A stretch of DNA of 64,000 bases. Source: a virus. The notes beneath the pieces were generated by a model. It saw only the letters and a list, made by a program, of their open reading frames with translations. It did no database searches and was not told where the DNA came from. Both the position numbers and the translations under genes were made by a program. Shown in pieces: positions 1 through 64,000 of the stretch (position 1 is its first letter; the number at the start of each line of letters is the position of its first letter). The stretch spans positions 1 through 64,000 of the IMG/VR virus record IMGVR_UViG_3300008111_000011; one strand, given 5' to 3'.

Positions 1-46
1 ATCATCAAAAGGACTGATGGATACCCCAAATAAAAGAGAAAAGTGT

Positions 47-406
47 ATGAGTACTGTTATTCGTATTGCGATTTTGGGTTGGTCTGCCGCTCTTCTTACT
101 GCTAGTTATGCTGGGGCTCTATCTAAGATGGACCCCACTTTTATTGCTACTGTTTTCACCGCATCTGCTGCTACTTTCGGTATTAACACAATGAAGAAGG
201 GTGGTGATGATGATGATGAAAAAAAGACCCAACCTAAAAGGGAGGAGTTCGTAGAAACACCTCCAACTCCAGTCGCTGAGGCGATTGTAGAATCCGTGGT
301 TCATGAAACGATAACTGAAGATTCAGAGACTTCTCTTGAGGAAAGAGTTGAAGCACTTGAAGCAAAAGTTGATGAAGAAAAACCATACTCAAGAGGAGAT
401 CTGTGA
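47..406 (+). CDS. small membrane-anchored protein, unknown function
   Basis: Unrecognised protein of 119 residues. A hydrophobic stretch at about residues 5-27 looks like a membrane anchor or uncleaved signal. It is followed by an acidic run (GGDDDDEKK) and a charged C-terminal helix (SLEERVEALEAKVDEEK) that could form a coiled coil. An in-frame ATG at 17 would add ten polar residues, but GGA lies only 3 bases before it, so I prefer the ATG at 47, where the hydrophobic segment starts close to the N-terminus. The stop overlaps the next ATG. The soluble tail probably faces the cytoplasm; function is unknown. Confidence 0.6.
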   Translation: MSTVIRIAILGWSAALLTASYAGALSKMDPTFIATVFTASAATFGINTMKKGGDDDDEKKTQPKREEFVETPPTPVAEAIVESVVHETITEDSETSLEERVEALEAKVDEEKPYSRGDL

Positions 407-507
407 TGGGTAAACCAAAGAATAAAAAAAGCAAGTCTGCTAATGCTAAGCAGAATAGTGGAAATGCTACTGCTAAAAAAGCAAAGAATGGTGGAAAGAA
501 AAAATGA
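406..507 (+). CDS. lysine-rich 33-residue peptide
   Basis: Very short, highly basic frame (MGKPKNKKSKSANAKQN...) made almost only of Lys, Asn, Ala, Gly and Ser. It starts on the TGA of the gene before it and its last codons overlap the start of the next gene, the usual spacing of co-translated phage genes. A GAGGAG stretch lies about 8 bases before the ATG and would serve as ribosome binding site. Composition suggests a nucleic-acid-binding or disordered peptide, but no family is recognised. Confidence 0.5.
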   Translation: MGKPKNKKSKSANAKQNSGNATAKKAKNGGKKK

Positions 508-683
508 TTGAGTTTGTGACTTTGAGTATTGTTGGGCATGTGATAGTTGGACCTGATTTATGCAAAACAGATTTTTTAGGTGATAATCAAATATACACAT
601 TCACATACCCATGCCAAGAGAATGGAACACTCCAAAGAGGGAGTGTTGGAATGCTCCAATCCACAAAATACTCCAAGCAATAG
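504..683 (+). CDS. conserved-type small protein (MIEFVTLSIVGH...)
   Basis: A 59-residue protein with a hydrophobic N-terminus (MIEFVTLSIVGHVIVGPDLC) and two cysteines. It overlaps the stop of the Lys-rich peptide by four bases (ATGA) and its own end overlaps the frame starting at 611. The style resembles short proteins I associate with T4-like cyanophages, but that is an impression, not a search result. Function is unknown; the N-terminus may be membrane associated. Confidence 0.55.
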   Translation: MIEFVTLSIVGHVIVGPDLCKTDFLGDNQIYTFTYPCQENGTLQRGSVGMLQSTKYSKQ

Positions 684-811
684 ACAATCACACCCGCCTC
701 TATATGGAGACGGGTGATTTTTGGCATGAAGAACAGGCCCAGATCTTGAGAAAGTATGTAAAAGATTTGAAAGTCTGGATACACAAAGAAGAAGGATGGT
801 GGAATGAATGA
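611..811 (+). CDS. small protein, start uncertain
   Basis: Frame of 66 residues ending in a charged amphipathic helix (GDFWHEEQAQILRKYVKDLK) and a Trp-rich tail. The ATGA junction with the following gene at 808 argues that this frame is translated. The start is unclear: the ATG at 611 lies inside the gene at 504-683, and a later in-frame ATG at 704 sits within a GC-rich hairpin. No known family. Confidence 0.45.
   Translation: MPREWNTPKRECWNAPIHKILQAIDNHTRLYMETGDFWHEEQAQILRKYVKDLKVWIHKEEGWWNE
691..722 (+). terminator. terminator-like hairpin
   Basis: CACCCGCCTC (691-700) pairs with GAGACGGGTG (707-716) with one C-A mismatch and a six-base loop, then TTTTT at 718-722. It lies just after the stop at 683, so it could end transcription of the upstream small genes. 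It also lies inside the frame at 611-811, so it may instead be coding sequence that happens to fold. Confidence 0.35.
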
Positions 812-1554
812 AAAAATTCATTGCAGCAATCGGAATAACTTTAACTTTAACTCTTCCTGCTTACGCAGATAAACTTTTAAACACTCAACCTACAGTAAGA
901 CCTTACAGTTTAGAGGCAATGGGTTGTATGATACTTTTGGAATGTACAGAAGGTATTGAAAAATTAACAGCAGAATCTGAATTTTTAAAAAATCAGGACT
1001 TCGATCCATTTAGAGAGGAAATTGTAAGAATTGTAACTGCTCTCAATAAACTTGAAGTCCCTGTTTATGTCGCACCAGAAAGATATTTTACTCCAAGAAC
1101 AGTGGGATTATACAAACCAAATTATAATCGTTTCTTTATTAATGAAACTCTTCTTAAAGATCCAAGAGAATTTTTAGGAACACTTCGTCATGAGGGATGG
1201 CATACGGTTCAAGATTGTATGGGTGGTGGATTGAAGACTTCTTTTATGGCTCAGGTACATCAAGACTCAGAAATTCCTGCTTGGGTATTGAAATCAACTA
1301 GACTTACTTACGAATCTATGATGCAAAGTCGTGCAGTTCCTTGGGAGGCAGATGCAAATTGGGCAGAAGAACAATCAAATGTAACTGCTGAAAAGTTGGA
1401 GATGTGTACTCAAGGTCCATTGTGGGATCAAATTCGCCCAACTCCTTTGACTATGGATTGGTTGATTGGATGTGGATTTATGAAACCACAAGAAGGAAAG
1501 TATCCATACTATCCAAATAAAAAAGTAGAGTATTGCACTGAAGGTAAGTACTAA
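808..1554 (+). CDS. secreted metallopeptidase-like protein
   Basis: Protein of 248 residues with a clear signal peptide (basic MKK, hydrophobic core, cleavage after Ala20 in AYA). The mature part carries HEGWH at residues 128-132, the HExxH zinc-binding pattern of gluzincin metallopeptidases, and a PWE at 178-180 whose Glu could be the third zinc ligand. Four or more cysteines suggest an oxidising compartment, so the product would act in the periplasm or outside the cell. A second protein at 51388-51816 has the same HExWH...PWE layout. Substrate is unknown; a role in envelope remodelling or lysis is inference. Starts on an ATGA overlap with the preceding frame. Confidence 0.7.
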   Translation: MKKFIAAIGITLTLTLPAYADKLLNTQPTVRPYSLEAMGCMILLECTEGIEKLTAESEFLKNQDFDPFREEIVRIVTALNKLEVPVYVAPERYFTPRTVGLYKPNYNRFFINETLLKDPREFLGTLRHEGWHTVQDCMGGGLKTSFMAQVHQDSEIPAWVLKSTRLTYESMMQSRAVPWEADANWAEEQSNVTAEKLEMCTQGPLWDQIRPTPLTMDWLIGCGFMKPQEGKYPYYPNKKVEYCTEGKY

Positions 1555-1557
1555 ATA
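1550..1557 (+). promoter_or_regulatory. possible late promoter (ACTAAATA)
   Basis: ACTAAATA differs by one base from the NATAAATA form of the T4 late -10 element (TATAAATA). It lies 23 bases before the start at 1581, at the very end of the previous gene. Confidence 0.35.
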
Positions 1558-1580
1558 CAATATAAGCAATATAAGAAATA

Positions 1581-1901
1581 ATGAAATCTTTCAAACAATT
1601 TTTGTCAGAAAGTGTAACGATTGCTGGAGATTTCAACGGCAATCTTTATATCAATAGCTCAGAACCACAAGCACAACAAGTGGGTGAGGAATATGTTGCC
1701 GATGTAATGTGGAATGGAAATCTTTATAGATTAGAAATGGTAACAAAATCTGGAATTCCGACAAAGCAAGAACTTGGTGAACAAATTCAAAGAGAATATC
1801 CAGGGGCGATAGTTCATAACATTTATCCTGTGGAAGAAAAGAATTTTAATATTAAAAATTCTCAAAGATACCACCCTTCAAAATTAGAATGGATTGATTG
1901 A
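1581..1901 (+). CDS. putative internal head protein with capsid-targeting N-terminus
   Basis: Protein of 106 residues starting MKSFKQFLSES. This strongly resembles the capsid-targeting sequence of T4 internal proteins (IPIII starts MKTYQEFIAEA), which directs packaging into the prohead and is cut by the gp21 protease after a (L/I)xE motif; here LSE would be cut before Ser11. The rest is a small mixed alpha/beta domain with no recognised catalytic motif. A late-type promoter motif lies just upstream and the next gene looks structural, consistent with late expression. The inferred role is a protein delivered with the DNA; its target is unknown. Confidence 0.55.
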   Translation: MKSFKQFLSESVTIAGDFNGNLYINSSEPQAQQVGEEYVADVMWNGNLYRLEMVTKSGIPTKQELGEQIQREYPGAIVHNIYPVEEKNFNIKNSQRYHPSKLEWID

Positions 1902-1903
1902 CA

Positions 1904-3178
1904 ATGGCTCAGTGGAATAAGACTACACAAGACTTCTTAAATCAGGAGAGAAGTCTTTTTGAAACTTTTAATATTGCAGATCACTGGGGAAACCAGACAG
2001 ATTGGCGACCTCAGTTTTCCAACAATAACAGATTAAAAACTGCACCTTTCCAAACAGTTTTCTTCAATACTTTCCAGTATGGTAAAGAGACTGATGTTTG
2101 GGATGAGAGAATAGTTGGAGTTGGAACCGCAACTTGGAATCAATATTCCAGTAACATAATCATGCAAGTTGGTTCTACCGCTGGCAGCAAAGTTACTAGA
2201 CAAACCAAGAATGTGATGAGATACATTCCTGGCAGACCAGCAACATTGGCATTTGCAATCAGATTGGAACAACCTCAAGTAGGTATTCGTAGAAGATTTG
2301 GATTATTTGACGATAATAATGGCGCTTACTTTGAGGATAATGGGGGTACATATTCTTATGTAATTCGTACTAGCACATCGGGAATTACTACAGAAATAAG
2401 AGTTGGTAGAGATGACTGGAATGGTGAAAAGTTTGATGGTAATGGTTGGACTGGTGTAACCGCAGATCCAACAAAACAACAGATGATTTCTATTAATTAT
2501 GAGTGGTATGGTGCAGGAACAGTAGATTTTAATTGGTTGATGAAGGGAGAAACTATCAAGAGTCATACCTTTGATAACTCAAATAATCTCGATAAAGTTT
2601 GGTGTTCTAGTCCTTTTCTTCCAATTCGTTGCGAGATTGAGAATGTAACTGGTGTTGCAGGAACACATTACCTTTATCAAGGTTCTAATTCTCTGATTCA
2701 AGAAGGTGGTGCAGATAAACTTGGAACTCTTTTGAGTCAGTCTAATGGTATTACTGGCACTACAATGACACTTGCAAATACATTTTATCCTATTGTAAGT
2801 TTGCGTCTCAAATCATCTGCTCTCAATTCAGTAATGCTTGTAAGATCTCTACAAGCGGTAACTAATGATAATACTAATGTGTATTGGAAACTTTTGCAAA
2901 ATGCAACATTGACTAATCCAAACTGGACAAATCACGCAGATGTAGATTCATTTGTTCAGTATGATACTTCTGCAACTGCACTTTCTGGTGGTAGAGATAT
3001 TCTTTCTGGATTCGTGGTTTCTGGTGGTTCTAATTTGATAGAGATTGATAGACTTGCAGATTTACAGATTGGAAGATCTGGTATCGGAACAATTAGTGAT
3101 ACGATTACCCTTGCTTGTGCATCTCCAAACGTAAATAAAACAGCACTTGCAGTATTGAACTGGATTGAACAGAGATGA
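1904..3178 (+). CDS. virion structural-type protein
   Basis: Protein of 424 residues starting MAQWNKTTQDFLNQ, counted from the ATG just after the previous stop; a TTG two codons upstream is possible but unnecessary. It is rich in Gly, Asn, Thr and aromatic residues and poor in cysteine, with predicted beta strands throughout (for example RRRFGLFDDNNGAYFE), typical of phage tail or fibre-associated proteins. No enzyme motif is seen. The neighbouring packaged-type protein and late motif support a virion role. The exact location in the particle cannot be told from sequence. Confidence 0.6.
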   Translation: MAQWNKTTQDFLNQERSLFETFNIADHWGNQTDWRPQFSNNNRLKTAPFQTVFFNTFQYGKETDVWDERIVGVGTATWNQYSSNIIMQVGSTAGSKVTRQTKNVMRYIPGRPATLAFAIRLEQPQVGIRRRFGLFDDNNGAYFEDNGGTYSYVIRTSTSGITTEIRVGRDDWNGEKFDGNGWTGVTADPTKQQMISINYEWYGAGTVDFNWLMKGETIKSHTFDNSNNLDKVWCSSPFLPIRCEIENVTGVAGTHYLYQGSNSLIQEGGADKLGTLLSQSNGITGTTMTLANTFYPIVSLRLKSSALNSVMLVRSLQAVTNDNTNVYWKLLQNATLTNPNWTNHADVDSFVQYDTSATALSGGRDILSGFVVSGGSNLIEIDRLADLQIGRSGIGTISDTITLACASPNVNKTALAVLNWIEQR

Positions 3179-3327
3179 GTGAGTTTCCTTGGGGTGTTGT
3201 TATAATATTAACTTGTGGTCTTTCATTTACTGCATATATCATTTACTACATATTAAAATTAGCAAACGAGGAAATGAAAGATGAAGAACATTGCGATCAT
3301 TCTATCAGCGACGAGTCTGGCAATTAG
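3175..3327 (+). CDS. 50-residue membrane protein
   Basis: Starts by ATGA overlap with the structural-type gene. MSEFPWGVVIILTCGLSFTA begins a single transmembrane segment (about residues 7-28), followed by an acidic His/Cys-containing tail (DEEHCDHSISDE). It overlaps the next membrane-protein gene by 47 bases in another frame. A pair of small overlapping membrane proteins can suggest a holin or spanin-like role, but no lysis motif is visible and I do not assign one. Confidence 0.5.
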   Translation: MSEFPWGVVIILTCGLSFTAYIIYYILKLANEEMKDEEHCDHSISDESGN

Positions 3328-3493
3328 TGGAGCACTTTGTTATGGTGCTTATGTTACCTATAAAAAAGCAGAAGCAATCATTAACAACCCTGAGGAGTTT
3401 GTTGGAAAGGTTGTAGAAAATCAAGTCAACAAAGCATTTGAGAAACTACCTATTCCTAAAATAAATACTGAGAAGTTCAAATTACCATTCTAA
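3281..3493 (+). CDS. 70-residue membrane or exported protein
   Basis: Starts MKNIAIILSATSLAISGALC, a hydrophobic segment that could be a signal peptide or an N-terminal anchor. The rest is a basic amphipathic region (KKAEAIINNPEEFVGKVVEN) ending in IPKINTEKFKLPF. AGGAAATGAAAG before the start supplies a ribosome binding site. The stop overlaps the thermonuclease start (TAATG). Unknown function. Confidence 0.55.
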   Translation: MKNIAIILSATSLAISGALCYGAYVTYKKAEAIINNPEEFVGKVVENQVNKAFEKLPIPKINTEKFKLPF

Positions 3494-3930
3494 TGGATAA
3501 GGATCCTTATATTTACAGAATTAAGCAAGTTCTAAAGGTTGTAGATGGTGATACTATTGACGCTGCTATTGATCTTGGTTTTGATATCTCTCTTACTAAG
3601 CGAATTCGTCTTGCTGGTGTCGATACCCCAGAGAGCAGAACAACTGATGTGAAAGAAAAAACACTTGGTCTTGAAGTTAAAGAATGGCTCAAGAAAAAGT
3701 TAGAAGGACAAACTGATATTATTGTAAAAACAGAACTCCCAGATTCTACCGAAAAGTATGGTAGAATTCTGGGACATCTTTTTATTGGTGATAATGAAGT
3801 ATCAGCAGTCAATAAGAAAAAGTCTGTTAATCAGATGATGATTGATGAAGGATATGCTTGGGAATATGACGGTGGTACAAAGAAGAAAGATTTCGCTTTA
3901 CTGGAATCAAAAAGAAAGGCGGGCAGATAA
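3493..3930 (+). CDS. thermonuclease (staphylococcal nuclease family)
   Basis: Protein of 145 residues of the SNase fold, a calcium-dependent DNA/RNA phosphodiesterase. The catalytic set is present: D20 in VVDGDT, R39 in RIRLAG, D44-T45 and E47 in GVDTPESR, and R91 in KYGRILG, matching Asp21, Arg35, Asp40-Thr41, Glu43 and Arg87 of the staphylococcal enzyme. There is no signal peptide, so it should act inside the host, probably degrading host nucleic acid to feed nucleotide pools. It converges on the minus-strand gene that follows, with a 24-base overlap of the two ends. Confidence 0.88.
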   Translation: MDKDPYIYRIKQVLKVVDGDTIDAAIDLGFDISLTKRIRLAGVDTPESRTTDVKEKTLGLEVKEWLKKKLEGQTDIIVKTELPDSTEKYGRILGHLFIGDNEVSAVNKKKSVNQMMIDEGYAWEYDGGTKKKDFALLESKRKAGR

Positions 3931-4797
3931 TTTCTTAGCAATCTTTTTAGGTGGGGCATAGAGACCTTTAAATCTCTCTTGCCCTTCTTTTGTAAATTTA
4001 TCTTTCATCACATCATCAATAATAACTTTGTTTTCTATTTCATAGAGAGCATTCGTATCTACTTGATCTCTGATATACTGTTCTACGTTATCTGTTTGTG
4101 CAACTAAACGTGTACCTTCAGCAGAGTACTCAAATATATCAACGTGTCCTCCATCGGATAGAACATAATGGAGAACAGGTTTAGTCTGTTTGATTTTAAT
4201 TTTAAATTTATTTTTTGCTGCTTCTCTTAGCATAGGTTCTGCTGCATTCTTAAGAACATTTAAGACTGCTGTAGAAGCCATTGTTGCTGCAGTGGTAACT
4301 ACTGCGACAGCACCAGCCGTAGCAACAAGAGAAGGGTCAGGTAAATTAATACTGATTCCACCGACAGTAAAGGCAGGTTTGGGTAAATCTGCAGGAACTT
4401 CCGCAATCCGTTTGGGGGATTCAATAACGGGGGTTTGAATAGCAGGGGTTTGAGCAGATGGAGGAAGTTGGGGGGCAGGGGTAGGATCAGGTAATCCTCT
4501 TGATTTTTCTGGAGGTTGTTGTTCCTGTGGTTTTTGTTGAGGTCTTATAGAAGCATCAAATTCTGCTTGGGTTGGAACTTTTACAATTGGATATTGTATA
4601 GTTGTATTTGGTGCATCTATAACAGGAACTTCAAGACCACGAACAACAGGAGCATTTATTTGTTGGAGAATCGGTTTATCTACAGTCGGAATTACCGATG
4701 GACCAGAAATCCGATTAATGTTTGAGTTTGGAACATTAATCGGATTATTTCCGATTATCCTTACTAGATTTGTATTAATTGTATTGATTGGTTCCAT
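3907..4797 (-). CDS. proline-rich protein of unknown function
   Basis: Protein of 296 residues from MEPINTINTN; an upstream in-frame Met would add 11 residues but lies inside the preceding gene. It has an Asn/Ile/Pro-rich N-terminal half with PxxP repeats (PQEQQPPEK, PDPTPAPQLPPS), a hydrophobic Ala/Val/Thr-rich segment near residues 155-185 that could span a membrane, and a charged C-terminal domain (residues 200-296). It is last of a four-gene leftward run whose other members carry signal peptides. It may be a TonB-like or envelope-spanning linker; this is only suggested by layout. No family recognised. Confidence 0.6.
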   Translation of the reverse strand: MEPINTINTNLVRIIGNNPINVPNSNINRISGPSVIPTVDKPILQQINAPVVRGLEVPVIDAPNTTIQYPIVKVPTQAEFDASIRPQQKPQEQQPPEKSRGLPDPTPAPQLPPSAQTPAIQTPVIESPKRIAEVPADLPKPAFTVGGISINLPDPSLVATAGAVAVVTTAATMASTAVLNVLKNAAEPMLREAAKNKFKIKIKQTKPVLHYVLSDGGHVDIFEYSAEGTRLVAQTDNVEQYIRDQVDTNALYEIENKVIIDDVMKDKFTKEGQERFKGLYAPPKKIAKKLSARLSF

Positions 4798-5398
4798 CGA
4801 TTTTCTGAGACATTTGTTTGTACATATCAACTAAATCATCGTTATAGGTAGGAGTTTGTTGTGGAACTACTACGTTAATGTCTGCACAAACTTTATAGTA
4901 AGGACTTGCAGGGAAGAAATCAATACCTGATTTCTTTGCTTCACCGCACTTTAATAATCTTACAAGTTCAAAATCAAGTCGTGCTTTGTCTGCTTCTGCC
5001 TGTTGTCTTGAAATTTCAACTCTCACTCTTGCTTTGCATAATTCTTGCAATGAACCATCCAAAGGAATATTGAAACCCATTGATACTCCAGCATTACCAG
5101 AATATGAACTGAACTGTTCTGGGTCTTGACTTCCATTTCCATTACCAATTACAAAGGGGGCAAATGAAAATGTTGCTCCTTGGCAACTAACACCATTACC
5201 ATAAGTGTTCATTGCATAAGGACCTTGAAGTACCTGAACTGCCTGGTTTGTTACATTACCAGTAGCAGATGCTGATGGTCCTGCAATATTTGTATTGCTT
5301 GGTGCTTGTTGTGCAAATGCTGCTCCACTTAATATTATTGAGTAAAGACAGACATTGATGTAGTTTTTGATTGAGTTTCTGTGGTGCGATCTATCCAT
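4775..5398 (-). CDS. secreted protein of unknown function
   Basis: Protein of 207 residues. A polar N-terminus is followed by a hydrophobic core and a signal-peptidase-like site (GAAFA before QQAPSN). The mature part is Gly/Asn/Ser-rich and contains about five cysteines plus a heptad-like helix (SRQQAEADKARLDFELV). It overlaps both its leftward neighbours. The cysteines and signal peptide suggest the periplasm. Member of a leftward operon adjoining psbA; function unknown. Confidence 0.65.
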   Translation of the reverse strand: MDRSHHRNSIKNYINVCLYSIILSGAAFAQQAPSNTNIAGPSASATGNVTNQAVQVLQGPYAMNTYGNGVSCQGATFSFAPFVIGNGNGSQDPEQFSSYSGNAGVSMGFNIPLDGSLQELCKARVRVEISRQQAEADKARLDFELVRLLKCGEAKKSGIDFFPASPYYKVCADINVVVPQQTPTYNDDLVDMYKQMSQKIDGTNQYN

Positions 5399-5694
5399 GT
5401 TTCTTTAGCCACTCCAGGGCCGAGATAGGTTTCACTGAACTGGAATGGAGCACCTTGCGTCATAATCGAATAATTAGCACCCTTTTGAGGATTGCTGGGA
5501 ATGTTGATGTTCGTTCCAGATACAGTATAAGATTCTCCAGTTGTATATTCAACTTGGCGAATTGCTTCTACAATTTTTGTAGTAGATTCTGTAGTCGCAT
5601 TGATTGTACCCCTAGTAAAATTAGGCACAACACTTTCTGCTAGGGTAGGAGAACAGAACCCTAGCAGGAATAAACCTGCTAGGATATGTCTCAT
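5335..5694 (-). CDS. small secreted protein, related to its upstream neighbour
   Basis: Protein of 119 residues with a signal peptide (MRHILAGLFLLGFCSPTLAE, cleavage after Ala19). The mature region shares phrases with the product encoded just upstream: ATTESTTKI/SRITDSVQLKV, YTVSGTNI/YSASGTNI and QGAPFQFSE/PGQAFTFSE. The two are probably paralogues arising by duplication. Both look like small beta-rich periplasmic or outer-surface proteins. The start overlaps the stop of the upstream gene. Confidence 0.65.
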   Translation of the reverse strand: MRHILAGLFLLGFCSPTLAESVVPNFTRGTINATTESTTKIVEAIRQVEYTTGESYTVSGTNINIPSNPQKGANYSIMTQGAPFQFSETYLGPGVAKETWIDRTTETQSKTTSMSVFTQ

Positions 5695-6152
5695 TTAAAT
5701 ACGCTCAATTCAATACTACGTTGAGCAGTAGCACTTGTTCCTGCACCACCAGCAGTTACAGTAGGAACACCAGTTGGAGATAAGGTTCCTGCGAGAGTTC
5801 CTTTTTCTCCACCAACTTGAGTTACACTGTCTCCATAAAGATTTGGAGATCCAATAACACCGTTTGTTACTGTTTGATTTGTTACAGGAGTATCGGCAGC
5901 ATTGAAACTTTCTGAGAAAGTAAATGCTTGACCTGGAGTATTGATATCGTAGGTTCCGGCACCATTTACACCACCAAAGGATGTGGATTGGATATTAGTT
6001 CCTGACGCTGAATATGAAGCACCGATTCGTGTTGATTGAACTGCAGCACCATCAACTTTCAATTGTACGGAGTCAGTGATTCTTGATGTGATTTCAGCAG
6101 CATTAACTGGGATTGCGAAGAATAACGAAAAGGCTAGAATAAGTCTTTTCAT
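5691..6152 (-). CDS. secreted beta-rich protein, first gene of leftward operon
   Basis: Protein of 153 residues counted from MKRLILAFSLFFAIPVNAAE, a textbook signal peptide; an upstream in-frame Met would precede it with 33 polar residues and is unlikely. The mature chain is Gly/Thr/Ser-rich with phrases shared with the next gene (SASGTNI, AFTFSESF). It is divergent from psbA across a 257-base control region. The pair may form surface or periplasmic beta-sandwich proteins; no function is recognised. Confidence 0.65.
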   Translation of the reverse strand: MKRLILAFSLFFAIPVNAAEITSRITDSVQLKVDGAAVQSTRIGASYSASGTNIQSTSFGGVNGAGTYDINTPGQAFTFSESFNAADTPVTNQTVTNGVIGSPNLYGDSVTQVGGEKGTLAGTLSPTGVPTVTAGGAGTSATAQRSIELSVFK

Positions 6153-6208
6153 TTTTCTTATGTGATAAACACTATTGTTATTTAGCATGATGTCCCCATT
6201 CGGGGGGC

Positions 6209-6242
6209 TTGACGGGCACGGGAAACCGTAGTATGATAAATA
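6209..6242 (+). promoter_or_regulatory. psbA promoter: sigma70-type box fused to late motif
   Basis: TTGACG at 6209-6214, a 17-base spacer, then TATGAT at 6232-6237, a strong host-type promoter. The -10 box runs straight into GATAAATA (6235-6242), which fits the NATAAATA late motif. The same short stretch could therefore serve both early host sigma and late phage transcription of psbA. Confidence 0.65.
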
Positions 6243-6335
6243 GGTAAACAAATGTTACGGATTTCTAATAAATCTTAACATTGTTAAACACCCATTAACC
6301 GAGACCTATGGGGTGTATAAATTACGTCTCTCATA

Positions 6336-6401
6336 CCCAGTCTGAGGGTGACTGGGGAATAGTAACTCCACCATTTCCCTGATGGTCTTACTACTCTTTT
6401 T
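6336..6401 (+). promoter_or_regulatory. structured psbA 5' leader with terminator-like hairpin
   Basis: Two hairpins precede psbA. CCCAGTC (6336-6342) pairs perfectly with GACTGGG (6350-6356). Then TAGTAA (6360-6365) pairs with TTACTA (6388-6393), enclosing ACCAT (6370-6374) and ATGGT (6382-6386), followed by CTCTTTTTAAG ending 8 bases before the ATG. The second resembles an intrinsic terminator or a translation-control fold. No strong Shine-Dalgarno sequence lies between it and the start. Confidence 0.5.
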
Positions 6402-6409
6402 AAGAAAAA

Positions 6410-7489
6410 ATGACTGCTACAATTTCACGTCAACGACAATCAAATACTTGGGAACAATTCTGCAACTGGGTTACTTCAACCGATAATCGTCTTTATGTTG
6501 GTTGGTTTGGAACTCTGATGATTCCTTGCCTGCTTGCTGCTACTATCTGTTTCATTGTTGCCTTCATTGCTGCACCTCCTGTAGACATCGATGGTATCCG
6601 TGAACCCGTTGCTGGTTCACTCATGTACGGAAACAACATCATCTCGGGTGCTGTTATTCCTTCGTCCAACGCAATTGGACTGCACTTTTACCCCATTTGG
6701 GAAGCTGCTTCCCTAGATGAGTGGCTCTACAACGGTGGTCCTTTCCAACTTGTTGTATTCCACTTCCTGATTGGTATCTATGCCTATATGGGTCGTGAGT
6801 GGGAACTCTCCTATCGTCTGGGTATGCGTCCTTGGATCTGCGTTGCTTACAGCGCACCTGTTGCTGCTGCTTCTGCAGTGTTCTTGGTCTATCCTTTCGG
6901 TCAAGGTTCTTTCTCTGATGCGATGCCTCTGGGTATTAGCGGAACCTTCAACTACATGCTTGTGTTCCAAGCAGAGCACAACATCCTGATGCACCCCTTC
7001 CACATGCTTGGTGTTGCTGGTGTGTTTGGTGGTTCACTGTTCAGTGCTATGCACGGTTCTCTGGTTACTTCCTCACTGGTTCGTGAAACCACTGAGAACG
7101 AGTCACAGAACTATGGTTACAAGTTCGGTCAAGAAGAAGAGACCTACAACATTGTTGCTGCACACGGTTACTTTGGTCGTCTAATCTTCCAATATGCCTC
7201 ATTCAACAACTCTCGTTCACTTCACTTCTTCCTTGCTGCATGGCCTGTAGTTGGTATCTGGTTCACTGCTCTTGGTGTTAGCACCATGGCATTCAACCTC
7301 AACGGTTTCAACTTCAACCAGTCTATCGTTGATAGTCAGGGTCGTGTGCTCAACACTTGGGCTGACGTTCTGAACCGCGCTGGTCTGGGCATGGAAGTAA
7401 TGCACGAGCGCAACGCTCACAACTTCCCTCTTGATCTTGCTGCTGTTGAGAACACTCCTGTTGCTCTCACCGCACCTGCAATTGGTTGA
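6410..7489 (+). CDS. psbA: photosystem II D1 protein
   Basis: Full-length D1 (359 residues), the photosystem II core subunit that turns over fastest in light. Key residues are in register with cyanobacterial D1: Tyr161 (YZ), Asp170, Glu189, His190, His198 (P680), His215 and Ser264 (QB pocket), His332, Glu333, His337, Asp342 and processing after Ala344. Residue 130 is Glu, as in the high-light D1:2 form. The protein inserts in the thylakoid and would replace host D1 during infection. No intron is present. Preceded by a combined early/late promoter and closed by a UUCG terminator; its codon choice is more GC-rich than the phage average. Confidence 0.99.
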
Positions 7490-7511
7490 TATAATATAAA
7501 AACTTAAAACT

Positions 7512-7532
7512 GGGGTCTTCGGACCCCTTTTT
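7512..7532 (+). terminator. intrinsic terminator after psbA
   Basis: GGGGTC (7512-7517), UUCG-type tetraloop TTCG, GACCCC (7522-7527), then TTTTT. A compact, strong intrinsic terminator 22 bases after the psbA stop. Confidence 0.9.
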
Positions 7533-7548
7533 ATTTCGGAGGATATAA

Positions 7549-8610
7549 ATGGTTTCATCTACTTTACAGCAACCAATTACACAAAGGGGGTGGTTCGATG
7601 TTCTCGATGACTGGCTTAAGCGTGATAGGTTTGTTTTTGTCGGTTGGTCTGGTCTTCTACTATTCCCGTGCGCTTATCTTGCTTTGGGTGGGTGGCTTAC
7701 GGGAACTTCGTTCGTCACCAGTTGGTATACGCACGGTATTGCTTCAAGTTACCTTGAGGGTTGTAATTTCCTTACCGCTGCTGTTTCTACTCCTGCTGAT
7801 GCTCTCGGACATTCCCTTCTACTTCTCTGGGGTCCAGAAGCTCAGGGAGATTTCGTCAGGTGGTGTCAACTTGGGGGACTCTGGCCTTTTGTGGCGCTCC
7901 ACGGATCTTTCGCTCTGATTGGATTTATGCTTCGCCAGTTTGAGATTGCCCGACTGGTAGGCATCCGTCCTTATAATGCAATCGCATTCTCTGGTCCCAT
8001 TGCAGTATTCGTTTCTGTATTCCTGATGTATCCACTGGGACAATCCAGTTGGTTCTTTGCACCTTCATTTGGTGTTGCTGCCATCTTCAGGTTTCTTCTA
8101 TTCCTTCAGGGTTTCCACAACTGGACCCTCAACCCCTTCCACATGATGGGAGTTGCTGGTATACTAGGAGGAGCACTGCTCTGTGCTATTCACGGAGCAA
8201 CAGTTGAAAACACTCTATTTGAAGATAGTGATCAAGCAAACACTTTCAAAGCATTTGAACCTACACAGGAAGAAGAAACGTATTCAATGGTTACTGCAAA
8301 CCGTTTCTGGTCGCAGATATTTGGTATTGCTTTTAGTAACAAGCGTTGGTTGCATTTCTTCATGCTATTTGTTCCTGTCATGGGTCTTTGGACTTCCAGC
8401 ATTGGTATCATTGGTCTTGCCCTTAATCTTCGTGCTTATGATTTTGTAAGTCAGGAAATTAGAGCAGCAGAAGATCCAGAGTTTGAAACCTTCTACACGA
8501 AGAACATTCTTCTGAATGAAGGTTTACGTGCTTGGATGGCTCCAGTGGACCAACCACATGAAAACTTTGTGTTCCCAGAGGAAGTTCTTCCGAGGGGTAA
8601 TGCTCTCTAA
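7549..8610 (+). CDS. psbD: photosystem II D2 protein
   Basis: Full-length D2 (353 residues), partner of D1 in the photosystem II reaction centre. One residue longer than the usual numbering, so Tyr161, His198 and His215 here correspond to YD Tyr160, His197 and His214. A strong GGAGG lies 5 bases before the ATG. It follows psbA with only the D1 terminator between, and no separate promoter is obvious, so expression probably depends on read-through. No frameshift or truncation is seen. Carrying both D1 and D2 would let the phage maintain a matched reaction-centre pair. Confidence 0.99.
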
Positions 8611-8622
8611 AAAATAAATAAG

Positions 8623-8646
8623 GGAGTTCTCTGAACTCCTTTTTTT
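8623..8646 (+). terminator. intrinsic terminator after psbD
   Basis: GGAGTTC (8623-8629), three-base loop, GAACTCC (8633-8639), then seven T. Closes the photosynthesis cassette. Confidence 0.9.
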
Positions 8647-8717
8647 ATGTTCTTCATTCTTATAAGTTTCATACTCTTCGGAGTTTTTATGTTTATAATG
8701 TCCGTCACACAAGATCT

Positions 8718-8837
8718 ATGATATCATCTACAACTCCATATAAACTTGCAGAGATTGTTAGAGACACTTGGCCCCAACTTTACATGCCACCAAAACGAAT
8801 GTATAATACAAAAAGTGATAAGAAAAAAAATGTATGA
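8718..8837 (+). CDS. 39-residue peptide
   Basis: Short frame starting MISSTTPYKLAEIVRDTWPQ and ending in a Lys-rich tail. It begins 71 bases after the psbD terminator, with TATAAT at 8694-8699 as a possible -10 box, and overlaps the next ATG by 8 bases. The amphipathic helix plus Trp/Pro motif looks protein-like rather than random. Unknown function; could also be untranslated. Confidence 0.4.
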   Translation: MISSTTPYKLAEIVRDTWPQLYMPPKRMYNTKSDKKKNV

Positions 8838-9105
8838 TTATTGGGTAGTGATAGAAAAATCAACAGGACGTATAATTGCCAATTGTGGAGATGAAAAGGA
8901 CGCAATAATGATGGTTGAGTTTAACCTGCATAATAGATTTTATCGAAAGCAAAAGATTATTTTGGACCAGATAATTGATATTGTATCAACAACTGATAAG
9001 CAGTTGCCAGGTCAATTGGGTCTTCCAGCATATAAAGAATCGTTATCTTCTTCAAAGTCAGAAAAACTTCTACAAAAAAATGATGACATTATATTTGTTC
9101 CATAA
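8830..9105 (+). CDS. small protein, unknown function
   Basis: Protein of 91 residues starting MYDYWVVIEKSTGRIIANCG; a TTG start further upstream is possible but would overlap the preceding frame fully. The first half reads as a small beta-alpha domain (VVIEKSTGRIIANCGDEKDA), the second is a basic helix and a polar tail ending DDIIFVP. The stop overlaps the oxygenase start (TAATG), suggesting co-translation. No family is recognised. Confidence 0.55.
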   Translation: MYDYWVVIEKSTGRIIANCGDEKDAIMMVEFNLHNRFYRKQKIILDQIIDIVSTTDKQLPGQLGLPAYKESLSSSKSEKLLQKNDDIIFVP

Positions 9106-9593
9106 TGACAAATTACGAAATTGTAGATAATTTTTTGGATGCTAATGTTTTTTTGAAAATAAAAAATGAAATATTGGATTTCCCATATTTTCCCTGGTTT
9201 TTAAATAACTCTGTTTCGGGACAAAAATCAAATGATGGTATATACTTTACTCATATATTTCTGAATGATTTTGAGATCAATAGTGAAAAAATCAATATTT
9301 TAAATCCTATAATTGACAAATTACAATTCAAAAAACTTATAAGAATCAAAGCAAATTTATATCCAAAAACTGATCAATTGAAAATTCACAATTCTCATAT
9401 TGATTTTAATGTTCCTCATATTGGTTGCATTTTGTATTTAAATACAAATGACGGAAAAACTATTATAAATGATGAAGTAGAGATTGATTCTATTGAAAAT
9501 AGAATGTTGTTCTTTGAACCACATGTTCCACATAAAAGTACAACATGTACTACCAAAGATTATCGATCAAATATTAACTTTAACTATTTTTAA
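9105..9593 (+). CDS. 2-oxoglutarate/Fe(II) oxygenase family protein
   Basis: Protein of 162 residues with the metal site of the double-stranded beta-helix oxygenases: H98-x-D100 in SHIDF, a distal His (H143 in PHVPHKST) and a basic residue, R154, suited to bind 2-oxoglutarate. It is compact for the family and resembles the product at 55927-56427 (same start MTNYEIVDNFLD / MKFEIYDNFLD, the shared KNLIRIKANL-type strand and HxGTTC / HKSTTC ending), so the two are paralogues. The substrate is unknown. Followed closely by glutaredoxin. Confidence 0.8.
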   Translation: MTNYEIVDNFLDANVFLKIKNEILDFPYFPWFLNNSVSGQKSNDGIYFTHIFLNDFEINSEKINILNPIIDKLQFKKLIRIKANLYPKTDQLKIHNSHIDFNVPHIGCILYLNTNDGKTIINDEVEIDSIENRMLFFEPHVPHKSTTCTTKDYRSNINFNYF

Positions 9594-9596
9594 GAC

Positions 9597-9833
9597 ATGA
9601 AATTTACAATTTATTCAAAAGACGGTTGCCCATATTGCACAAAAGTTCAGCAAGTGTTAGAATTGGCACAACTACAGCATGTAGTTTATAAACTGAATAC
9701 TGATTTTACACGAGAAGAATTCTATGCAGAATTTGGAGAGGGGTCTACATTTCCTCAAGTGATTGTAAATGACCAACATATTGGTGGTTGCACAGATACT
9801 GTTCAATATCTAAAGGAGCAAAATCTAGTTTAA
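9597..9833 (+). CDS. glutaredoxin
   Basis: A 78-residue glutaredoxin. The active site CPYC is at residues 11-14, followed by the cis-Pro segment FPQVIVND and the GGCTD glutathione-binding turn. It would pass electrons from glutathione to enzymes such as ribonucleotide reductase in the cytoplasm. The stop overlaps the next start (TAATG). The role in supporting DNA precursor synthesis is standard for phage glutaredoxins; the true partner here is not visible in this window. Confidence 0.93.
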   Translation: MKFTIYSKDGCPYCTKVQQVLELAQLQHVVYKLNTDFTREEFYAEFGEGSTFPQVIVNDQHIGGCTDTVQYLKEQNLV

Positions 9834-10192
9834 TGGATAATAATCTTCACGAAGTTTGTAACGATGTAGAAAAAGCAATTGATTATGCTTTTAATGGTCA
9901 ATTTGTTTTGGGTTTTTATGATTACTTAAAAGTTCGTGGAACTAAAAAAGCAGAGGTAGAGCAGTTCATTGAAAGTTCTACTGCAAATGAAATTAACAAT
10001 TTAGTAATGGATTTGGATGATTATCTTGAGGGGGGATCAGATGAAATTCATAAACAACTTCGTGAGGGATATGGACATATTCCAAAACCACAAGCAAGAA
10101 AAATAAGAAATTATCTATATGGTATTCTTGAGGATGCCTGGAGATATAGTCATGACAAGAGACCAGGAAGACGAAAGAAGCAAACTAAATAA
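9833..10192 (+). CDS. conserved-type protein, unknown function
   Basis: Protein of 119 residues starting MDNNLHEVCNDVEKAIDYAF, mostly helical and acidic at first, with a very basic C-terminus (HDKRPGRRKKQTK) that may contact nucleic acid. Starts on the glutaredoxin stop and its last 41 bases overlap the next gene. No domain is recognised. Confidence 0.65.
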   Translation: MDNNLHEVCNDVEKAIDYAFNGQFVLGFYDYLKVRGTKKAEVEQFIESSTANEINNLVMDLDDYLEGGSDEIHKQLREGYGHIPKPQARKIRNYLYGILEDAWRYSHDKRPGRRKKQTK

Positions 10193-10358
10193 ATCAGAAC
10201 TCCAAATTAATCGGGGTGTTGAGTTATTACTTAGGAATAGGAGGAGAAGATCAGAAAGACCAAAAACTTTTCAAGTGAAGTTTGGTAAAATGATCTCTCT
10301 TTTCCGTAGAGAGTTTCATTTCTTTATAGAATTTAACTTTGATATTAGAAGAAAATAA
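10152..10358 (+). CDS. small basic protein
   Basis: Protein of 68 residues from MTRDQEDERSKLNKSELQIN; an ATG 11 codons upstream is less likely because it deepens the overlap. It has an Arg cluster (LLLRNRRRRSERPKTF) and an aromatic-rich C-terminal segment (SLFRREFHFFIEFNFDIRRK) suggesting membrane or nucleic-acid contact. Function unknown. Confidence 0.6.
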   Translation: MTRDQEDERSKLNKSELQINRGVELLLRNRRRRSERPKTFQVKFGKMISLFRREFHFFIEFNFDIRRK

Positions 10359-10376
10359 ACTCTCTGGAGAAGACAA

Positions 10377-10610
10377 ATGGAAACAGCATATGTCATAACA
10401 TTCACTGTAATGTTCACGTTGCTCTTTTTTATGGTTGGAAGTATAATAGGTTGGTTAACCTATAGACACTTGGAAGAATCAAAACCTCCGTATTTACACC
10501 CAGAGTTTTTTGATGAAAATGGTCAGGTAATTCCTGATGAAATAGTATCAGTAAGATTTGAAAATGAAAACTATTATGACTACGACGACGAAGAGGAAGA
10601 CGGCAACTGA
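10377..10610 (+). CDS. single-pass membrane protein with acidic tail
   Basis: Protein of 77 residues: a transmembrane segment at about residues 5-28 (VITFTVMFTLLFFMVGSIIG), then a soluble region with Pro-Tyr motifs and a strongly acidic C-terminus (YYDYDDEEEDGN). TCTGGAGAAG before the ATG gives a good ribosome binding site. Overlaps the next gene. Unknown function. Confidence 0.7.
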   Translation: METAYVITFTVMFTLLFFMVGSIIGWLTYRHLEESKPPYLHPEFFDENGQVIPDEIVSVRFENENYYDYDDEEEDGN

Positions 10611-11145
10611 AAAACAGATTGAAACTCTTCCAACAAATCCTTTTGTATTTGAAATACTAGAACTTGCTTCTAAGCAAAAAAGTAATGCAAAAAAAGTAGA
10701 AGTTCTTAAAACATATGAACATGATTCTTTGAAAGCAATTTTTATATGGAACTTTGATGAAAGTGTTATCTCACTCCTTCCTGAAGGAGATGTTCCATAT
10801 GGCGATGTAAATGATCAAAATGTTTATTCAGGAACTCTTTCTGAAAATCTTTTTATGGAATCAAAAGGTGGAGAATCTGCAACAGGACAAGACTTAAATG
10901 CTCGCGGAAGAACTTCTCTTCGCAGAGAATATCAAAATCTCTATCATTATATAAAAGGTGGAAATGATAGTTTAACGACTATCCGCAGAGAAATGATGTT
11001 TATAAATCTGCTTCAATCTCTTCATTCTAAAGAAGCAGAAGTTCTTTGCCTGGTTAAAGATAAGAGATTAGTAGATAAATACAAGATATCTTTTGAAAAT
11101 GTTAAAGAGGCTTACCCTGATATTACCTGGGGAGGTCGTTCGTGA
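10576..11145 (+). CDS. DUF6433-like phage protein
   Basis: Protein of 189 residues (start MTTTTKRKTATEKQIE; an ATG six codons earlier is possible). The pattern FEILELASKQKSNAKKVEVL, the LPEGDVPY loop, LYHYIKGGN and the end segment EAEVLCLVKDK matches my memory of the DUF6433 family of T4-like cyanophage proteins. It is helical, cytoplasmic and of unknown function. It overlaps the neighbours at both ends. Confidence 0.6.
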   Translation: MTTTTKRKTATEKQIETLPTNPFVFEILELASKQKSNAKKVEVLKTYEHDSLKAIFIWNFDESVISLLPEGDVPYGDVNDQNVYSGTLSENLFMESKGGESATGQDLNARGRTSLRREYQNLYHYIKGGNDSLTTIRREMMFINLLQSLHSKEAEVLCLVKDKRLVDKYKISFENVKEAYPDITWGGRS

Positions 11146-11474
11146 GTAAAGTTGCGGAGAGAAAAATGACAGAGTGGGAAAATAAACAGAATACAAATAT
11201 TCCCTCATCATATAATTGCCAAATATTATTAGAGAAAACTACTTTAGAGCAGGCAAAAGATATTTCTTTCCCAAATGACGCTTATTTGATTTGGTATACC
11301 GTAGAAGGTTCGGAACAACTTGATCTTGTCCGGGGATCGAGAGTTCGTATTTTTGATATGTATTATGATAAATATGGGCCAGGATCAATACAAAAGATAG
11401 ATTTTGGGTACGGCAGAGTAAATCCTAAATTGTGGGGGTATAAGGCAAAAGAAGACAGAAAAAAAAGAAAATGA
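11142..11474 (+). CDS. conserved-type protein, unknown function
   Basis: Protein of 110 residues. The GTG at 11142 overlaps the previous stop; an internal ATG at 11166 is an alternative. The C-terminal half (SRVRIFDMYYDKYGPGSIQK ... NPKLWGY) is a dense aromatic-glycine domain that reads like a conserved cyanophage core protein, ending in a Lys/Arg tail. No catalytic motif is evident. Confidence 0.65.
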   Translation: MSKVAERKMTEWENKQNTNIPSSYNCQILLEKTTLEQAKDISFPNDAYLIWYTVEGSEQLDLVRGSRVRIFDMYYDKYGPGSIQKIDFGYGRVNPKLWGYKAKEDRKKRK

Positions 11475-11689
11475 AAAAAATTATTCGTAAAATTAAATCA
11501 AATGTCTCTGCCACTCGTATGACATTTCTTTCTATTGCATGTGTAGTTGCAATAGGAAATACCTTAACAGGTTGGGGAGTTATTAGTTGGGTACTTTACA
11601 TTCCACCTATTGTTTTGTCTTTGGCAGCAATTACTGGAGTTTGTCCTTTCAAAATTATATTTGAAAAATTTGGATTTAGAGCTGACTAA
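11471..11689 (+). CDS. two-segment membrane protein (DUF2892-like)
   Basis: Protein of 72 residues: basic N-terminus, hydrophobic segments at about residues 18-35 and 38-58, then GVCPFKIIFEKFGF. The arrangement, with a Gly-Cys-Pro motif after the second segment, resembles the small inner-membrane DUF2892/YgaP-type domain. ATGA overlap with the gene before. Its neighbour is a flavin-type enzyme; no functional link can be shown. Confidence 0.6.
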   Translation: MKKIIRKIKSNVSATRMTFLSIACVVAIGNTLTGWGVISWVLYIPPIVLSLAAITGVCPFKIIFEKFGFRAD

Positions 11690-11691
11690 AA

Positions 11692-13176
11692 ATGCATGTG
11701 TGTATTGTTGGAACAGGAGCTGCTGGATGGATATCTTGCAATGTTCTGAAATCAGTTCCTTTTATTAGAGAAATAACACTTATAGGTTCTCCTAACATAC
11801 CTCCTATAGGAGTTGGAGAATCTACAACACTTTCTGTTATTAGGTGTCATAAAAATATAGAAGATCATGATATGAGGGAGTTTATAAAAACTTCTGACGC
11901 TACAGTTAAATATGGAGTATATTACAAGGATTGGTCTGAAAATGATTTTATCCATTCATTTAAGGCTTATGAAAAACCAAAACAATTGGACAATCTAAAG
12001 ATCAAAAGTGTATATCAATACATGAGAACTTTTGGTAACAAGTCAAAAAATAAACCATATCATGATTTAATTAATAAAAATTTCTTTGATTTGATTAGAA
12101 ATAATAAGGTTCTTCTTAGTCCAGAAGAAACACATTCTTGGCATTTTGACGCATCAAAGTATATTAAATATTTAAAAAATCTTGCTTTAAAGAATACAAA
12201 AATAAAATTAATAAAAGATACTGTTGTTGACTGTGTTAGAAATGAAAAAGGATTAATAGAATCTGTTATTCTCTCTAATGGCAATCATGTAAAGGCAGAT
12301 TACTTTATAAATTCGAGTGGTACATCTGATGTAAATACTAAAGTCTTCGATGAAAAGTATCAAGATCTATCGAACATTCTTCTTACAAATAAAGCAGTAT
12401 TTTGTCCGATAGAATATGAAACTTATGAAGATAAAAAAAATAAACTTCATCCATATACAATATCAAAGACTATGGATTATGGATGGAGATGGATAACTCC
12501 AGTTTGGTCTAGAGTTGGAACTGGATATGTGTTTAGTTCAAATCATACAAGCATTTCTAATGCTATTGATGAATTAATTGATGATTTGTATGAAGATGGA
12601 GCTGCTCCAAGAACAGTTGATTTTAATCCAAGATATAATAAAAAACCTTTTAAATTTAATACATGTAGCATAGGATTGTCTGGTGGATTTTTAGAACCAC
12701 TAGACGCTCCTGGGTTAGCTTTTACATATGATTTTTCAGTAAAACTCCCCCAGTTACTATCAAAATATTATGACTGTACTGTATTTGGAGAAAATGAAAA
12801 CTATTTGAGAGAAGTTGAATCTCTTAATGCTGAGTATGTTGATTCTATGAAATGGTGGACATCATTTATACTCTGTCAATATAAAACTTGTTATAGAGAA
12901 GACACTGATTTTTGGATAGACCAAAAAAATGTTCAATATGATTATTATGATGAAATAATGGAAAATATTGATTGTTTGGATGAAAAATATCCAAATAAAG
13001 AAGAAGATATTAATATGTTTACCTTTACTATGGCAGCAAAAGACATAAATTGGAAAACTAAATTAGAAATAGAACCTTTTGCTTTGGAAGATGAAGAATA
13101 TCTCACCATAGACCACATAAAATGGATAGAGAGTTTTCACATTGATCATTGGAAATCGGTAGGAGAAAATGTATGA
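11692..13176 (+). CDS. tryptophan-halogenase-like flavoprotein
   Basis: Protein of 494 residues of the flavin-dependent tryptophan halogenase family. Motifs in order: FAD-binding GTGAAGW near residue 7, IGVGESTT at 39-46, a Lys at 73 in the position of the catalytic lysine of PrnA-type enzymes (TVKYGVYYKDW), and GWRWITP, a near match to the family WxWxIP motif with Thr for Ile. The GGFLEPLDAPGLAF segment fits the family's conserved GFLEPLE(S/A)TGL signature. It would use reduced FAD, oxygen and chloride or bromide, but the altered motif leaves halogenation unproven. Substrate unknown. Confidence 0.8.
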   Translation: MHVCIVGTGAAGWISCNVLKSVPFIREITLIGSPNIPPIGVGESTTLSVIRCHKNIEDHDMREFIKTSDATVKYGVYYKDWSENDFIHSFKAYEKPKQLDNLKIKSVYQYMRTFGNKSKNKPYHDLINKNFFDLIRNNKVLLSPEETHSWHFDASKYIKYLKNLALKNTKIKLIKDTVVDCVRNEKGLIESVILSNGNHVKADYFINSSGTSDVNTKVFDEKYQDLSNILLTNKAVFCPIEYETYEDKKNKLHPYTISKTMDYGWRWITPVWSRVGTGYVFSSNHTSISNAIDELIDDLYEDGAAPRTVDFNPRYNKKPFKFNTCSIGLSGGFLEPLDAPGLAFTYDFSVKLPQLLSKYYDCTVFGENENYLREVESLNAEYVDSMKWWTSFILCQYKTCYREDTDFWIDQKNVQYDYYDEIMENIDCLDEKYPNKEEDINMFTFTMAAKDINWKTKLEIEPFALEDEEYLTIDHIKWIESFHIDHWKSVGENV

Positions 13177-13361
13177 ATTCTGGATTCAAAGATAACAATT
13201 TAAATGTTACAATAAATACTGACGAAGTAAAAAATTTATTGAAAAAATATAAAAAGATTAAAAAATATATGAAATCTTCTTTATATACTATTAAAACTAT
13301 AGACGGAAACGAAAAAATTGTTAGAGATTTACTTGGAGACTTGAACGAAACTGATGGGTAA
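13173..13361 (+). CDS. small basic helical protein
   Basis: Protein of 62 residues from MNSGFKDNNLNVTINTDEVK, starting on the halogenase stop. A Lys-rich central helix (LLKKYKKIKKYMKSS) precedes an acidic end. Overlaps the speD start by 8 bases. Function unknown. Confidence 0.5.
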   Translation: MNSGFKDNNLNVTINTDEVKNLLKKYKKIKKYMKSSLYTIKTIDGNEKIVRDLLGDLNETDG

Positions 13362-13680
13362 GCATTATCTACTTAACTTGTATGGATGCTCGTTTGTTCT
13401 TTTGGACGACGAGCGTTGTCTTATTGACTTGTTAGAAAACGCAGCATCTGCAAGTGGTGCTACTGTGGTACAGACAATCTCAAAAAAGTTTGAACCTCAA
13501 GGAGTGACCGTTTTGTGTTTGTTATCCGAAAGTCATATTAGTATTCATACTTGGCCAGAAGAAGGAACGGCAGCAGTAGATGTTTATACTTGTGGAGATT
13601 GTAATCCAAAAATTGGATGTGATATAATAATTCAACAACTTTATGCTACCAATCATACCTTGAGTTATATTGAAAGATAA
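13354..13680 (+). CDS. speD: S-adenosylmethionine decarboxylase proenzyme
   Basis: Protein of 108 residues, close to the length of short bacterial SpeD proenzymes. The self-cleavage site lies in LLSESHISIHTWPE between Glu59 and Ser60; Ser60 becomes the pyruvoyl cofactor, with His65 and Cys80 in CGDCNP as processing and catalytic residues. It makes decarboxylated AdoMet for spermidine synthesis, and polyamines could help condense phage DNA. Common in T4-like cyanophages. It is last of a compact run and is followed by a promoter-riboswitch region. Confidence 0.93.
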   Translation: MGKHYLLNLYGCSFVLLDDERCLIDLLENAASASGATVVQTISKKFEPQGVTVLCLLSESHISIHTWPEEGTAAVDVYTCGDCNPKIGCDIIIQQLYATNHTLSYIER

Positions 13681-13705
13681 ATTGTAACAAAAGTTACAAA
13701 AGTGC

Positions 13706-13735
13706 TTGCATATATACTGTAACTAGAGGTATAAT
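13706..13735 (+). promoter_or_regulatory. sigma70-type promoter before riboswitch
   Basis: TTGCAT (13706-13711), 18-base spacer, TATAAT (13730-13735). It lies just upstream of the glutamine-type riboswitch, so transcription would begin at the start of the aptamer. Confidence 0.75.
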
Positions 13736-13743
13736 AATCCTCT

Positions 13744-13843
13744 AACGTTCATCCTATGACTAAAGTACTATAGGACGGAAGTAAGCCGACGCGGAACGGA
13801 ACGTTCATCGGGAAACCGACGCAAACGCCGACTGAAGGAACGC
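13744..13843 (+). ncRNA. glutamine-II (downstream-peptide) riboswitch, apparently doubled
   Basis: The leader shows the signature of the downstream-peptide/glutamine-II aptamer. CGTTC (13746-13750) can pair with GAACG (13838-13842) or GAACG (13794-13798). TCCTAT (13752-13757) pairs with ATAGGA (13770-13775), directly followed by the conserved CGGAAGTAAG stretch; GAAGGAACGC closes the element. A second CGTTCATC at 13802-13809, a GAAA-capped TCGG/CCGA stem and its own GAAGGAACG suggest a second aptamer in tandem. Known examples bind L-glutamine and control a short YRG-type peptide or glnA. A YRG peptide gene follows, supporting the call. Ligand binding here is inferred from family. Confidence 0.82.
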
Positions 13844-13871
13844 TCTTTAACTTCAATTAAGGAGAACCCTA

Positions 13872-14036
13872 ATGTCTAAAGTCGTTTATCGTGGTGTTGA
13901 ATATGACACTACAGATCGCCCAAATCAAAATGTAAGACCACCAGCGCACGTAGAAATCTATCGTGGCGTTTTGTTTTATGTTGATGAAAATGGAAACAAA
14001 CTCCATATGGAAAAATCCAAGGGAGGTGTAAAATGA
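13872..14036 (+). CDS. YRG-motif downstream peptide
   Basis: Protein of 54 residues starting MSKVVYRGVEYDTTDRPNQN, with a second EIYRGVLFYV copy of the motif. The YRGxxYxT pattern is the mark of the small proteins (DUF4278-like) that follow downstream-peptide riboswitches in cyanobacteria and their phages. AAGGAGAACCCTA before the ATG is a strong ribosome binding site. In host cyanobacteria a related riboswitch controls peptides that inhibit glutamine synthetase or affect nitrogen status; a similar role is plausible, not shown. The stop overlaps the next start. Confidence 0.75.
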   Translation: MSKVVYRGVEYDTTDRPNQNVRPPAHVEIYRGVLFYVDENGNKLHMEKSKGGVK

Positions 14037-14134
14037 ATACTTACTTCGTTCGTTATCTCAAGAAAAAAGCAAAGAGGGAAAAACTTCTCCATGCTGCTCA
14101 GATTAATATGGCAAAGCAACCACAGATTGCTTAA
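14033..14134 (+). CDS. 33-residue basic peptide
   Basis: MNTYFVRYLKKKAKREKLLH followed by AAQINMAKQPQIA. It begins four bases inside the previous stop and ends just before a strong terminator, so it completes the riboswitch transcript. GGGAGGTG sits about 6 bases before the ATG. Basic amphipathic helix; function unknown. Confidence 0.6.
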   Translation: MNTYFVRYLKKKAKREKLLHAAQINMAKQPQIA

Positions 14135-14138
14135 TGTG

Positions 14139-14167
14139 AGAGGGGACTTGACTCCCCTCTTTTTTTT
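14139..14167 (+). terminator. intrinsic terminator with promoter element in its loop
   Basis: AGAGGGGA (14139-14146) pairs with TCCCCTCT (14153-14160), followed by T8. Ends the riboswitch-peptide transcript. The loop and flank contain TTGACT, the -35 box of the next promoter. Confidence 0.88.
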
Positions 14168-14176
14168 ACCTATAAT
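14148..14176 (+). promoter_or_regulatory. sigma70-type promoter overlapping the terminator
   Basis: TTGACT (14148-14153), exactly 17 bases, TATAAT (14171-14176). It lies 22 bases before the next gene and would start the thyX transcript immediately after the terminator. Confidence 0.7.
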
Positions 14177-14197
14177 TATTTTGTCAGAGTTTAAAAA

Positions 14198-14365
14198 ATG
14201 GATAAAGAAAAACTCAAACTTATAGTAAAAAATCTTGAGTCCTTAGTAGAATGTCTCAAATCAGAAGTTTACTCTGATGTTGATTCATATAAGTACGAAA
14301 GAATTGCCCCTTACATAGAAGATTACGACGAGGTATTTTATGACGATGATGGATATCCAGACTGA
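14198..14365 (+). CDS. small acidic protein
   Basis: Protein of 55 residues starting MDKEKLKLIVKNLESLVECL, helical at first and ending in a very acidic, Tyr-rich tail (DEVFYDDDGYPD). It is the first gene after the TTGACT/TATAAT promoter. Unknown function. Confidence 0.6.
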   Translation: MDKEKLKLIVKNLESLVECLKSEVYSDVDSYKYERIAPYIEDYDEVFYDDDGYPD

Positions 14366-14375
14366 ATTTGAGTTT

Positions 14376-15065
14376 ATGAAACCAGAAGTTAAACTCATTA
14401 GCGTTACTCCCGATGCAGAAAAGCACATGGCATATTGTGCTAGGGTCAGTAATCCCGCAAATCAAGATAATGAAAAATTTTCTGGACTATTAAAATACTG
14501 CATTCAACATCAGCATTGGAGTATTTTTGAACAAGCAACAATGACTGTTGAGATTAATACGACAAGAGGCATTGCGGCACAGATACTCCGACATAGGAGC
14601 TTTACATATCAGGAATTTTCGCAGCGTTATGCAGATGCAAATCTTCTTGGTGGTAGTATTCCACTCCCAGAACTTCGTAGGCAAGATAATAAGAATCGGC
14701 AAAACTCAATTGATGATCTTCCAGACTATTTGAAACTTACTTTACTAGAAGACATTCGCGTTTTGTTTGAGCAGTCTCAGAGGGTCTACAATCGCCTTCT
14801 GGAGAAGGGTGTGGCAAAGGAGTGTGCAAGGTTTGTACTGCCCCTAGCAACGCCTACACGCCTCTATATGACCGGTTCTGTAAGGTCATGGATCCATTAC
14901 ATTGATCTACGGTCTGCACACGGTACACAGAAGGAACACATGGAGATTGCAGAATTGATTCGTTGTATTTTTACCTGTCAGTTCCCTGCTGTATCTGAAG
15001 CACTTGGTTGGACTCGTGAAGGTTGTTCTGAATGTTCCGACGCCCCTTCCATTACTATTGAATAA
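14376..15065 (+). CDS. thyX: flavin-dependent thymidylate synthase
   Basis: ThyX of 229 residues from MKPEVKLISVTPDAEKHMAY; an in-frame ATG at 14340 would add 12 residues inside the previous gene. The signature RHRx7S is present as RHRSFTYQEFS followed by QRY at about residues 71-84. A conserved C-terminal helical region (RSWIHYIDLR) also fits. The enzyme makes dTMP from dUMP using methylenetetrahydrofolate, NADPH and FAD, independent of ThyA, supplying phage DNA synthesis. Common in cyanophages. Confidence 0.95.
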   Translation: MKPEVKLISVTPDAEKHMAYCARVSNPANQDNEKFSGLLKYCIQHQHWSIFEQATMTVEINTTRGIAAQILRHRSFTYQEFSQRYADANLLGGSIPLPELRRQDNKNRQNSIDDLPDYLKLTLLEDIRVLFEQSQRVYNRLLEKGVAKECARFVLPLATPTRLYMTGSVRSWIHYIDLRSAHGTQKEHMEIAELIRCIFTCQFPAVSEALGWTREGCSECSDAPSITIE

Positions 15066-15068
15066 ATA
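15061..15068 (+). promoter_or_regulatory. late promoter motif AATAAATA
   Basis: AATAAATA overlaps the thyX stop and lies 22 bases before the start at 15091. It fits the NATAAATA late -10 pattern. Confidence 0.55.
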
Positions 15069-15090
15069 TCCCTATATCTTTATGTAATTT

Positions 15091-15339
15091 ATGGCAACTT
15101 ATCCTGTAGTCAATAAAGTAACTGGCGAACAAAAAGAAGTTACAATGAGTGTTCATGATTGGGACCAGTGGAAAAATGACAATCCAGAATGGGATAGGGA
15201 TTGGAGTGATCCTTCAACATGTCCCAGTTCTGGAGAGGTTGGTGAAGTTTATGATAGACTTAAAAAGTCTCATCCTGGTTGGAATGATGTTCTCCACAAA
15301 GCTTCAAAAGTACCTGGTTCGAAAGTAAAATCAATTTAA
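15091..15339 (+). CDS. small conserved-type protein
   Basis: Protein of 82 residues: MATYPVVNKVTGEQKEVTMS begins a two-strand hairpin reminiscent of FmdB-like N-termini, but the CxxC pairs of that zinc ribbon are missing. A WDQWKNDNPEWDRDWSDP stretch is rich in Trp and Asp. The C-terminus (HKASKVPGSKVKSI) is basic. Its late-motif promoter suggests late expression. Function unknown. Confidence 0.6.
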   Translation: MATYPVVNKVTGEQKEVTMSVHDWDQWKNDNPEWDRDWSDPSTCPSSGEVGEVYDRLKKSHPGWNDVLHKASKVPGSKVKSI

Positions 15340-15347
15340 TTTTTTAT

Positions 15348-16100
15348 ATGGCAAGAAGAAGAAAAGAGGATCAACCGATTGGCGTTGGAATGACTGCTAA
15401 GCAAATGAAACGCAAAAAGCCAATCAATATCGACTTAATGAAAGACATTGATCCTTTAACGGAGAATCAAAAAAGATTGTATGAATCGTATGAATCCAAT
15501 AAAAATATTGTTGCATACGGATGTGCAGGAACTGGAAAAACATTCATAACACTTTACAATGCCATTCAAGATGTTTTGGACGAGAGAAGTCCATATGAAA
15601 AAATCTATATTGTAAGATCTCTTGTAGCAACTAGAGAAATTGGATTTCTTCCTGGAGACCATGAAGATAAATCTTCTCTCTATCAAATTCCATATAAGAA
15701 CATGGTTAAGTACATGTTCCAGTTGCCAACGGATGCAGATTTTGAAATGCTTTATGGGAACTTAAAAACCCAAGGTACTATTAGTTTCTGGAGCACTTCT
15801 TTTATTCGTGGTACAACTCTGGATAATGCAATTATTATTGTTGATGAATTTCAGAACCTAAACTTCCATGAACTTGATAGTATCATTACTCGTGTCGGTG
15901 AAAATTCTAAGATTATGTTCTGTGGTGATGCTACCCAATCAGACTTAGTTAAAACAAATGAAAAGAATGGTATTATTGATTTTATGAAAATTCTTCGTGT
16001 AATGCCCTCGGTTGATATTATTGAATTCCAAGTTGAAGATATTGTAAGATCTGGATTTGTTAAAGAATATATTATTTCTAAACTGGAAGTTGGTCTATGA
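15348..16100 (+). CDS. phoH: PhoH-like ATPase
   Basis: Protein of 250 residues with a PhoH-type P-loop: Walker A GCAGTGKT at about residues 58-65, Walker B IIIVDEFQN at about 163-171, and GDATQSDL further on. These match PhoH family helicase-like ATPases, frequent in marine phages. The cellular role is debated; phosphate stress and RNA metabolism have been proposed for relatives. It overlaps the next gene by four bases. Confidence 0.92.
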   Translation: MARRRKEDQPIGVGMTAKQMKRKKPINIDLMKDIDPLTENQKRLYESYESNKNIVAYGCAGTGKTFITLYNAIQDVLDERSPYEKIYIVRSLVATREIGFLPGDHEDKSSLYQIPYKNMVKYMFQLPTDADFEMLYGNLKTQGTISFWSTSFIRGTTLDNAIIIVDEFQNLNFHELDSIITRVGENSKIMFCGDATQSDLVKTNEKNGIIDFMKILRVMPSVDIIEFQVEDIVRSGFVKEYIISKLEVGL

Positions 16101-16777
16101 CATTTATTCATCATAATTACTTAGGTGATCTTGAATTAGAAAAGAAAGAACAAAATGGCATCCGTCTCTACAATTTGCCAAATGGGAGTTGGGTGCCATC
16201 CATTACATCTGTGACTTCTTTTTATAATCGACAGATCTTTACTGAATGGAGACAAAGAGTTGGTGTAGAAAAGGCAAACGCAATTACAAGAAAGGCAACG
16301 GCAAGAGGAACTGATTTTCACCAAGTCTGTCAAGACTATCTTGAGAACAAAGAACTTGATTGGGCAAATTATCAACCCCTGACAAAGTTTATGTTCCATC
16401 ACGCAAAACCTTACCTTGATAAGATAAATAATATTCATGCAATTGAAAGAACACTCTACTCTGAATATCTGGGACTTGCTGGAAGAGTAGACTGTATTGC
16501 AGAGTATGAAGGAGAACTTGCAGTCATTGACTTCAAGACATCCGAAAAAATTAAACCAGAAGAGTGGATTGAAAATTATTTCGTCCAAGAGATGTTTTAT
16601 GCAGCAGCATATTATGAACTAACGAATATTCCTCCAGTAAAATTAATCACGCTAATGGTCACTCCTGGTGGCGAAGTTAAAGTATTTGACAAAAGAAACA
16701 AAAGTGATTATATTAAGTTATTAGTTCGTTATATTAAAGAATTTGTATCAAACAATCTTGGGTCAAATGGGAAATGA
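16097..16777 (+). CDS. PD-(D/E)XK exonuclease
   Basis: Protein of 226 residues with the PD-(D/E)XK nuclease fold of the RecB/MGME1 type: the GTDFH helix near residue 70, GRVDCIA at about 129 and VIDFKTS at about 142, giving the D...DxK metal site, then QEMFYAAAYY (the QxxxY motif). This is the exonuclease commonly found beside phoH and gp33 in cyanophages. It would act on DNA in the cytoplasm during recombination or host DNA breakdown. ATGA overlap with phoH. Confidence 0.85.
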   Translation: MTFIHHNYLGDLELEKKEQNGIRLYNLPNGSWVPSITSVTSFYNRQIFTEWRQRVGVEKANAITRKATARGTDFHQVCQDYLENKELDWANYQPLTKFMFHHAKPYLDKINNIHAIERTLYSEYLGLAGRVDCIAEYEGELAVIDFKTSEKIKPEEWIENYFVQEMFYAAAYYELTNIPPVKLITLMVTPGGEVKVFDKRNKSDYIKLLVRYIKEFVSNNLGSNGK

Positions 16778-17024
16778 ATTAGAAAAGGCATTAGAAAATA
16801 AGTTTTTTTGTCCTTCAAGGTTTGCTAAAGAAATTGAATTCTTAGTTCAAACAAATGAAGAAATGAATTACATTGATGCGATAGTTTATTTTTGCTCGGA
16901 AAATAATATCGACATTGAATCTGTTCCTAAACTTCTTTCAAAACCATTGAAAGAAAAGATAAAGTATGAAGCAATGGAATTAAACTTTTTAAAGAAAAGT
17001 TCCCGTGCAAAATTGCCAATTTGA
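16767..17024 (+). CDS. 33: gp33-like late transcription coactivator
   Basis: Protein of 85 residues from MGNELEKALENKFFCPSRFA. The core MNYIDAIVYFCSENNIDIES ... PLKEKIKYEAMELNFLKKSS lines up with T4 gp33 (MSYLEATTAFLEENSI ... IIEKIQSEAIDENLL). T4 gp33 binds the flap of RNA polymerase and links the sliding clamp to late promoters together with gp55. This fits the many NATAAATA motifs in this window. The start lies in the last codons of the exonuclease. Confidence 0.82.
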   Translation: MGNELEKALENKFFCPSRFAKEIEFLVQTNEEMNYIDAIVYFCSENNIDIESVPKLLSKPLKEKIKYEAMELNFLKKSSRAKLPI

Positions 17025-17080
17025 TTGCATTTTTCCCGAAAAAAATTTCCGGCAAAAAATTCCCATATTAGATTTTTTTA

Positions 17081-17677
17081 ATGATGCCATTTGATGCTTA
17101 TAAAACTTATCTTGCTCTAAAAAATCACTTCACTAAAGATACTTACGATTACCATAAGTATGCTGGGAAGACAAGAGCAAGTTTGCAGTCTTTTTATAAA
17201 AGAAAAGATCGCTTTTGGTTTGAAAAACTTTCTAGGAGCAAAACTGAAGAGGAAGTTGTTGATTTTTTTGTTTCAAATTTCGTATCTTCTGATGATCCTA
17301 CCAATTTATGGATTGGCAATATTATTAGAGAAGGTGAAGATACTTATAAAAGGTGGCAAAAAAGAAATCAGTCTCTAACTTACTTTTTCAAGCAAGAGAC
17401 TGAGAATTTATTTGGAGAAAATAAGGTGGATGATGTTTTTGATTGCTCAAAAGGACATCCGATTATACTTAAGAAGTTTTTAACGGGAAAAATTTCACCA
17501 GAAACAATGATCATTTATGATCGAATTTTTGGATATTTGAATAATTTTGACAAAAAACTTAAAGATCCTGTCTGGGAAACTGTTAGCTTAAAATTAAAAA
17601 AATATTCTTCCTTCATACATATAGATGTATTTCATTACAAAAAGATTTGTAAGCAGATTATTTTGGAGGAAGCATGA
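17081..17677 (+). CDS. 59: gp59-like replicative helicase loader
   Basis: Protein of 198 residues resembling T4 gp59, which loads helicase gp41 onto gp32-coated forks. The shared layout includes an N-terminal helical region ending in FYKRKDRFWFEKLSRSKTEE (T4: YQKRRDKYFFQKLSEKYKLK), then FVSNFV..DD..NLWIGNI (T4: FISNLVANQDAWIGDI), and a C-terminal WETVSLKLKKYSSFIHID. Its place two genes before gp32 supports the call. An AT-rich 56-base gap with no clear promoter precedes it. Confidence 0.85.
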   Translation: MMPFDAYKTYLALKNHFTKDTYDYHKYAGKTRASLQSFYKRKDRFWFEKLSRSKTEEEVVDFFVSNFVSSDDPTNLWIGNIIREGEDTYKRWQKRNQSLTYFFKQETENLFGENKVDDVFDCSKGHPIILKKFLTGKISPETMIIYDRIFGYLNNFDKKLKDPVWETVSLKLKKYSSFIHIDVFHYKKICKQIILEEA

Positions 17678-18018
17678 GTTTTTTTGAATCTGAGGTAGTT
17701 CGCTCAGAGATTGCAGAAATATCAAATCTGCAAGAGCAAATTTATCAGAGTGTTTTTAAATTCCCTACGATGGGAAAAAAAGAAAAAATAACTCATGTCA
17801 ATCTTCTACGAAGACTTTTAGATAAACAGCAAATTCTTTATACTAGATTGTGTCTTTCTGATGACCCAGAAGCAATACAAATGAAAAATAGAATAATAGA
17901 GTCTGCTAAATTAATGGGACTGCCTTCAAATGTTGATATAAAAATATTATTTTCTAACATGTCGAGACTCATTGAGACCATGCGAAAACAGATTGACAAG
18001 GCAGACGCGGACCTGTAG
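17674..18018 (+). CDS. DUF1825-like protein
   Basis: Protein of 114 residues starting MSFFESEVVRSEIAEISNLQ. The N-terminus, the helical layout and the length resemble the cyanobacterial DUF1825 family (MSFFDSEIVQ...), suggesting a gene shared with hosts. Entirely helical, cytoplasmic. It sits between helicase loader and ssDNA-binding protein, so a replication link is possible but unproven. Its end contains the gp32 promoter. Confidence 0.6.
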   Translation: MSFFESEVVRSEIAEISNLQEQIYQSVFKFPTMGKKEKITHVNLLRRLLDKQQILYTRLCLSDDPEAIQMKNRIIESAKLMGLPSNVDIKILFSNMSRLIETMRKQIDKADADL

Positions 18019-18021
18019 AAT
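17993..18021 (+). promoter_or_regulatory. strong sigma70-type promoter for gene 32
   Basis: TTGACA (17993-17998), 17-base spacer, TAGAAT (18016-18021). A near-consensus host promoter embedded in the end of the upstream gene, 45 bases before the gp32 start. Confidence 0.8.
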
Positions 18022-18065
18022 AATGAAGTACCAAAAGCCAAATCCAATTAATCCGAGGTATAAAA

Positions 18066-19043
18066 ATGTCTTTTTCAGATCTCAAAAAACAATCCAAACT
18101 GGGTTCTCTTACTTCTAAACTGGTAAAAGAAGTTGAGAAAATGAGTACAACTTCTGGTGGCGCTGATGAGCGTCTCTGGAAACCAGAAATGGATAAAACA
18201 GGTAACGGTTTTGCAGTAATTCGTTTCCTCCCTGCACCAGAAGGAGAAGAACTTCCCTGGGCAAAACTGTATTCACATGCTTTCCAAGGTCCTGGTGGTT
18301 GGTATATTGAGAATTCTCTCACCACTATTGGACAAAAAGATCCTCTTGGAGAGTATAACCGTGAACTGTGGAACACGGGATCAGAAGCAAATAAAGAAAC
18401 TGTTCGTAAGCAAAAGCGTAAACTGTCTTATTACAGCAATATCTACGTTGTAAAAGATCCTGCAAATCCTCAAAACGAAGGTAAAGTCTTCCTGTTTAAG
18501 TACGGCAAGAAGATCTTTGATAAAATTATGGAGGCAATGCAACCCGAGTTTGAAGATGAAACTCCTATCAATCCTTTTGACTTCTGGCAAGGTGCCAATT
18601 TCAAACTCAAAATTGTTAAGAAGGATGGATATTGGAATTATGATAAGTCTGAATTTGGTTCTGTTGAATCTCTTCTGGACGACGACGATGCTCTTGAAGC
18701 AATTTGGAAAAAGTGCTACTCTCTGACTGCAGTAACAGCTCCAGATCAGTTCAAAACCTATGAAGAACTTGAGCGTCGTCTAAACATGGTTTTGGGTAAG
18801 AAAACACCTCCAACCCAATCCCAATCTGTCGTTGCTCAGGAAGAAGAGTATGAATCTTATGTTGAATCTTACAATTCTTCCAAAAATGTAGAGAAAGAAC
18901 TTGAAGAATCTTACAATCGTAGCAAAAACGTTCCAGAAGATTTGAGTCGTCAACTTGCCTCTTTGGGTTCCTCTACTAGTAGTGCAGACGAAGAAGATGA
19001 AGACGATGCTCTGAGTTATTTCCAGAGACTGGCAGAAAGTTGA
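18066..19043 (+). CDS. 32: single-stranded DNA-binding protein gp32
   Basis: Protein of 325 residues homologous to T4 gp32. The N-terminal LAST-like basic segment (SKLGSLTSKLVKEVEK) precedes the OB-fold core with GFAVIRFLPAPEGEELPWAK and a conserved aromatic region (GPGGWYIENS). The acidic C-terminal tail (SSADEEDEDDALSYFQRLAE) is the protein-interaction arm. It coats ssDNA in replication, recombination and repair. CCGAGG provides the ribosome binding site. It ends directly against the oppositely oriented gp53 gene. Confidence 0.95.
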   Translation: MSFSDLKKQSKLGSLTSKLVKEVEKMSTTSGGADERLWKPEMDKTGNGFAVIRFLPAPEGEELPWAKLYSHAFQGPGGWYIENSLTTIGQKDPLGEYNRELWNTGSEANKETVRKQKRKLSYYSNIYVVKDPANPQNEGKVFLFKYGKKIFDKIMEAMQPEFEDETPINPFDFWQGANFKLKIVKKDGYWNYDKSEFGSVESLLDDDDALEAIWKKCYSLTAVTAPDQFKTYEELERRLNMVLGKKTPPTQSQSVVAQEEEYESYVESYNSSKNVEKELEESYNRSKNVPEDLSRQLASLGSSTSSADEEDEDDALSYFQRLAES

Positions 19044-19712
19044 TTATTCGTAAAGTTTAATATTATCTCCTTTTTTCAGGGTTCTATCTACATATTGGAT
19101 AGAACCCTGTTTATATGACATTATTTCTTCTATGTCATTTAGTATTACGTTTAGATAAACTGGTTTTAGTATGTAAATATTTCTTTTTTTATTTTCTTTA
19201 TCTTCTTCATATTGATAATTTGTTATTTCTACTGTAATATTTGTTTTTGTAACTTCTTGACCTAATCCATAGTCATAGAATGTTATGCTATAGTTTTGAT
19301 CAACTTGAAGACCAGCAGGCAAGATTAAAACGCCTAAACTGTTGTATACTTCAGTAGTTTCATAATGATGAGTGTCATATATTTTATCGTAAGTTCCATA
19401 TTTTTCAATCAAATACTTGTCAAACGTAATTTGTGGCAGAGGCCATTCTGAGTACACATTTAATATGTTATTTGACAGTAATACAACCCAATCCAAAGTT
19501 TCGTCATCATAAAATTTAAATGCGACATTATCAGGTCTCTCGTCACCTATAATTTTATATTTTGTGAAAAAATTTAAATTTTCAACAATATCGTCACGAA
19601 GTTTTCCTCTTTTAAAAAGATTCTTTACCTGTATAAAGTCATTATTTGTAGATTCTGGCAATCTACTGACATAATTGAAATTTGGTACTTTGCTAAAGTA
19701 TGGTGTTGCCAT
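19044..19712 (-). CDS. 53: baseplate wedge protein gp53
   Basis: Protein of 222 residues of the gp53 family: MATPYFSKVPNFNYVSRLPE begins the structural core, and DDETLDWVVLLSNNILN and EWPLPQITFDKYLIEKYGTY are typical of the gp53 module, which resembles LysM-like contacts. gp53 joins wedges to form the hexagonal baseplate. It is the last of a leftward late operon (gp4, unknown, gp48, gp53) and directly abuts the end of gene 32. Confidence 0.88.
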   Translation of the reverse strand: MATPYFSKVPNFNYVSRLPESTNNDFIQVKNLFKRGKLRDDIVENLNFFTKYKIIGDERPDNVAFKFYDDETLDWVVLLSNNILNVYSEWPLPQITFDKYLIEKYGTYDKIYDTHHYETTEVYNSLGVLILPAGLQVDQNYSITFYDYGLGQEVTKTNITVEITNYQYEEDKENKKRNIYILKPVYLNVILNDIEEIMSYKQGSIQYVDRTLKKGDNIKLYE

Positions 19713-19713
19713 T

Positions 19714-21204
19714 TTAATATCCTACTCCTGAAATTGATTTTCCATTTTCATCGAAATAGTCGCTAGAATATACAGGCTCAAGTTCACTAAATTGTAAATT
19801 TAATTGATATGAGGTCATAACACCATCATCAAAAGTCATATATGAACCGTCTGGGGTATAATCTACGGTACATGCTTGTAATGCACATGTCTTGATTTTA
19901 TTTAATCCTGGATGTTCGTTATCACCTTTATGCTTATATACTATTTTAAATACGTTGGGAGCTTTAAGGAACAAATTTCCTGCTCCTTTCTTTGGTGCCA
20001 TTCCTTCTTTAAAAAATCTTATTATACCAAGAACAATTTCAGATTCTCTTTTGCTTCTTGGACTTAATCTGAACGTAAAATTAAAAGGTCTTAGTTGTGG
20101 GCCTTGAAATAGCAGTTCAAGGTTGGGATTTACGATAGCGCCAGAAACTCTAGATAATAATCCTTGAGCACTTACTGCTTGTTGTGCTAGTTCTAATTTT
20201 ATGGCGGTTTTGAGCGCATCGCCAACACCACCTTCTCCCAATGTTCCCTCGATTTGAGATATAAATTGATTCACAGGATCACTTCCTTCCATAGCAGAAA
20301 AAGCTCCTGAAGCTAATCCATATTGATATGCATTCAATCCAAGTCCATTCCAATCAACACTATTTTGATCTGATAATGTAGGTTGTATAGGTAACGTTAC
20401 ATATCCTTTAGGAATTTCTGTTAAGGTTCTATTGCCCCAACCTAACTTATTTTCTAATGGTGATCTGGTTCCATATTCGAGCATATTAAATTGAATATAA
20501 TCTTGCGTTGGGCTTCTGTCAATTGGATAATGCAAAACTGGATATTCTTTTCTTTCTGGAGATCCTTCAAGATTTGGTATTCCTGTTTGTGCTAATGCCT
20601 GTATTCCTGAAGTTAGATCTTCTGATATATCTGATTCATCCGTTGGTGTAGGTTCTTCTGAATCTACATCTGCCCCTTGATCAGATTTACTTCTATTATT
20701 AGATTGTATAGTATTTGCTTGCTTTGCAGATATTACCTGAGCAAGTCCTGGTTGAGTATTTGCCGCAAGATTGATGAGATTATTTTGAACTGCATCATAA
20801 AACTTACCACCACTTGTGGATAATGATTGTTGTGCGGTTGCTCCTAAAACAGGATCTCCTACATTTTTTCCTGGAGGAATTTTTCCAAGATCTGCATCTT
20901 CTTGTGAGTAATTTCTAAACCCATAAGTTCTTCCATTATCTGCAGTAGATCCAGCCCTAACCCATCCACCTGGATTAAAATTATCTATAGAGTCGGCAGT
21001 TCCTGGAGTCCATGTTTTTCCGTCAGAAGTTCTTGCTGCAGGTTTAGGTGCATAATATAAATCAGTTCTTGCTGTTCCTTCTATAGGTTTTCCATTACTA
21101 TCTACTTTATATCCAGTAATTGTTCTAAAGTAATAATTTTGATTACTTCCAGGCAATTTTTGTGCAAATTGATTGCCGTAGATATATTTTATCTTATCAG
21201 CCAT
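19714..21204 (-). CDS. 48: baseplate tail-tube cap gp48
   Basis: Protein of 496 residues. The C-terminal part, with RPFNFTFRLSPRSKRESEIV, GIIRFFKEGMAPKK, FKIVYKH and SYQLNLQFSELEPVYSSDY, matches the T4 gp48/gp54 tube-initiation type that caps the hub and starts tube assembly. The N-terminal half is a low-complexity Gly/Ser/Asp/Pro-rich extension. Choice of gp48 over gp54 rests on its position beside gp53. Preceded by late-type promoter motifs on the same strand. Confidence 0.85.
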   Translation of the reverse strand: MADKIKYIYGNQFAQKLPGSNQNYYFRTITGYKVDSNGKPIEGTARTDLYYAPKPAARTSDGKTWTPGTADSIDNFNPGGWVRAGSTADNGRTYGFRNYSQEDADLGKIPPGKNVGDPVLGATAQQSLSTSGGKFYDAVQNNLINLAANTQPGLAQVISAKQANTIQSNNRSKSDQGADVDSEEPTPTDESDISEDLTSGIQALAQTGIPNLEGSPERKEYPVLHYPIDRSPTQDYIQFNMLEYGTRSPLENKLGWGNRTLTEIPKGYVTLPIQPTLSDQNSVDWNGLGLNAYQYGLASGAFSAMEGSDPVNQFISQIEGTLGEGGVGDALKTAIKLELAQQAVSAQGLLSRVSGAIVNPNLELLFQGPQLRPFNFTFRLSPRSKRESEIVLGIIRFFKEGMAPKKGAGNLFLKAPNVFKIVYKHKGDNEHPGLNKIKTCALQACTVDYTPDGSYMTFDDGVMTSYQLNLQFSELEPVYSSDYFDENGKSISGVGY

Positions 21205-21263
21205 CAGAAATCTCTCCCGTTTACAAGGTGAGCCAGTATCTCAATTTTTTGTAAAGTAAGAGA

Positions 21264-21289
21264 CATTTATAGGTGAGTTTTTATTTATT
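21264..21289 (-). promoter_or_regulatory. two late promoter motifs for gp48-gp53
   Basis: On the minus strand, AATAAATA occupies 21282-21289 and TATAAATG 21264-21271. Both lie 60-85 bases before the gp48 start and match or nearly match the T4 late -10 pattern. Confidence 0.55.
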
Positions 21290-21671
21290 TAGCTCTAAAC
21301 TTAGCATATCCAAGAGATCTCAAATAATCAATTTCATTTCTTTCTACGTACAAAAGTTTTCCGCTGACTTCTTTCCAAGTATATCTTCTCATTTCTCCCC
21401 AGTGAAAATTGATCCCCTCGAATCCCCAAGGTTCTACAGAAGTCACTGCTACAAGTGGAAATTCATCGTATCTAATATTTTTTGTTTTTGTAGAATATAC
21501 GAATGTATAATATTTGCCAACTTGAGGAACAACTTTTTCTATTTTAAAAACTTCCATAATAGCTAGCATAATATCATCAGGTTGTTTATAATTATTTTTT
21601 TCTATGTTTGATTTTAGTATGGAAATTCTTCTAGATTTTTTTTCTATTTCTTGTCCAAATCCTTTTTCCAT
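21285..21671 (-). CDS. conserved-type protein between gp4 and gp48
   Basis: Protein of 128 residues: a basic helical N-terminus (EKKSRRISILKSNIEKNNYK), a central beta domain (VPQVGKYYTFVYSTKTK, YDEFPLVAVTSVEPWGFEGI) and a C-terminal motif RSLGYAKFRAK. Position in the late leftward operon between head-completion and baseplate genes suggests a virion or assembly role. No family name can be given. Start overlaps the gp4 stop. Confidence 0.65.
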   Translation of the reverse strand: MEKGFGQEIEKKSRRISILKSNIEKNNYKQPDDIMLAIMEVFKIEKVVPQVGKYYTFVYSTKTKNIRYDEFPLVAVTSVEPWGFEGINFHWGEMRRYTWKEVSGKLLYVERNEIDYLRSLGYAKFRAK

Positions 21672-22114
21672 TACTTGATACCTAATTCTTCTTCTGTGAT
21701 GACTTTAAATTCTATCATTCTATCGTCACAAAACTCTTTTGCGGCTTTCCACTTAGCTTGATTTACTGCATATGTTTTGCATTCATGTATGAATGACTTT
21801 GTAACTCGCGTTTTTTGCTTTGGTGGAAGAGTTTGTTTTTTTGGTTTTACTTCGACAATATAAGTTTTTGTTTTTCCCGTCTTTTCTTTAACTTTTATTA
21901 TAAAGTCAGGAAAATATCTATGAACACGATTGTCTACTGGAGAAATGTAAGGTATCCAAAATTCTTCACTTCCCCATTCGATTATATTTTCGTTTAAGTC
22001 GCACCAATGACAAAATTTTCTCTCCCAACTGCTACGGCAGATAATATTATTTGGGTCACCTTTATATTTTTGTGGATGCGAAGGTTTATACCTACTTTTA
22101 ATACTTTCTGCCAT
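21671..22114 (-). CDS. 4: head completion protein gp4
   Basis: Protein of 147 residues homologous to T4 gp4, which is needed to finish filled heads before tail joining. Features: PQKYKGDPNNIICRSSWERK, WGSEEFWIPYISPVDN, RYFPDFII and YIVEVKPKKQT. The E...D...ExK series resembles a PD-(D/E)XK nuclease core, so it may trim the DNA end. First gene of the leftward late operon, with a perfect TATAAATA upstream. Confidence 0.88.
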   Translation of the reverse strand: MAESIKSRYKPSHPQKYKGDPNNIICRSSWERKFCHWCDLNENIIEWGSEEFWIPYISPVDNRVHRYFPDFIIKVKEKTGKTKTYIVEVKPKKQTLPPKQKTRVTKSFIHECKTYAVNQAKWKAAKEFCDDRMIEFKVITEEELGIK

Positions 22115-22145
22115 TTATTTTGATACATAATATATACGGTAAAAT

Positions 22146-22153
22146 TATTTATA
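22146..22153 (-). promoter_or_regulatory. perfect T4-type late promoter TATAAATA
   Basis: TATAAATA on the minus strand, 32 bases before the gp4 start. It lies directly over the ribosome-binding region of the divergent gene at 22155. Confidence 0.75.
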
Positions 22154-22154
22154 G

Positions 22155-22979
22155 ATGGCATTCGGATCCCCATTCCCTAGTATCAAGGGAATAAGTTCAA
22201 TAAAATCCACCTTGCTTAGACCAGCATTAACATCTCACTATGAGTGTTGGTTCAATCCTCCAAATGATGTAACTAATTGGTTAAAAAAATCTGGGAGATA
22301 TGAGTATGATTCTAGTTTTATTTCACTTTCTTGCTCTGAAGCATCTCTTCCAGGTAGCAGCTTAGCAACTCATGAAATTAATAATGATTTCAGTGGAGTA
22401 ACAGAAAGACATGCATATAGAAGAATATATGATGACAGAGCTGATTTTACTTTTTACGTTGACCATGATTACAATATAATTTCATTTTTTGAGGGTTGGA
22501 TATCTTATATTGCAGGAGAAGAATTTTCTGGAAAGTTGCCAGAATCTCAATATTACTATAGAGTAAGGTATCCAGATGGTACAGGAGAACCTCATACCAA
22601 ACTAAAAAGTGGAGGTCCTGGAAGTGGATATAGAGCCTCTAGTTTGTATATTAACAAATTTGAAAGAGATATGTCTGGCAAATGTTTAACATATAGATTT
22701 ATAAAAGCTTATCCAATATCAATTAACTCAATGCCGGTTTCTTATGATGGATCAAATCTTTTAAAATGCACAGTATCTTTTACTTACTTAAGATACGTTG
22801 TGAATAAGCAAGATTATGTGTTAACAACATCATCTTCGGAACCATCTACTCCAGGAACTGAGGAAACTCAAACACAACCTTCAGAAATTAATATTGATAA
22901 ACTATTGAGATCAAGCGGAGCAAGTTTTACGAGTCCCCTCACTCCAGGACAAACTGATTTAAATCAAGGTTTATCTTGA
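22155..22979 (+). CDS. tail tube-fold structural protein
   Basis: Protein of 274 residues starting MAFGSPFPSIKGISSIKSTL. The segment SHYECWFNPP, the FISLSCSEASLPGSSLATHE loop, YRRIYDDRADFTFYVDHDYN and FFEGWISYIAG are like the gp19/gp54 tail-tube fold found in contractile tails. A Pro/Thr/Ser-rich C-terminal tail follows. It may be the baseplate tube initiator (gp54) or a related hub-tube adaptor. Position between gp4 and gp26 supports a tail role. Confidence 0.65.
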   Translation: MAFGSPFPSIKGISSIKSTLLRPALTSHYECWFNPPNDVTNWLKKSGRYEYDSSFISLSCSEASLPGSSLATHEINNDFSGVTERHAYRRIYDDRADFTFYVDHDYNIISFFEGWISYIAGEEFSGKLPESQYYYRVRYPDGTGEPHTKLKSGGPGSGYRASSLYINKFERDMSGKCLTYRFIKAYPISINSMPVSYDGSNLLKCTVSFTYLRYVVNKQDYVLTTSSSEPSTPGTEETQTQPSEINIDKLLRSSGASFTSPLTPGQTDLNQGLS

Positions 22980-22982
22980 AGC

Positions 22983-22990
22983 AATAAATA
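22983..22990 (+). promoter_or_regulatory. late promoter motif AATAAATA
   Basis: AATAAATA 26 bases before the gp26 start, just after the upstream stop. Confidence 0.6.
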
Positions 22991-23016
22991 ATTCAACTGA
23001 ATCTTTATAAGACATT

Positions 23017-23736
23017 ATGCCTTTACCAAAAATTTCTACACCAACATATGAGTTGGAATTGCCTTCTACTGGACAAAAAATTAATTACCGACCATTTCTG
23101 GTAAGAGAAGAAAAACTTCTTGTAATTGCCCTGGAAAGTGAGGATACAAAACAAATCACTACAGCAATTAAAACTGTAATTAAAAATTGCATTCAAACAA
23201 AGAATATCAAAGTTGAATTTTTGCCCACATTTGATATAGAATATTTGTTTTTGAATATTAGAGGAAAATCTGTAGGAGAAGAAATAGAGGTTAATATTAT
23301 ATGTCCTGACGACGGCGAAACAACTGTTCCGGTAAAGATTAATATTGACGATATTAAAGTTCAGAGAAGTGAAGAACACAATCCAAAAATTCAAGTTGAT
23401 GAAAATATCATTATGGAAATGAAATATCCATCACTAGATCAATTTATCAAGAGTAACTTTGATTTTTCGGGTGACAATAATATGGATCAATCTTTTGACT
23501 TGGTTTCTTCCTGTATTGATAAAATCTACACAGAAGAGGAAGTGTGGAGTTCTTCTGATGTAACCAAAAAAGAACTTGTTGAGTTTCTAGATCAGATGAA
23601 TTCTTCTCAATTTAAGCAGATTGAAAAGTTTTTTGAAAGTATGCCAAAGTTATCTCATGAAATTAAGGTTACAAATCCAAATACTGAAGTTGAAAGTACG
23701 GTAGTTCTTGAGGGATTATCAAGTTTTTTCGCATAG
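23017..23736 (+). CDS. 26: baseplate hub subunit gp26
   Basis: Protein of 239 residues with the T4 baseplate gp26-family layout: MPLPKISTPTYELELPSTGQ, INYRPFLVREEKLLVIALES, the LPTFDIEYLFLNIRGKSVGE segment and an acidic C-terminal half. gp26 is a hub component and assembly factor. The small gp51 gene follows immediately as in T4-like cyanophages. Cytoplasmic assembly, then virion or chaperone. Confidence 0.88.
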   Translation: MPLPKISTPTYELELPSTGQKINYRPFLVREEKLLVIALESEDTKQITTAIKTVIKNCIQTKNIKVEFLPTFDIEYLFLNIRGKSVGEEIEVNIICPDDGETTVPVKINIDDIKVQRSEEHNPKIQVDENIIMEMKYPSLDQFIKSNFDFSGDNNMDQSFDLVSSCIDKIYTEEEVWSSSDVTKKELVEFLDQMNSSQFKQIEKFFESMPKLSHEIKVTNPNTEVESTVVLEGLSSFFA

Positions 23737-23747
23737 GAATGGTCCAT

Positions 23748-23915
23748 ATGGACCTTGAAAATTATTTTCAATTAAATTTTGCCTTAATGCAGTATCATAA
23801 ATACTCATTAACTGAGATTGAAAATATGATTCCTTGGGAAAGGGATGTTTACGTTGCATTATTGAAAAATCATTTAGAAGAAGAAAAACTCAAGCAACAA
23901 CAAAATGGCAGTTGA
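23748..23915 (+). CDS. 51: baseplate hub assembly factor gp51
   Basis: Protein of 55 residues, MDLENYFQLNFALMQYHKYS then LTEIENMIPWERDVYVALL, matching the small gp51 family needed to build the hub. AGGA at 23735-23738 lies nine bases before this ATG; the ATG at 23739 is too close to it. Its end overlaps the next start. Confidence 0.82.
   Translation: MDLENYFQLNFALMQYHKYSLTEIENMIPWERDVYVALLKNHLEEEKLKQQQNGS
23796..23803 (+). promoter_or_regulatory. late promoter motif CATAAATA
   Basis: CATAAATA inside gp51, about 100 bases before the tail gene at 23905. Could drive the long tail genes; could also be chance in AT-rich coding DNA. Confidence 0.35.
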
Positions 23916-25962
23916 AGCAGGAAAACTTGCACTGTACGAGGGAACGAGAGAATCTGATTTTGTCACTGAGGACATTGACGAAAGGATTCTTGAGATACTT
24001 GGGATAGAAGAACTTTACGATTTTACTTATGGCGAATATAAGCAGATTCTTTTTACAGAACTACAGAAAGTAAATAAAGGACAAGAAAAATCTACTGATA
24101 GAGCTATGCTCCTTCAGGATGAATTTAAAAGAGTAAAAAATAAAATTGGCAAATTTAAAATTAAAAAAAAGAAGATAACGGCAGAAAATATAGGTGTAAC
24201 TGGACCAATTAGGGTATCTAAAGAGAAATTTTTTCTTGCAGGAAAAGCAGTAATTCCTGAAGTTAAAGAACCTTCTTTGGGTAAAGGTGTTAAAAAATCT
24301 TTGGAAGGTATTGCTTCTACTTTAGATAATATATTGCATAGATTATTGGTACAAAATCAATATGCCAAAACTAGTGCAGAAAGTGAAAGAAAGAAAGAAG
24401 AAAATACTAGTAGAAGAAATAGAGAAAGTGAACTAGAAAAACCAATACAGAAAATGGTTTCTCTAGCAACTAAAATGCTAGCACCGGTCCAAAACATTTT
24501 AGATAGTATTTTTAAATTTATATTTTTTACATTATTGGGTAGAGCATTTGTAAAACTCACAAAATGGTTTGCAGATCCAAAAAATAAGAAAAAAATAGCA
24601 ACATTAAAACAATTTTTGAAAGATTGGTGGCCCAGTATATTAGCAGCGTTTGTATTATTTGCAACTCCATTTGGAAAGTTTGTTAGATCTACAATAGCGA
24701 CTCTTGCTAAATTCACTCCAAAGATATTATCTCTAATAAAAGCAAATCCTTTAACAAGTTTAGTTGTAACCACTTCTGTTGCGGGAACAATTGCAAGATC
24801 TAAAGAAAGAGAAAGAATAAAACCTTTTCTAGAAGAACAAAGAAAAAATATCCAAATCGAAGAAAAAAATCCAAACTTACCTTGGTACAAAAAATTTGGC
24901 AACTTTTTTGCTGGTCAAGAATTAAAATTGGGACAATCCAATCAAGCAATTGTCGCACCAGTTCCTGGCGCAATGTATTCTAGTGGCGGCACAGTATCTG
25001 GTTTTAGTGGATTGGTAACTGATCAAACTGGCACTAAAGTTTCTGGTGCTGGGCAAGATACTCAAGCACTTCCAATAGAAGGAGGGGGCACAGGTATTCT
25101 AAAGAAAGGTGAAGTTGTAATGAATACCGATGCTGTTAACGCAATCGGTAGAGATCGTCTATTATCTTGGAATAGAATTTTTGGTGGACCAAATGCAAAT
25201 AAACCAACGTTTCTTGGATCTGGAATAGAAACTCATAAAAATGGAGGAGTTATTGGATCTTCAGTAACTCCTAGAATAGGTATGGGGTCGGTAAATCAAA
25301 CTCTTGCATCAATACAGGGACTTAGTAGAAATAATAGAAGTCAACAACCATTGGGGTCTGGTATACTAAATCAACTTGGGCGATTTCTTCCTGGAACTGG
25401 AAGCGTTATATCTCCAAGGTATTCTGAAATGGGCATACAGAATAAGTTTCTTGGAATACCGCTGAACAGAAGTGTCGTTAATCAGAAAGAGGGACATAGA
25501 TTTTCTCCAAAATCTGTTCAGAGATATAATCAAAATCCAAATGCTCCTAGCGTAATACGTGAATGGAGTCCATATGATTCTACACAAGTTAGTTTTCCCA
25601 AACAAAGAGCATCATCTTCGTCAACTATAATTAGAGATGCTTTTAGGAATTTTGGTTCTAATGTACAAACAATAAGAGGTGCAGCAAAACGTCAAGAAGA
25701 AGTAATGAGACAAATGGGTTATGAACCCGATGGATATGCAAATCTTCGCGGACAACCAATTAATATTGGACCACAATCAAAACTTACTCTTCCTGGACCT
25801 CCAGTTAGAGGTGGAGCAAATGTTAGTGTTATTCAGTTGCCAGATATTGTTAGGAACATTGGTCCAATTGCTCAGACAAGAGGTTCTACAAATGTTCCCA
25901 ACATTCCTGATCAATACAGCATTAATCAAAAGATTAACAAGTCAATTTATGGAATAGCATAA
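23905..25962 (+). CDS. large tail protein, tape-measure-like
   Basis: Protein of 685 residues. The N-terminal third is charged helix (FKRVKNKIGKFKIKKKK), the middle has hydrophobic helices (FIFFTLLGRAFVKLTKWF, ILAAFVLFATPFGKFV), and the C-terminal half is Gly/Asn-rich with the phrase KKGEVVMNTDAVNAIGRDRL, common near the ends of tape-measure or tail-tip proteins. This suggests a tail-length or membrane-insertion protein. It overlaps the gp51 end and is followed after one base by an even larger protein with the same architecture. Confidence 0.65.
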   Translation: MAVEAGKLALYEGTRESDFVTEDIDERILEILGIEELYDFTYGEYKQILFTELQKVNKGQEKSTDRAMLLQDEFKRVKNKIGKFKIKKKKITAENIGVTGPIRVSKEKFFLAGKAVIPEVKEPSLGKGVKKSLEGIASTLDNILHRLLVQNQYAKTSAESERKKEENTSRRNRESELEKPIQKMVSLATKMLAPVQNILDSIFKFIFFTLLGRAFVKLTKWFADPKNKKKIATLKQFLKDWWPSILAAFVLFATPFGKFVRSTIATLAKFTPKILSLIKANPLTSLVVTTSVAGTIARSKERERIKPFLEEQRKNIQIEEKNPNLPWYKKFGNFFAGQELKLGQSNQAIVAPVPGAMYSSGGTVSGFSGLVTDQTGTKVSGAGQDTQALPIEGGGTGILKKGEVVMNTDAVNAIGRDRLLSWNRIFGGPNANKPTFLGSGIETHKNGGVIGSSVTPRIGMGSVNQTLASIQGLSRNNRSQQPLGSGILNQLGRFLPGTGSVISPRYSEMGIQNKFLGIPLNRSVVNQKEGHRFSPKSVQRYNQNPNAPSVIREWSPYDSTQVSFPKQRASSSSTIIRDAFRNFGSNVQTIRGAAKRQEEVMRQMGYEPDGYANLRGQPINIGPQSKLTLPGPPVRGGANVSVIQLPDIVRNIGPIAQTRGSTNVPNIPDQYSINQKINKSIYGIA

Positions 25963-25963
25963 A

Positions 25964-28900
25964 ATGGCAGTAATAGATTCAAAAAAATTATTACCACCCT
26001 CAAAAAGAACAAATAATTTAAGTATTGCTGCCAAAAAAATATTGGTACCAATATCAAATGTCAAGAAAAGGGATAATGCCAAAATCAATCCGGAAGATTT
26101 AAAGACTGAAAAAGATAATGTTTCTGTTTCTGATCAATTTTTAGATATAAAGAAAAAGCTTCAAATTATTTCTAAAATTTTAGAAAATACAACAGTTTAC
26201 AATAAAAAAGAAGTAGAAAGAAAAAGAAGAGCAACTGAGAAAAAAAGATTTGTATCTAGAGAAAAAAAATTAGAATCTTCTTCACCTAAAGGATTATCTT
26301 CAAAGAATGTTATACCAAAAGTAGGGTTTGATATTTTTGGTGCCATTAAGAGATTTTTCTTATATACTTTTTTTGGATTTATTTTTGATAAATTAAGTGG
26401 AAAAATACCACAGTTGCTTAATATTGCTAGAAATCTATCTCCAATATTTAATTTTGTAGAAGACTTTTCTGGTAATATACTTAATGGTATTGTCAATTTT
26501 ATTGATTTTGGGTATGATACCAAGAAAAAATTTGAATCTATTGTCGAAAATATTGGTGGAAAGGACGCTGGGAAAAAATTTGATGAATTTTCTAAAAATT
26601 TAAATCTAGCATTAAATGCAACAATAATTGCTGCGATGGCAGCCTCTGGCATAAAAACAGGGAGCAATGAAAGAAAAATAAAACCACAAGGAACTGTTGC
26701 TGGGGCTCAATCTGCAGGAAGATATGGATATAAACCTCAATCACTTCCTGAAGGTGTAAAACCCGGAACTATAGAAGGAAAAGGAATAACCAGTCAACAA
26801 AAAATAGCTCAACGGGCAGCAGACAAGGCTGCTAGACGTGCTGCTGGGGCACAATTAAGAAGAGGAATTTCTGGAGAAACCGCAGGACAAATTGCAAAGT
26901 CTGGATCTAAAAAGTTTGCTGGTAAATTAGCAGGAAAAGTTTTTGGTAGAATTCCAATTATTGGTGGACTAGTCGATTTTCTATTTGCTTTATGGTCTGG
27001 AGAAAAACCAGGAAGAGCAGCAGCAAAAGCAGTTGGTGCTACAATTGGATCCGCATTAGGAACTTTTATTCCTATTCCTTTTGCCGGAACTATTCTTGGT
27101 GGTATTTTGGGAGATATCGTTGGTGGAGCACTATATGACACAATATCCCAAAGACAAAAACCAACAAAATATGCTAAGGGTGGACCAGTTACTAGATCTG
27201 GAAAAGTAGTTGGTGGTTCTGTTGGCAGAACTATAAAACGAACTAGAAAAGCAAAGGTCACTAAAGTTCCGCCACAAAAGACACTTCCAGGTAAGGACGT
27301 TGGTGGTAAGGGAAAAATTGAAAAACTATTCTCAAAAGAAGTACCGGGACAAAAAAGTGCTCTAAGGTCTCTGAAGAAAACTTCTGAAATATTGAAGAGA
27401 ATTCCTTTATTTGGTCCTGTTATGGGAGCCTCTGTTGATATTGCTATGGGACAAAAACCAAGCAGATCTGTTTATGGATCTATCAGCAACTTTTTCGGAG
27501 CAACCATACAGAGTATCATAGACAATAAAGTTCAATTATCTATTTCCGAGTTACAAAGACAAATATATGGAATGGCAAATGGTGGAGTCATTCCTCAAGC
27601 TGGACAAGATGTTGGTAATCAACTTACTGATATTTTAAACAAGTCTTTTTCAAATCTAATACAAACTAGATTAAATGAAATTTTTATAAACATTACAAAA
27701 GAACTTTCTTTAAGGGATCCTGCAACGGATAGTTTAAGAGGTCCAATCCCTGGAGACGGTGATTATCAAGGATTTTTGCCAGGAACTCAAGTCATTGGAT
27801 TTGTTGGATCTACTGGAAGTTCGACTGGACCTCACATTCACATTGAGACTGGTGATGGTTATAGTGGTGCAGGTGGAAGTATACCTGCAAATGTTTTAAA
27901 AAATGTTATGGTTGGAGGAAAACCTTTAGATTCTTGGTCATTTACATCTGGAATGGGATGGAGATGGGGTAAAGAGCATAAAGGACTTGATTATGGAATA
28001 CCCGAGGGAACACCAATTCAACTCACAGGAGGTTTAAAATTTGTAAAATATGTGCCTGGATATAATGCAGGATATGGAAATGTTCTTCTAATCCAAGATT
28101 CTGCAGGAAAAACTTATCTATTAGGTCACTTGAAAAAAGGTCCCGCCAATCCAGAAGAAATGGCAAGACTGCAGAGACAAAATTTGGGGGAATCTTTAGC
28201 AAAAGTTTCTTCAATGAGAAGATCTGGAAATTCTATAACAGGGCAAGCAAGTTGGTATGGTCCTGGATTTCAAGGCAGAAGAACTGCTTCTGGTGAAAGG
28301 TTCGATACAAATAGATTGACAGCTGCTATGTATCAACCTGGATGGGGGGTTGGAACTAAACCATTTTACGTTGAAGTTACAAATCTTTTAAACGGAAAAA
28401 GAGTAAGAGTAAGAGTAAATGATACTGGACCTTTTGCAATGCATTCTAATGGAGAACCGATTTATCCATTAAGACCTCATCCAAGAAGGATTATTGATTT
28501 AAGTAAAGCTGCCATGGACCGATTGGGTGGAAGTGGTATTATTGATGTTAGAGTTGAAAAGTTGGGATCTGCACCAACAAAAATAGATCCGCCACCAAGA
28601 CAAAATCCAAATCTTGCAGAACAACCAACAGGAAGAGTTTCTGGGTTTGGTAGGGTTGGTGATACTGAATATTTTTATGCGAATGGAAAATACTGGCAAA
28701 GAAAAGGTGGAAAAACTGAAGAAATAACTTCACGCACATATGCTGCAATTAGATCAAATCATAAACAAGCCTTTGGAATTGCTTCTACTGTTGATCCAAA
28801 CAAGATGAAACTTCCTGGTGGTGGATATAGACCAAAAAGTGATTATGATGTATCTGCATTAATGCCACAGCAGAATCTAAGATCAGTGGGACCATTAAAG

Positions 28901-29047
28901 TCTCAAACTGATTATGAAATCGCAAGTAATTATATTATTATAAAACAAAAAGAAGTTATTAGAGAATCTACTTCTGGTGGTGGGTATTTGGGCGGATTTT
29001 CTAGTTCTTCTATAGATAGTAATAATATTGCAGAATCCTTAGTATAA
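25964..29047 (+). CDS. tail protein with rearranged M23 peptidase and RlpA-like domains
   Basis: Protein of 1027 residues. Residues 1-250 are charged and helical with a hydrophobic patch; 320-400 hold glycine-rich membrane-like helices (FGRIPIIGGLVDFLFALWSG). At about 605-735 lies an M23-type endopeptidase in unusual order: the HxH segment GSTGSSTGPHIHIET comes first, then GMGWRWGKEHKGLDYG (HxxxD), then GYGNVLL and LLGHL. At about 757-870 is an RlpA double-psi barrel: ASWYGPGFQGRRTASGERFD, VRVNDTGPF and RIIDLSKAAMDRLG, with the Glu/Asp set expected for transglycosylase activity. It probably cuts peptidoglycan during DNA entry, replacing the lysozyme missing from gp5. Confidence 0.85.
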   Translation: MAVIDSKKLLPPSKRTNNLSIAAKKILVPISNVKKRDNAKINPEDLKTEKDNVSVSDQFLDIKKKLQIISKILENTTVYNKKEVERKRRATEKKRFVSREKKLESSSPKGLSSKNVIPKVGFDIFGAIKRFFLYTFFGFIFDKLSGKIPQLLNIARNLSPIFNFVEDFSGNILNGIVNFIDFGYDTKKKFESIVENIGGKDAGKKFDEFSKNLNLALNATIIAAMAASGIKTGSNERKIKPQGTVAGAQSAGRYGYKPQSLPEGVKPGTIEGKGITSQQKIAQRAADKAARRAAGAQLRRGISGETAGQIAKSGSKKFAGKLAGKVFGRIPIIGGLVDFLFALWSGEKPGRAAAKAVGATIGSALGTFIPIPFAGTILGGILGDIVGGALYDTISQRQKPTKYAKGGPVTRSGKVVGGSVGRTIKRTRKAKVTKVPPQKTLPGKDVGGKGKIEKLFSKEVPGQKSALRSLKKTSEILKRIPLFGPVMGASVDIAMGQKPSRSVYGSISNFFGATIQSIIDNKVQLSISELQRQIYGMANGGVIPQAGQDVGNQLTDILNKSFSNLIQTRLNEIFINITKELSLRDPATDSLRGPIPGDGDYQGFLPGTQVIGFVGSTGSSTGPHIHIETGDGYSGAGGSIPANVLKNVMVGGKPLDSWSFTSGMGWRWGKEHKGLDYGIPEGTPIQLTGGLKFVKYVPGYNAGYGNVLLIQDSAGKTYLLGHLKKGPANPEEMARLQRQNLGESLAKVSSMRRSGNSITGQASWYGPGFQGRRTASGERFDTNRLTAAMYQPGWGVGTKPFYVEVTNLLNGKRVRVRVNDTGPFAMHSNGEPIYPLRPHPRRIIDLSKAAMDRLGGSGIIDVRVEKLGSAPTKIDPPPRQNPNLAEQPTGRVSGFGRVGDTEYFYANGKYWQRKGGKTEEITSRTYAAIRSNHKQAFGIASTVDPNKMKLPGGGYRPKSDYDVSALMPQQNLRSVGPLKSQTDYEIASNYIIIKQKEVIRESTSGGGYLGGFSSSSIDSNNIAESLV

Positions 29048-29048
29048 G

Positions 29049-30386
29049 ATGTCAGTAATTTTAGGAAATAAAGCATCACTTTTAGTAAATGTAACTAGAT
29101 TTGAGATAACATCTAATTGCAATAATAATGTTGTCAATGTTATTGGTGGTAATGGATTCGTAAGTTTAATTTACCACGAAAGTGTTCTTGAAAACTGTAT
29201 AAAGGCAACTGCAACAATTGCAGATACTGGATATGCATTATCTAAGGGAAATACAAAAGACCGAGTTGGTTTAATTGAAGGTTTAGATCTTTGTGGTGGA
29301 GAAAAAGTTGAATTAGAGTTTGTGGATGGATATGGAAATAAAATTTCATTTTCCAATGAAAAGTCTCTTTATATTGGAAAAATAAGAAATAGAATAGAAA
29401 GCAACCAGAATATGGTTTTTGTTATAGACTTGGTAACAAGAGAATTTTTAATAAATGAATTACAAGAAACAAGAGTTGTGCAACGATATGATGGAAAAAT
29501 ATCAGATTCTGTTACTTCTATTTTGAAGAAGACTTTAAAGACTGAAAAAAATATACATGTAGATCCGACGATTAACTCATATAGTTTTAATGGTCACACG
29601 GAAAAACCTTTATATAAATGTACTTGGTTAGCAAAAAGATCTGTTCCAGATATTAAAGGAGCTTCTGGAAAAACTGCTGGATATTTCTTTTTTGAAAATT
29701 ATAATGGATTTCAGTTTAAATCTATTGACACTCTTTTGGATCATGAAAAAAGATCTTATAAATCTTATATTCATGACGGAGTTGTTGAAGGATTGCCACC
29801 GCCGACGTATGATGGAAAAATTGTAAGTAAATCATTTCATATCAATATTGACGTTCAAGAAAAATTAATGATTGGTGCATATGGAACTCAAGTTAGAACA
29901 TATGATCTTTATAGAAATAATTACGACGAAAATGAAGTAATCCCATCAGAATCAGAATCTGACGGATTGAATTATGCGGGGTATAAATTGCCATGTTTTC
30001 CAAAAGAAATATCAGATAAACCAACAAGAATAATAAGTAAAATACAACCTGTTGGTATATTAAAACCAATTAAGAAATCAAAAGAATTTGACTATGACGT
30101 AAAATCTATTGTTGCACAATCCGCAAGTAGATATAATCAATTGTTCACAATTAAAATGTCCATAACTATAGCAACAGATATGAGTCTTAGGGCAGGCGAT
30201 TTAATTTTTTGTGATTTTATTGAAATGTCTTCTGAAAAAAATCAGAAAGTAAGTACTAAAGATAGTGGTATATATATGATATCAGATGTTATAACTTTAA
30301 TCGAACCTCAAAAGTCCTATACTAAATTAAATCTAGTAAGGGATTCTTATGGCAGAAAGCCTAATCCAAATAGGAAAATAGCATAG
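29049..30386 (+). CDS. baseplate hub protein, gp27-like candidate
   Basis: Protein of 445 residues, beta-rich: MSVILGNKASLLVNVTRFEI, NNNVVNVIGGNGFVSLIYHE and a GKTAGYFFFENYNGFQFKSI segment. Position directly before the gp5 hub gene and length suggest the hub ring protein equivalent to T4 gp27, to which gp5 binds. Sequence similarity to T4 gp27 itself cannot be shown by eye. Alternatives: another baseplate structural protein. Confidence 0.6.
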   Translation: MSVILGNKASLLVNVTRFEITSNCNNNVVNVIGGNGFVSLIYHESVLENCIKATATIADTGYALSKGNTKDRVGLIEGLDLCGGEKVELEFVDGYGNKISFSNEKSLYIGKIRNRIESNQNMVFVIDLVTREFLINELQETRVVQRYDGKISDSVTSILKKTLKTEKNIHVDPTINSYSFNGHTEKPLYKCTWLAKRSVPDIKGASGKTAGYFFFENYNGFQFKSIDTLLDHEKRSYKSYIHDGVVEGLPPPTYDGKIVSKSFHINIDVQEKLMIGAYGTQVRTYDLYRNNYDENEVIPSESESDGLNYAGYKLPCFPKEISDKPTRIISKIQPVGILKPIKKSKEFDYDVKSIVAQSASRYNQLFTIKMSITIATDMSLRAGDLIFCDFIEMSSEKNQKVSTKDSGIYMISDVITLIEPQKSYTKLNLVRDSYGRKPNPNRKIA

Positions 30387-30392
30387 AAAACC

Positions 30393-30605
30393 ATGGAAAG
30401 AACTATCAACCAACACATTGACAATAATAGAAAAGAAATTGATAGCACTACAGTTAGTGCTCAAAGAAAAAGACATTTAGAAGATGAAGTTGAGTCTTTA
30501 GAAAAATATAGAGAAAATCACCCAGGAGAGGATCATGATCCAACTCCACTTGAATTATATTGCGATACCCATCCTGACGCATCAGAATGTAGAGTTTACG
30601 ACTAA
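30393..30605 (+). CDS. cp12: CP12-like Calvin-cycle regulator
   Basis: Protein of 70 residues. The C-terminal LELYCDTHPDASECRVYD matches the GAPDH-binding end of cyanobacterial CP12 (pattern xxYCDENPDAxECRVYD), with the two cysteines eight residues apart and the terminal YD. A helical N-terminus (HLEDEVESLEKYRENHP) stands where host CP12 has its AVEELQ core; the N-terminal cysteine pair of some CP12s is absent. CP12 docks GAPDH and phosphoribulokinase and shuts down carbon fixation. It lies between hub genes, overlapping the gp5 start, so it would be made with baseplate proteins. It could instead be a hub chaperone with a similar end. Confidence 0.65.
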   Translation: MERTINQHIDNNRKEIDSTTVSAQRKRHLEDEVESLEKYRENHPGEDHDPTPLELYCDTHPDASECRVYD

Positions 30606-32908
30606 TGACAGATAGTGCAGTTTTTAACCCTGAAGTAATTGGTGGTAATGGTTTTTATTGGTGGATTGGGGAAGTTGTTGATGATAAAGTCTGGAAGACA
30701 AATGAATTAAGATCGAAGTGGAAAGAGTCTGGACAACTTCCTGGATGGGGAAGCAGATATAAAGTAAGAATTGTTGGAAGACATGCTGAGACAAAAAGCA
30801 GTCTTTCTGATAATGATTTAGAAATGTGTGAAGTGATGCTTCCTGTCACTGGAGGTAGTGGTCATGCACTTTCATATCAGTCCCCAAATATTAGAAAGGG
30901 TACGATTGTAATAGGATTCTTCAAGGACGGAAGAGACGCAAATGAACCAATTATCATTGGTTGTTTGGCAAATAACGATCAAACTCCACTAAAATATAAA
31001 CAAGGTCAGAGTGGATTCGAACCTTTTAGTGGACTATCGGGAGAAACTGTTCCCGTATATGGAATACCTGCAGAGGGAAGTGGTGGAAAGGCAACAAACA
31101 ATTCTAAACCAATAGAAGGAGGAACAGCATCTTCTTCAAATAGAACAAATATTGCAGATCAGCAACAGAAAAAAGCTGGGAAAAAGAAAAGTTCTGCAGC
31201 GAAGGTATCTGCTTGTGGTGGAAATGATGCTAAGGGAATTCAATTAGCATTGCAAAAAGCAATACAAAAAATTCAAGATGTCAATTCAAAACTTAAATCT
31301 TGGCAATCTTCAGTTTCAAACTTACAAGGAGATATTCAAAGAATACTTAGAGAAGCTGCTGAGGACGTATCTAAATTTTTCAAAAATATTATCAATGGCA
31401 TTAGAGAATTTGTCTTAGAACAAACTGTTGATAGGTTAAAAGAATTTCATGATTATCTATTTCCAAATGAAAGAGATGACCTTTTAAAGGCTACTAAAAA
31501 GGCAGTCAATTCTATTTCATGTATTTTTAATAAGATTATTAGCAATCTTATTAATATGCTAATATCTCTTTTGGAAAAACTTATTGATAGATTCATAAAT
31601 GTTCCTTTATGTGCAGTTGAAAATATTATAGCTTCTATTCTAGGAAAAATTTTTGGATTGATAAGTGGTCTTGTTGACTCTGCATTGGGTCCTATTAATG
31701 CAATATTAGGGACTGCAATAAGTTTGGGCGAAGAGATTTTTGGAACATTAAGACAAATATTATCTTTTATTTCTTGTGATGAAAAATCTTCATGTCCAGA
31801 AATTGATCAGTGGAGTATATGGGACGGAGCTGGTAATAATGGCGGAAATATAACTGTAGATATAAATTCTATTTTCAATAAAGCAAAAAGTATTGGATTA
31901 TCCGTCAAAAATGCAGCAAACTTAGATAACTTTAATTTTAATATGGATTTCTCTGATATCTTTCAAGATACTTGCAATGTTGGTCCCGTATTTTGTGGTC
32001 CACCAAAAGTAGAGTTTTATGGTGGAGGTGGATCCGGAGCATCTGGAAATGTGATAGTTAGTGCTATTGGCGATATAATAGGTGTAGATATTATAACTCC
32101 TGGACAAGGTTACACTAACCCTCCTTTTATATCCTTTAAAGACGATTGTGGAAAGGGTGATGGTGCAACTGGATATGTTAGAATAAACGATGACGGAACC
32201 GTTAGTGATGTTGTAATAACTGATCCTGGAACAGATTATCTTCCCGCACCTGATGGAAGTCTTGGTGGTGATGATAGAGAATGGGCAAGACCAGATCAAG
32301 CGATTGTTTTTAGATCTGATGGAACATATGATACTCCATATGATCTCGGAGAAACTGTTGAGTTGAATCCTGGAGATGAAATATATGTTCCAAGAGATTC
32401 TATTGGTGCGAGTGGTATTATCTTGGACGAAGATAATCAAGAAATTGGAACCATTTCAATACCTCCTGGTGAAAAAATAGTGGCAAATAACAAATCGACG
32501 GTAACCATTTCAACACAAAATTCTCCAATTTCTCCAAGAAATCTAGACAATTATCCAACAAGTTCCGAAGGAGTTTACCCAGTAGTTCTATATCTGTGTG
32601 AAGTTGTTGTTCAAAATAGTGGAATTAACTATTCAAAGAATGACAAAATAACAGTTACACCAAATAATGGAGCAGATTTAGAACTCGTCCTTGATTCATC
32701 TGGATCTATAGAAAAAGTATTAGTTAAAAATAGTGGTATTGGTTACAAAGAAAGACCAATATTTGCAATTGAAACTGAAACAGGTTATAATGCAGAATTA
32801 TTACCTGTTCTTTGTATTAGAAGAATTGGAGATGAATTGCAAGACGAAGTAGATCAAGTTTCTCCAAATTCAATTTTAAGCGTAGTCGATTGTGTAGGTA
32901 GAGTATAA
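30605..32908 (+). CDS. 5: baseplate hub protein gp5
   Basis: Protein of 767 residues. The N-terminal OB-fold region (GNGFYWWIGEVVDD, YKVRIVGRH, GTIVIGFFKDGRDANEPIII) matches gp5/VgrG hub proteins. The middle is helical with hydrophobic stretches (NKIISNLINMLISLLEKLID) and the C-terminal third is Gly/Asp-rich beta (ITPGQGYTNPPFIS). No lysozyme catalytic segment is seen, unlike T4 gp5. The beta-helix spike appears as a separate downstream gene. Assembles at the tail tip. Confidence 0.85.
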   Translation: MTDSAVFNPEVIGGNGFYWWIGEVVDDKVWKTNELRSKWKESGQLPGWGSRYKVRIVGRHAETKSSLSDNDLEMCEVMLPVTGGSGHALSYQSPNIRKGTIVIGFFKDGRDANEPIIIGCLANNDQTPLKYKQGQSGFEPFSGLSGETVPVYGIPAEGSGGKATNNSKPIEGGTASSSNRTNIADQQQKKAGKKKSSAAKVSACGGNDAKGIQLALQKAIQKIQDVNSKLKSWQSSVSNLQGDIQRILREAAEDVSKFFKNIINGIREFVLEQTVDRLKEFHDYLFPNERDDLLKATKKAVNSISCIFNKIISNLINMLISLLEKLIDRFINVPLCAVENIIASILGKIFGLISGLVDSALGPINAILGTAISLGEEIFGTLRQILSFISCDEKSSCPEIDQWSIWDGAGNNGGNITVDINSIFNKAKSIGLSVKNAANLDNFNFNMDFSDIFQDTCNVGPVFCGPPKVEFYGGGGSGASGNVIVSAIGDIIGVDIITPGQGYTNPPFISFKDDCGKGDGATGYVRINDDGTVSDVVITDPGTDYLPAPDGSLGGDDREWARPDQAIVFRSDGTYDTPYDLGETVELNPGDEIYVPRDSIGASGIILDEDNQEIGTISIPPGEKIVANNKSTVTISTQNSPISPRNLDNYPTSSEGVYPVVLYLCEVVVQNSGINYSKNDKITVTPNNGADLELVLDSSGSIEKVLVKNSGIGYKERPIFAIETETGYNAELLPVLCIRRIGDELQDEVDQVSPNSILSVVDCVGRV

Positions 32909-33474
32909 TGGCAAAAAAAGAAAATTATCATACAATCAGATACGGAAATAAGGATGGCGAAATAAAGTTTGGTCATATACACGAAGATAATGTTCTATCT
33001 TCCTTTATGGTTAGAAGTGGATATGATAGCGAACATTACATGCAATTTGATTCCGACAGTAAAAGAAAAGGTTGGACAACAAATGTATGTCCAGGAACTT
33101 TTACTGTTCAGGCAGGCAGAGACACTAAGAAAAATCAATTTGCGGTTGTTGTCGAAGCTTTAAATGGAGATCTTTGGTTAAATGCTCCGAGAGGTAGGAT
33201 AAGAATTAATGCAGAAAATATTGATATAATTGCAACTGGTGGTGATAATAAAAATGGTGTTGTAAATATCCACGGAAATGAAGCAGTAAATATAACAGGT
33301 AACAATGTTAAGATTAAATCTAGCACTGCATCTAGATTCTTTTCTTCAGGAAGTACAAAAATTATATCTCAAAATTATTTGGATATATATTCTGGATTCA
33401 TTGATTGTGCAGATGGTGCGACTGTGAATGTCAGGTCTCTACTCAAATCAGAAAACGAAGACGAAAATCAGTAA
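32908..33474 (+). CDS. beta-helix spike protein, gp5 C-terminus-like
   Basis: Protein of 188 residues. After an N-terminal domain (YGNKDGEIKFGHIHEDNV), the second half has repeated short strands (GRIRINAENIDIIATGGD, GVVNIHGNEAVNITGNNVKI, KIISQNYLDIYSG) like the triple-stranded beta-helix that forms the gp5/VgrG puncturing needle. It begins one base before the gp5 stop, as if gp5 has been split in two. Likely trimeric spike tip or needle. Confidence 0.72.
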   Translation: MAKKENYHTIRYGNKDGEIKFGHIHEDNVLSSFMVRSGYDSEHYMQFDSDSKRKGWTTNVCPGTFTVQAGRDTKKNQFAVVVEALNGDLWLNAPRGRIRINAENIDIIATGGDNKNGVVNIHGNEAVNITGNNVKIKSSTASRFFSSGSTKIISQNYLDIYSGFIDCADGATVNVRSLLKSENEDENQ

Positions 33475-33480
33475 AAAATT

Positions 33481-34155
33481 ATGAAAGTTCCAGATTTAGC
33501 AATAGGAAGACAACTTTTTTGTGGTCTAGGAAGACCAGAAATTTTAGGCAGAGGAAGGAGAGTTGTAAGAGGATCTGCCTTTATTCAAGGACCTGAATTT
33601 GTTGGTGATCCATCATCAGTATCAAAACCGATTCCAACAGAGTTTGGTACAGTAACTTGTACAGAAACAACAAATATTGATATGAAGCCTTTGCCATTTT
33701 ATTCTTTATTTGTAAAAACTTTTGCTAGAATTAAAGGATATTTGAAGATTGATTATTTACTATCAGTTAAGTATATAAAATCTCATGTAATATTAACTTC
33801 TGTATTAAAAGCTGGAGTTAAAAACTTTGAAATAGATCACCCATTAGATCCAGAAAGACAAAATTTGGTCCATTCATGTCTGGAAGGTCCAGAAATTGGC
33901 GTTTATGTTAGAGGTAGAATAACTAACAAAACAGAAATTAATCTTCCAAATTATTGGACAAAATTAATAAACCCACAATCAATTACTGTTCAATTGCAAC
34001 CAATTGGCGCTCATCAGGATATTATTGTAAAAAGAATAGGAGAAAATAAAATATTCTTACAATCAAAATCTGGTATTCCCATTGATTGTTTTTATCATGT
34101 TTATGCAGAGAGAGTTGACGTTCCAAAATTACAAGTTGAGGTTTTGAAAAAATGA
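33481..34155 (+). CDS. structural protein with shared fibre-type C-domain
   Basis: Protein of 224 residues. An N-terminal domain unlike its neighbour is followed by a C-terminal module with FEIDHPLDPERQNLVHSCLE, GPEIGVYVRGRITNKTEINL and LPNYWTKLINPQSITV. The same module is in the next gene, so it is a repeated building block of baseplate or fibre proteins. No enzyme motif. Probably a virion protein near the baseplate spike. Confidence 0.65.
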   Translation: MKVPDLAIGRQLFCGLGRPEILGRGRRVVRGSAFIQGPEFVGDPSSVSKPIPTEFGTVTCTETTNIDMKPLPFYSLFVKTFARIKGYLKIDYLLSVKYIKSHVILTSVLKAGVKNFEIDHPLDPERQNLVHSCLEGPEIGVYVRGRITNKTEINLPNYWTKLINPQSITVQLQPIGAHQDIIVKRIGENKIFLQSKSGIPIDCFYHVYAERVDVPKLQVEVLKK

Positions 34156-34886
34156 CTTTGTTTGATTTTAAAAAATATGCAGTTCTAACTGGACCTGGCA
34201 ATGGAGATTATAATTTTGACGACAGTGAGCCAAACTGGTGGAAAAAGGACGATTTTGGTAGCGACTTCAATTTAAATGATGTTGCTGTTGTACTACTAAA
34301 CACAACCGCAGATTATGCATATTTAAAACTCAATGGATATGACACAAGTTCTGTAACTCTAGGAAGAAGCACAGGACCTATTGGAACATTTACTGTTGAC
34401 GCATCACAAACAAATTTTTCAGGAACAGTAACTGCACCAAATTTTCAAGGAACTATAAATGTTCAGTCTTGGAAAGGATTTGATATTAAACACCCAAATA
34501 AACCAAATTATAGACTAAGGCATATTTGTTTGGAAGGTCCTGAAGGAGGAGTTTATTTTAGAGGAAGACTCACAAATTCTAACGTCATAAATTTGCCAGA
34601 TTATTGGAATGGATTAATTGATCCAGAAACAATTACAGTTTCATTAACCCAAATTGGTTATTCTCAAGATTTGATCGTAGAAAAAATAGAATGGGGACAA
34701 AAAATTATATTAAAATCTGGAAATGGAGCAAATATAGATTGTTATTATTTGGTAAATGCTTCAAGAATGGACGGAGATCCTTTAATTATTGAATATGAAG
34801 GTGCATCACCAAAAAATTATCCAGGAGATAATACTCAATATTCTATTTCTGGATATCACTATGACGTTCGGGGTCTTGACGGGTAG
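34152..34886 (+). CDS. structural protein, paralogous C-domain
   Basis: Protein of 244 residues. After a variable start (DFKKYAVLTGPGNGDYNFDD) comes the shared module: FDIKHPNKPNYRLRHICLEG, GGVYFRGRLTNSNVINLPDY and LIDPETITVSL. A short Pro/Tyr-rich tail follows. ATGA overlap with its paralogue indicates tandem duplication or domain sharing. The end of the gene contains an early-type promoter. Confidence 0.65.
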   Translation: MTLFDFKKYAVLTGPGNGDYNFDDSEPNWWKKDDFGSDFNLNDVAVVLLNTTADYAYLKLNGYDTSSVTLGRSTGPIGTFTVDASQTNFSGTVTAPNFQGTINVQSWKGFDIKHPNKPNYRLRHICLEGPEGGVYFRGRLTNSNVINLPDYWNGLIDPETITVSLTQIGYSQDLIVEKIEWGQKIILKSGNGANIDCYYLVNASRMDGDPLIIEYEGASPKNYPGDNTQYSISGYHYDVRGLDG

Positions 34887-34904
34887 GGTCTGGTGTGGTA
34901 TGAT
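34876..34904 (+). promoter_or_regulatory. sigma70-type promoter at end of tail operon
   Basis: TTGACG (34876-34881), 17-base spacer ending in TGTGG, TATGAT (34899-34904). It is embedded in the last codons of the tail gene and would start the small-gene/tRNA transcript. Confidence 0.75.
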
Positions 34905-34931
34905 TACTTGGTAATCAAAGGATTCGACCAA

Positions 34932-35114
34932 ATGAATGATGAGTATCTAACTAGATGTGTGATCGATCCAATCTCTAGAAAAGTTCATCTTTTTTCCAAC
35001 GAAGGGTCAGAAAAAGAAGTGGTCTGTGAGACTGTACAAGAGTTTATGAATGTGCTAAAGTTTGTTCGAGAAACACTTGACGAAGAAACCCTTTCTTACA
35101 CAAGTCCCGTATGA
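34932..35114 (+). CDS. small conserved-type protein
   Basis: Protein of 60 residues starting MNDEYLTRCVIDPISRKVHL. A GTG start at 34893 is unlikely because it falls inside the promoter; the ATG at 34932 lies 28 bases after the -10 box. Mixed alpha/beta, acidic C-terminus. ATGA overlap with the next gene. Unknown function. Confidence 0.62.
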   Translation: MNDEYLTRCVIDPISRKVHLFSNEGSEKEVVCETVQEFMNVLKFVRETLDEETLSYTSPV

Positions 35115-35290
35115 GACCTGAAACACGAGAATCAATGGAAATGTTGTTCACAGCAAAATGGAATGTTCCAACGGCAGCAAAGAACTGTAATCTCACCAAC
35201 AAAGAAATGAAGATTACGTTTAATGAATACTGCCGTTTACATCCCCCAACTTATGTGGTAGAATCTGACAATCAACTCAATCTCTTTTGA
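35111..35290 (+). CDS. small helical protein
   Basis: Protein of 59 residues: MRPETRESMEMLFTAKWNVP, then AAKNCNLTNKEMKITFNEYC, which reads like a helix-turn-helix (AAKxCNLTNKEMK) and may bind DNA. The last codons form the 3' arm of a terminator hairpin. Function unknown; a transcription-control role is only suggested by the helical pattern. Confidence 0.62.
   Translation: MRPETRESMEMLFTAKWNVPTAAKNCNLTNKEMKITFNEYCRLHPPTYVVESDNQLNLF
35236..35264 (+). promoter_or_regulatory. sigma70-type promoter for tRNA cluster
   Basis: TTTACA (35236-35241), 17-base spacer ending TGTGG, TAGAAT (35259-35264). It is inside the preceding small gene and 35 bases before the first tRNA. Confidence 0.65.
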
Positions 35291-35296
35291 GTTTTT
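35274..35296 (+). terminator. AT-rich hairpin with T-run
   Basis: AACTCAA (35274-35280) pairs with TTGAGTT (35287-35293) followed by TTT. The stop codon lies in the 3' arm. Weak stem; may terminate the upstream transcript or be a processing site before the tRNAs. Confidence 0.45.
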
Positions 35297-35298
35297 AT

Positions 35299-35373
35299 GG
35301 GACTGTCGCCTATGGGTTAAGGCCCACTGCTTATAACGGTGTGAACTGAGTTCAAGTCTCAGCAGTCCTACCA
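35299..35373 (+). tRNA. trnI-UAU: tRNA-Ile (anticodon UAU)
   Basis: Cloverleaf of 75 bases including an encoded CCA. Acceptor GGGACTG with CAGTCCT; D stem GCC/GGC; anticodon stem CACTG/CGGTG with loop CTTATAA, anticodon TAT at 35332-35334; T stem CTGAG/CTCAG with TTCAAGT. It reads AUA, frequent in this AT-rich phage and rarer in many marine picocyanobacteria. Confidence 0.85.
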
Positions 35374-35381
35374 AAATACAT

Positions 35382-35465
35382 GGGAGCGTGGCGGAATCGG
35401 TAGACGCACCTGACTTAAAATCAGTTGGGCATTTGCTCGTGGGAGTTCAAGTCTCCCCGTTCCTA
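35382..35465 (+). tRNA. trnL-UAA: tRNA-Leu (anticodon UAA)
   Basis: Class II tRNA of 84 bases. Acceptor GGGAGCG with CGTTCCT (G-U pairs), anticodon loop CTTAAAA giving TAA, a long variable arm, T stem GGGAG/CTCCC with TTCAAGT. CCA is not encoded. It reads UUA. Confidence 0.88.
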
Positions 35466-35485
35466 TTAGAGGTTTTAAACAATCT

Positions 35486-35494
35486 CTAAATATA
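35486..35494 (+). promoter_or_regulatory. possible late motif CTAAATATA
   Basis: CTAAATATA lies between tRNA-Leu and the gene at 35515. It resembles the late -10 element but with one mismatch. Confidence 0.3.
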
Positions 35495-35514
35495 AAAAAG
35501 TAGGAGGTTCTCCT

Positions 35515-35784
35515 ATGAAATACAGAATAGATGCCAGATACGTTTGGTATAATAAAGGAGCACAAATAGTTCTAATGTATTTCATAAATCAAATACCATT
35601 TACTTTTGATGATGTTCCTGATAGTTATCAATACGATCTGGAAGTCATAGAATTGGCAGATAAAGAAAGAAGGTTTGAACCAGATGATTTATATAAATCA
35701 TCTTTTTATTTAATTGATGAACTATGTCATCCTCTAATGTTTGAACTAGATCTAGAAAATCCTGAAATGTTACCTGTCGATTAA
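35515..35784 (+). CDS. small acidic protein between tRNAs
   Basis: Protein of 89 residues starting MKYRIDARYVWYNKGAQIVL, with a beta-rich first half and acidic second half. TAGGAG (35501-35506) and CTCCTA (35510-35515) form a tight hairpin that hides the AGGAGG ribosome binding site and the first base of the start codon, suggesting translational control. Unknown family. Confidence 0.6.
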   Translation: MKYRIDARYVWYNKGAQIVLMYFINQIPFTFDDVPDSYQYDLEVIELADKERRFEPDDLYKSSFYLIDELCHPLMFELDLENPEMLPVD

Positions 35785-35786
35785 TT

Positions 35787-35859
35787 GCCCTTGTAGCTCA
35801 GCTGGTAGAGCACCGCTTTTGTAAAGCGGTTGTCGCAAGTTCAAGTCTTGTCGGGGGCT
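35787..35859 (+). tRNA. trnT-UGU: tRNA-Thr (anticodon UGU)
   Basis: 73-base tRNA. Acceptor GCCCTTG with CGGGGGC, D arm with GCTC/GAGC and GGTAG, anticodon stem CCGCT/AGCGG with loop TTTGTAA (anticodon TGT), T arm GCAAG/CTTGT with TTCAAGT. CCA is not encoded. It reads ACA. Confidence 0.88.
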
Positions 35860-35879
35860 TGAGTTCTATAAAACTCCAA

Positions 35880-36035
35880 ATGTCACTTATTTCACAACAA
35901 GATAGAAAAACCACAATCGAAGCACTTGATTTCTATCTCTTTAGCAAAGGAATTGATATGAGCGAAGAGAAAAGAATGGAATTAAATGCTCTTCTAAATT
36001 GGGTAAAACTAGAATATCAAAAAAATGAAAATTAA
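35880..36035 (+). CDS. 51-residue helical protein
   Basis: MSLISQQDRKTTIEALDFYL begins an all-helical small protein ending WVKLEYQKNEN. It lies 20 bases after tRNA-Thr and overlaps the next gene by 11 bases. Unknown function. Confidence 0.55.
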   Translation: MSLISQQDRKTTIEALDFYLFSKGIDMSEEKRMELNALLNWVKLEYQKNEN

Positions 36036-36192
36036 TCTCTGGTATTGTAATGATATGAATCAGTGGCGTTGGACTTTAACTGACGACGCAAGACCTATCA
36101 TAAAACAAGAATCTGGACAGCAACCAAATCTTCGTGATGCTATGAATGATGTTGCAACTACTGTAGAATATCTAATGAATGGCAAAGAGTGA
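36025..36192 (+). CDS. 55-residue protein
   Basis: Starts MKINLWYCNDMNQWRWTLTD, Trp-rich, followed by an amphipathic helix (LRDAMNDVATTVEYLMNGKE). Overlaps both neighbours, arguing for real translation. Similar small Trp-rich proteins occur in cyanophages by my recollection; no function known. Confidence 0.58.
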   Translation: MKINLWYCNDMNQWRWTLTDDARPIIKQESGQQPNLRDAMNDVATTVEYLMNGKE

Positions 36193-36799
36193 TTTCTATA
36201 TTGATAAAGTAAATAAACAACAAGCAAAGGAACTTTTATTACAATATCATTACCTCAAAGATTTTTCAAAGGGATTTAAGTCGGGGTATAACTATGGTCT
36301 CTTTGAAAATAATTATTTCGCGCCATTAAATATTGGTGGAATTAAAGGAGTTTGTATATTCACTGGATTGCCTGTACCTGAGATTGCAAAAGGAGCATTT
36401 GGACTTGAAAGAAATGAACAACAAGGACTTTTCGAACTCTCAAGACTTTGCATCGAACCTAGTACGCAGTCATGCGAATATAACATCACTTCTTGGTTTG
36501 TGTCACGGGCGATTAGACAACTTCGGAAAGATACTGAGGTTAAAGCAATCCTTTCTTATGCTGATTCAGATTTCCATTCTGGTACAACTTATCGTGCTTG
36601 CAACTTTAAGTATTACGGTCTCACGGATCGAAAAAAAGATTTCTATTATTCAGACGGAACTAAACACTCTCGTGGAAAAGTAAAAGGTGCTGAAGGAGAA
36701 TGGAGAGAACGAAGTAGAAAGCACAGATATCTTATGGTATTCGACAAAAAACTTCAAGAAAGGTTGACTTGGAAAGAAGAGATGTGGTATAATAGTTAA
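36179..36799 (+). CDS. Mom-like GNAT-type DNA modification protein
   Basis: Protein of 206 residues resembling phage Mu Mom and related GNAT-fold proteins: LFELSRLCIEPST, a helix FVSRAIRQLRKDTEVKAILS and the motif SYADSDFHSGTTYRACNFKY (Mom-like SYAD...GTxYxAxxF) with YYG after it. Mu Mom converts adenine to a carbamoylmethyl derivative that blocks restriction. A similar protective role is possible here. It could also be an unrelated GNAT acyltransferase. ATG is within the preceding gene. Confidence 0.65.
   Translation: MAKSDFYIDKVNKQQAKELLLQYHYLKDFSKGFKSGYNYGLFENNYFAPLNIGGIKGVCIFTGLPVPEIAKGAFGLERNEQQGLFELSRLCIEPSTQSCEYNITSWFVSRAIRQLRKDTEVKAILSYADSDFHSGTTYRACNFKYYGLTDRKKDFYYSDGTKHSRGKVKGAEGEWRERSRKHRYLMVFDKKLQERLTWKEEMWYNS
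36764..36793 (+). promoter_or_regulatory. sigma70-type promoter ahead of a short leader
   Basis: TTGACT (36764-36769), 18-base spacer ending TGTGG, TATAAT (36788-36793). Only about 60 bases lie between its expected start and a strong hairpin. Confidence 0.65.
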
Positions 36800-36836
36800 G
36801 GCGATACAAAACCAAACTCCCTTCCGTGTGACTTCA

Positions 36837-36859
36837 AAACCTCCCTTTAAGGGGGGTTT
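36837..36859 (+). terminator. GC-rich hairpin before tail fibre gene
   Basis: AAACCTCCC (36837-36845) pairs with GGGGGGTTT (36851-36859), loop TTTAA, one G-U pair. Followed by CGTTG, so a typical U-run is missing; stable stem nonetheless. Confidence 0.6.
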
Positions 36860-36867
36860 CGTTGTAT

Positions 36868-36875
36868 GATAAATA
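36868..36875 (+). promoter_or_regulatory. late promoter GATAAATA for fibre gene
   Basis: GATAAATA lies 30 bases before the 1955-residue fibre gene and fits the NATAAATA pattern; it is preceded by TATGAT as at psbA. Confidence 0.65.
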
Positions 36876-36905
36876 ATCTATAACGGAACTTCTCATAGCA
36901 ATAAA

Positions 36906-39900
36906 ATGGGTCTTAGTCGCTTAGATAATTTTCTTAAGAATACAAAAGGAACAATTCTCTACGTCGATCCTTCGAGTATTGACGCAACAGATGGTGTAGA
37001 AAATCAAGGTAATTCTCTCACGAGGCCCTTTAAAACAATCCAAAGAGCTTTAGTTGAGGCAGCAAGATTTTCTTATCAAAAGGGAAGAGATAATGATAGA
37101 TTTGGTAAAACAACAATTTTATTATATCCAGGTGAACACTTAGTTGATAATAGACCTGGATATCTTGTCAATAATATAAATGATTATACTCTGAGAAATG
37201 GAGGAACAACTAATGACTTGTCTCCGTTTGATTCTCAAACTAATTTTGATCTAGCTACTGAAGATAATACTTTATATAAACTTAATAGTATTCACGGTGG
37301 TGTTATTGTTCCAAGAGGAACTTCAATTGTTGGATTGGATTTAAGAAAGACTAAGATCCGACCAAAGTATGTACCAAATCCAGAGAATGATAATATTGAA
37401 AGATCTTGTATTTTTAGGGTAACAGGTTCTTGTTATATTTGGCAGTTCAGTATTTTTGACGCTGATCCAAATGATGTTGTATATAAAGATTATACAAGCA
37501 ATGTCTTTGTTCCCAATTTTTCTCATCATAAACTTTCATGTTTTGAATATGCAGATGGTGTCAATAAGGTAGAAATTGAAGACGCATTCTTATCTTATTA
37601 TTCAGAGAAAACTGACCTTGACATGTATTATGAAAAGGTCGGAGCAGTTTATGGTTCGACAAGTGGAAGAGCTCTTCCTCCAGAATTTGTTGGAGATCCT
37701 ATTGATATCCAAACAAAGATTGATGAATTTAGAATTGTTGGATCAAAAGGTGCTGAAATTGGAATAACCAGTATTAGATCTGGTGATGGTATAACACCTA
37801 CTACAACTATTACAGTAGATCTTCAAACTAATGATGCAGGATTACAAGTTGATACTCCAATAAGAGTTGAAGGTGTAAATGCTCCTGGATATGACGGACA
37901 ATATGTTCTTAGTGAAGTTATTAGTAATACTCAGGTAAAATATAAGGTACAGAACTCTCCACTAGATCCTCTTCCTTCTGTTTCTGGAGCAACTTTAAGT
38001 ATATTAGTTGATACTGTTACATCTTCCTCACCATATATCTTTAACATTTCATTGAGATCTGTATATGGAATGTGTGGAATGTTGGCAGATGGAGAAAAGG
38101 CAGATGGATTTAAGAGTATGGTTGTTGCCCAATTCACAGGAATTGGACTCCAAAAAGACAACAATGCTTTTGTAAAATACAACTCTACTAGTGGAACATT
38201 TAATGATAAAACTGCTAGTGGAAATGAAAATATTCACACGGACTCTAGAGCAAGATATAAACCAACATATTCAAACTTCCATATTAAAGCAACAAATAAT
38301 GCATTTATTCAGGTAGTTTCTGTTTTTGCTATTGGATATGCTCAACATTTTATTGCTGAAGATGGTGGAGATCTTTCAATAACAAACTCAAACTCAAACT
38401 TTGGTGCCAAAGCCCTAGTTGCTTCTGGATACCAAAAAGAAGCTTTTAGAAGAGATGATGTTGGATATATAACTCATATTATTCCTCCAAGAGAATTAGA
38501 AACAACAGAAACTAGTGTTGAATTTTTATCAATTGACATTGCAAAAACTGTAAGTATTGCTTCAACTAATCGCCTTTATCTTTATAACGAGACAAATCAA
38601 TCTTCACCTCCTGAAGGTGTAATAGAAGGTTACAGGATTGGTTCTAAGAGAAACGAAAATTTAAATGTACTTTTCTCTTCGGGCGGAATTAGTACACAAT
38701 ATTCGGCTAGAGTCATCATGCCGAATACTCAATTCACTTCTTCTGAGACAACCTCAGAAAAAATATTTGTTGTTGATAGAAGTGTAACTGGAATTAATAG
38801 TATTACAAGCAATGTAATTACACTAAATCAAACTCATTCGTTTATTAATGGAGAATCTGTAAGAGTTATAAGTGAAACTGGTCAAATTCCAGATGGAATT
38901 TCGAATAATCAAATTTATTATGCAATTACTAGTGGCAGCAATATTAGCAATGGTAAGCAACTTAAACTTGCACAGACTTTAAATGATGCTATCAATGATG
39001 ATGAGATTACTATTAATAGCAAGGGTGGAATACTTCAAGTAATAAGTAGAGTATCCGATAAAAAGTCGGGAGATATTGGACACCCAATTCAATGGGATGG
39101 AAGCCAATGGTATATCAACGTTGCAACTGCTTCGACCGAAAATTCAATTTATCCAACAATTATTAGTGCAGGAACAACTTCTCTTGGACAGGCAAGTCCT
39201 AGAACATTTATCACAAGAAAACCTGATAATAGATCTCTAGATGATACAATTTATAGAGTTCGTTATGTAATTCCTTCCGATTCGACAATTGTTTCAAGAC
39301 CTCCTGTTGAAGGATATGTAATCCAAGAATCAAATACGTCAATAGGATCTACAGACTCTGAAGTTGCATATCAGTTTAATCCTTCTTCAGCAAGTCTATC
39401 AAATTCAACCGAATTAAGGAACTTTAGAATAATTTCTAATGCAAGTTGGAACATTGGAACTGCAAACATTTTAACAGAAATTCCACACAACCTTAAAGTT
39501 GGATCTGAGGTTGAAATTAATAATATAACCAGTTCAAATAATACGACTGGTATTGCAAATACTGGATTTAATGGAACTTTCACTGTTACTGGAATTAGTA
39601 GTTCTAAGCATTTTAGTATTGCCTTAAGCAAAGATCCAGGATCCTATACGAATAATAACTCTTCTAGAAATGTATCTCTTCCATATTTTAAGAAGAAAAG
39701 ATACTCTGGAACATATTATATCTACAAGAGTCAAGAAGTTCAAGAATATATTTCAGGAAAACAGGATGGAATTTATCATTTACACATAGTAAATTCCTCA
39801 AATTCTCCAACTTCTTCACCATTCACAGGTTATAGATTCTCTCAACCGCTGCAGAATCTATATCCACAACTAGATAGAGATAATCCAATATCGGATCCTC

Positions 39901-42773
39901 AATCTGCAACATGTTTTGCTTTATCAGAACCAGCAGGACAAGTTATCGTTAATAATTCACAATACAGCATTACAAAAGAAACGATTGAAAAACTGTCTCA
40001 TGACAATAACATTGGAATAGGTCTTACCAATATTATTTCGAATGTTGCAGGAACTGCTCACACATTCTTCACTTCTTATGATCATGGGTTGAATGGAATA
40101 ACTAAAGTTGGAATTGTAAGTTCTGGGTATGCATATGGTTCTGGATCTTCTGGTACTCTTTACAATGCTCGTTTAGTTGGACTTGCTGGTTCTGTCACAG
40201 GCATTAATGCTACTGCCAGAATATCCTTTGATACTGCTGGAAAACTAACTAATGTTTTCATTATTAATGGTGGTAGTGGTTATGGAATAGGAAACAGTCT
40301 TGCTGTTGTCGGAGTAGCAACTACATCAGGACATATTATTGGAATCGTAAGCGTAACAGCAACGACAAATAATATAAATGATACTCTTGTCCTTTCTGGA
40401 ATTTCTTCCTTATCATACAAAGATTACAACACTTCATATAGAATTACTGGAATTTCCACAAGAACTATTACAGTAGAGTCTTCCAGTCCCATATCTGGTG
40501 TCTCCACAATAACTGGTATTGGAATTACTGCTTCACTTTATTCTGAAGCAATTCTTACAGGAAAAACTTTAGGAATAACTACCATTGCATATAATCCAGT
40601 AACAGGACTGGCTACTGTTACAACGGATCAAAATCATGGTCTGTTTACCAATAACAAAGTAAGATTTAGTGGAGCAAACTCTTCAGTATTCAATGGAGAC
40701 TTTGTTATTAAGAGTGTTGTTGGACTAACTACATTTATTGCCAATATTGGTGTCGGAACAGCAAACTATGATACAAGTGGCACAAAATATCTTTATAGAC
40801 TTGGATATACTTCAAATGCTGGAATTATTAAGAGAGACGACGAAAATCTTTCTGGACGTTTAATATCAGAATATGCTGGTATTACAACAACACTACAATC
40901 CACAATTTCTTCACAAACAACTACAACGATATCTATCGTAAACGTAGAAAATCTCAATTTACAAATTGGCGATTTCTTACAAATAAATGACGAGATCCTT
41001 AGAATTAAGACAACAGTTACTGGAAATCCAGTTACTGTCTTTAGAGGAGTTCTTGGATCCAGAAGACAGACACACGAAGCTGGATCTGTAATTAGAAGAA
41101 TAAGACCAATACCAGTTGAATTGAGAAGAAATTCTATTATTCGTGCATCTGGTCATACTTTTGAATATGTTGGATATGGTCCTGGCAACTACTCTTCATC
41201 ACTTCCAGAAAGACAAGATAGACAAATAACTCCTCAAGAAGAAATTTTATCACAGTCAACAAAAATTGATGGTGGTATTAACTATTATAATGGTATGAAT
41301 GATAAGGGTATTACATACTCTGGAAATAAGAAAGTAAATTCATCGACTGGTCAAGAAGAAGTATTTGACACTCCAATTGCAACAGTTGTTGGTGAGGATA
41401 TCATTTCAAATGATATCAATGTTGGATTTAATGTTATCAACCCATTAGAAGCTACCATTAGCAGATCAATTAGGGTTGAGGGTGGTATAGATGGAAATAT
41501 TATTTCGAAGTTTGATGGTCCTGTTGTTTTCAACAACAAATTAACTTCAAATTCAACAAAGGGTATTGAAGCTTCTTCGCTACTCCTACAAGGTGATGTT
41601 CAGGTATCTAGAAAGTATACTGTAGGTATTTCAACTCCTACTGCAGCTTCAAACCCAGGAGATGTTGTTTACAACGGCAATCCTTTAAGTGGAGGCAGTG
41701 TTGGTTGGATATACACACAAAACAATCGTTGGGAGACATTTGGAAATATTGCAGATAATGGATTACTAACCAACTTCTTAACGATAGGCATATCTTCAAA
41801 TTACAATTATGTTGGACTTGCAACTCTAATTAACTTTGTTGGTACCGGTATTTCTATTGCACATTATTATGATAATACAACAGGAATCACTACATTAACA
41901 TTCTTCTCAAGTTCTGTTGCACCAGCAACATTAAACGTCGCAGGAGTTTCGACATTCAATAACAATTCGATATTTAATAGTGGAATTAATGTTGTTTCTG
42001 GTGTATCTACTTTCTCAGATCCTGTTAACTTCGCTAAAGAAGTCAATCTATCCCAAAGATTAATTGCAAATAATATTAGATCCACGGGTATTACAACACT
42101 ACCAAATCTAGATTTATCAACAGTTATAAGTGGAATTACCACTTTCAATGGTGATGTTTCAATAGGATCATCTACTAGAGCGTCTGATTCTTACGTTAGA
42201 GTTCTTGCTGGTGATAACAATATTGCTGGATTTGAGGCACATGGTTCCGTTCAAGGAACAGGATATATGTTTGTAGGACAATCCAGTATATATGGTGGAG
42301 GCGTATACTATAATGGTGATGGAACTCCAGGATTTGCTACTGGCGAGACTTCGGATGAAATTTCATTCTATAGAAAGGATAATTCTACAAATGAAGTAGT
42401 TTTCTCATATCCTTACAATAGCAATAGTGTGACATTCAGAGGTTCAATAACTGCGCCATTTGTAAGTGTTTCTGGAATAGTAACTGCTTCAGACTTCAAC
42501 TCTAGTTCAGATATTAATCTGAAAAAGAACATTGAACCACTACAGAATTCTCTAGATAAAATTGCACAACTTCAAGGTGTAAGTTTTGAATGGAAATCAA
42601 CTGAAGAAAAATCTATAGGTTTAATTGCACAAGAAGTTGAAAAAATATTCCCAGAGATGATTGGTGAAAGTGAGGATGGATTTAAGACAATTAGATATAA
42701 TAATCTAATTGCAGTCCTAATTGAAGCAGTTAAAGAACTAAGAGAAGAGGTTAATGAACTGAAAAAACAATAA
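36906..42773 (+). CDS. long tail fibre with S74 chaperone domain
   Basis: Protein of 1955 residues. The N-terminal part (ILYVDPSSIDATDGVENQGN, PFKTIQRALVEAARFSYQKG) resembles the start of beta-helix tailspike or fibre proteins. A long beta-rich shaft with many TGI/GIST repeats follows. The last 95 residues are an S74 intramolecular chaperone: FNSSSDINLKKNIEPLQNSL, GVSFEWKS, IGLIAQEVEKIFPEM and a C-terminal coiled coil. This domain trimerises the fibre and then cuts itself off. It contacts host surface or forms the long fibre. Late promoter just upstream. Confidence 0.85.
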   Translation: MGLSRLDNFLKNTKGTILYVDPSSIDATDGVENQGNSLTRPFKTIQRALVEAARFSYQKGRDNDRFGKTTILLYPGEHLVDNRPGYLVNNINDYTLRNGGTTNDLSPFDSQTNFDLATEDNTLYKLNSIHGGVIVPRGTSIVGLDLRKTKIRPKYVPNPENDNIERSCIFRVTGSCYIWQFSIFDADPNDVVYKDYTSNVFVPNFSHHKLSCFEYADGVNKVEIEDAFLSYYSEKTDLDMYYEKVGAVYGSTSGRALPPEFVGDPIDIQTKIDEFRIVGSKGAEIGITSIRSGDGITPTTTITVDLQTNDAGLQVDTPIRVEGVNAPGYDGQYVLSEVISNTQVKYKVQNSPLDPLPSVSGATLSILVDTVTSSSPYIFNISLRSVYGMCGMLADGEKADGFKSMVVAQFTGIGLQKDNNAFVKYNSTSGTFNDKTASGNENIHTDSRARYKPTYSNFHIKATNNAFIQVVSVFAIGYAQHFIAEDGGDLSITNSNSNFGAKALVASGYQKEAFRRDDVGYITHIIPPRELETTETSVEFLSIDIAKTVSIASTNRLYLYNETNQSSPPEGVIEGYRIGSKRNENLNVLFSSGGISTQYSARVIMPNTQFTSSETTSEKIFVVDRSVTGINSITSNVITLNQTHSFINGESVRVISETGQIPDGISNNQIYYAITSGSNISNGKQLKLAQTLNDAINDDEITINSKGGILQVISRVSDKKSGDIGHPIQWDGSQWYINVATASTENSIYPTIISAGTTSLGQASPRTFITRKPDNRSLDDTIYRVRYVIPSDSTIVSRPPVEGYVIQESNTSIGSTDSEVAYQFNPSSASLSNSTELRNFRIISNASWNIGTANILTEIPHNLKVGSEVEINNITSSNNTTGIANTGFNGTFTVTGISSSKHFSIALSKDPGSYTNNNSSRNVSLPYFKKKRYSGTYYIYKSQEVQEYISGKQDGIYHLHIVNSSNSPTSSPFTGYRFSQPLQNLYPQLDRDNPISDPQSATCFALSEPAGQVIVNNSQYSITKETIEKLSHDNNIGIGLTNIISNVAGTAHTFFTSYDHGLNGITKVGIVSSGYAYGSGSSGTLYNARLVGLAGSVTGINATARISFDTAGKLTNVFIINGGSGYGIGNSLAVVGVATTSGHIIGIVSVTATTNNINDTLVLSGISSLSYKDYNTSYRITGISTRTITVESSSPISGVSTITGIGITASLYSEAILTGKTLGITTIAYNPVTGLATVTTDQNHGLFTNNKVRFSGANSSVFNGDFVIKSVVGLTTFIANIGVGTANYDTSGTKYLYRLGYTSNAGIIKRDDENLSGRLISEYAGITTTLQSTISSQTTTTISIVNVENLNLQIGDFLQINDEILRIKTTVTGNPVTVFRGVLGSRRQTHEAGSVIRRIRPIPVELRRNSIIRASGHTFEYVGYGPGNYSSSLPERQDRQITPQEEILSQSTKIDGGINYYNGMNDKGITYSGNKKVNSSTGQEEVFDTPIATVVGEDIISNDINVGFNVINPLEATISRSIRVEGGIDGNIISKFDGPVVFNNKLTSNSTKGIEASSLLLQGDVQVSRKYTVGISTPTAASNPGDVVYNGNPLSGGSVGWIYTQNNRWETFGNIADNGLLTNFLTIGISSNYNYVGLATLINFVGTGISIAHYYDNTTGITTLTFFSSSVAPATLNVAGVSTFNNNSIFNSGINVVSGVSTFSDPVNFAKEVNLSQRLIANNIRSTGITTLPNLDLSTVISGITTFNGDVSIGSSTRASDSYVRVLAGDNNIAGFEAHGSVQGTGYMFVGQSSIYGGGVYYNGDGTPGFATGETSDEISFYRKDNSTNEVVFSYPYNSNSVTFRGSITAPFVSVSGIVTASDFNSSSDINLKKNIEPLQNSLDKIAQLQGVSFEWKSTEEKSIGLIAQEVEKIFPEMIGESEDGFKTIRYNNLIAVLIEAVKELREEVNELKKQ

Positions 42774-42776
42774 ATA
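42769..42776 (+). promoter_or_regulatory. late promoter motif AATAAATA
   Basis: AATAAATA overlaps the stop of the long fibre gene, 37 bases before the next fibre gene. Confidence 0.55.
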
Positions 42777-42812
42777 GTAGAAACAATCTACTCGGGTGGA
42801 GAGTGAAACCCA

Positions 42813-45134
42813 ATGGGAATCAATAAAAACTTTGTAGTAAAAAACGGATTAGAAGTTGATACAGATCTAATTGTTGCCGATTCCTTAACCAATAAGGTGG
42901 GAATCGGTACTTCTATTGCAAAATATTTGTTTCATGTAAGTGGTGGTATTGGGGTTACTGACATTTATACCACTGGGGTATCTACCGTTAGAGAAAAGCT
43001 TCAAGTTGGTCTAGACGGCATTGTAATGACTGCCGGAAAAGACGATGCATATGTTGGATTTGGAACGAATTTGCCCATATATCAGGTAGAAATAAGAGGA
43101 TTTTCTACTGGAGCAGGGACAACTTCATTTTATGTAGATGGAAATTCTATATTTAATGGAAATCTTATCGTAAATAATGTAAATGCGAATGGAATCGAAC
43201 TTACAAATATAAATCTCTCAGGAATCTCAACTTTTGCTGTAGGTGTAGTTACTACTCTTAGAGGAACTAACCTAAGTTATAGTGGAATTGGAACCATAGT
43301 TAATGTAAGAGGTACGGATCTTAGTTACACCGGTATTGGCACAATAGTTAATGTAAGAGGTACAGATCTTAACTATAGTGGAATCGGCACAATTGCCAAT
43401 ATAAGCAATACAAATTTATATTCGCAAAATGCATTTGTAAATACTGGAATAATTACCACACTAACGGGAACCAATCTAAATTATACCGGTATTGGTACTA
43501 TAGTTAATGTAAGAGGCACTAATTTAAACTATAGTGGAATTGGTACTATTACTAATTCTGTAGGTACTAATTTAAATTATAGTGGCATAGGAACCATTGT
43601 CACACTAAATTCAACAACAAGCAATATTACAAATTTATATAATACTAATGCTTATGTCAACACGGGTGTAGTTACATCTATATCAGGATCAACTGCAACA
43701 TATTCAATTGGGGACATTACTTCAGTTAGAGGTACTAATCTAAACTACAGTGGAATTGGAACCGTTGCTACTTTAAATTCAACAACAAGCAATATTACAA
43801 ATTTATATAATACAAATTCATATGTTGTTGTTGGTATAACAACGACTTTAACAGGAACCAATCTAAATTATACTGGTATTGGTACCATAGTTAATGTAAT
43901 AGGCACTAATCTAAACTATAGTGGAATTGGCACTATTGCTACATTTAATTCCACAACTTCAACAATAACTACGTTAAATCCAACAACAATTAATAATGCA
44001 AACTTATACAGTACTAATGCATATATTAACACAGGCGTAGTTACATCAATATCAGGATCGACCGCAACATATTCAGTTGGTGATATTACAGCAGTTAGAG
44101 GCACCAATTTAAACTATAGTGGAATTGGTACGATAGTTACCTTCAATTCAACAACCTCTACGATTACTACATTAAATCCAACAACAATTAATAATACAAA
44201 CTTATACAGTACAAATTCTTATATTAATACTGGTGTAGTTACATCTATATCAGGATCAACTGCAACATATTCAATTGGTGATATTACATCAGTCAGAGGC
44301 ACCAATTTAAACTATAGTGGAATTGGTACAATTGTAACACTAAATTCCACTACTTCAAATAATACAAATTCTTATGTTGGTAATTTGTATGCAACTTCTG
44401 GTATTGTAACAACTTTAACAGGATCTTCTATAAGTTATTCTGGAGTAGGAACAATTGCTGCACTAAGGGGCAATAATATTAACTATACTGGAGTATCTAC
44501 AATTACTGCCGCTTCAGGAACAAGTCTCAATTACACTGTAGCCGATATTGTCAATACTAGAGGTACTAACTTAAATTATACTGGAATTGCAACTATTGGT
44601 AATGTCTTAATATCAAATGGAAATGTAAGTGGTATTGGAATTACGGTTTATTATTATGGTGATGGGTCTAATTTAACAAACACTCCTCCAGGAAACCCAG
44701 CAGGAGCAAATCAAACTATTCAATATAATAATGGTGGAGCGTTTGCCGGATCAGGTAACTTAACATTTGATGGAACTACAGTAACTTTTGGTTCTGTAGT
44801 GAAGGCTAATGGTACTGGTGTTAATGCTGGTGTTGGAGTTATAACTGCAACAGATTTCAATTCAACTTCTGATATTAATTTAAAAGACGATATTAGTGTA
44901 ATTGATAACGCTTTAGAATTGATCAATTCAATCGAAGGAGTTAGATTCAAGTGGAAGTTTAATAGCAAACCTTCAATAGGTGTTATTGCACAACAAGTCG
45001 AAGAAATTTTACCAGAACTAGTTTCGGTAGGAGATTCTAAAACTGTCAATTATAATGGTTTTATTGGAATATTGATCGAAGCTGTTAAAGAATTGAGTTT
45101 GAAAGTCGAAGACCTTGAACGTAAGTTATTATAA
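42813..45134 (+). CDS. tail fibre with tandem repeats and S74 domain
   Basis: Protein of 773 residues. The start MGINKNFVVKNGLEVDTDLI is followed by a shaft with about a dozen copies of GTNLNYSGIGTIVNV-type repeats. The end is an S74 chaperone (FNSTSDINLKDDISVIDNAL, IGVIAQQVEEILPEL, then a coiled coil) as in the preceding fibre. The Ser-Asp...Lys pattern needed for self-cleavage is present, but the second Lys seen in the longer fibre is Asp here. Repeats make recombination and length change likely. Confidence 0.83.
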   Translation: MGINKNFVVKNGLEVDTDLIVADSLTNKVGIGTSIAKYLFHVSGGIGVTDIYTTGVSTVREKLQVGLDGIVMTAGKDDAYVGFGTNLPIYQVEIRGFSTGAGTTSFYVDGNSIFNGNLIVNNVNANGIELTNINLSGISTFAVGVVTTLRGTNLSYSGIGTIVNVRGTDLSYTGIGTIVNVRGTDLNYSGIGTIANISNTNLYSQNAFVNTGIITTLTGTNLNYTGIGTIVNVRGTNLNYSGIGTITNSVGTNLNYSGIGTIVTLNSTTSNITNLYNTNAYVNTGVVTSISGSTATYSIGDITSVRGTNLNYSGIGTVATLNSTTSNITNLYNTNSYVVVGITTTLTGTNLNYTGIGTIVNVIGTNLNYSGIGTIATFNSTTSTITTLNPTTINNANLYSTNAYINTGVVTSISGSTATYSVGDITAVRGTNLNYSGIGTIVTFNSTTSTITTLNPTTINNTNLYSTNSYINTGVVTSISGSTATYSIGDITSVRGTNLNYSGIGTIVTLNSTTSNNTNSYVGNLYATSGIVTTLTGSSISYSGVGTIAALRGNNINYTGVSTITAASGTSLNYTVADIVNTRGTNLNYTGIATIGNVLISNGNVSGIGITVYYYGDGSNLTNTPPGNPAGANQTIQYNNGGAFAGSGNLTFDGTTVTFGSVVKANGTGVNAGVGVITATDFNSTSDINLKDDISVIDNALELINSIEGVRFKWKFNSKPSIGVIAQQVEEILPELVSVGDSKTVNYNGFIGILIEAVKELSLKVEDLERKLL
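43261..44606 (+). repeat. tandem coding repeats in fibre shaft
   Basis: About a dozen imperfect units around the DNA phrase ACTAATTTAAACTATAGTGG, encoding GTNLNYSGIGTI. A longer super-unit (NTNAYVNTGVVTSISGSTAT ... DITSVRG) also recurs at least three times, showing duplication at two scales. Confidence 0.85.
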
Positions 45135-45137
45135 ATA
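45130..45137 (+). promoter_or_regulatory. perfect late promoter TATAAATA
   Basis: TATAAATA overlaps the preceding stop and lies 32 bases before the start at 45169. Confidence 0.7.
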
Positions 45138-45168
45138 TTAATATCCCTAGCCTAGTGGAGACACGAAA

Positions 45169-45333
45169 ATGGCAATCAAAATTAGCAATACGACCGTTAT
45201 TGATGATGCCAGAAATATAGTTAATGTTCCTAATGCAAATTATACCGGAATTGTAACAGCCTCTAGTTTTGTTGCTAACAATACAGCTCTACCTAGTAGA
45301 GGGCAAGTAATTGCATTTTCACTTGTCCTATAA
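45169..45333 (+). CDS. small fibre-associated protein
   Basis: Protein of 54 residues, MAIKISNTTVIDDARNIVNV then NYTGIVTASSFVANN; the phrases resemble fibre shaft units (NYTGI, VTASxF) of the neighbouring gene. A late promoter and location in the fibre module suggest a structural cap or fibre remnant. It is complete with its own start and stop. Confidence 0.65.
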   Translation: MAIKISNTTVIDDARNIVNVPNANYTGIVTASSFVANNTALPSRGQVIAFSLVL

Positions 45334-45358
45334 TTTACCAAAATAAGAGGTATCACAA

Positions 45359-45721
45359 ATGGCCGCACCAAATGTTGTAAACACTTCTACAATTACTGGC
45401 AAATCCGTTCATTACACAGCTACAACTTCTTTAGCAGATACTGGTGTTACAAACACTAGTGGAAGTAATAAAGTTTTTAAGATAAATAGCATTATTCTTG
45501 CAAACAAAGGAGCAGCCACTGTTCCAGTAAGAGTTGCAATTGTTTCTTCTTCTACAACTTATTATCTAGCATATGATATTCCAGTTCCTCTTGGGGCAAC
45601 TTTGGTTCTTATTGGTAAGGATGATGCAACATTTTACTTAGAAGAGAACGAAAAAATACAAGCTTATGCAGCTTCTTCAACTTCAATAGACGTTCATATT
45701 AGTTACGAGGAGATTTCATAA
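45359..45721 (+). CDS. small beta-sandwich virion protein
   Basis: Protein of 120 residues, beta-rich: TGKSVHYTATTSLADTGVTN, KVFKINSIILANKG, VRVAIVSSSTTYYLAYDIPV, EENEKIQAYAASS. This resembles small fibre-tip or baseplate decoration proteins. The stop overlaps the following glycine-rich adhesin (TAATG), so the two products may form one complex. Function inferred from position. Confidence 0.62.
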   Translation: MAAPNVVNTSTITGKSVHYTATTSLADTGVTNTSGSNKVFKINSIILANKGAATVPVRVAIVSSSTTYYLAYDIPVPLGATLVLIGKDDATFYLEENEKIQAYAASSTSIDVHISYEEIS

Positions 45722-46713
45722 TGCCAGGAAATGGGGGATTTATTGGTACAGTAGCGACTTCCAATTCAAATAATGCTTATGGTGTTTGGGGTATAAAAGA
45801 AGTTTTTTCCGCACTTCGTAATGGTAATTGGCCAAAGCTATACATCAGTGCTTCTGGTGGCACTACAACAACTTCTGGTGGATATACAATTCACACATTT
45901 ACTTCTACACAAACATTCTCAATAAACTATGCTCCACCAGGAGCAACTATGGAATATTTGGTAGTTGCAGGTGGAGCTGGTGGTGGAGCATATCAAGGTG
46001 GTGGAGGAGGAGCTGGTGGATATAGGACAGGAACTATGTCCATGACCACAGGCACATCATATACAATGACTGTTGGTGGTGGTGGATCTGGAACTGTTGG
46101 TGGTTCTGGTGGAGTTGGTGGAGATAGTTCCATTGGATCTGCTGTCATTTCCACTGGAGGTGGTAGTGGGGCAGTATATGGATCTTCTGGTGGAAGTGGT
46201 GGATCTGGTGGTGGAGGAGGCCCATATGATCCTTCACCATATACAGGACCTGGAGGAGCAGGAAATACTCCGGCAACTTCACCTTCACAAGGAAATCCTG
46301 GTGGATATGGTAAAGCTGGTCCAGGGTTCATGCCTGGTGGTGGAGGAGGTGGGGGTGCCTCAGCAAGTGGTGGAAATAGAACCAGCACATTTTCGGGACC
46401 TGGTAATGGTGGGTCTGGAAACACTTCCACTATATCAGGAACTAGTATTGTATATGCTGGTGGTGGTGGAGGTGGTCAATATTATGACCCAACACAACCA
46501 TTTGTACCTGCAGGAACTGGTGGATCTGGTGGTGGAGGTAACGGTGGAGTAGGATTTACTGCTGCACAAACTGGAACCACAAACCGTGGAGGTGGAGGTG
46601 GAGGAGCTAATGCAGATTTTGTTCCTTACCAAGGACCTACTGGTAGCGGAGTTGGTGCCGCTGGCGGATCTGGAATTGTTATTGTCAGATATTTAACAAC
46701 TTATACTGCATAA
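45721..46713 (+). CDS. glycine-rich tail fibre adhesin
   Basis: Protein of 330 residues. After a short attachment region, YLVVAGGAGGGAYQGGGGGA begins a long glycine-rich domain of GGxGG runs ending in AAGGSGIVIVRYLTTYTA. This is the glycine-rich domain found in phage receptor-binding tips, where packed polyglycine helices display variable loops, as in gp38-type adhesins. It probably decides host binding. Two further copies of the domain are in the gene at 48808. Confidence 0.75.
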   Translation: MPGNGGFIGTVATSNSNNAYGVWGIKEVFSALRNGNWPKLYISASGGTTTTSGGYTIHTFTSTQTFSINYAPPGATMEYLVVAGGAGGGAYQGGGGGAGGYRTGTMSMTTGTSYTMTVGGGGSGTVGGSGGVGGDSSIGSAVISTGGGSGAVYGSSGGSGGSGGGGGPYDPSPYTGPGGAGNTPATSPSQGNPGGYGKAGPGFMPGGGGGGGASASGGNRTSTFSGPGNGGSGNTSTISGTSIVYAGGGGGGQYYDPTQPFVPAGTGGSGGGGNGGVGFTAAQTGTTNRGGGGGGANADFVPYQGPTGSGVGAAGGSGIVIVRYLTTYTA

Positions 46714-46731
46714 TACAAATATTGGAGAGAT

Positions 46732-47109
46732 ATGGCACATTTCGCAGAATTAGACCAAAATAATATTGTAAAACAAGTTGTTGTTGTTGATAATAGTATT
46801 ATTTTGGATGAAAATGAAGTAGAAGTTGAAGAACTTGGAGTTGATTTTCTAGAAGAAGTATATGGACATAGGAATTGGAAACAAACCTCATATAATGGAA
46901 ATTTTAGATGTCATTATGCTCAGATTGGAGGAACTTATGATGAAGAAAAAGATATTTTCATTCATAAGAAGCCATTTCCTAGTTGGGTTTTAAATATTGA
47001 AAATAACACTTGGAAACCCCCTATACCAAAACCAACTCCAAAAGACGGATCATTGTTTATTTGGAATGAAGAGATTGGAAATTGGGTAGATATTTTAAAC
47101 CCAGAATAG
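46732..47109 (+). CDS. fibre-module protein, paralogue A
   Basis: Protein of 125 residues starting MAHFAELDQNNIVKQVVVVD, with GHRNWKQTSYNGNFRCHYAQ, IGGTYDEEKDIF and KPFPSWVLN. About half the residues are shared with the product at 47764-48132. The family is common in marine phage fibre modules. Probably a structural accessory; no enzyme motif. Confidence 0.68.
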   Translation: MAHFAELDQNNIVKQVVVVDNSIILDENEVEVEELGVDFLEEVYGHRNWKQTSYNGNFRCHYAQIGGTYDEEKDIFIHKKPFPSWVLNIENNTWKPPIPKPTPKDGSLFIWNEEIGNWVDILNPE

Positions 47110-47133
47110 ATATACAATTATTAATTTGTTTTA

Positions 47134-47745
47134 ATGAATATGAAAAAGATTATTAAGCAAGCTCCTACTATCATGGAGAAGCACAACGCATTAGGTGTTT
47201 ATTTTTCTATTGACGAAGGATATCCAGCAGTTCCTTATGGAGCAATTAAATACTTTGAAAAGTATGGATATTTGTTGGTGAAAGATTTATATAATTCGGG
47301 ATATTTTAAAAATGACTATGACAAAATCCTCAGAAAAAATAACATTTGTAGTATTTTTTCCGAGGATTATTATAAATGTTTTGAAGAAATCAAAAACATT
47401 TTAGAGAGTGTTTTTGATACAAGTCTATATAAAAAATCATATTATGATAAATTTTTTACTACTTCTAGTGGAAATCTAGATTATTTTAATCAAAATTCCA
47501 ATATTTGTGTCAGATATCAATTAAGTTCGAATTCGAATAAAACAATTGTTTATATTGAAACTGATACAAACGAAATACATGAGGTTAATTTATGTAATGG
47601 TGGAGCATTAATTTATAAAAACAACATTGAAAGAAAAGTATCTATTAAAAACGTTGGTGACTCTAACAATGTTATCAAAAAACTAATACCAAACAATTTC
47701 TTCAGTCACCAAATTTTCTTTAATTATGACTATTGTAGTAGATAA
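47134..47745 (+). CDS. oxygenase-fold-like protein lacking iron ligands
   Basis: Protein of 203 residues. The segments IKYFEKYGYLLVKDLYN and NGGALIYKNNIERKV resemble EFEKNGLLYVKDIFT and TGSALLYKGIDLPHW in the oxygenase at 50622-51197. The HxD and distal His of that enzyme are absent here (CVRYQLSSN in place of YLKYHIDRP). It may be a non-catalytic relative used as a binding protein. It lies between two paralogous fibre-module genes. The homology call is tentative. Confidence 0.5.
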   Translation: MNMKKIIKQAPTIMEKHNALGVYFSIDEGYPAVPYGAIKYFEKYGYLLVKDLYNSGYFKNDYDKILRKNNICSIFSEDYYKCFEEIKNILESVFDTSLYKKSYYDKFFTTSSGNLDYFNQNSNICVRYQLSSNSNKTIVYIETDTNEIHEVNLCNGGALIYKNNIERKVSIKNVGDSNNVIKKLIPNNFFSHQIFFNYDYCSR

Positions 47746-47763
47746 ATTCTTAAGGAGGTAAAA

Positions 47764-48132
47764 ATGGCACACTTTGCTGAACTTGATGAAAATAATACAG
47801 TAAAGCAAGTTATTGTTGTCGGTAACGAGAATTTGATAAATGAAAATGGTGAAGAAGTTGAAGAACTTGGGGTTAACTTTTTAGAAGATCTATTCGGTCA
47901 TAGAAATTGGAAGCAGACTTCTTATAATAATAATTTTAGAAAAAAATATGCTTGTATAGGTGATACCTATAGAGAGGATAAAGATTGCTTTATAGGAGAA
48001 CAACCATTCCCAAGTTGGTCTTTAAATGAAGAAACTATGGAATGGGATCCTCCAGTGCCTAAACCAATTATTGCTGGAACATTTTACGTTTGGGTTGAGT
48101 CTGAACTAAAATGGAAAAATCTTGTCGAATAA
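47764..48132 (+). CDS. fibre-module protein, paralogue B
   Basis: Protein of 122 residues starting MAHFAELDENNTVKQVIVVG and containing GHRNWKQTSYNNNFRKKYAC and EQPFPSWSLNEETMEWDPPV. Clear paralogue of the gene at 46732. AAGGAGG before the ATG gives a strong ribosome binding site. Duplication around an unrelated gene suggests cassette exchange in the fibre region. Confidence 0.68.
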   Translation: MAHFAELDENNTVKQVIVVGNENLINENGEEVEELGVNFLEDLFGHRNWKQTSYNNNFRKKYACIGDTYREDKDCFIGEQPFPSWSLNEETMEWDPPVPKPIIAGTFYVWVESELKWKNLVE

Positions 48133-48173
48133 AAAGTAAATATATATCTAGTATGCAATAGGATTATTATTTT

Positions 48174-48776
48174 ATGTCATTTCAAAGTGTTTGGTATGAA
48201 ACCAAAATGCCAGAAGAAATTATTGACATCTTCGAGAAAGAACTAGAATATGTTCCAACAGAAGATGGTCAAGTAGGTCAAGTAGATAATTTTAGAATTT
48301 CATATAAAACAAGAAAATCTAAAATTGGTTGGATTGGAGCAAATTGTTGGTTTTCTGGACTTTTGCATTCATATATTCTGAAAGCAAATAACGAAAACTT
48401 TTTCTATGATATTGAGGGTTTTGAAGGAGACACTATCCAATACAGCATTTATAATAAAGATAGTCATTATACTTGGCACACTGATATGTCCCTTCCAAAT
48501 TTTTATCACCCCACAAAAAATAAAGAAGAAGATTTTATAAAATTAAAGTCAGAACGTATTAGAAAATTGTCAGTTAGTTTACAGCTATCTGGAGAAGATG
48601 AATATGAAGGTGGCGAAATGCAGTTTTTAGATGACAATAACCAACTTTATACTGCACCAAAATCTAGAGGAACTATAATTATTTTTGATAGCAGAGCTAA
48701 ACATAGAGTAAGAAAAGTAAAATCTGGATGCAGAAAATCGATTGTAGGGTGGGTTGTTGGACCTAGATGGAAATAA
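48174..48776 (+). CDS. PKHD-type 2OG/Fe(II) hydroxylase
   Basis: Protein of 200 residues. Iron ligands H102-T-D104 in YTWHTDMS and H177 in RAKHRVRK, with R187 in GCRKSIVGW for 2-oxoglutarate. The GGEMQF and RGTIIIFDS strands are typical of the PiuC/prolyl-hydroxylase class. Substrate unknown; its place among fibre genes raises the idea of modifying a fibre or host surface protein. Confidence 0.85.
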   Translation: MSFQSVWYETKMPEEIIDIFEKELEYVPTEDGQVGQVDNFRISYKTRKSKIGWIGANCWFSGLLHSYILKANNENFFYDIEGFEGDTIQYSIYNKDSHYTWHTDMSLPNFYHPTKNKEEDFIKLKSERIRKLSVSLQLSGEDEYEGGEMQFLDDNNQLYTAPKSRGTIIIFDSRAKHRVRKVKSGCRKSIVGWVVGPRWK

Positions 48777-48779
48777 ATA
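48772..48779 (+). promoter_or_regulatory. late promoter motif AATAAATA
   Basis: AATAAATA overlaps the hydroxylase stop and lies 29 bases before the glycine-rich fibre gene. Confidence 0.6.
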
Positions 48780-48807
48780 TAAAATAATAGAGAAATAATC
48801 TGATAGT

Positions 48808-50625
48808 ATGCCACTTCCTAGTTCTGGACAAATAAGCCTACTACAAATTGCCCAAGAATTTCTAGATGGGGCCCCACACCAGATGGACGAGTTCTATAGG
48901 GGAGGGGCTAAAGTTCTCCCTAGTCCTGCAAATAACCCTATTCCAACAAGTGGTACCATTGCATTTTCAAATTTTTATGGAGCAACTCTAAAACTTACTA
49001 CGGGAGGAACAGAATCTACTAGCCCATCTGGAGGATCAACAAGACACACTTTTACAACTACTGGAAATTTTCAAGCTATTGGAACAATTCCAAGTTTAAA
49101 TTATCTTGTTGTAGCTGGTGGCGGAGGAGGAGGTTCTGTTTATGGTGGTGGTGGAGGTGCCGGAGGGTTTAGAGAAGGAACCTTTACAAACTTTGCTGCT
49201 GGAACTTATACAGCAACTGTTGGTGGTGGGGGAGGAGATAGAGGTAATGGCAATAATAGCGTTTTTAGTACTATTACTTCTGCAGGCGGTGGAGGTGGTG
49301 GTAGAGGATATCAAGGAAGTCCTTCCACAATTCCGGGAGTAGCAGGAGGATCTGGAGGTGGAGGTGGATTCTCTGCAAACTATATTGGATTTTTTGGAGG
49401 AAGTGGGGGAGCAGGAAATACTCCGGCAACTTCACCTTCACAGGGGAATAATGGTGGAAGTGGGGCGCACGGAGGTCCATCCTATCCTGGTGGTGGAGGA
49501 GGCGGCGGAGCTAATGGTGCGGGAAGTAGTAAATACTCCGCGTTTGGATCTGCTGGTCCTGGTGGATTTGGAAGAACAGCTTCAATAAATGGATCAACTT
49601 ATGCCGGTGGTGGAGGTGGTGGACAATATAGAAATCCTTCACAACCATTTGCGCCTGCAGGAGTTGGTAGAGATGGTGGTGGTAATGGTGGAGTTGGTGC
49701 TGGTGGAGCAAGCGGAACAGCAAACACTGGAGGAGGTGGTGGTGGAGGATCTGGTAATGGAAATGGTGGGTCTGGTATCGTAATCTTATCTTATGCAAAT
49801 GCCACAGGAGGAACTGTAACAACAGCCAGTGGTTATACGATCCATACATTTACCTCTACAAACACATTTACCGCAAATTCCACAATTACTGCAGAATATT
49901 TGGTAATTGGTGGAGGTGCTGGTGGTGGTATGGGATCTGGGGGTGGAGGAGGAGCTGGAGGTTATAGAACTGGTTCTATAACAATACCTGCCGGATCTTA
50001 TACAGTAACTGTTGGTGGTGGAGGTGGTGGTGGAACCTCATATGGAGCGAAAGGTCCTAATGGAAATGCAAGTTCTTTTAGTACAATAACTGCTGCTGGA
50101 GGAGGTGGTGGTGGAACTTCTTATCCTTCTTCGGCATTCCCGGGAAACCCAGGCGGATCTGGTGGAGGAACTAGCGGAGAAGGTGGATCTATCGGTCCTG
50201 GAAACTCTCCCGCAACTGCGCCATCACAAGGAAATAATGGTGGACAAGGAAGACAACTTGGATACTCTGGTGGTGGAGGTGGTGGAGGTGCTGGAGGAGC
50301 TGGTGGCAGTAAATACTCTGCATTTGGATCTGCCGGAACAGGTGGAACTGGAACAACTAGTAGTTTTAATGGAACAAGCACAGTTTATGCCGCTGGCGGT
50401 GGAGGAGGACAATATAATGACTATACGCAACCATTTGCACCTTCAGGGCCAGGAGGATCTGGTATTGGTGGAAGGGGAGGGACTAGAGCAACTCCAGTTG
50501 GAAGTGGTACAGCTAATCGCGGAGCAGGGGGTGGAGGGTCTGGTAATGGTTGGCAAGGAGGTTCATTCTTCTCTACTGGAGGAGGATCTGGAGGTTCTGG
50601 AATAGTAATGATTAGATATACTTAA
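48808..50625 (+). CDS. large glycine-rich adhesin with two tandem domains
   Basis: Protein of 605 residues. The N-terminus MPLPSSGQISLLQIAQEFLD ... TIAFSNFYGA is an attachment segment found on many marine phage fibres. Two glycine-rich receptor-binding domains follow (about residues 95-330 and 345-605), each starting YLVVAGG or YLVIGGG and ending GGSGIVILSY or GSGIVMIRY, and both resembling the gene at 45721. The pair shares DNA phrases, favouring recombination. Its end overlaps the opposing oxygenase gene. Confidence 0.75.
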   Translation: MPLPSSGQISLLQIAQEFLDGAPHQMDEFYRGGAKVLPSPANNPIPTSGTIAFSNFYGATLKLTTGGTESTSPSGGSTRHTFTTTGNFQAIGTIPSLNYLVVAGGGGGGSVYGGGGGAGGFREGTFTNFAAGTYTATVGGGGGDRGNGNNSVFSTITSAGGGGGGRGYQGSPSTIPGVAGGSGGGGGFSANYIGFFGGSGGAGNTPATSPSQGNNGGSGAHGGPSYPGGGGGGGANGAGSSKYSAFGSAGPGGFGRTASINGSTYAGGGGGGQYRNPSQPFAPAGVGRDGGGNGGVGAGGASGTANTGGGGGGGSGNGNGGSGIVILSYANATGGTVTTASGYTIHTFTSTNTFTANSTITAEYLVIGGGAGGGMGSGGGGGAGGYRTGSITIPAGSYTVTVGGGGGGGTSYGAKGPNGNASSFSTITAAGGGGGGTSYPSSAFPGNPGGSGGGTSGEGGSIGPGNSPATAPSQGNNGGQGRQLGYSGGGGGGGAGGAGGSKYSAFGSAGTGGTGTTSSFNGTSTVYAAGGGGGQYNDYTQPFAPSGPGGSGIGGRGGTRATPVGSGTANRGAGGGGSGNGWQGGSFFSTGGGSGGSGIVMIRYT

Positions 50626-51197
50626 TCACAGTTTAATAAATTAAAACAATCAATATCTTTATCATAAGCATATTCTTTATATTTTCCATTTTTTCTAACA
50701 TAATGGAGAAATAATTGAATATGATTTTCGTTTTTACTGCAGTTTAAAGGTGATCTCCAATGTGGAAGATCTATGCCCTTATATAAAAGAGCAGAACCCG
50801 TGTCAATATAAAATTTTTGTTTCTTTCCACTAGAATCTAAGATTTGAAGTGGCCATTTTGTAGGACTATCTATTGTAACCGAAAGAGATATCTCACAAGA
50901 AGGTCTATCAATATGATATTTTAAATATGATTTATTTGGATATGCTGTCATGAACCAATAAGTGGGAACTATTTCTTCTCCAAGCAATTCTTCAATAACT
51001 ACTTTTGCTTTTTTTACGGCAAAAACTGCATACTTTGGAGAGTAAAACATGATAACGTTTCCTCTTGTTTTATCATATTCCGGTTGATACAAATTTATAT
51101 TATTTTTATATGCACCTTTTTTAATTGATGCAATTTCGGATCTAGTAAATATGTCCTTTACGTATAACAATCCATTCTTTTCAAATTCTCTATTCAT
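50622..51197 (-). CDS. 2OG/Fe(II) oxygenase-like protein
   Basis: Protein of 191 residues from MNREFEKNGLLYVKDIFTRS; an upstream Met adds 13 residues but is less likely. Proposed iron ligands are H95-I-D97 in YHIDRPS and H146 in LPHWRSP, with IQLFLHYV forming a late strand. The only minus-strand gene in this part of the window; it converges on the glycine-rich adhesin with a four-base overlap. Substrate unknown. Confidence 0.75.
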   Translation of the reverse strand: MNREFEKNGLLYVKDIFTRSEIASIKKGAYKNNINLYQPEYDKTRGNVIMFYSPKYAVFAVKKAKVVIEELLGEEIVPTYWFMTAYPNKSYLKYHIDRPSCEISLSVTIDSPTKWPLQILDSSGKKQKFYIDTGSALLYKGIDLPHWRSPLNCSKNENHIQLFLHYVRKNGKYKEYAYDKDIDCFNLLNCD

Positions 51198-51210
51198 TTT
51201 ATTTTGGGTG

Positions 51211-51268
51211 AAGTGGACACTTTTTAAACTGACCACTTCTTGACAAAAATTGTTTATTGTGGTCTAAA
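51211..51268 (+). promoter_or_regulatory. palindrome plus sigma70-type promoter
   Basis: AAGTGG (51211-51216) and CCACTT (51233-51238) flank ACTTTTTAAACT, forming a near-perfect palindrome. Directly after it come TTGACA (51240-51245), a 17-base spacer and TCTAAA (51263-51268). The palindrome abuts the -35 box and could be a regulator site or a bidirectional terminator remnant. Confidence 0.6.
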
Positions 51269-51387
51269 ATTTGGACAGTTCGCAACAGGCATGTAATTGT
51301 TCAGCACTTTTGATAGGATCCTATTTTTAGGATCTATTATTTGGTTTTTTCATTGGGCAACAAAATTAACTGAACTTGTTATTAACC

Positions 51388-51816
51388 ATGTTATGTTTTG
51401 AATTATCTGGTTATGGATACAGAAAAAAACTTTGTGAAAATGTAATTACTTGGTTTATTAAACACTATTTACCAAGACACAAAATTGATTTGTTTATCAA
51501 CCACAGGGGATTAAAAAGAGAGGGTGTTTATGGATTTGCAAGCATTGATAGTCCATATTATAACCCACGATCATTCTTGATCGAAATCCAAAGTCACTTG
51601 GAGGAAGAAGACTATATTTCCACTTTATTACACGAACTTTGGCATGTGTATCAATGGGTAAAAGGTTCTATGAAAGAAAAGGGAAATAAACGTCTTTGGA
51701 AGAATATTGATTATACCGAAGTTTCTTATGAAAATCAACCATGGGAAATAGAGGCAAAGAACATGGAAATAATTTTATTGCAACAATATCTTGACAACAC
51801 TCTCCATACTAAGTAA
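51388..51816 (+). CDS. HExxH metallopeptidase-like protein
   Basis: Protein of 142 residues from MLCFELSGYGYRKKLCENVI; a TTG four codons upstream is unneeded. HELWH at residues 82-86 gives the zinc-binding and catalytic set; PWEIEA at 118-123 likely supplies the third ligand, as in gluzincins. No signal peptide, so cytoplasmic, unlike its look-alike at 808-1554. It precedes the restriction-modification cassette but has its own promoter. Substrate unknown; SprT-like DNA-protein crosslink or regulator cleavage is only a guess. Confidence 0.68.
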   Translation: MLCFELSGYGYRKKLCENVITWFIKHYLPRHKIDLFINHRGLKREGVYGFASIDSPYYNPRSFLIEIQSHLEEEDYISTLLHELWHVYQWVKGSMKEKGNKRLWKNIDYTEVSYENQPWEIEAKNMEIILLQQYLDNTLHTK

Positions 51817-51819
51817 AAT
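51791..51819 (+). promoter_or_regulatory. consensus sigma70 promoter for restriction-modification cassette
   Basis: TTGACA (51791-51796), 17-base spacer, TAAAAT (51814-51819), 27 bases before the endonuclease gene. Overlaps the end of the metallopeptidase-like gene. Confidence 0.75.
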
Positions 51820-51845
51820 AACCTTTGTGCAGGTTCAAACGCATT

Positions 51846-53174
51846 ATGAAGACTCTTTGGGTACTCGGAGAAGAACAGATCTCCTCAGACATTCCTAATC
51901 TTATTCATTGGGTATGTAATAGTAACGTTGAATTTGATCAGATTAAGTACGATCTAACAACTATTGACGGTAAAATCTTCTTCAAGATTTCAGGTATTCG
52001 CAGTTCTCAGTATTCTGAATTTTATTATGGATTGGTTTCTCGTTCTGGCAATGGTTTTGTAGATTTTCTTGTATATGAACGTTCAGAACCTCCCACAGAA
52101 AATAGTATTCCCATTGCAGTAGCAGAAGCAACAAAGTGTAATGGAAAAGAATCTGGAAATATGAATTCTCAAAGAGCGTCTAAGAAGATTGCTATTATTG
52201 AGAAGTGGGGAAATATTCCTTTTGCATATTTGATTGCAAATTCTCTCCCTATTGAAGAAACTCAGAAGTCTTTTGGTCACTCACATAATTGTGATTTTGC
52301 TACTATGAGTTACTTTGGTGCTGATATTTTGATCTCTAAGATCGGAGAACTTGGATATCAGAAATATGAGAATCCAATTGAGTTTTCTTCAGTTGTAGAT
52401 GTTTGCGCTCAAGAGGGACTTAAGAAATCTAAGTCTGGATTTATTCCTTCTAGGGTTTTCTGTGGTGATAATGTGATTCAGATTCAGGCAAATCTCTTCA
52501 AAAACAAAGGTAACAACGATCCTGGTGAGGGATATATTGCAAGTCGTGCTTATCTTTGTCGTCTACTGAGTACAGACGAAGAAATTCAGATTATCAACCA
52601 TAACCGCCCTCGTGAATATTTTGAGCGTAAAAACAACAAACTAGTTAACGTTCTTAAGATTGTTGGAGTTACTATTGTTTTTCCCGATGGGAATAACCTT
52701 GTAATTGAAAAGCAACCTGGAATCTATGATAAAGATTACTGGCAGTATTCAAATCGTGGGGAGAAGATTGCTTCGATTGTGATGGAGAATTACTACGTTA
52801 ATCTGGGATGGGAAGTTCTCTTTACAAATCATGCTGGGTGTGGAAAATCCTATGTAAGTGCCAATGGTGAGTATTACAAGACCAAGAAATCTAAAGGTCT
52901 TCCTGATCTTGTTCTCTACAACAAGTCACAAAATCTTCTTTATGTGATTGAGGCAGAGCAATCTAAAAACTACAAGAAAGGTATCAAACAAGTCAAAGAC
53001 GTTGAGTTCTCTAAGTTTATCGACCGAGAGATTCTTCCTCACCTCCCTTCTGGAGTTAAATCGGAAAAGTATCTTTGCACTTATGGAAAATACAATAATG
53101 AACCTGAAGTTATCTTTAATTTGACAGAAGACTTCCAAATCAATTATAATGTAAATGCAGAGGTAATCAAATGA
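51846..53174 (+). CDS. predicted type II restriction endonuclease
   Basis: Protein of 442 residues from MKTLWVLGEEQISSDIPNLI; an upstream Met would overlap the promoter transcript start. The C-terminal SKGLPDLVLYNKSQNLLYVI followed by EAEQSKN gives a PD...ExE metal site (about residues 352-371), like the PD-(D/E)XK enzymes with ExE and similar to BsuBI/PstI C-domains. An N-terminal AVAEATKCNGKESGNMNSQR stretch could be a second conserved element. It forms ATGA overlaps with two adenine methyltransferase genes, the standard setting of a restriction enzyme. Target sequence unknown. It could instead be a non-cutting methylation accessory protein. Confidence 0.68.
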   Translation: MKTLWVLGEEQISSDIPNLIHWVCNSNVEFDQIKYDLTTIDGKIFFKISGIRSSQYSEFYYGLVSRSGNGFVDFLVYERSEPPTENSIPIAVAEATKCNGKESGNMNSQRASKKIAIIEKWGNIPFAYLIANSLPIEETQKSFGHSHNCDFATMSYFGADILISKIGELGYQKYENPIEFSSVVDVCAQEGLKKSKSGFIPSRVFCGDNVIQIQANLFKNKGNNDPGEGYIASRAYLCRLLSTDEEIQIINHNRPREYFERKNNKLVNVLKIVGVTIVFPDGNNLVIEKQPGIYDKDYWQYSNRGEKIASIVMENYYVNLGWEVLFTNHAGCGKSYVSANGEYYKTKKSKGLPDLVLYNKSQNLLYVIEAEQSKNYKKGIKQVKDVEFSKFIDREILPHLPSGVKSEKYLCTYGKYNNEPEVIFNLTEDFQINYNVNAEVIK

Positions 53175-54151
53175 GATATATTGGCAATAAAACTAAACTT
53201 TTAGATTTTATTCACAGTGAAGTTCAGAGTGTCTGTGGTGATATTTCTGGTATGCAATTTTGTGATTTGTTTGCTGGATCTGGATCTGTGTCCAAATACT
53301 TTAAACAGTACGTACAGCAAGTGTCTTCTAATGACCTTGAGCAGTATAGCTATGTTCTCTGTTCTAATTACATTGGTAATCTATCAACAATCGATTGTTC
53401 AGATTTCATTCGATATTTGAATAATATTCCCAGCGTTGAGGGTAAATTTTATAAAAACTTTTCTCCTGCAGGAAATCGTAATTTCTTTACAGAACATAAT
53501 GCTAAAAGAATTGACGCAATTCGACAAGAAATTCAAAGGTTATTGAATGAAAATCAGATTAATTTAGATCAATACTATTTTCTTCTTGCTTCTTTGATCG
53601 AGACTGTTGACTCGTATGCTAATACGACAGGAGTTTATGGTGCTTTTTTGAAACAATTTAATGGAAGGTCTGCTAAAAATCTAGTCTTAGTTCCTGCTCA
53701 ACCAGCACCAGGAAATCGTGGTATCGCTTATCGAAATGACGCGAATAAGTTGATTGAGACAATTAGTGGAGACATTCTTTATCTCGATCCTCCATATAAT
53801 ACACGTCAGTATGGAGCAAATTATCATATTCTTAATTATTTGGTTGACTATGATAATTTTCAATTTAAAGAGGATTCTAAAACTGGACTTGGTGATTATA
53901 ATAAATCAGATTATTCCTCAAAGAGATCTGTTTTGGAATCTTTTGACCAACTGATTCGCGATTCTAACTTTAAATATATTTTCGTTTCTTATAACAATGA
54001 AGGTATCTTAACCATGGAGCAAATGGAGAATATTATGTCAAAATATGGACAATACCAACTGAAAACCAAAGAACATAAACGATATAAGTCCAATACAAAT
54101 AATCCACAACAAGCAAAAGTCTTAGAGTACCTTCACGTTCTTATCAAATGA
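53171..54151 (+). CDS. N6-adenine DNA methyltransferase (D12 class), M1
   Basis: Protein of 326 residues starting MRYIGNKTKLLDFIHSEVQS, the D12-class opening. SAM-binding motif I is FCDLFAGSGSVSKYF near residue 30, and the catalytic motif IV DPPYNTRQYGANYHIL near 206. It would methylate adenine in a specific DNA site, protecting phage DNA from the upstream endonuclease. It overlaps the endonuclease and the second methyltransferase gene by four bases each. Confidence 0.9.
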   Translation: MRYIGNKTKLLDFIHSEVQSVCGDISGMQFCDLFAGSGSVSKYFKQYVQQVSSNDLEQYSYVLCSNYIGNLSTIDCSDFIRYLNNIPSVEGKFYKNFSPAGNRNFFTEHNAKRIDAIRQEIQRLLNENQINLDQYYFLLASLIETVDSYANTTGVYGAFLKQFNGRSAKNLVLVPAQPAPGNRGIAYRNDANKLIETISGDILYLDPPYNTRQYGANYHILNYLVDYDNFQFKEDSKTGLGDYNKSDYSSKRSVLESFDQLIRDSNFKYIFVSYNNEGILTMEQMENIMSKYGQYQLKTKEHKRYKSNTNNPQQAKVLEYLHVLIK

Positions 54152-55083
54152 CATTTACTAATTTTGTTACCGAGTTTCCAATTGTTAAAAATCCAAAAAC
54201 AAAATCACAAGTAAATGTTGCTTCTCCATTTATCCAGTGGGTTGGTGGAAAGCGATCTCTCTTGGACAAGTATGATCCACTAATTCCAGTAGAATTTAAT
54301 AATTATTATGAACCATTTTTGGGTGGTGGAGCTATGTTCTATCACCTATATTCCAAGTACGGTAATACTAAAAAATATTACCTTTCTGATTTTAATTCTG
54401 AGTTGATTACGGTCTACAATAGCATTGTATCTTCCCATGAAGAGGTTGTTGAATTGCTTTCACAAATGAATACGCGGCACAGTAAAGAGTTTTACTATTC
54501 AGTTCGTAACTACGATCGAGAAGAAATTTCACCAAAACGGTATAGAAAAAAATTTAATGTACAAGAAGAATTAAATCATGTTGAACTTGCTGCAAGGTTT
54601 ATATACTTAAATCTAACTTGTTTCAATGCGCTTTATCGGGTAAATTCTGAAAACTTGTTTAATGTTCCTATTGGAACTTCTCTTAAAAAGGACATTTCTG
54701 ATAATGGATTGCTAAAATCTTGCTCGGAAGTTCTTGAGTCTGCAGATATTAAATTTCAATCATATGAAATGATTAATCCTGTTGAGGGTGATTTTGTATT
54801 TTTTGATCCACCATACGCACCTCTTTCTTCAACTTCAGATTTTACGTCATATACTTCTGAGGGATTTTCATTGAATGATCAAATGAAATTGAAAGAGTTT
54901 TGCGATACTTTGAAAAGTAAAAATGTGCAGTTTATGCTATCAAATTCAAATTGCGAATTTATTAGGGAACTTTATAAAGATTATGAACAACATACATTTT
55001 CTTTGAATAGAACTCTCAATTCCAAAAAAGAATTAAGGAAGCAAACAACAGACAATGAAATTCTAATTGTCAATAAAAACTAG
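54148..55083 (+). CDS. N6-adenine DNA methyltransferase (Dam-type), M2
   Basis: Protein of 311 residues of the Dam/DpnM type: FIQWVGGKRSLLDKY, motif I YYEPFLGGGAMFYHL near residue 55 and motif IV DPPYAPLSSTSDFTSYTSEG near 221. It differs clearly from M1, so the pair is not a recent duplication. Two adenine methyltransferases beside one endonuclease is typical of systems with asymmetric targets or of DpnII-like systems. It ends just before a palindromic promoter region. Confidence 0.92.
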   Translation: MTFTNFVTEFPIVKNPKTKSQVNVASPFIQWVGGKRSLLDKYDPLIPVEFNNYYEPFLGGGAMFYHLYSKYGNTKKYYLSDFNSELITVYNSIVSSHEEVVELLSQMNTRHSKEFYYSVRNYDREEISPKRYRKKFNVQEELNHVELAARFIYLNLTCFNALYRVNSENLFNVPIGTSLKKDISDNGLLKSCSEVLESADIKFQSYEMINPVEGDFVFFDPPYAPLSSTSDFTSYTSEGFSLNDQMKLKEFCDTLKSKNVQFMLSNSNCEFIRELYKDYEQHTFSLNRTLNSKKELRKQTTDNEILIVNKN

Positions 55084-55085
55084 GA

Positions 55086-55138
55086 CAGTTTTTAAACTGG
55101 CACACCATTTATTTTAAATTCAATTTTTGCCTTATAAT
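55086..55138 (+). promoter_or_regulatory. palindrome CAGTTTTTAAACTG and downstream -10 box
   Basis: CAGTTTTTAAACTG (55086-55099) is followed by CACA and 33 bases later by TATAAT (55133-55138). No good -35 hexamer is seen, so the palindrome may recruit an activator. It precedes the gene at 55162. Confidence 0.5.
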
Positions 55139-55161
55139 GATCTGTACAACTGGAGGTTTTC

Positions 55162-55356
55162 TTGAAAACTGAATTTATTTGTGTTGAACCCAAGAGTCCT
55201 AATGCAAAAATTAGGTTTGAAACTATGATGGATTCGCTCCATTCTTGTAAAGTTGAACAAAGAAAAGACGGGAAAGTTTTTCTTTCTTCTATTACGGGAC
55301 GTTATTTCTTCTGCATTCCAGAATCTGGAGACGATCATTGGAAAATCGTTAAGTAA
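55162..55356 (+). CDS. small protein with TTG start
   Basis: Protein of 64 residues, read as MKTEFICVEPKSPNAKIRFE then MMDSLHSCKVEQRKDGKVFL. A perfect GGAGG at 55152-55156 sits five bases before TTG, and no ATG fits upstream, so TTG is the start. A beta-rich end (GRYFFCIPESGDDHWKIVK) follows. Unknown function; early-type. Confidence 0.65.
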   Translation: MKTEFICVEPKSPNAKIRFETMMDSLHSCKVEQRKDGKVFLSSITGRYFFCIPESGDDHWKIVK

Positions 55357-55366
55357 ATTAATAATC

Positions 55367-55930
55367 ATGAAATATAAAAAATTACTCAAAAATTATCCCA
55401 TACTTCTAATAAAAAATTTTGAAGTAGTTGATGATAGTAAAAGAGAATCTCTAGTCAATATTGTTTATACAAATAGTAAAAAAACCTCTATTGATCTTAC
55501 TGGATATAGTTTTCCATTGTTTCACGATCCCACTTGTTTTTTTGCAAATCTTTTAAAAAAGTTTAGAGAAACGTGTGTGGAATTGTTTGGTGATCTTAAA
55601 TATCTACCAACAAACAATGATTTTTGTTGGGCATATTGTAGCAATAGTGGTGATTATGCTGAAATTTGGCATGATCATATGAAGACATCTACTATTAATT
55701 CTGTTTATTATCTAAATGTTCCGAATTGTTCTGGTGGAGAAATCGAGTTTGATCTAGGAAAAAATAAGACGTTTAAATATAAACCAAGCAATTTTGATCT
55801 ATTAATTTTTCCAAACTATCTGAGACATAGACCTCTAATGGTAAACAGCAAAGAACTTAGAGTTTCAATTAATATGGAATTCTTGTGCGAAGAGCAACCA
55901 TTTTATATCTTTGATTTTAAAGAAAGATGA
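55367..55930 (+). CDS. 2OG/Fe(II) oxygenase-like protein (HxH type)
   Basis: Protein of 187 residues. WHDHMKTSTINSVYYLNVPN, SGGEIEFD, LLIFPNYLRHRPL and ELRVSINMEF match the putative oxygenase family with WHxHxxxxSxxxYYL, where the first iron ligands are H102 and probably H104 rather than HxD; H154 and R165 complete the site. First of three consecutive oxygenase genes; ATGA overlap with the next. Substrate unknown. Confidence 0.8.
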   Translation: MKYKKLLKNYPILLIKNFEVVDDSKRESLVNIVYTNSKKTSIDLTGYSFPLFHDPTCFFANLLKKFRETCVELFGDLKYLPTNNDFCWAYCSNSGDYAEIWHDHMKTSTINSVYYLNVPNCSGGEIEFDLGKNKTFKYKPSNFDLLIFPNYLRHRPLMVNSKELRVSINMEFLCEEQPFYIFDFKER

Positions 55931-56427
55931 AATTTGAAATCTATGATAATTTCTTAGATTATCAACAATTCTTTCTTTTAAAATCTAGCATTTTGAATGC
56001 AAATTTTCCCTGGTATCTAAATGACGGTATAATCACACCTACCGAAACAAAGTTTGCAGATGAAAGTGAGAGATATCAATTTACACATACTTTTTTTGCA
56101 GAAAACAACGTAAAAAGTTCCTGGTATCAATTTTTAAGTCCAGTACTAGATAAAATACCCCATAAAAATCTTATAAGAATCAAGGCAAATCTTTTGCCAA
56201 GAACTGATTTTGCAGAACTTCAACCATTTCACTGTGATAATTCCTTTGATCATAATGTTTCTATTTTTTATATAAATTCTAATAATGGATTTACTGTTTT
56301 TGAAAATGGAGATAAGGTGGAAAGTGTTGAGAATCGATTACTAACGTTTTCTGGAAATTGCTTGCACTCTGGAACTACTTGTTCAGATAAAAATGCTAGG
56401 ATTCTTATTAATTTTAATTACGTTTAG
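55927..56427 (+). CDS. 2OG/Fe(II) oxygenase family protein
   Basis: Protein of 166 residues, a paralogue of the product at 9105-9593. Iron site H102-C-D104 in PFHCDNS, H147 in LHSGTT, R158 in ARILINFNYV. Shared strands include KNLIRIKANLLPRTDF and VESVENRLLTFSGN. ATG overlaps the previous stop. Probably cytoplasmic; substrate unknown. Confidence 0.83.
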   Translation: MKFEIYDNFLDYQQFFLLKSSILNANFPWYLNDGIITPTETKFADESERYQFTHTFFAENNVKSSWYQFLSPVLDKIPHKNLIRIKANLLPRTDFAELQPFHCDNSFDHNVSIFYINSNNGFTVFENGDKVESVENRLLTFSGNCLHSGTTCSDKNARILINFNYV

Positions 56428-56436
56428 AAATAAGAT

Positions 56437-56982
56437 ATGAATTTTAGATTTGTTGGCAATTTTGAAGTAGACAAAATAAAAGAAAAAATTATTGAAAACG
56501 GCCAAGATCCTTGGAGAGAGAATAGTGTGCGTCAAAAAATTTACGACGTACATAAAGATACTCAAACAATACCTTTATTATGGGATCTAAAATCTTTACA
56601 GCACAATACTATTGGTGAAAAAACTGAGTATTATGATCTATATGACGTTGAAAGTTATTTCTACGACATAAAAAAAGTTTTAGAGCAGTTTTATGGTGAA
56701 GGTAGAATTGTAAGAATTATTCTCACAAAACTTAAAAAAAGAAAAAAGATTTATCCGCACACTGACGACACAATATCACTTTCACTTTGCAATAGAATTC
56801 ATATACCAATTATAACAAATGAAAATGTTGTATTTTTGGTAGGTGGTGAATCTAAAGTTATGTTGGAAGGTGAAATGTGGGAGATTAACAATCTCAAAGA
56901 ACATTCCGTTTCAAACGACGGAAAATCTGATAGAGTTCATTTAATTATAGATTATTATGCATCAAAAAAATTCCGAGACTGA
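56437..56982 (+). CDS. aspartyl/asparaginyl beta-hydroxylase-like protein
   Basis: Protein of 181 residues with the AspH-type core: H108-T-D110 in IYPHTDDT, NRIHIPIITNENVVF, GEMWEINNLKEHSVSNDG with H156, and R166 in SDRVHLIIDYY. This class hydroxylates Asp or Asn side chains, or peptidyl targets, using 2-oxoglutarate and iron. Third of the oxygenase run. Overlaps the next small gene. Confidence 0.8.
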   Translation: MNFRFVGNFEVDKIKEKIIENGQDPWRENSVRQKIYDVHKDTQTIPLLWDLKSLQHNTIGEKTEYYDLYDVESYFYDIKKVLEQFYGEGRIVRIILTKLKKRKKIYPHTDDTISLSLCNRIHIPIITNENVVFLVGGESKVMLEGEMWEINNLKEHSVSNDGKSDRVHLIIDYYASKKFRD

Positions 56983-57190
56983 AACTAAAAAACTGTATGA
57001 TGATTGTTTCTACGTGGAACAAAAAAAGTGGGGAACTTGGGATTCCTATGATAAAAACGGTAAATGCATTATTACTTCATTGACCGAAGAAGAGTGTGTA
57101 AGAAGCACTAGATACTACCTTAAGGGGTTGCAAGAAGGGTGGGGTGCTGATATAATCACTTATGAAGGAACTGTAGGAGGAAAACTATGA
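56957..57190 (+). CDS. small conserved-type protein
   Basis: Protein of 77 residues starting MHQKNSETETKKLYDDCFYV; a compact beta-alpha domain (WGTWDSYDKNGKCIITSLTE, RYYLKGLQEGWGADIITYEG) with two cysteines. Start lies within the hydroxylase gene and the stop overlaps the next ATG. Unknown function. Confidence 0.62.
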   Translation: MHQKNSETETKKLYDDCFYVEQKKWGTWDSYDKNGKCIITSLTEEECVRSTRYYLKGLQEGWGADIITYEGTVGGKL

Positions 57191-57381
57191 CGACACGAAC
57201 TTTTACCGACAAAAACCAAAATCAATGGACTTGGGAAGAAACCCCAGAAACTGTTGAAGCACTTAAACAACTTCACCAAAGTGTAAAAAATGTAAATGAA
57301 GTAAAATTTGCTGGTAATTATCCAGGTCCTCTTTATGCACCACACCCTGATTTGGTAAATGAAACTCAGAATGACACCTAA
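57187..57381 (+). CDS. small protein, unknown function
   Basis: Protein of 64 residues: MTTRTFTDKNQNQWTWEETP, then helical, ending in a Pro-rich tail (NYPGPLYAPHPDLVNETQND). Preceded by AGGAGG, a strong ribosome binding site. Overlaps the next frame by 11 bases. Confidence 0.6.
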   Translation: MTTRTFTDKNQNQWTWEETPETVEALKQLHQSVKNVNEVKFAGNYPGPLYAPHPDLVNETQNDT

Positions 57382-57532
57382 CCAACAAATGTGGGCTAAT
57401 ATTTTTTATTGTGCCCAAAAGAGGTCTGATCTGTATTTCAAAGAAAAAGATCTAGATAGACAAGCAAGAGAACATACTACAGTCGCATTAGCTCTCCAAA
57501 AAGGAGATAAATTCTGGAAAGAACTTCTATGA
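57371..57532 (+). CDS. 53-residue helical protein
   Basis: MTPNQQMWANIFYCAQKRSD and a basic/acidic helix ending KGDKFWKELL. Overlaps both neighbours. Function unknown. Confidence 0.55.
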   Translation: MTPNQQMWANIFYCAQKRSDLYFKEKDLDRQAREHTTVALALQKGDKFWKELL

Positions 57533-58041
57533 ATATTTTTGTAACTTCACCTTGGCCTGCAGAAAGTGCTATTTGTCTTCCTGATAAACATGTTGTTAAA
57601 ATGCCTTTAGAGTGTTGCCAAATGCTTTCTATTGTTGCGTCTAAAAAGTGGGGTCATGGTTATGGTTTTCTATATAAAACTGATAGTACGCCATACAAAA
57701 CTGATAAGGGAGCTTTCCGCAATCATCCCTGCACTAAATGGGCATTAGAAAATATTCATAATGCATATTGGTTGATTAAGCATGGATTGAATTTGTGCGA
57801 TGAATATACTTTGCGTTATAACAAAGTTCATTCCTGCTATAAAACTCTTGTAGACGCTTTCTATTTGTTTCCGAAAGGTAAAATTACAGAAGTAACACCA
57901 TTTGCCCGTGCTATGCCAGATGAATTTAAATTTGACACAAGCATTGACACTTTTACTGCTTACAAGATGTATATTGCGTCCAAACCTTGGGTTGCATCTA
58001 ATTATCTTCGTATGCCAGAACGAAAACCTGATTGGGTATAA
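57529..58041 (+). CDS. conserved phage protein, possible pyrimidine-dimer glycosylase relative
   Basis: Protein of 170 residues: MNIFVTSPWPAESAICLPDK, HVVKMPLECCQMLS, GAFRNHPCTKWALENIHNAY and LIKHGLNLCDEYTLRYNKVH. The DKHVVKM, RNHPCTKW and CDEYTLRYxKxH motifs match a family often labelled pyrimidine dimer DNA glycosylase, though I cannot see the proven DenV active site. If correct it would start repair of UV-damaged DNA. ATGA overlap upstream. Confidence 0.65.
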   Translation: MNIFVTSPWPAESAICLPDKHVVKMPLECCQMLSIVASKKWGHGYGFLYKTDSTPYKTDKGAFRNHPCTKWALENIHNAYWLIKHGLNLCDEYTLRYNKVHSCYKTLVDAFYLFPKGKITEVTPFARAMPDEFKFDTSIDTFTAYKMYIASKPWVASNYLRMPERKPDWV

Positions 58042-58046
58042 AACTT

Positions 58047-58202
58047 ATGGACAACGATAAAGTCTATCATGTATTAGATCCAACAACTCCATGGTATGAG
58101 TGGATTTCATATCTAGAATGTTGTCAGAGTTTGAACATAAAACCTAGCATGAATAGATTTCTTGCGTATAATAGATACTATAAGTCTGTTATAGAGGAAT
58201 GA
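58047..58202 (+). CDS. 51-residue protein
   Basis: MDNDKVYHVLDPTTPWYEWI, rich in Tyr/Trp and with a CC pair; ATGA overlap with the following gene. No family recognised. Confidence 0.5.
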   Translation: MDNDKVYHVLDPTTPWYEWISYLECCQSLNIKPSMNRFLAYNRYYKSVIEE

Positions 58203-58420
58203 ATTTTTTACGCTGGTTGTTTTCTCCCACCGACAAAGAAATGTGCGAAGAAACTAATATATACTCAATTCTTCTTGATTTGCAAGAAAGAGTGGAAATA
58301 TTGGAGGCAGAAAATATTGAAACCACAAATACTCTTTATGAACTTATGAATTCTATTGAAGCAGTTGATGCTCGTATAGATATTCTTACTCTAGAAAAGT
58401 GGAAAGAGAAAAATGTATGA
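58199..58420 (+). CDS. small coiled-coil protein
   Basis: Protein of 73 residues with an N-terminal hydrophobic patch (MNFLRWLFSP) and a coiled coil (LQERVEILEAENIETTNTLY). Overlaps both neighbours. Could be a membrane-edge oligomer; function unknown. Confidence 0.58.
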   Translation: MNFLRWLFSPTDKEMCEETNIYSILLDLQERVEILEAENIETTNTLYELMNSIEAVDARIDILTLEKWKEKNV

Positions 58421-58592
58421 ACTTGATTCTTTTGAACGAGCATTAGCGCACTTTGGTACAAGAGTAGATATTATTATAGCACTAGAAATGGGAGGAAAAC
58501 TTGATGCTGACTCTGCTTACAAAAATATTAAGGCTGAACTTAAAGAACTCAAGCGAATCCGCAAACAATACAAAAAAGACGCGGATTTGTGA
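58413..58592 (+). CDS. small helical protein, overlaps zinc-finger gene
   Basis: Protein of 59 residues: MYELDSFERALAHFGTRVDI, then a basic coiled helix (ELKELKRIRKQYKKDADL). It starts 8 bases before the previous stop and shares 89 bases with the next frame. Unknown function. Confidence 0.55.
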   Translation: MYELDSFERALAHFGTRVDIIIALEMGGKLDADSAYKNIKAELKELKRIRKQYKKDADL

Positions 58593-58710
58593 TAAGTGTG
58601 GTGTCGAGAAACCGCTTGACGTAGACCATTATCAGGTGGTAAAATACTTTCGAGATGGTTTCTCTTACTATTGTCACGATTGCTCTAAACCTAAACCAAG
58701 AGATGATTGA
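58504..58710 (+). CDS. small zinc-ribbon-like protein
   Basis: Protein of 68 residues. ATG at 58504 has a perfect GGAGG eight bases upstream, inside the coding region of the gene before. The N-terminal part is encoded on top of that gene in another frame; the C-terminal part has CDKCGVEKPLDVDHYQ and YYCHDCSKPKPRDD, two CxxC pairs fit for a zinc finger. The conserved part may begin later if the first residues are not made. DNA or RNA binding is likely by fold. Confidence 0.6.
   Translation: MLTLLTKILRLNLKNSSESANNTKKTRICDKCGVEKPLDVDHYQVVKYFRDGFSYYCHDCSKPKPRDD
58616..58645 (+). promoter_or_regulatory. sigma70-type promoter inside zinc-ribbon gene
   Basis: TTGACG (58616-58621), 18-base spacer ending GGTGG, TAAAAT (58640-58645), placed 68 bases before the gene at 58713. 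Confidence 0.55.
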
Positions 58711-58712
58711 TT

Positions 58713-59255
58713 ATGAACTTTGATTATAAGAAGTATTCACTTGAAAATCTTGAAAAGTGGATTGAAGACGCAATCAATAGTAGTGAAGCATCGCCGCAAG
58801 AGATTTATGATGTAATTAAAAATGTGGTTAGTGAGAACTACCATAGTTATAAAAATCATACCGAAAGATGCTATGAACTTCTTGCCCTTCTAAATGGTAA
58901 TGGCAAAGGACACATTGAAGCATATGACAAATTGACTTGTGATAAAGATGATAAGTCTCCCGAATGTCAAAAAGCGTGGAATGATTTCTGGGAAGAAAAT
59001 TATTATCCAGAAGAAGTAAAAGATGATGGTATGCGTCCTTGGGGACATAGTGACCTAGAATATCTTATTGCAAATAAAAAAGAAGATAAAGTAGTTAAGT
59101 GGCAACTTCCTATTGAAATTGATGGTGCAAGTGGTGAGTATTATATTCAGTTTCCTGATGATTTAATGGAAGCAGCAAATATAAAAGAAAATGACATGGT
59201 GGAATGGGTAGATCAGGGTAATGGATCTTATTTACTTAAAAAAGTAAATGGTTAA
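58713..59255 (+). CDS. protein with AbrB-like C-terminal domain
   Basis: Protein of 180 residues from MNFDYKKYSLENLEKWIEDA. The helical N-terminal half includes SENYHSYKNHTERCYELLAL. The C-terminal 50 residues (PIEIDGASGEYYIQFPDDLM, ENDMVEWVDQGNGSYLLKK) resemble a swapped-hairpin AbrB/SpoVT domain that often binds DNA. A possible phage regulator; the target is unknown. An internal promoter precedes it. Confidence 0.65.
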   Translation: MNFDYKKYSLENLEKWIEDAINSSEASPQEIYDVIKNVVSENYHSYKNHTERCYELLALLNGNGKGHIEAYDKLTCDKDDKSPECQKAWNDFWEENYYPEEVKDDGMRPWGHSDLEYLIANKKEDKVVKWQLPIEIDGASGEYYIQFPDDLMEAANIKENDMVEWVDQGNGSYLLKKVNG

Positions 59256-59421
59256 TTTCATTAATGCATGTTTAAATGGTTTGATATACAGCACTGGAGT
59301 TGTTTGTGTTGTTGACCATCCAAACCCTCCAGTGGTAAAATACTATGAACCTGGTAAGTCTTGCTATGTTAATGGAACTTTTTATATTAAATGTGAGGAT
59401 AGATTAAATGGCTCTAAGTGA
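59248..59421 (+). CDS. 57-residue protein
   Basis: MVNFINACLNGLIYSTGVVC followed by VDHPNPPVVKYYEPGKSCYV and a short tail; four cysteines. Overlaps both neighbours. The region also contains a promoter for the next gene. Unknown function. Confidence 0.5.
   Translation: MVNFINACLNGLIYSTGVVCVVDHPNPPVVKYYEPGKSCYVNGTFYIKCEDRLNGSK
59312..59341 (+). promoter_or_regulatory. sigma70-type promoter inside small gene
   Basis: TTGACC (59312-59317), 18-base spacer ending AGTGG, TAAAAT (59336-59341), 67 bases before the start at 59408. Confidence 0.55.
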
Positions 59422-59638
59422 ATCGGTTGAAGAAAGTCTAAAAGAGGCAGAAGCAAGTTTGCGTAACGCACTTGCATATGCAGCAAGGCAGGAAAAACCA
59501 TTTGTTGCTCGCGAAATATCTGAAATGGTATGTCGTATCGATACCCTTATTAAAACAGATCAACTTTTTGATAAACTTGAAGAAAGATTGAAGGGAGACG
59601 GCGAGGATCGTGGTTCTTTTGGAACTTTCTTCGGTTAA
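59408..59638 (+). CDS. small helical protein
   Basis: Protein of 76 residues, MALSESVEESLKEAEASLRN then LAYAARQEKPFVAREISEMV, ending in a Gly/Phe-rich tail (GEDRGSFGTFFG). All-helical, typical of early phage genes; function unknown. Confidence 0.6.
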   Translation: MALSESVEESLKEAEASLRNALAYAARQEKPFVAREISEMVCRIDTLIKTDQLFDKLEERLKGDGEDRGSFGTFFG

Positions 59639-59653
59639 GTTATGTAACAACAC

Positions 59654-59661
59654 TATAAATA
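59654..59661 (+). promoter_or_regulatory. perfect late promoter TATAAATA
   Basis: TATAAATA in the gap before the gene at 59729. Unusual in this otherwise early-type region. Confidence 0.5.
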
Positions 59662-59728
59662 CAATCTTAAGAAACCTCACATTTACCTTAAATAATGTTA
59701 GGATACGCTCATATGCGGGAGCAAACCG

Positions 59729-59893
59729 ATGACACATTCGGCACGAAATCAAAAAAAACTGACTGATGCTGAGTGGAAAGAAATGACAGCACTTAAAAAT
59801 GCAATCAATGAACATCCTCAGTCAGTTGTTCCACAAAAAATGGAAGAGTTCACTGAGTATTTGGTAAGAAGTTTGCGAGAAAAAGGTGGGTGA
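59729..59893 (+). CDS. 54-residue protein
   Basis: MTHSARNQKKLTDAEWKEMT followed by ALKNAINEHPQSVVPQKMEE, helical and charged. It lies between a late-type motif and an early-type promoter. An overlapping short frame from an upstream ATG at 59713 is not credible. Unknown function. Confidence 0.58.
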   Translation: MTHSARNQKKLTDAEWKEMTALKNAINEHPQSVVPQKMEEFTEYLVRSLREKGG

Positions 59894-59895
59894 AA

Positions 59896-59951
59896 CCACT
59901 TTAAAAACTGTCACAGCACCTCTTGCGTAACCGCGCAGGGGGTGTTATATT
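59896..59951 (+). promoter_or_regulatory. palindromic element and sigma70-type promoter for helicase
   Basis: CCACTTTAAAAACTGTCACA (59896-59915) is the inverted form of the element found at 51211 and 55086. It is followed by TTGCGT (59923-59928), 17 bases and TATATT (59946-59951), 23 bases before the helicase start. Confidence 0.65.
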
Positions 59952-59973
59952 ATGTTTATTGAATTGATTGATC

Positions 59974-61200
59974 ATGTTTCAACTGCGTCCTCACCAACAA
60001 CGTGCTCTGGATGCTCTTGCTAAGTATCTGAAGGGTCAAATTATCATTCCTACTGGCGGCGGTAAGACCAACGTTGCTATCTTTGATGTAATGCGTGAGT
60101 TTCTGAAAGAGACTTCTCAAACGATTGTGGTTGTTGCTCCTCGCATTCTCCTTGCTGAGCAACTTTCTAGTGAGTTTCTTGAGTTTATCACTAATGCTTC
60201 TGTGTTGCATGTTCATAGTGGTGAGACGCATCACCAGAGCACTACTCGCCCCAGTGAGATCCGCAACTGGGTAGATCAGACTCGTGGTAATAAACTGATC
60301 TTCACCACCTACAACTCCCTGCAGCGCCTACAGCAGGCAGATATTCACGTTGATACCATTTACTTCGATGAAGCACACAACTCTGTTCAGCGCCATTTCT
60401 TCCCTGCCACAGAGCATTTTTCTTCTACTGCTGACCGCTGCTATTTCTTCACTGCTACTCCTAAGCATTCTGCTACTATTTCCAAACCTGGTATGAATGA
60501 CGCTGCTGTTTATGGCAACGTTATTTGCAATGTTCCTGCTCCCGAACTTGTTCGTGGTGGTTTTATTGTTCCCCCTAAAGTTCATGTGAAGCAACTTCCT
60601 ATGCTTACTAAAGGACAGCAAATTGCAGAACGCGATTGTGAGAATCTGATTGAAACTATTAACGAACATAAGTCCAGTAAGATTCTGATTTGTGCTAAGG
60701 CAGTCAAGCAAATTGTCAGTCTGATTTCTGAGTCTGATTTTTGCCAACAACTTGAGGATCGGGGTTATTCTTACATGTATATCAGTGCCAAGACTGGTGG
60801 CGTTATTGACGGCAAAAAAGTAAACCGTGAGGTATTCTTTGACACTCTTTCTGCGTGGGGTAAGGACAACGATAAGAAGTTTGTTGTTCTTCATCACAGC
60901 ATTCTCTCTGAGGGTATCAATGTCTCTGGTCTTGAGTCTGTGATCTTTATGCGTTCCATGGATTATATTGGTATTTCTCAAACCATTGGTCGCGTGATTC
61001 GAATGCATCATGACGACGCCAAAGGTCTTCGTGAGGGTGCTATTCAACCTGGCAACTTGGATCAATACACCAAATCTTTTGGTCTTGTCTGCGTACCTGT
61101 GTTCAACAATGTTGGAATCAGTACTGCAAAGAAAGTACAATCTGTAGTGGATATTATCTTCCAGCAAGGAGAAGCAGCAGTTTCTGTGGTAAAGCGATGA
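59974..61200 (+). CDS. uvsW: UvsW-like superfamily 2 DNA helicase
   Basis: Protein of 408 residues from MFQLRPHQQRALDALAKYLK; a TTG two codons upstream is unlikely. SF2 motifs: Q-tip RPHQ, Walker A PTGGGKT at 26-32, IVVVAPRILLAEQ (Ia), DEAH near 133, FTATPK near 160 and QTIGRVIR (VI) near 336. T4 UvsW remodels recombination and replication intermediates. The family could also be RAD25/XPB-like, but the length and context fit phage UvsW. A strong promoter with palindrome precedes it; ATGA overlap with the next gene. Confidence 0.85.
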   Translation: MFQLRPHQQRALDALAKYLKGQIIIPTGGGKTNVAIFDVMREFLKETSQTIVVVAPRILLAEQLSSEFLEFITNASVLHVHSGETHHQSTTRPSEIRNWVDQTRGNKLIFTTYNSLQRLQQADIHVDTIYFDEAHNSVQRHFFPATEHFSSTADRCYFFTATPKHSATISKPGMNDAAVYGNVICNVPAPELVRGGFIVPPKVHVKQLPMLTKGQQIAERDCENLIETINEHKSSKILICAKAVKQIVSLISESDFCQQLEDRGYSYMYISAKTGGVIDGKKVNREVFFDTLSAWGKDNDKKFVVLHHSILSEGINVSGLESVIFMRSMDYIGISQTIGRVIRMHHDDAKGLREGAIQPGNLDQYTKSFGLVCVPVFNNVGISTAKKVQSVVDIIFQQGEAAVSVVKR

Positions 61201-61385
61201 AGGAAGGATTTATTATAGGAAAGGGTGACTATGCTGCTATACCTTTTGGTAAGCAGCTTATGGTCATTTATAGAGGAGAACAACTTAAAGTATGTCGCAC
61301 AGAGAATTCTGCTCGTAGTTTCATACAACAACATAAAAAAGCGCAACGGGCCAGCAGCGCAGGTGCTAGTGGTCCTATTGGGTGA
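61197..61385 (+). CDS. small basic protein
   Basis: Protein of 62 residues: MKEGFIIGKGDYAAIPFGKQ, LMVIYRGEQLKVCRTENSAR, ending in a Ser/Ala/Gly tail. It overlaps the helicase stop (ATGA). Unknown function. Confidence 0.58.
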   Translation: MKEGFIIGKGDYAAIPFGKQLMVIYRGEQLKVCRTENSARSFIQQHKKAQRASSAGASGPIG

Positions 61386-61389
61386 AATT

Positions 61390-61503
61390 GCAAAAAAATC
61401 AGGTTTTTGCTTCAGTGGTGGACTGGGTTCTCACCAAGTCTTATTTGAGAATTTGGTGGGGGTCCAGCAGACCGATCAAAAATCCAATTCTCAGACTGTC
61501 CAC
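61390..61503 (+). other. intergenic region with strong RNA-fold potential
   Basis: No convincing gene. GCAAAAA/TTTTTGC (61390-61410) forms one hairpin. GTGGAC (61418-61423) can pair with GTCCAC (61498-61503), enclosing TGAGAATTTGG (61446-61456) with CCAATTCTCA (61484-61493, one bulge) and an inner GGTC/GACC stem. A small noncoding RNA or leader of the next gene is possible. Confidence 0.4.
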
Positions 61504-61563
61504 TGATCTCCCACAGACCCTGCCAGATGCCATATACTACAAAGGTAGTCAAGGGAACGCCCC

Positions 61564-61830
61564 ATGCAACTCTCTGCTCTCTCCAAGATTGACGGCAAAC
61601 CTTCTATGGTTGTTGATTATTATCCCGTCAAAGTTTCACTTAATGCAGATGTTTCTCCCAACTACATGCTCAAGGTTGTTTCTTTCAAGGGTGTTGATAC
61701 CATGAGCAAGAAGGTTATCAGCAAGCGTGAGTTCGAGCGTGAGTGTGAGGAGCGTGTTGGTATGGGTTATGAAGTGACTGGTTTTAATACCATTCCCCAA
61801 CTCGCTAATCCTATGTGGGGTGCTTGCTAA
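61564..61830 (+). CDS. conserved-type small protein
   Basis: Protein of 88 residues: MQLSALSKIDGKPSMVVDYY, then NYMLKVVSFKGVDTMSKKVI, then a charged helix (KREFERECEERVGMGYEVTG). The stop overlaps the next ATG. TATACT at 61533-61538 may be its -10 box, but no -35 is clear. Function unknown. Confidence 0.62.
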   Translation: MQLSALSKIDGKPSMVVDYYPVKVSLNADVSPNYMLKVVSFKGVDTMSKKVISKREFERECEERVGMGYEVTGFNTIPQLANPMWGAC

Positions 61831-61928
61831 TGGAAATTATACTGCCCATTCTTATTATCTCTGGTGGTATTGGGTGGGCATGTTTTTGTCTCTTTTCTGA
61901 CTTTTTTGATTGCTTACCTAAAGACTAA
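61830..61928 (+). CDS. 32-residue membrane peptide
   Basis: MEIILPILIISGGIGWACFC with LFSDFFDCLPKD: a single hydrophobic helix and three cysteines. It starts and stops by one-base overlaps with both neighbours (TAATG), which supports translation. Confidence 0.55.
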   Translation: MEIILPILIISGGIGWACFCLFSDFFDCLPKD

Positions 61929-62314
61929 TGGCAACTCGTTCTCGCATTGGCATTGAACTCTCTGATGAATCTGTACTCTCTGTGTATCACCACTGGGACG
62001 GTTATCCCGAATGGTTGGGTCGTATTCTGAAGACTCATTATAATACTAAAGATAAAGTTGCTGAATTGATTGATGGTGGCGATATGTCCACTTGTTGGGA
62101 TGAAGATAAAAAACCAGCATATTATTCTGCTCGGGGAGAAGTTTGTCCGCCTCGCCTTGATGCTGACTTGTGTGAGTATCTGCTCCCCGATAATAGCGAA
62201 GAGTACGCCTATGTCTTCCGTAATGGTGAATGGGTGTGCTATAATATGAATCAGTTTGACGATTCCAAACTGCCTGAAGTCGTTGAAATTCCCTCTGGTG
62301 CTCTTGCTGCTTGA
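61928..62314 (+). CDS. conserved phage protein of unknown function
   Basis: Protein of 128 residues: MATRSRIGIELSDESVLSVY, HHWDGYPEWLGRILKTHYNT, AELIDGGDMSTCWDEDKKPA and YAYVFRNGEWVCYN. The RIGIE...YxHWDGYPE motif is widespread in phages and plasmids; no activity is established as far as I know. Acidic, cytoplasmic. Confidence 0.72.
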   Translation: MATRSRIGIELSDESVLSVYHHWDGYPEWLGRILKTHYNTKDKVAELIDGGDMSTCWDEDKKPAYYSARGEVCPPRLDADLCEYLLPDNSEEYAYVFRNGEWVCYNMNQFDDSKLPEVVEIPSGALAA

Positions 62315-62317
62315 TCT

Positions 62318-62509
62318 ATGAAAACTTCTGCTACTGCTCTTGCTCTCTTTGTTGTAATTGTTCTTGCAACTGCTGGACTTCTTTTTGAGGCGTGGTTACT
62401 TGGACTGATTCTGTCTTGGTTTGGTGTATCCCTGTCCTTCTGGCAGAACTTTGCTATTATCTTTCTTGCTAATCTTATTTACAAACCCATTGGAGGTTCT
62501 TCTAAATGA
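62318..62509 (+). CDS. two-segment membrane protein
   Basis: Protein of 63 residues with hydrophobic segments at about residues 6-30 and 36-55 (ALALFVVIVLATAGLLFEAW; FWQNFAIIFLANLIY). It overlaps the next gene, also membrane anchored, so the two may work together. Could be a holin-like protein, though position among early genes argues against lysis. Confidence 0.62.
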   Translation: MKTSATALALFVVIVLATAGLLFEAWLLGLILSWFGVSLSFWQNFAIIFLANLIYKPIGGSSK

Positions 62510-62910
62510 CACAAGACAATACTATGCGTAACGCCAGTATCATTGGCGTTTCTTTTATTCTTTCTCTGTTTATTATCAACGCAGTGGTTGGTCCTCTCTA
62601 CAATGTCTGGGCACAATCGCTTCAAGGTAAAGCAGAACTTCAGAAAGCTGAGTACACTCGTCAGGTAGCAGTTCTTGAGGCACAAGCAAAGAAAGATAGT
62701 GCTCAACAACTTGCTGATGCTGAAATCATCCGTGCTGGTGGTGTTGCCAAAGCAAACGAGATTATCGGTAACTCGCTGAAAGACAATCGTGAGTATCTTC
62801 AGTATCTGTATATTACTGGCATCGAAGAAGGATCAAACAAAGGTAATGTGACGATCTATGTGCCTACCGAAGGTGGAATGCCTGTCCCTACACTTCAAAT
62901 GAACAAATGA
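62506..62910 (+). CDS. prohibitin/SPFH-like membrane protein
   Basis: Protein of 134 residues. An N-terminal membrane anchor (ASIIGVSFILSLFIINAVVG) is followed by a charged helix (RQVAVLEAQAKKDSAQQLAD) and ANEIIGNSLKDNREYLQYLY, which resembles the coiled end of band-7/prohibitin proteins; the globular SPFH domain is missing. It ends EGGMPVPTLQMNK. Phage versions of this fold may organise the host membrane, a general idea from family relatives only. Confidence 0.62.
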   Translation: MTQDNTMRNASIIGVSFILSLFIINAVVGPLYNVWAQSLQGKAELQKAEYTRQVAVLEAQAKKDSAQQLADAEIIRAGGVAKANEIIGNSLKDNREYLQYLYITGIEEGSNKGNVTIYVPTEGGMPVPTLQMNK

Positions 62911-63065
62911 ATCGTAAGTATGTGATCGCTGGATTGATTGGTTTTTCTGCTATTCTTGGTTGGAATGTCTTTCTAATCCAGCGTGACGAGCGAATGTATG
63001 ATTCTTACTACCGCACAAAAGCAGTAGAGAATCTTAAAAAACCACCTTCAACAGAAATTAGGTGA
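62907..63065 (+). CDS. 52-residue membrane-anchored protein
   Basis: MNRKYVIAGLIGFSAILGWN and VFLIQRDERMYDSYYRTKAV: an N-terminal anchor and a basic/acidic cytoplasmic or periplasmic end. ATGA overlap with the prohibitin-like gene. Unknown function. Confidence 0.58.
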   Translation: MNRKYVIAGLIGFSAILGWNVFLIQRDERMYDSYYRTKAVENLKKPPSTEIR

Positions 63066-63119
63066 CAGTTCATTAACTGGTACAATACCCATCAAATTCG
63101 GTGGGTTTTTTGCTATACT
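63066..63119 (+). promoter_or_regulatory. palindrome, terminator-like hairpin and -10 box
   Basis: CAGTTCATTAACTG (63066-63079) is the fourth copy of the CAGTTnnnnAACTG element. ACCCA...TGGGT followed by TTTTT (63087-63111) is a terminator-like hairpin. TATACT (63114-63119) can be the -10 box for the gene at 63144. Confidence 0.5.
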
Positions 63120-63143
63120 AAAAAAGTAGTTGAGGAATTCGCA

Positions 63144-63281
63144 ATGGATCTATCTGAACTGATCGAAGAACTTCGTGAGATTGAAATTTATGGATCCGAA
63201 CCTTCCGATTGGATGGGATATATGGGATCTGACGACTACTGGGTAGATCCTTCGGTGCCAGATCAAGAACTGGCATACTGA
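63144..63281 (+). CDS. 45-residue acidic protein
   Basis: MDLSELIEELREIEIYGSEP then SDWMGYMGSDDYWVDPSVPD; strongly acidic and Trp/Tyr-rich, DNA-mimic-like in charge. AGTTGAGG at 63127-63134 is a weak ribosome binding site. It follows a palindrome-associated promoter and precedes an operator-like promoter. Possible inhibitor of a DNA-binding host protein, inferred only from charge. Confidence 0.55.
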   Translation: MDLSELIEELREIEIYGSEPSDWMGYMGSDDYWVDPSVPDQELAY

Positions 63282-63282
63282 G

Positions 63283-63312
63283 TTTACTGGGCACCCTAGG
63301 GTGCCCTATAAT
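63283..63312 (+). promoter_or_regulatory. promoter with an 18-base perfect palindrome as its spacer
   Basis: TTTACT (63283-63288), then GGGCACCCTAGGGTGCCC (63289-63306), then TATAAT (63307-63312). The perfect palindrome exactly fills the 18-base spacer, the classic place for a repressor operator. It precedes the gene at 63341. The same sequence could also fold as a hairpin after the preceding stop. Confidence 0.7.
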
Positions 63313-63340
63313 ACTTTCATACGCAAGGGAACCAACCCCG

Positions 63341-63784
63341 ATGAGCACCACGACCTTCGCTGACTACGCTGCTTCTGCTCAAGCACGGCAAGACATTGCT
63401 TCTGCTGTTCTGGCGCACACTTACGCATTGTGTGAAGCACTGCGTCAAAACTACATCGACTATTCTATTCGTACTCATCAAAAGTTTGTTGATGATGCTG
63501 ATACTCACAACTATCACAAAGAGCAGATTTCTAAACTGAAGCAAGGCACTTGTGATTATGATTTCTATCCTGAGACTGGTAGAAAGTATCACAAAATTGT
63601 TATGAACGCTGCTGGATCTCGTTCGGTTCATGCTTTCGTTGATAAAAAGACTGGCGAAGTTTATAAGTCTGCCAGTTGGAAATCTCCTGCAAAAGGTGTA
63701 CGTTATGACCTACGACTGATCAAAGATCGTGAATGGTTGCTGGAAAATGCTGACTGGTCTGGTGGTTATCTTTATCAGCGTTGA
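63341..63784 (+). CDS. conserved-type early protein
   Basis: Protein of 147 residues: MSTTTFADYAASAQARQDIA begins a helical domain; the C-terminal AFVDKKTGEVYKSASWKSPA and KGVRYDLRLIKDREWLLENA form a small basic beta-alpha domain that may bind nucleic acid. It lies directly after the operator-type promoter. Function unknown; early regulation is likely from the promoter. Confidence 0.65.
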   Translation: MSTTTFADYAASAQARQDIASAVLAHTYALCEALRQNYIDYSIRTHQKFVDDADTHNYHKEQISKLKQGTCDYDFYPETGRKYHKIVMNAAGSRSVHAFVDKKTGEVYKSASWKSPAKGVRYDLRLIKDREWLLENADWSGGYLYQR

Positions 63785-63813
63785 TGTATCTTCAAACCCA
63801 ACACTTTCCTCAA

Positions 63814-64000
63814 ATGACTGACTACCAACAAGAAATCAAAGATCTTACAACCACAAGATCTCTGCGTCTACTGCGTGATGGTTTCAAGAGTGATTTTGCA
63901 ACGTTTGCTTACGCCGATGAGCGCATGACAGAATTGTTACAAGAACTTTCAAGTGAATTTGTCCAGGCAAACATTCCTATAGTTGATGAGGATAATGCAA
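63814..64000 (+). CDS. partial early-type protein, cut by window end
   Basis: Open to the window end: MTDYQQEIKDLTTTRSLRLL, RDGFKSDFATFAYADERMTE, an all-helical acidic sequence. An in-frame ATG at 63784 would add ten residues. The complete length is not visible. No function assigned. Confidence 0.55.
   Translation, partial: MTDYQQEIKDLTTTRSLRLLRDGFKSDFATFAYADERMTELLQELSSEFVQANIPIVDEDNA

What the first reader, a model, noticed from the sequence alone, without database searches (positions are those of the whole stretch)
51791..55083. Complete restriction-modification cassette in a cyanophage
Seen: one promoter (TTGACA-N17-TAAAAT) precedes three genes joined by ATGA overlaps: a protein with PD...ExE near its C-terminus, and two unlike N6-adenine methyltransferases (DPPYNTRQY and DPPYAPLSS). 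Known: two methyltransferases plus an endonuclease is the layout of type II systems with asymmetric or DpnII-like targets. Inferred: the phage methylates itself and cuts host or rival phage DNA, or the nuclease was acquired with its protection genes. A full system in a lytic T4-like phage would be unusual.
Basis: partly seen in the sequence, partly recalled or inferred. Interest (0 to 1): 0.8.

Follow-up and report, generated by a model that had tools for sequence, protein, structure and literature searches.

The report
Self-contained restriction-modification cassette in cyanophages
A virus of photosynthetic bacteria carries a DNA-cutting enzyme together with two enzymes that chemically mark DNA against that cutter, so it can probably destroy unmarked DNA in the infected cell; the kit is kept intact in four separate virus lineages, though other cyanophages were already known to carry a different kit of the same general sort.

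Summary
Three overlapping genes (R 51846-53174, M1 53171-54151, M2 54148-55083) encode a PD-(D/E)XK endonuclease and two dissimilar D12-class adenine methyltransferases. All 38 R relatives scanned match a PADLOC Type II restriction-enzyme model (window E = 2.5e-24); bacterial, plasmid and prophage relatives (about 25-28% identical) nearly always sit beside homologues of the methyltransferases. R-M1-M2, same order and ATGA overlaps, recurs in four phage lineages (R 46-81% identical) with catalytic residues kept; R dN/dS is 0.09. So this is a functional-looking Type II system, not decayed or chimeric.

The methyltransferases therefore probably have their own promoter, the EcoRI/Eco29kI arrangement.

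It is less exceptional than claimed: cultured cyanomyoviruses S-SM2, S-CAM3, S-RIM32 and S-H9-2 already have annotated MjaI-type restriction enzymes. New here: a different R family, a virus-specific clade, a Dam/DpnII-like second methyltransferase, and the embedded promoter. Target sequence, enzyme activity and role (host DNA degradation or rival exclusion) are unproven.

The parts
51791..51819 (+). P_R: sigma70-type promoter TTGACA-N17-TAAAAT upstream of R
   Evidence: both hexamers kept in L008, though the -35 lies in the coding end of the upstream gene
51846..53174 (+). R: predicted Type II restriction endonuclease, 442 aa
   Evidence: PADLOC REase_II PDLC03445 E=2.5e-24, all 38 relatives match; dN/dS 0.093; AF2 pLDDT 89.5
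52731..53171 (+). C-terminal PD-(D/E)XK nuclease domain of R: conserved E306, D354, E369, ExE variant at 371
   Evidence: E306, P353, D354 and E369 invariant in a 38-sequence alignment; AF2 domain pLDDT 92.3 with alpha-beta-beta-beta-beta-alpha order; Foldseek resemblance, weak, to Nt.BspD6I, McrC, PfoI, HindIII
53121..53150 (+). P_M: perfect promoter TTGACA-N18-TATAAT inside the R coding sequence, 20 bp before M1
   Evidence: same place in four phage lineages with invariant codons, joint chance about 8e-5; background of perfect sites
53171..54151 (+). M1: D12-class N6-adenine methyltransferase, 326 aa, DPPYNTRQY
   Evidence: PF02086 6.3e-44; PADLOC MTase_II 4.1e-107; dN/dS 0.054
54148..55083 (+). 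M2: Dam/DpnIIA-like D12 adenine methyltransferase, 311 aa, DPPYAPLSS
   Evidence: TIGR00571 5.9e-71; solved DpnM structure 2dpm E=1.6e-56; FNALYRVN instead of FNxQIRFN of bacterial partner enzymes

Best explanation
The cassette is an intact, selected Type II restriction-modification system carried by T4-like cyanophages. M1 and M2 methylate adenine in the two strands of one, probably asymmetric, site, so phage DNA made in the cell is marked. R, a PD-(D/E)XK endonuclease, cuts DNA lacking the mark, chiefly the host chromosome and also any unmarked incoming phage or plasmid. R is transcribed from P_R with read-through into M1-M2, while M1-M2 are also transcribed from P_M inside R, so methylation capacity does not depend on R expression. 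Shown here: genes, homology, association, predicted fold, conservation, purifying selection and conservation of P_M. Inferred: enzyme activities, use of both promoters, target site, and which unmarked DNA matters. My split on role: host DNA degradation (nucleotide supply, shut-off) about 50%, exclusion of rival phages about 35%, mainly something else about 15%.
For: R matches a restriction-enzyme model over residues 83-429, as do all 38 aligned relatives. In 80 genome loci plus plasmids and prophages, R nearly always lies beside M1 and usually M2 homologues. E306, D354 and E369 are invariant, and all 89 relatives that cover the site have K or E at the last position. R-M1-M2 with ATGA overlaps recurs in L008, L090/L091 and L092 in differing neighbourhoods. 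dN/dS 0.093, 0.054 and 0.115 for R, M1, M2. AF2 gives a confident PD-(D/E)XK-like C-terminal domain. P_M is perfect in four lineages with frozen codons. Precedents: chlorovirus restriction enzymes thought to degrade host chromatin (PMC7019647); R-first operons with P_M inside R in EcoRI and Eco29kI (PMC3874152).
Against: No cleavage or methylation was measured. Phage R has ExE where most relatives have ExK; this occurs also in L012, L027 and L093 and in known enzymes such as BamHI (own knowledge), but it could lower activity. Foldseek found no significant solved structure (best E 0.05). M2 is of another subfamily than the M2 of bacterial relatives, so co-specificity with R and M1 is assumed. 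P_R is close to consensus only in window and L008.
Confidence: 0.82

Rival explanations
1. The methyltransferases are the selected part: they protect phage DNA from a host restriction system of the same specificity, and R is a passenger or an inactive remnant.
For: Methyltransferases without a restriction partner are common in phages, and Dam-like genes are found in many cyanophages. R has ExE rather than ExK.
Against: R has dN/dS 0.093, as low as its neighbours, is intact in four lineages at 46-81% identity with catalytic residues kept, and has M1-M2 beside it in every phage locus that extends that far.
Confidence: 0.1
2. The cassette is a selfish addiction module that keeps itself in the phage population: after co-infection, recombinant progeny lacking it are unmethylated and cut.
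For: The cassette lies in differing genomic neighbourhoods in three phage lineages, is found on small plasmids and prophages, and restriction-modification genes act as addiction modules elsewhere (PMC3874152).
Against: A lytic phage kills the cell, so classical post-segregational killing has little scope; the effect would need frequent co-infection. It also does not exclude the main reading, because the enzymes work the same way.
Confidence: 0.2
3. It is a modification-dependent or regulatory nuclease system, R attacking methylated rather than unmethylated DNA, with M1-M2 serving another role.
For: Modification-dependent endonucleases encoded by viruses exist (HHPV4I, PMC10101028, title and abstract only).
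Against: A modification-dependent R would attack the phage's own methylated DNA. R sits beside two methyltransferases across bacteria, which is the layout of Type II systems.
Confidence: 0.03

Closest known systems
Two-methyltransferase Type II systems with the PDLC03445 restriction enzyme (Streptococcus prophages Javan105 and relatives, Psychrobacter and Bartonella plasmids, many bacteria)
   Same: Homologous R over nearly its full length, homologous M1, a second D12 methyltransferase, adjacent genes
   Different: Only 25-28% R identity; bacterial order is usually M2-M1-R or with the methyltransferases on the opposite strand; bacterial M2 has FNxQIRFN or close, phage M2 FNALYRVN
MjaI-type systems of cultured cyanomyoviruses S-SM2, S-CAM3, S-RIM32, S-H9-2
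   Same: Type II restriction enzyme in a T4-like cyanophage, R first; in S-CAM3 and S-RIM32 the methylase overlaps by 4 bases
   Different: Unrelated restriction-enzyme family (RE_MjaI, PF09568) and a single PF01555-type methylase in L092; L092 carries both systems
EcoRI and Eco29kI regulation
   Same: R gene first, with a promoter for M inside the R gene (PMC3874152)
   Different: Unrelated enzymes; here two methyltransferases, and the promoter is known from sequence only; antisense promoters were not established
Chlorovirus restriction-modification systems
   Same: Virus-encoded adjacent R and M genes in a lytic DNA virus of a phototroph (PMC7019647)
   Different: Eukaryotic host, other enzyme families, R packaged in virions there; packaging unknown here
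DpnII and FokI systems
   Same: Dam-like M2 resembles DpnM; the M1/M2 pair resembles the two halves of a fused two-domain methylase model (PDLC03287; FokI-like by own knowledge)
   Different: R is not a DpnII or FokI relative in Pfam or PADLOC scans; the methyltransferases are separate genes

Membership tests
Type II restriction-modification system | Restriction endonuclease homologous to known Type II enzymes | tested here: met
   PDLC03445 REase_II 2.5e-24, all 38 relatives
Type II restriction-modification system | Nuclease active-site residues conserved | tested here: met
   E306, P353, D354, E369 invariant; last position K in most, E in the phage clade and a few bacteria
Type II restriction-modification system | Cognate methyltransferase gene(s) next to R | tested here: met
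   M1 and M2 overlap R; association kept in bacteria and four phage lineages
Type II restriction-modification system | R cuts a specific unmethylated site that M1/M2 protect | not testable with these tools
   Needs purified enzymes or a methylome
Asymmetric-site (Type IIA/IIS-like) subclass | Two strand-specific methyltransferases | tested here: inconclusive
   Two dissimilar D12 enzymes resembling the two halves of a fused methylase model; specificity not determined
BsuBI/PstI endonuclease family (PF06616) | Pfam match above the curated cut-off | tested here: inconclusive
   20.6 bits against cut-off 27, residues 346-377; 3 of 38 members match weakly
DpnII system | DpnII-type R | tested here: not met
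   No such family among Pfam, NCBIfam or PADLOC hits of R; only M2 is DpnM-like
MjaI system of cyanophages | RE_MjaI endonuclease | tested here: not met
   R does not match PF09568; the unrelated MjaI gene is elsewhere in L092
EcoRI-like regulation (P_M inside R) | Promoter sequence for M within the R gene | tested here: met
   Perfect TTGACA-N18-TATAAT in four lineages with frozen codons; activity untested

The most novel reading that the evidence does not exclude
A virus-adapted restriction-modification weapon: cyanophages took a bacterial two-methyltransferase system, put R first, exchanged the second methyltransferase for a Dam-like one (changing the target), and built a consensus promoter into the R coding sequence so that methylation precedes cutting; R then degrades the cyanobacterial chromosome in lytic infection, as proposed for chloroviruses.
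Probability: 0.35. Interest if true: 0.75.

Novelty: new member of a known kind. Interest (0 to 1): 0.55.

Why it matters
Restriction-modification is usually seen as a weapon of bacteria against phages. A conserved, selected system in several lytic cyanophage lineages suggests that these phages use it against host or rival DNA, and gives compact genes with which to test that. The promoter built into the R coding sequence is a concrete, testable answer to how a virus that unleashes a nuclease keeps its own DNA safe. It also indicates that cyanophages gained restriction systems at least twice, from unrelated enzyme families.

Tried and rejected
Chimeric assembly or host contamination: rejected, since four other assemblies, in two lineages 81% identical in R, have the same neighbours, and L090-L092 show the cassette beside other phage genes. 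Pseudogene: rejected by dN/dS and intact frames. Sequence search of R against the PDB, single and profile: nothing relevant. Foldseek of full-length R against PDB: only meaningless matches; domain alone: weak but rich in PD-(D/E)XK nucleases. Target site from depletion in the phage genome: uninformative (GATC 259 seen, 240 expected; GGATG 59 against 82). A search for a paper tying SfaNI to such methyltransferases found none; a BccI search listed nothing that I judged useful from titles and abstracts. A scan for further phage relatives with a phage-only R alignment found no new loci. A search for M-promoters in the MjaI systems was not conclusive.

Full report
Observation. The window is part of a 72,076-base virus record with psbA- and psbD-like genes, a gp32-type ssDNA-binding protein, baseplate tail-tube cap, baseplate hub/lysozyme, PhoH, ThyX and a UvsW-like helicase, so a T4-like cyanophage; that such phages are lytic is established knowledge and was not tested here.

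What the proteins are. M1 and M2 both match the D12 class of N6-adenine methyltransferases (PF02086, 6.3e-44 and 5.3e-54). M2 is Dam-family (TIGR00571, 5.9e-71) and closest among solved structures to DpnM (2dpm, 1.6e-56). R has no significant Pfam, NCBIfam or PHROGs match, only a sub-threshold BsuBI/PstI hit over the active site, but matches the PADLOC Type II restriction-enzyme model PDLC03445 at 2.5e-24. All 38 R relatives aligned match that model.

Gene association. tblastn found R relatives in Streptococcus prophages and on Psychrobacter and Bartonella plasmids, each with both methyltransferases nearby. A scan of GTDB genomes gave 80 loci from many phyla, and in nearly all of them an M1 homologue, usually with M2, is beside R; some of the exceptions are at contig ends. 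This association is the strongest argument that R is a restriction enzyme.

Active site. E306, P353, D354 and E369 are invariant over 38 sequences. Where both positions are present, the pattern is PD...ExK in 82 and PD...ExE in 7, the latter being the cyanophage entries plus a Riemerella and a Campylobacteraceae locus; L093 also has ExE. AlphaFold2 gives a confident full model (pLDDT 89.5) and a confident C-terminal domain (92.3) with the element order helix, strands, PD strand, ExE strand, helix. Foldseek against the PDB gives no match below E = 0.001, but the best domain matches are rich in PD-(D/E)XK nucleases: Nt.BspD6I, McrC, PfoI, HindIII.

Relatives in phages. IMG/VR holds contigs with R at 100% (L005, L006), 80-81% (L007, L008), 52% (L090, L091) and 46% (L092) identity. 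Wherever the contig reaches far enough, the order is R-M1-M2 with 4-base overlaps. Neighbours are the same in window and L008, and differ in L091 and L092, where flanking genes still match other parts of the window. Trees place the four phage R, M1 and M2 together (R support 1.0, M1 0.98; M2 0.40 for the four alone, 1.0 when joined with L093), with L093 as sister for M1 and M2. Between window and L008, dN/dS is 0.093 (R), 0.054 (M1) and 0.115 (M2), in the range of neighbouring genes (0.043-0.136); dS is high, so the ratios are approximate.

A second promoter. A scan of the whole window for TTGACA-N16-18-TA[AT]AAT gives only two sites, 0.2 expected: P_R and a perfect TTGACA-N18-TATAAT at 53121-53150, inside the end of R and 20 bp before M1. 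The perfect site is at the same place in L008, L091 and L092. There R reads L-T-...-Y-N, and the codons TTG, ACA, TAT and AAT are identical in all four lineages, whereas only 5 of 43 four-way-conserved leucines keep one codon, and TTG is kept at no other; the joint chance is about 8e-5 (site-by-site estimate, codons assumed independent). Adjacent synonymous positions vary. Across all loci held, perfect sites number 13 in 2.2 Mb of both strands, 5 of them this one (including L090) and 2 more in L093, one of these 50 bp before its M1. P_M is therefore very probably selected. R-first operons with an M promoter inside R are known for EcoRI and Eco29kI (PMC3874152).

How it probably works. M1 and M2 mark the two strands of one site; R cuts DNA without the mark. 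Virion DNA made in a cell expressing M1-M2 is protected on arrival, the host chromosome is not. P_M lets methyltransferases be made apart from R. Chloroviruses give a precedent: adjacent virus-encoded R and M genes, with R thought to cause host chromatin degradation and reported not to be responsible for mutual exclusion (PMC7019647). Which role holds here cannot be told from sequence. The target is unknown: M2 of phages and L093 carries FNALYRVN or FNAMFRVN, close to the FNGLYRVN of DpnM seen in the alignment, while all other M2 relatives have FNxQIRFN or close, so the phage target may differ from that of bacterial relatives. Site counts in the window do not reveal it.

Novelty. Complete Type II systems in T4-like cyanophages are not new as such: an MjaI-type restriction enzyme is annotated in S-SM2, S-CAM3, S-RIM32 and S-H9-2, with a methylase next to it in S-CAM3, S-RIM32 and S-H9-2, and L092 carries both that type and the present cassette. 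I found no paper in the searched library that discusses this; the genome paper for the oceanic cyanomyoviruses has no occurrence of 'restriction' in its main text (PMC3037559). Apart from four Streptococcus prophages, none of the 50,697 phage records gave a match to the present R. I therefore file it as a new member of a known kind with unusual features: virus-specific clade, ExE site, exchanged M2 subfamily, R-first order with an embedded promoter.

Noticed in passing
L092 7221-8560: Second complete restriction-modification pair in the same phage contig: RE_MjaI (PF09568, 2.4e-44) overlapping an N6/N4 methylase (PF01555, 1.3e-45).
   Followed up: partly
BFVD A0A5J6VIV0 (not in window): Uncharacterized 'Megaviridae environmental sample' protein matches R over its full length in structure (TM 0.82, E 3.7e-29), so this restriction-enzyme family may also occur in giant viruses.
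   Followed up: no
L003 4251-7404 and L098 691-3531: Two R homologues in tandem beside one methyltransferase pair, possibly a heterodimeric or duplicated endonuclease.
   Followed up: no
L093 4909 and 5883: Two perfect TTGACA/TATAAT promoters, 50 bp before M1 and about 100 bp before R, in the sister system with order M1-R-M2.
   Followed up: partly
L001 3637-5898: Gene annotated as RloC anticodon nuclease directly upstream of the R homologue in Streptococcus prophage Javan105, a stacked defence arrangement.
   Followed up: no
window 6410-8610: psbA- and psbD-like photosystem II genes, both hitting phrog_182.
   Followed up: partly
window 51376-51816: Gene upstream of R with HELWH motif and weak SprT/DUF6782 metallopeptidase similarity, matching phrog_10499.
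   Followed up: no
window 47134-56982: Several short genes that look like 2-oxoglutarate/Fe(II) oxygenases flank the cassette on both sides; judged by eye, not tested.
   Followed up: no
window 11692-13176: Large ORF that looks like an FAD-dependent tryptophan halogenase; judged by eye, not tested.
   Followed up: no
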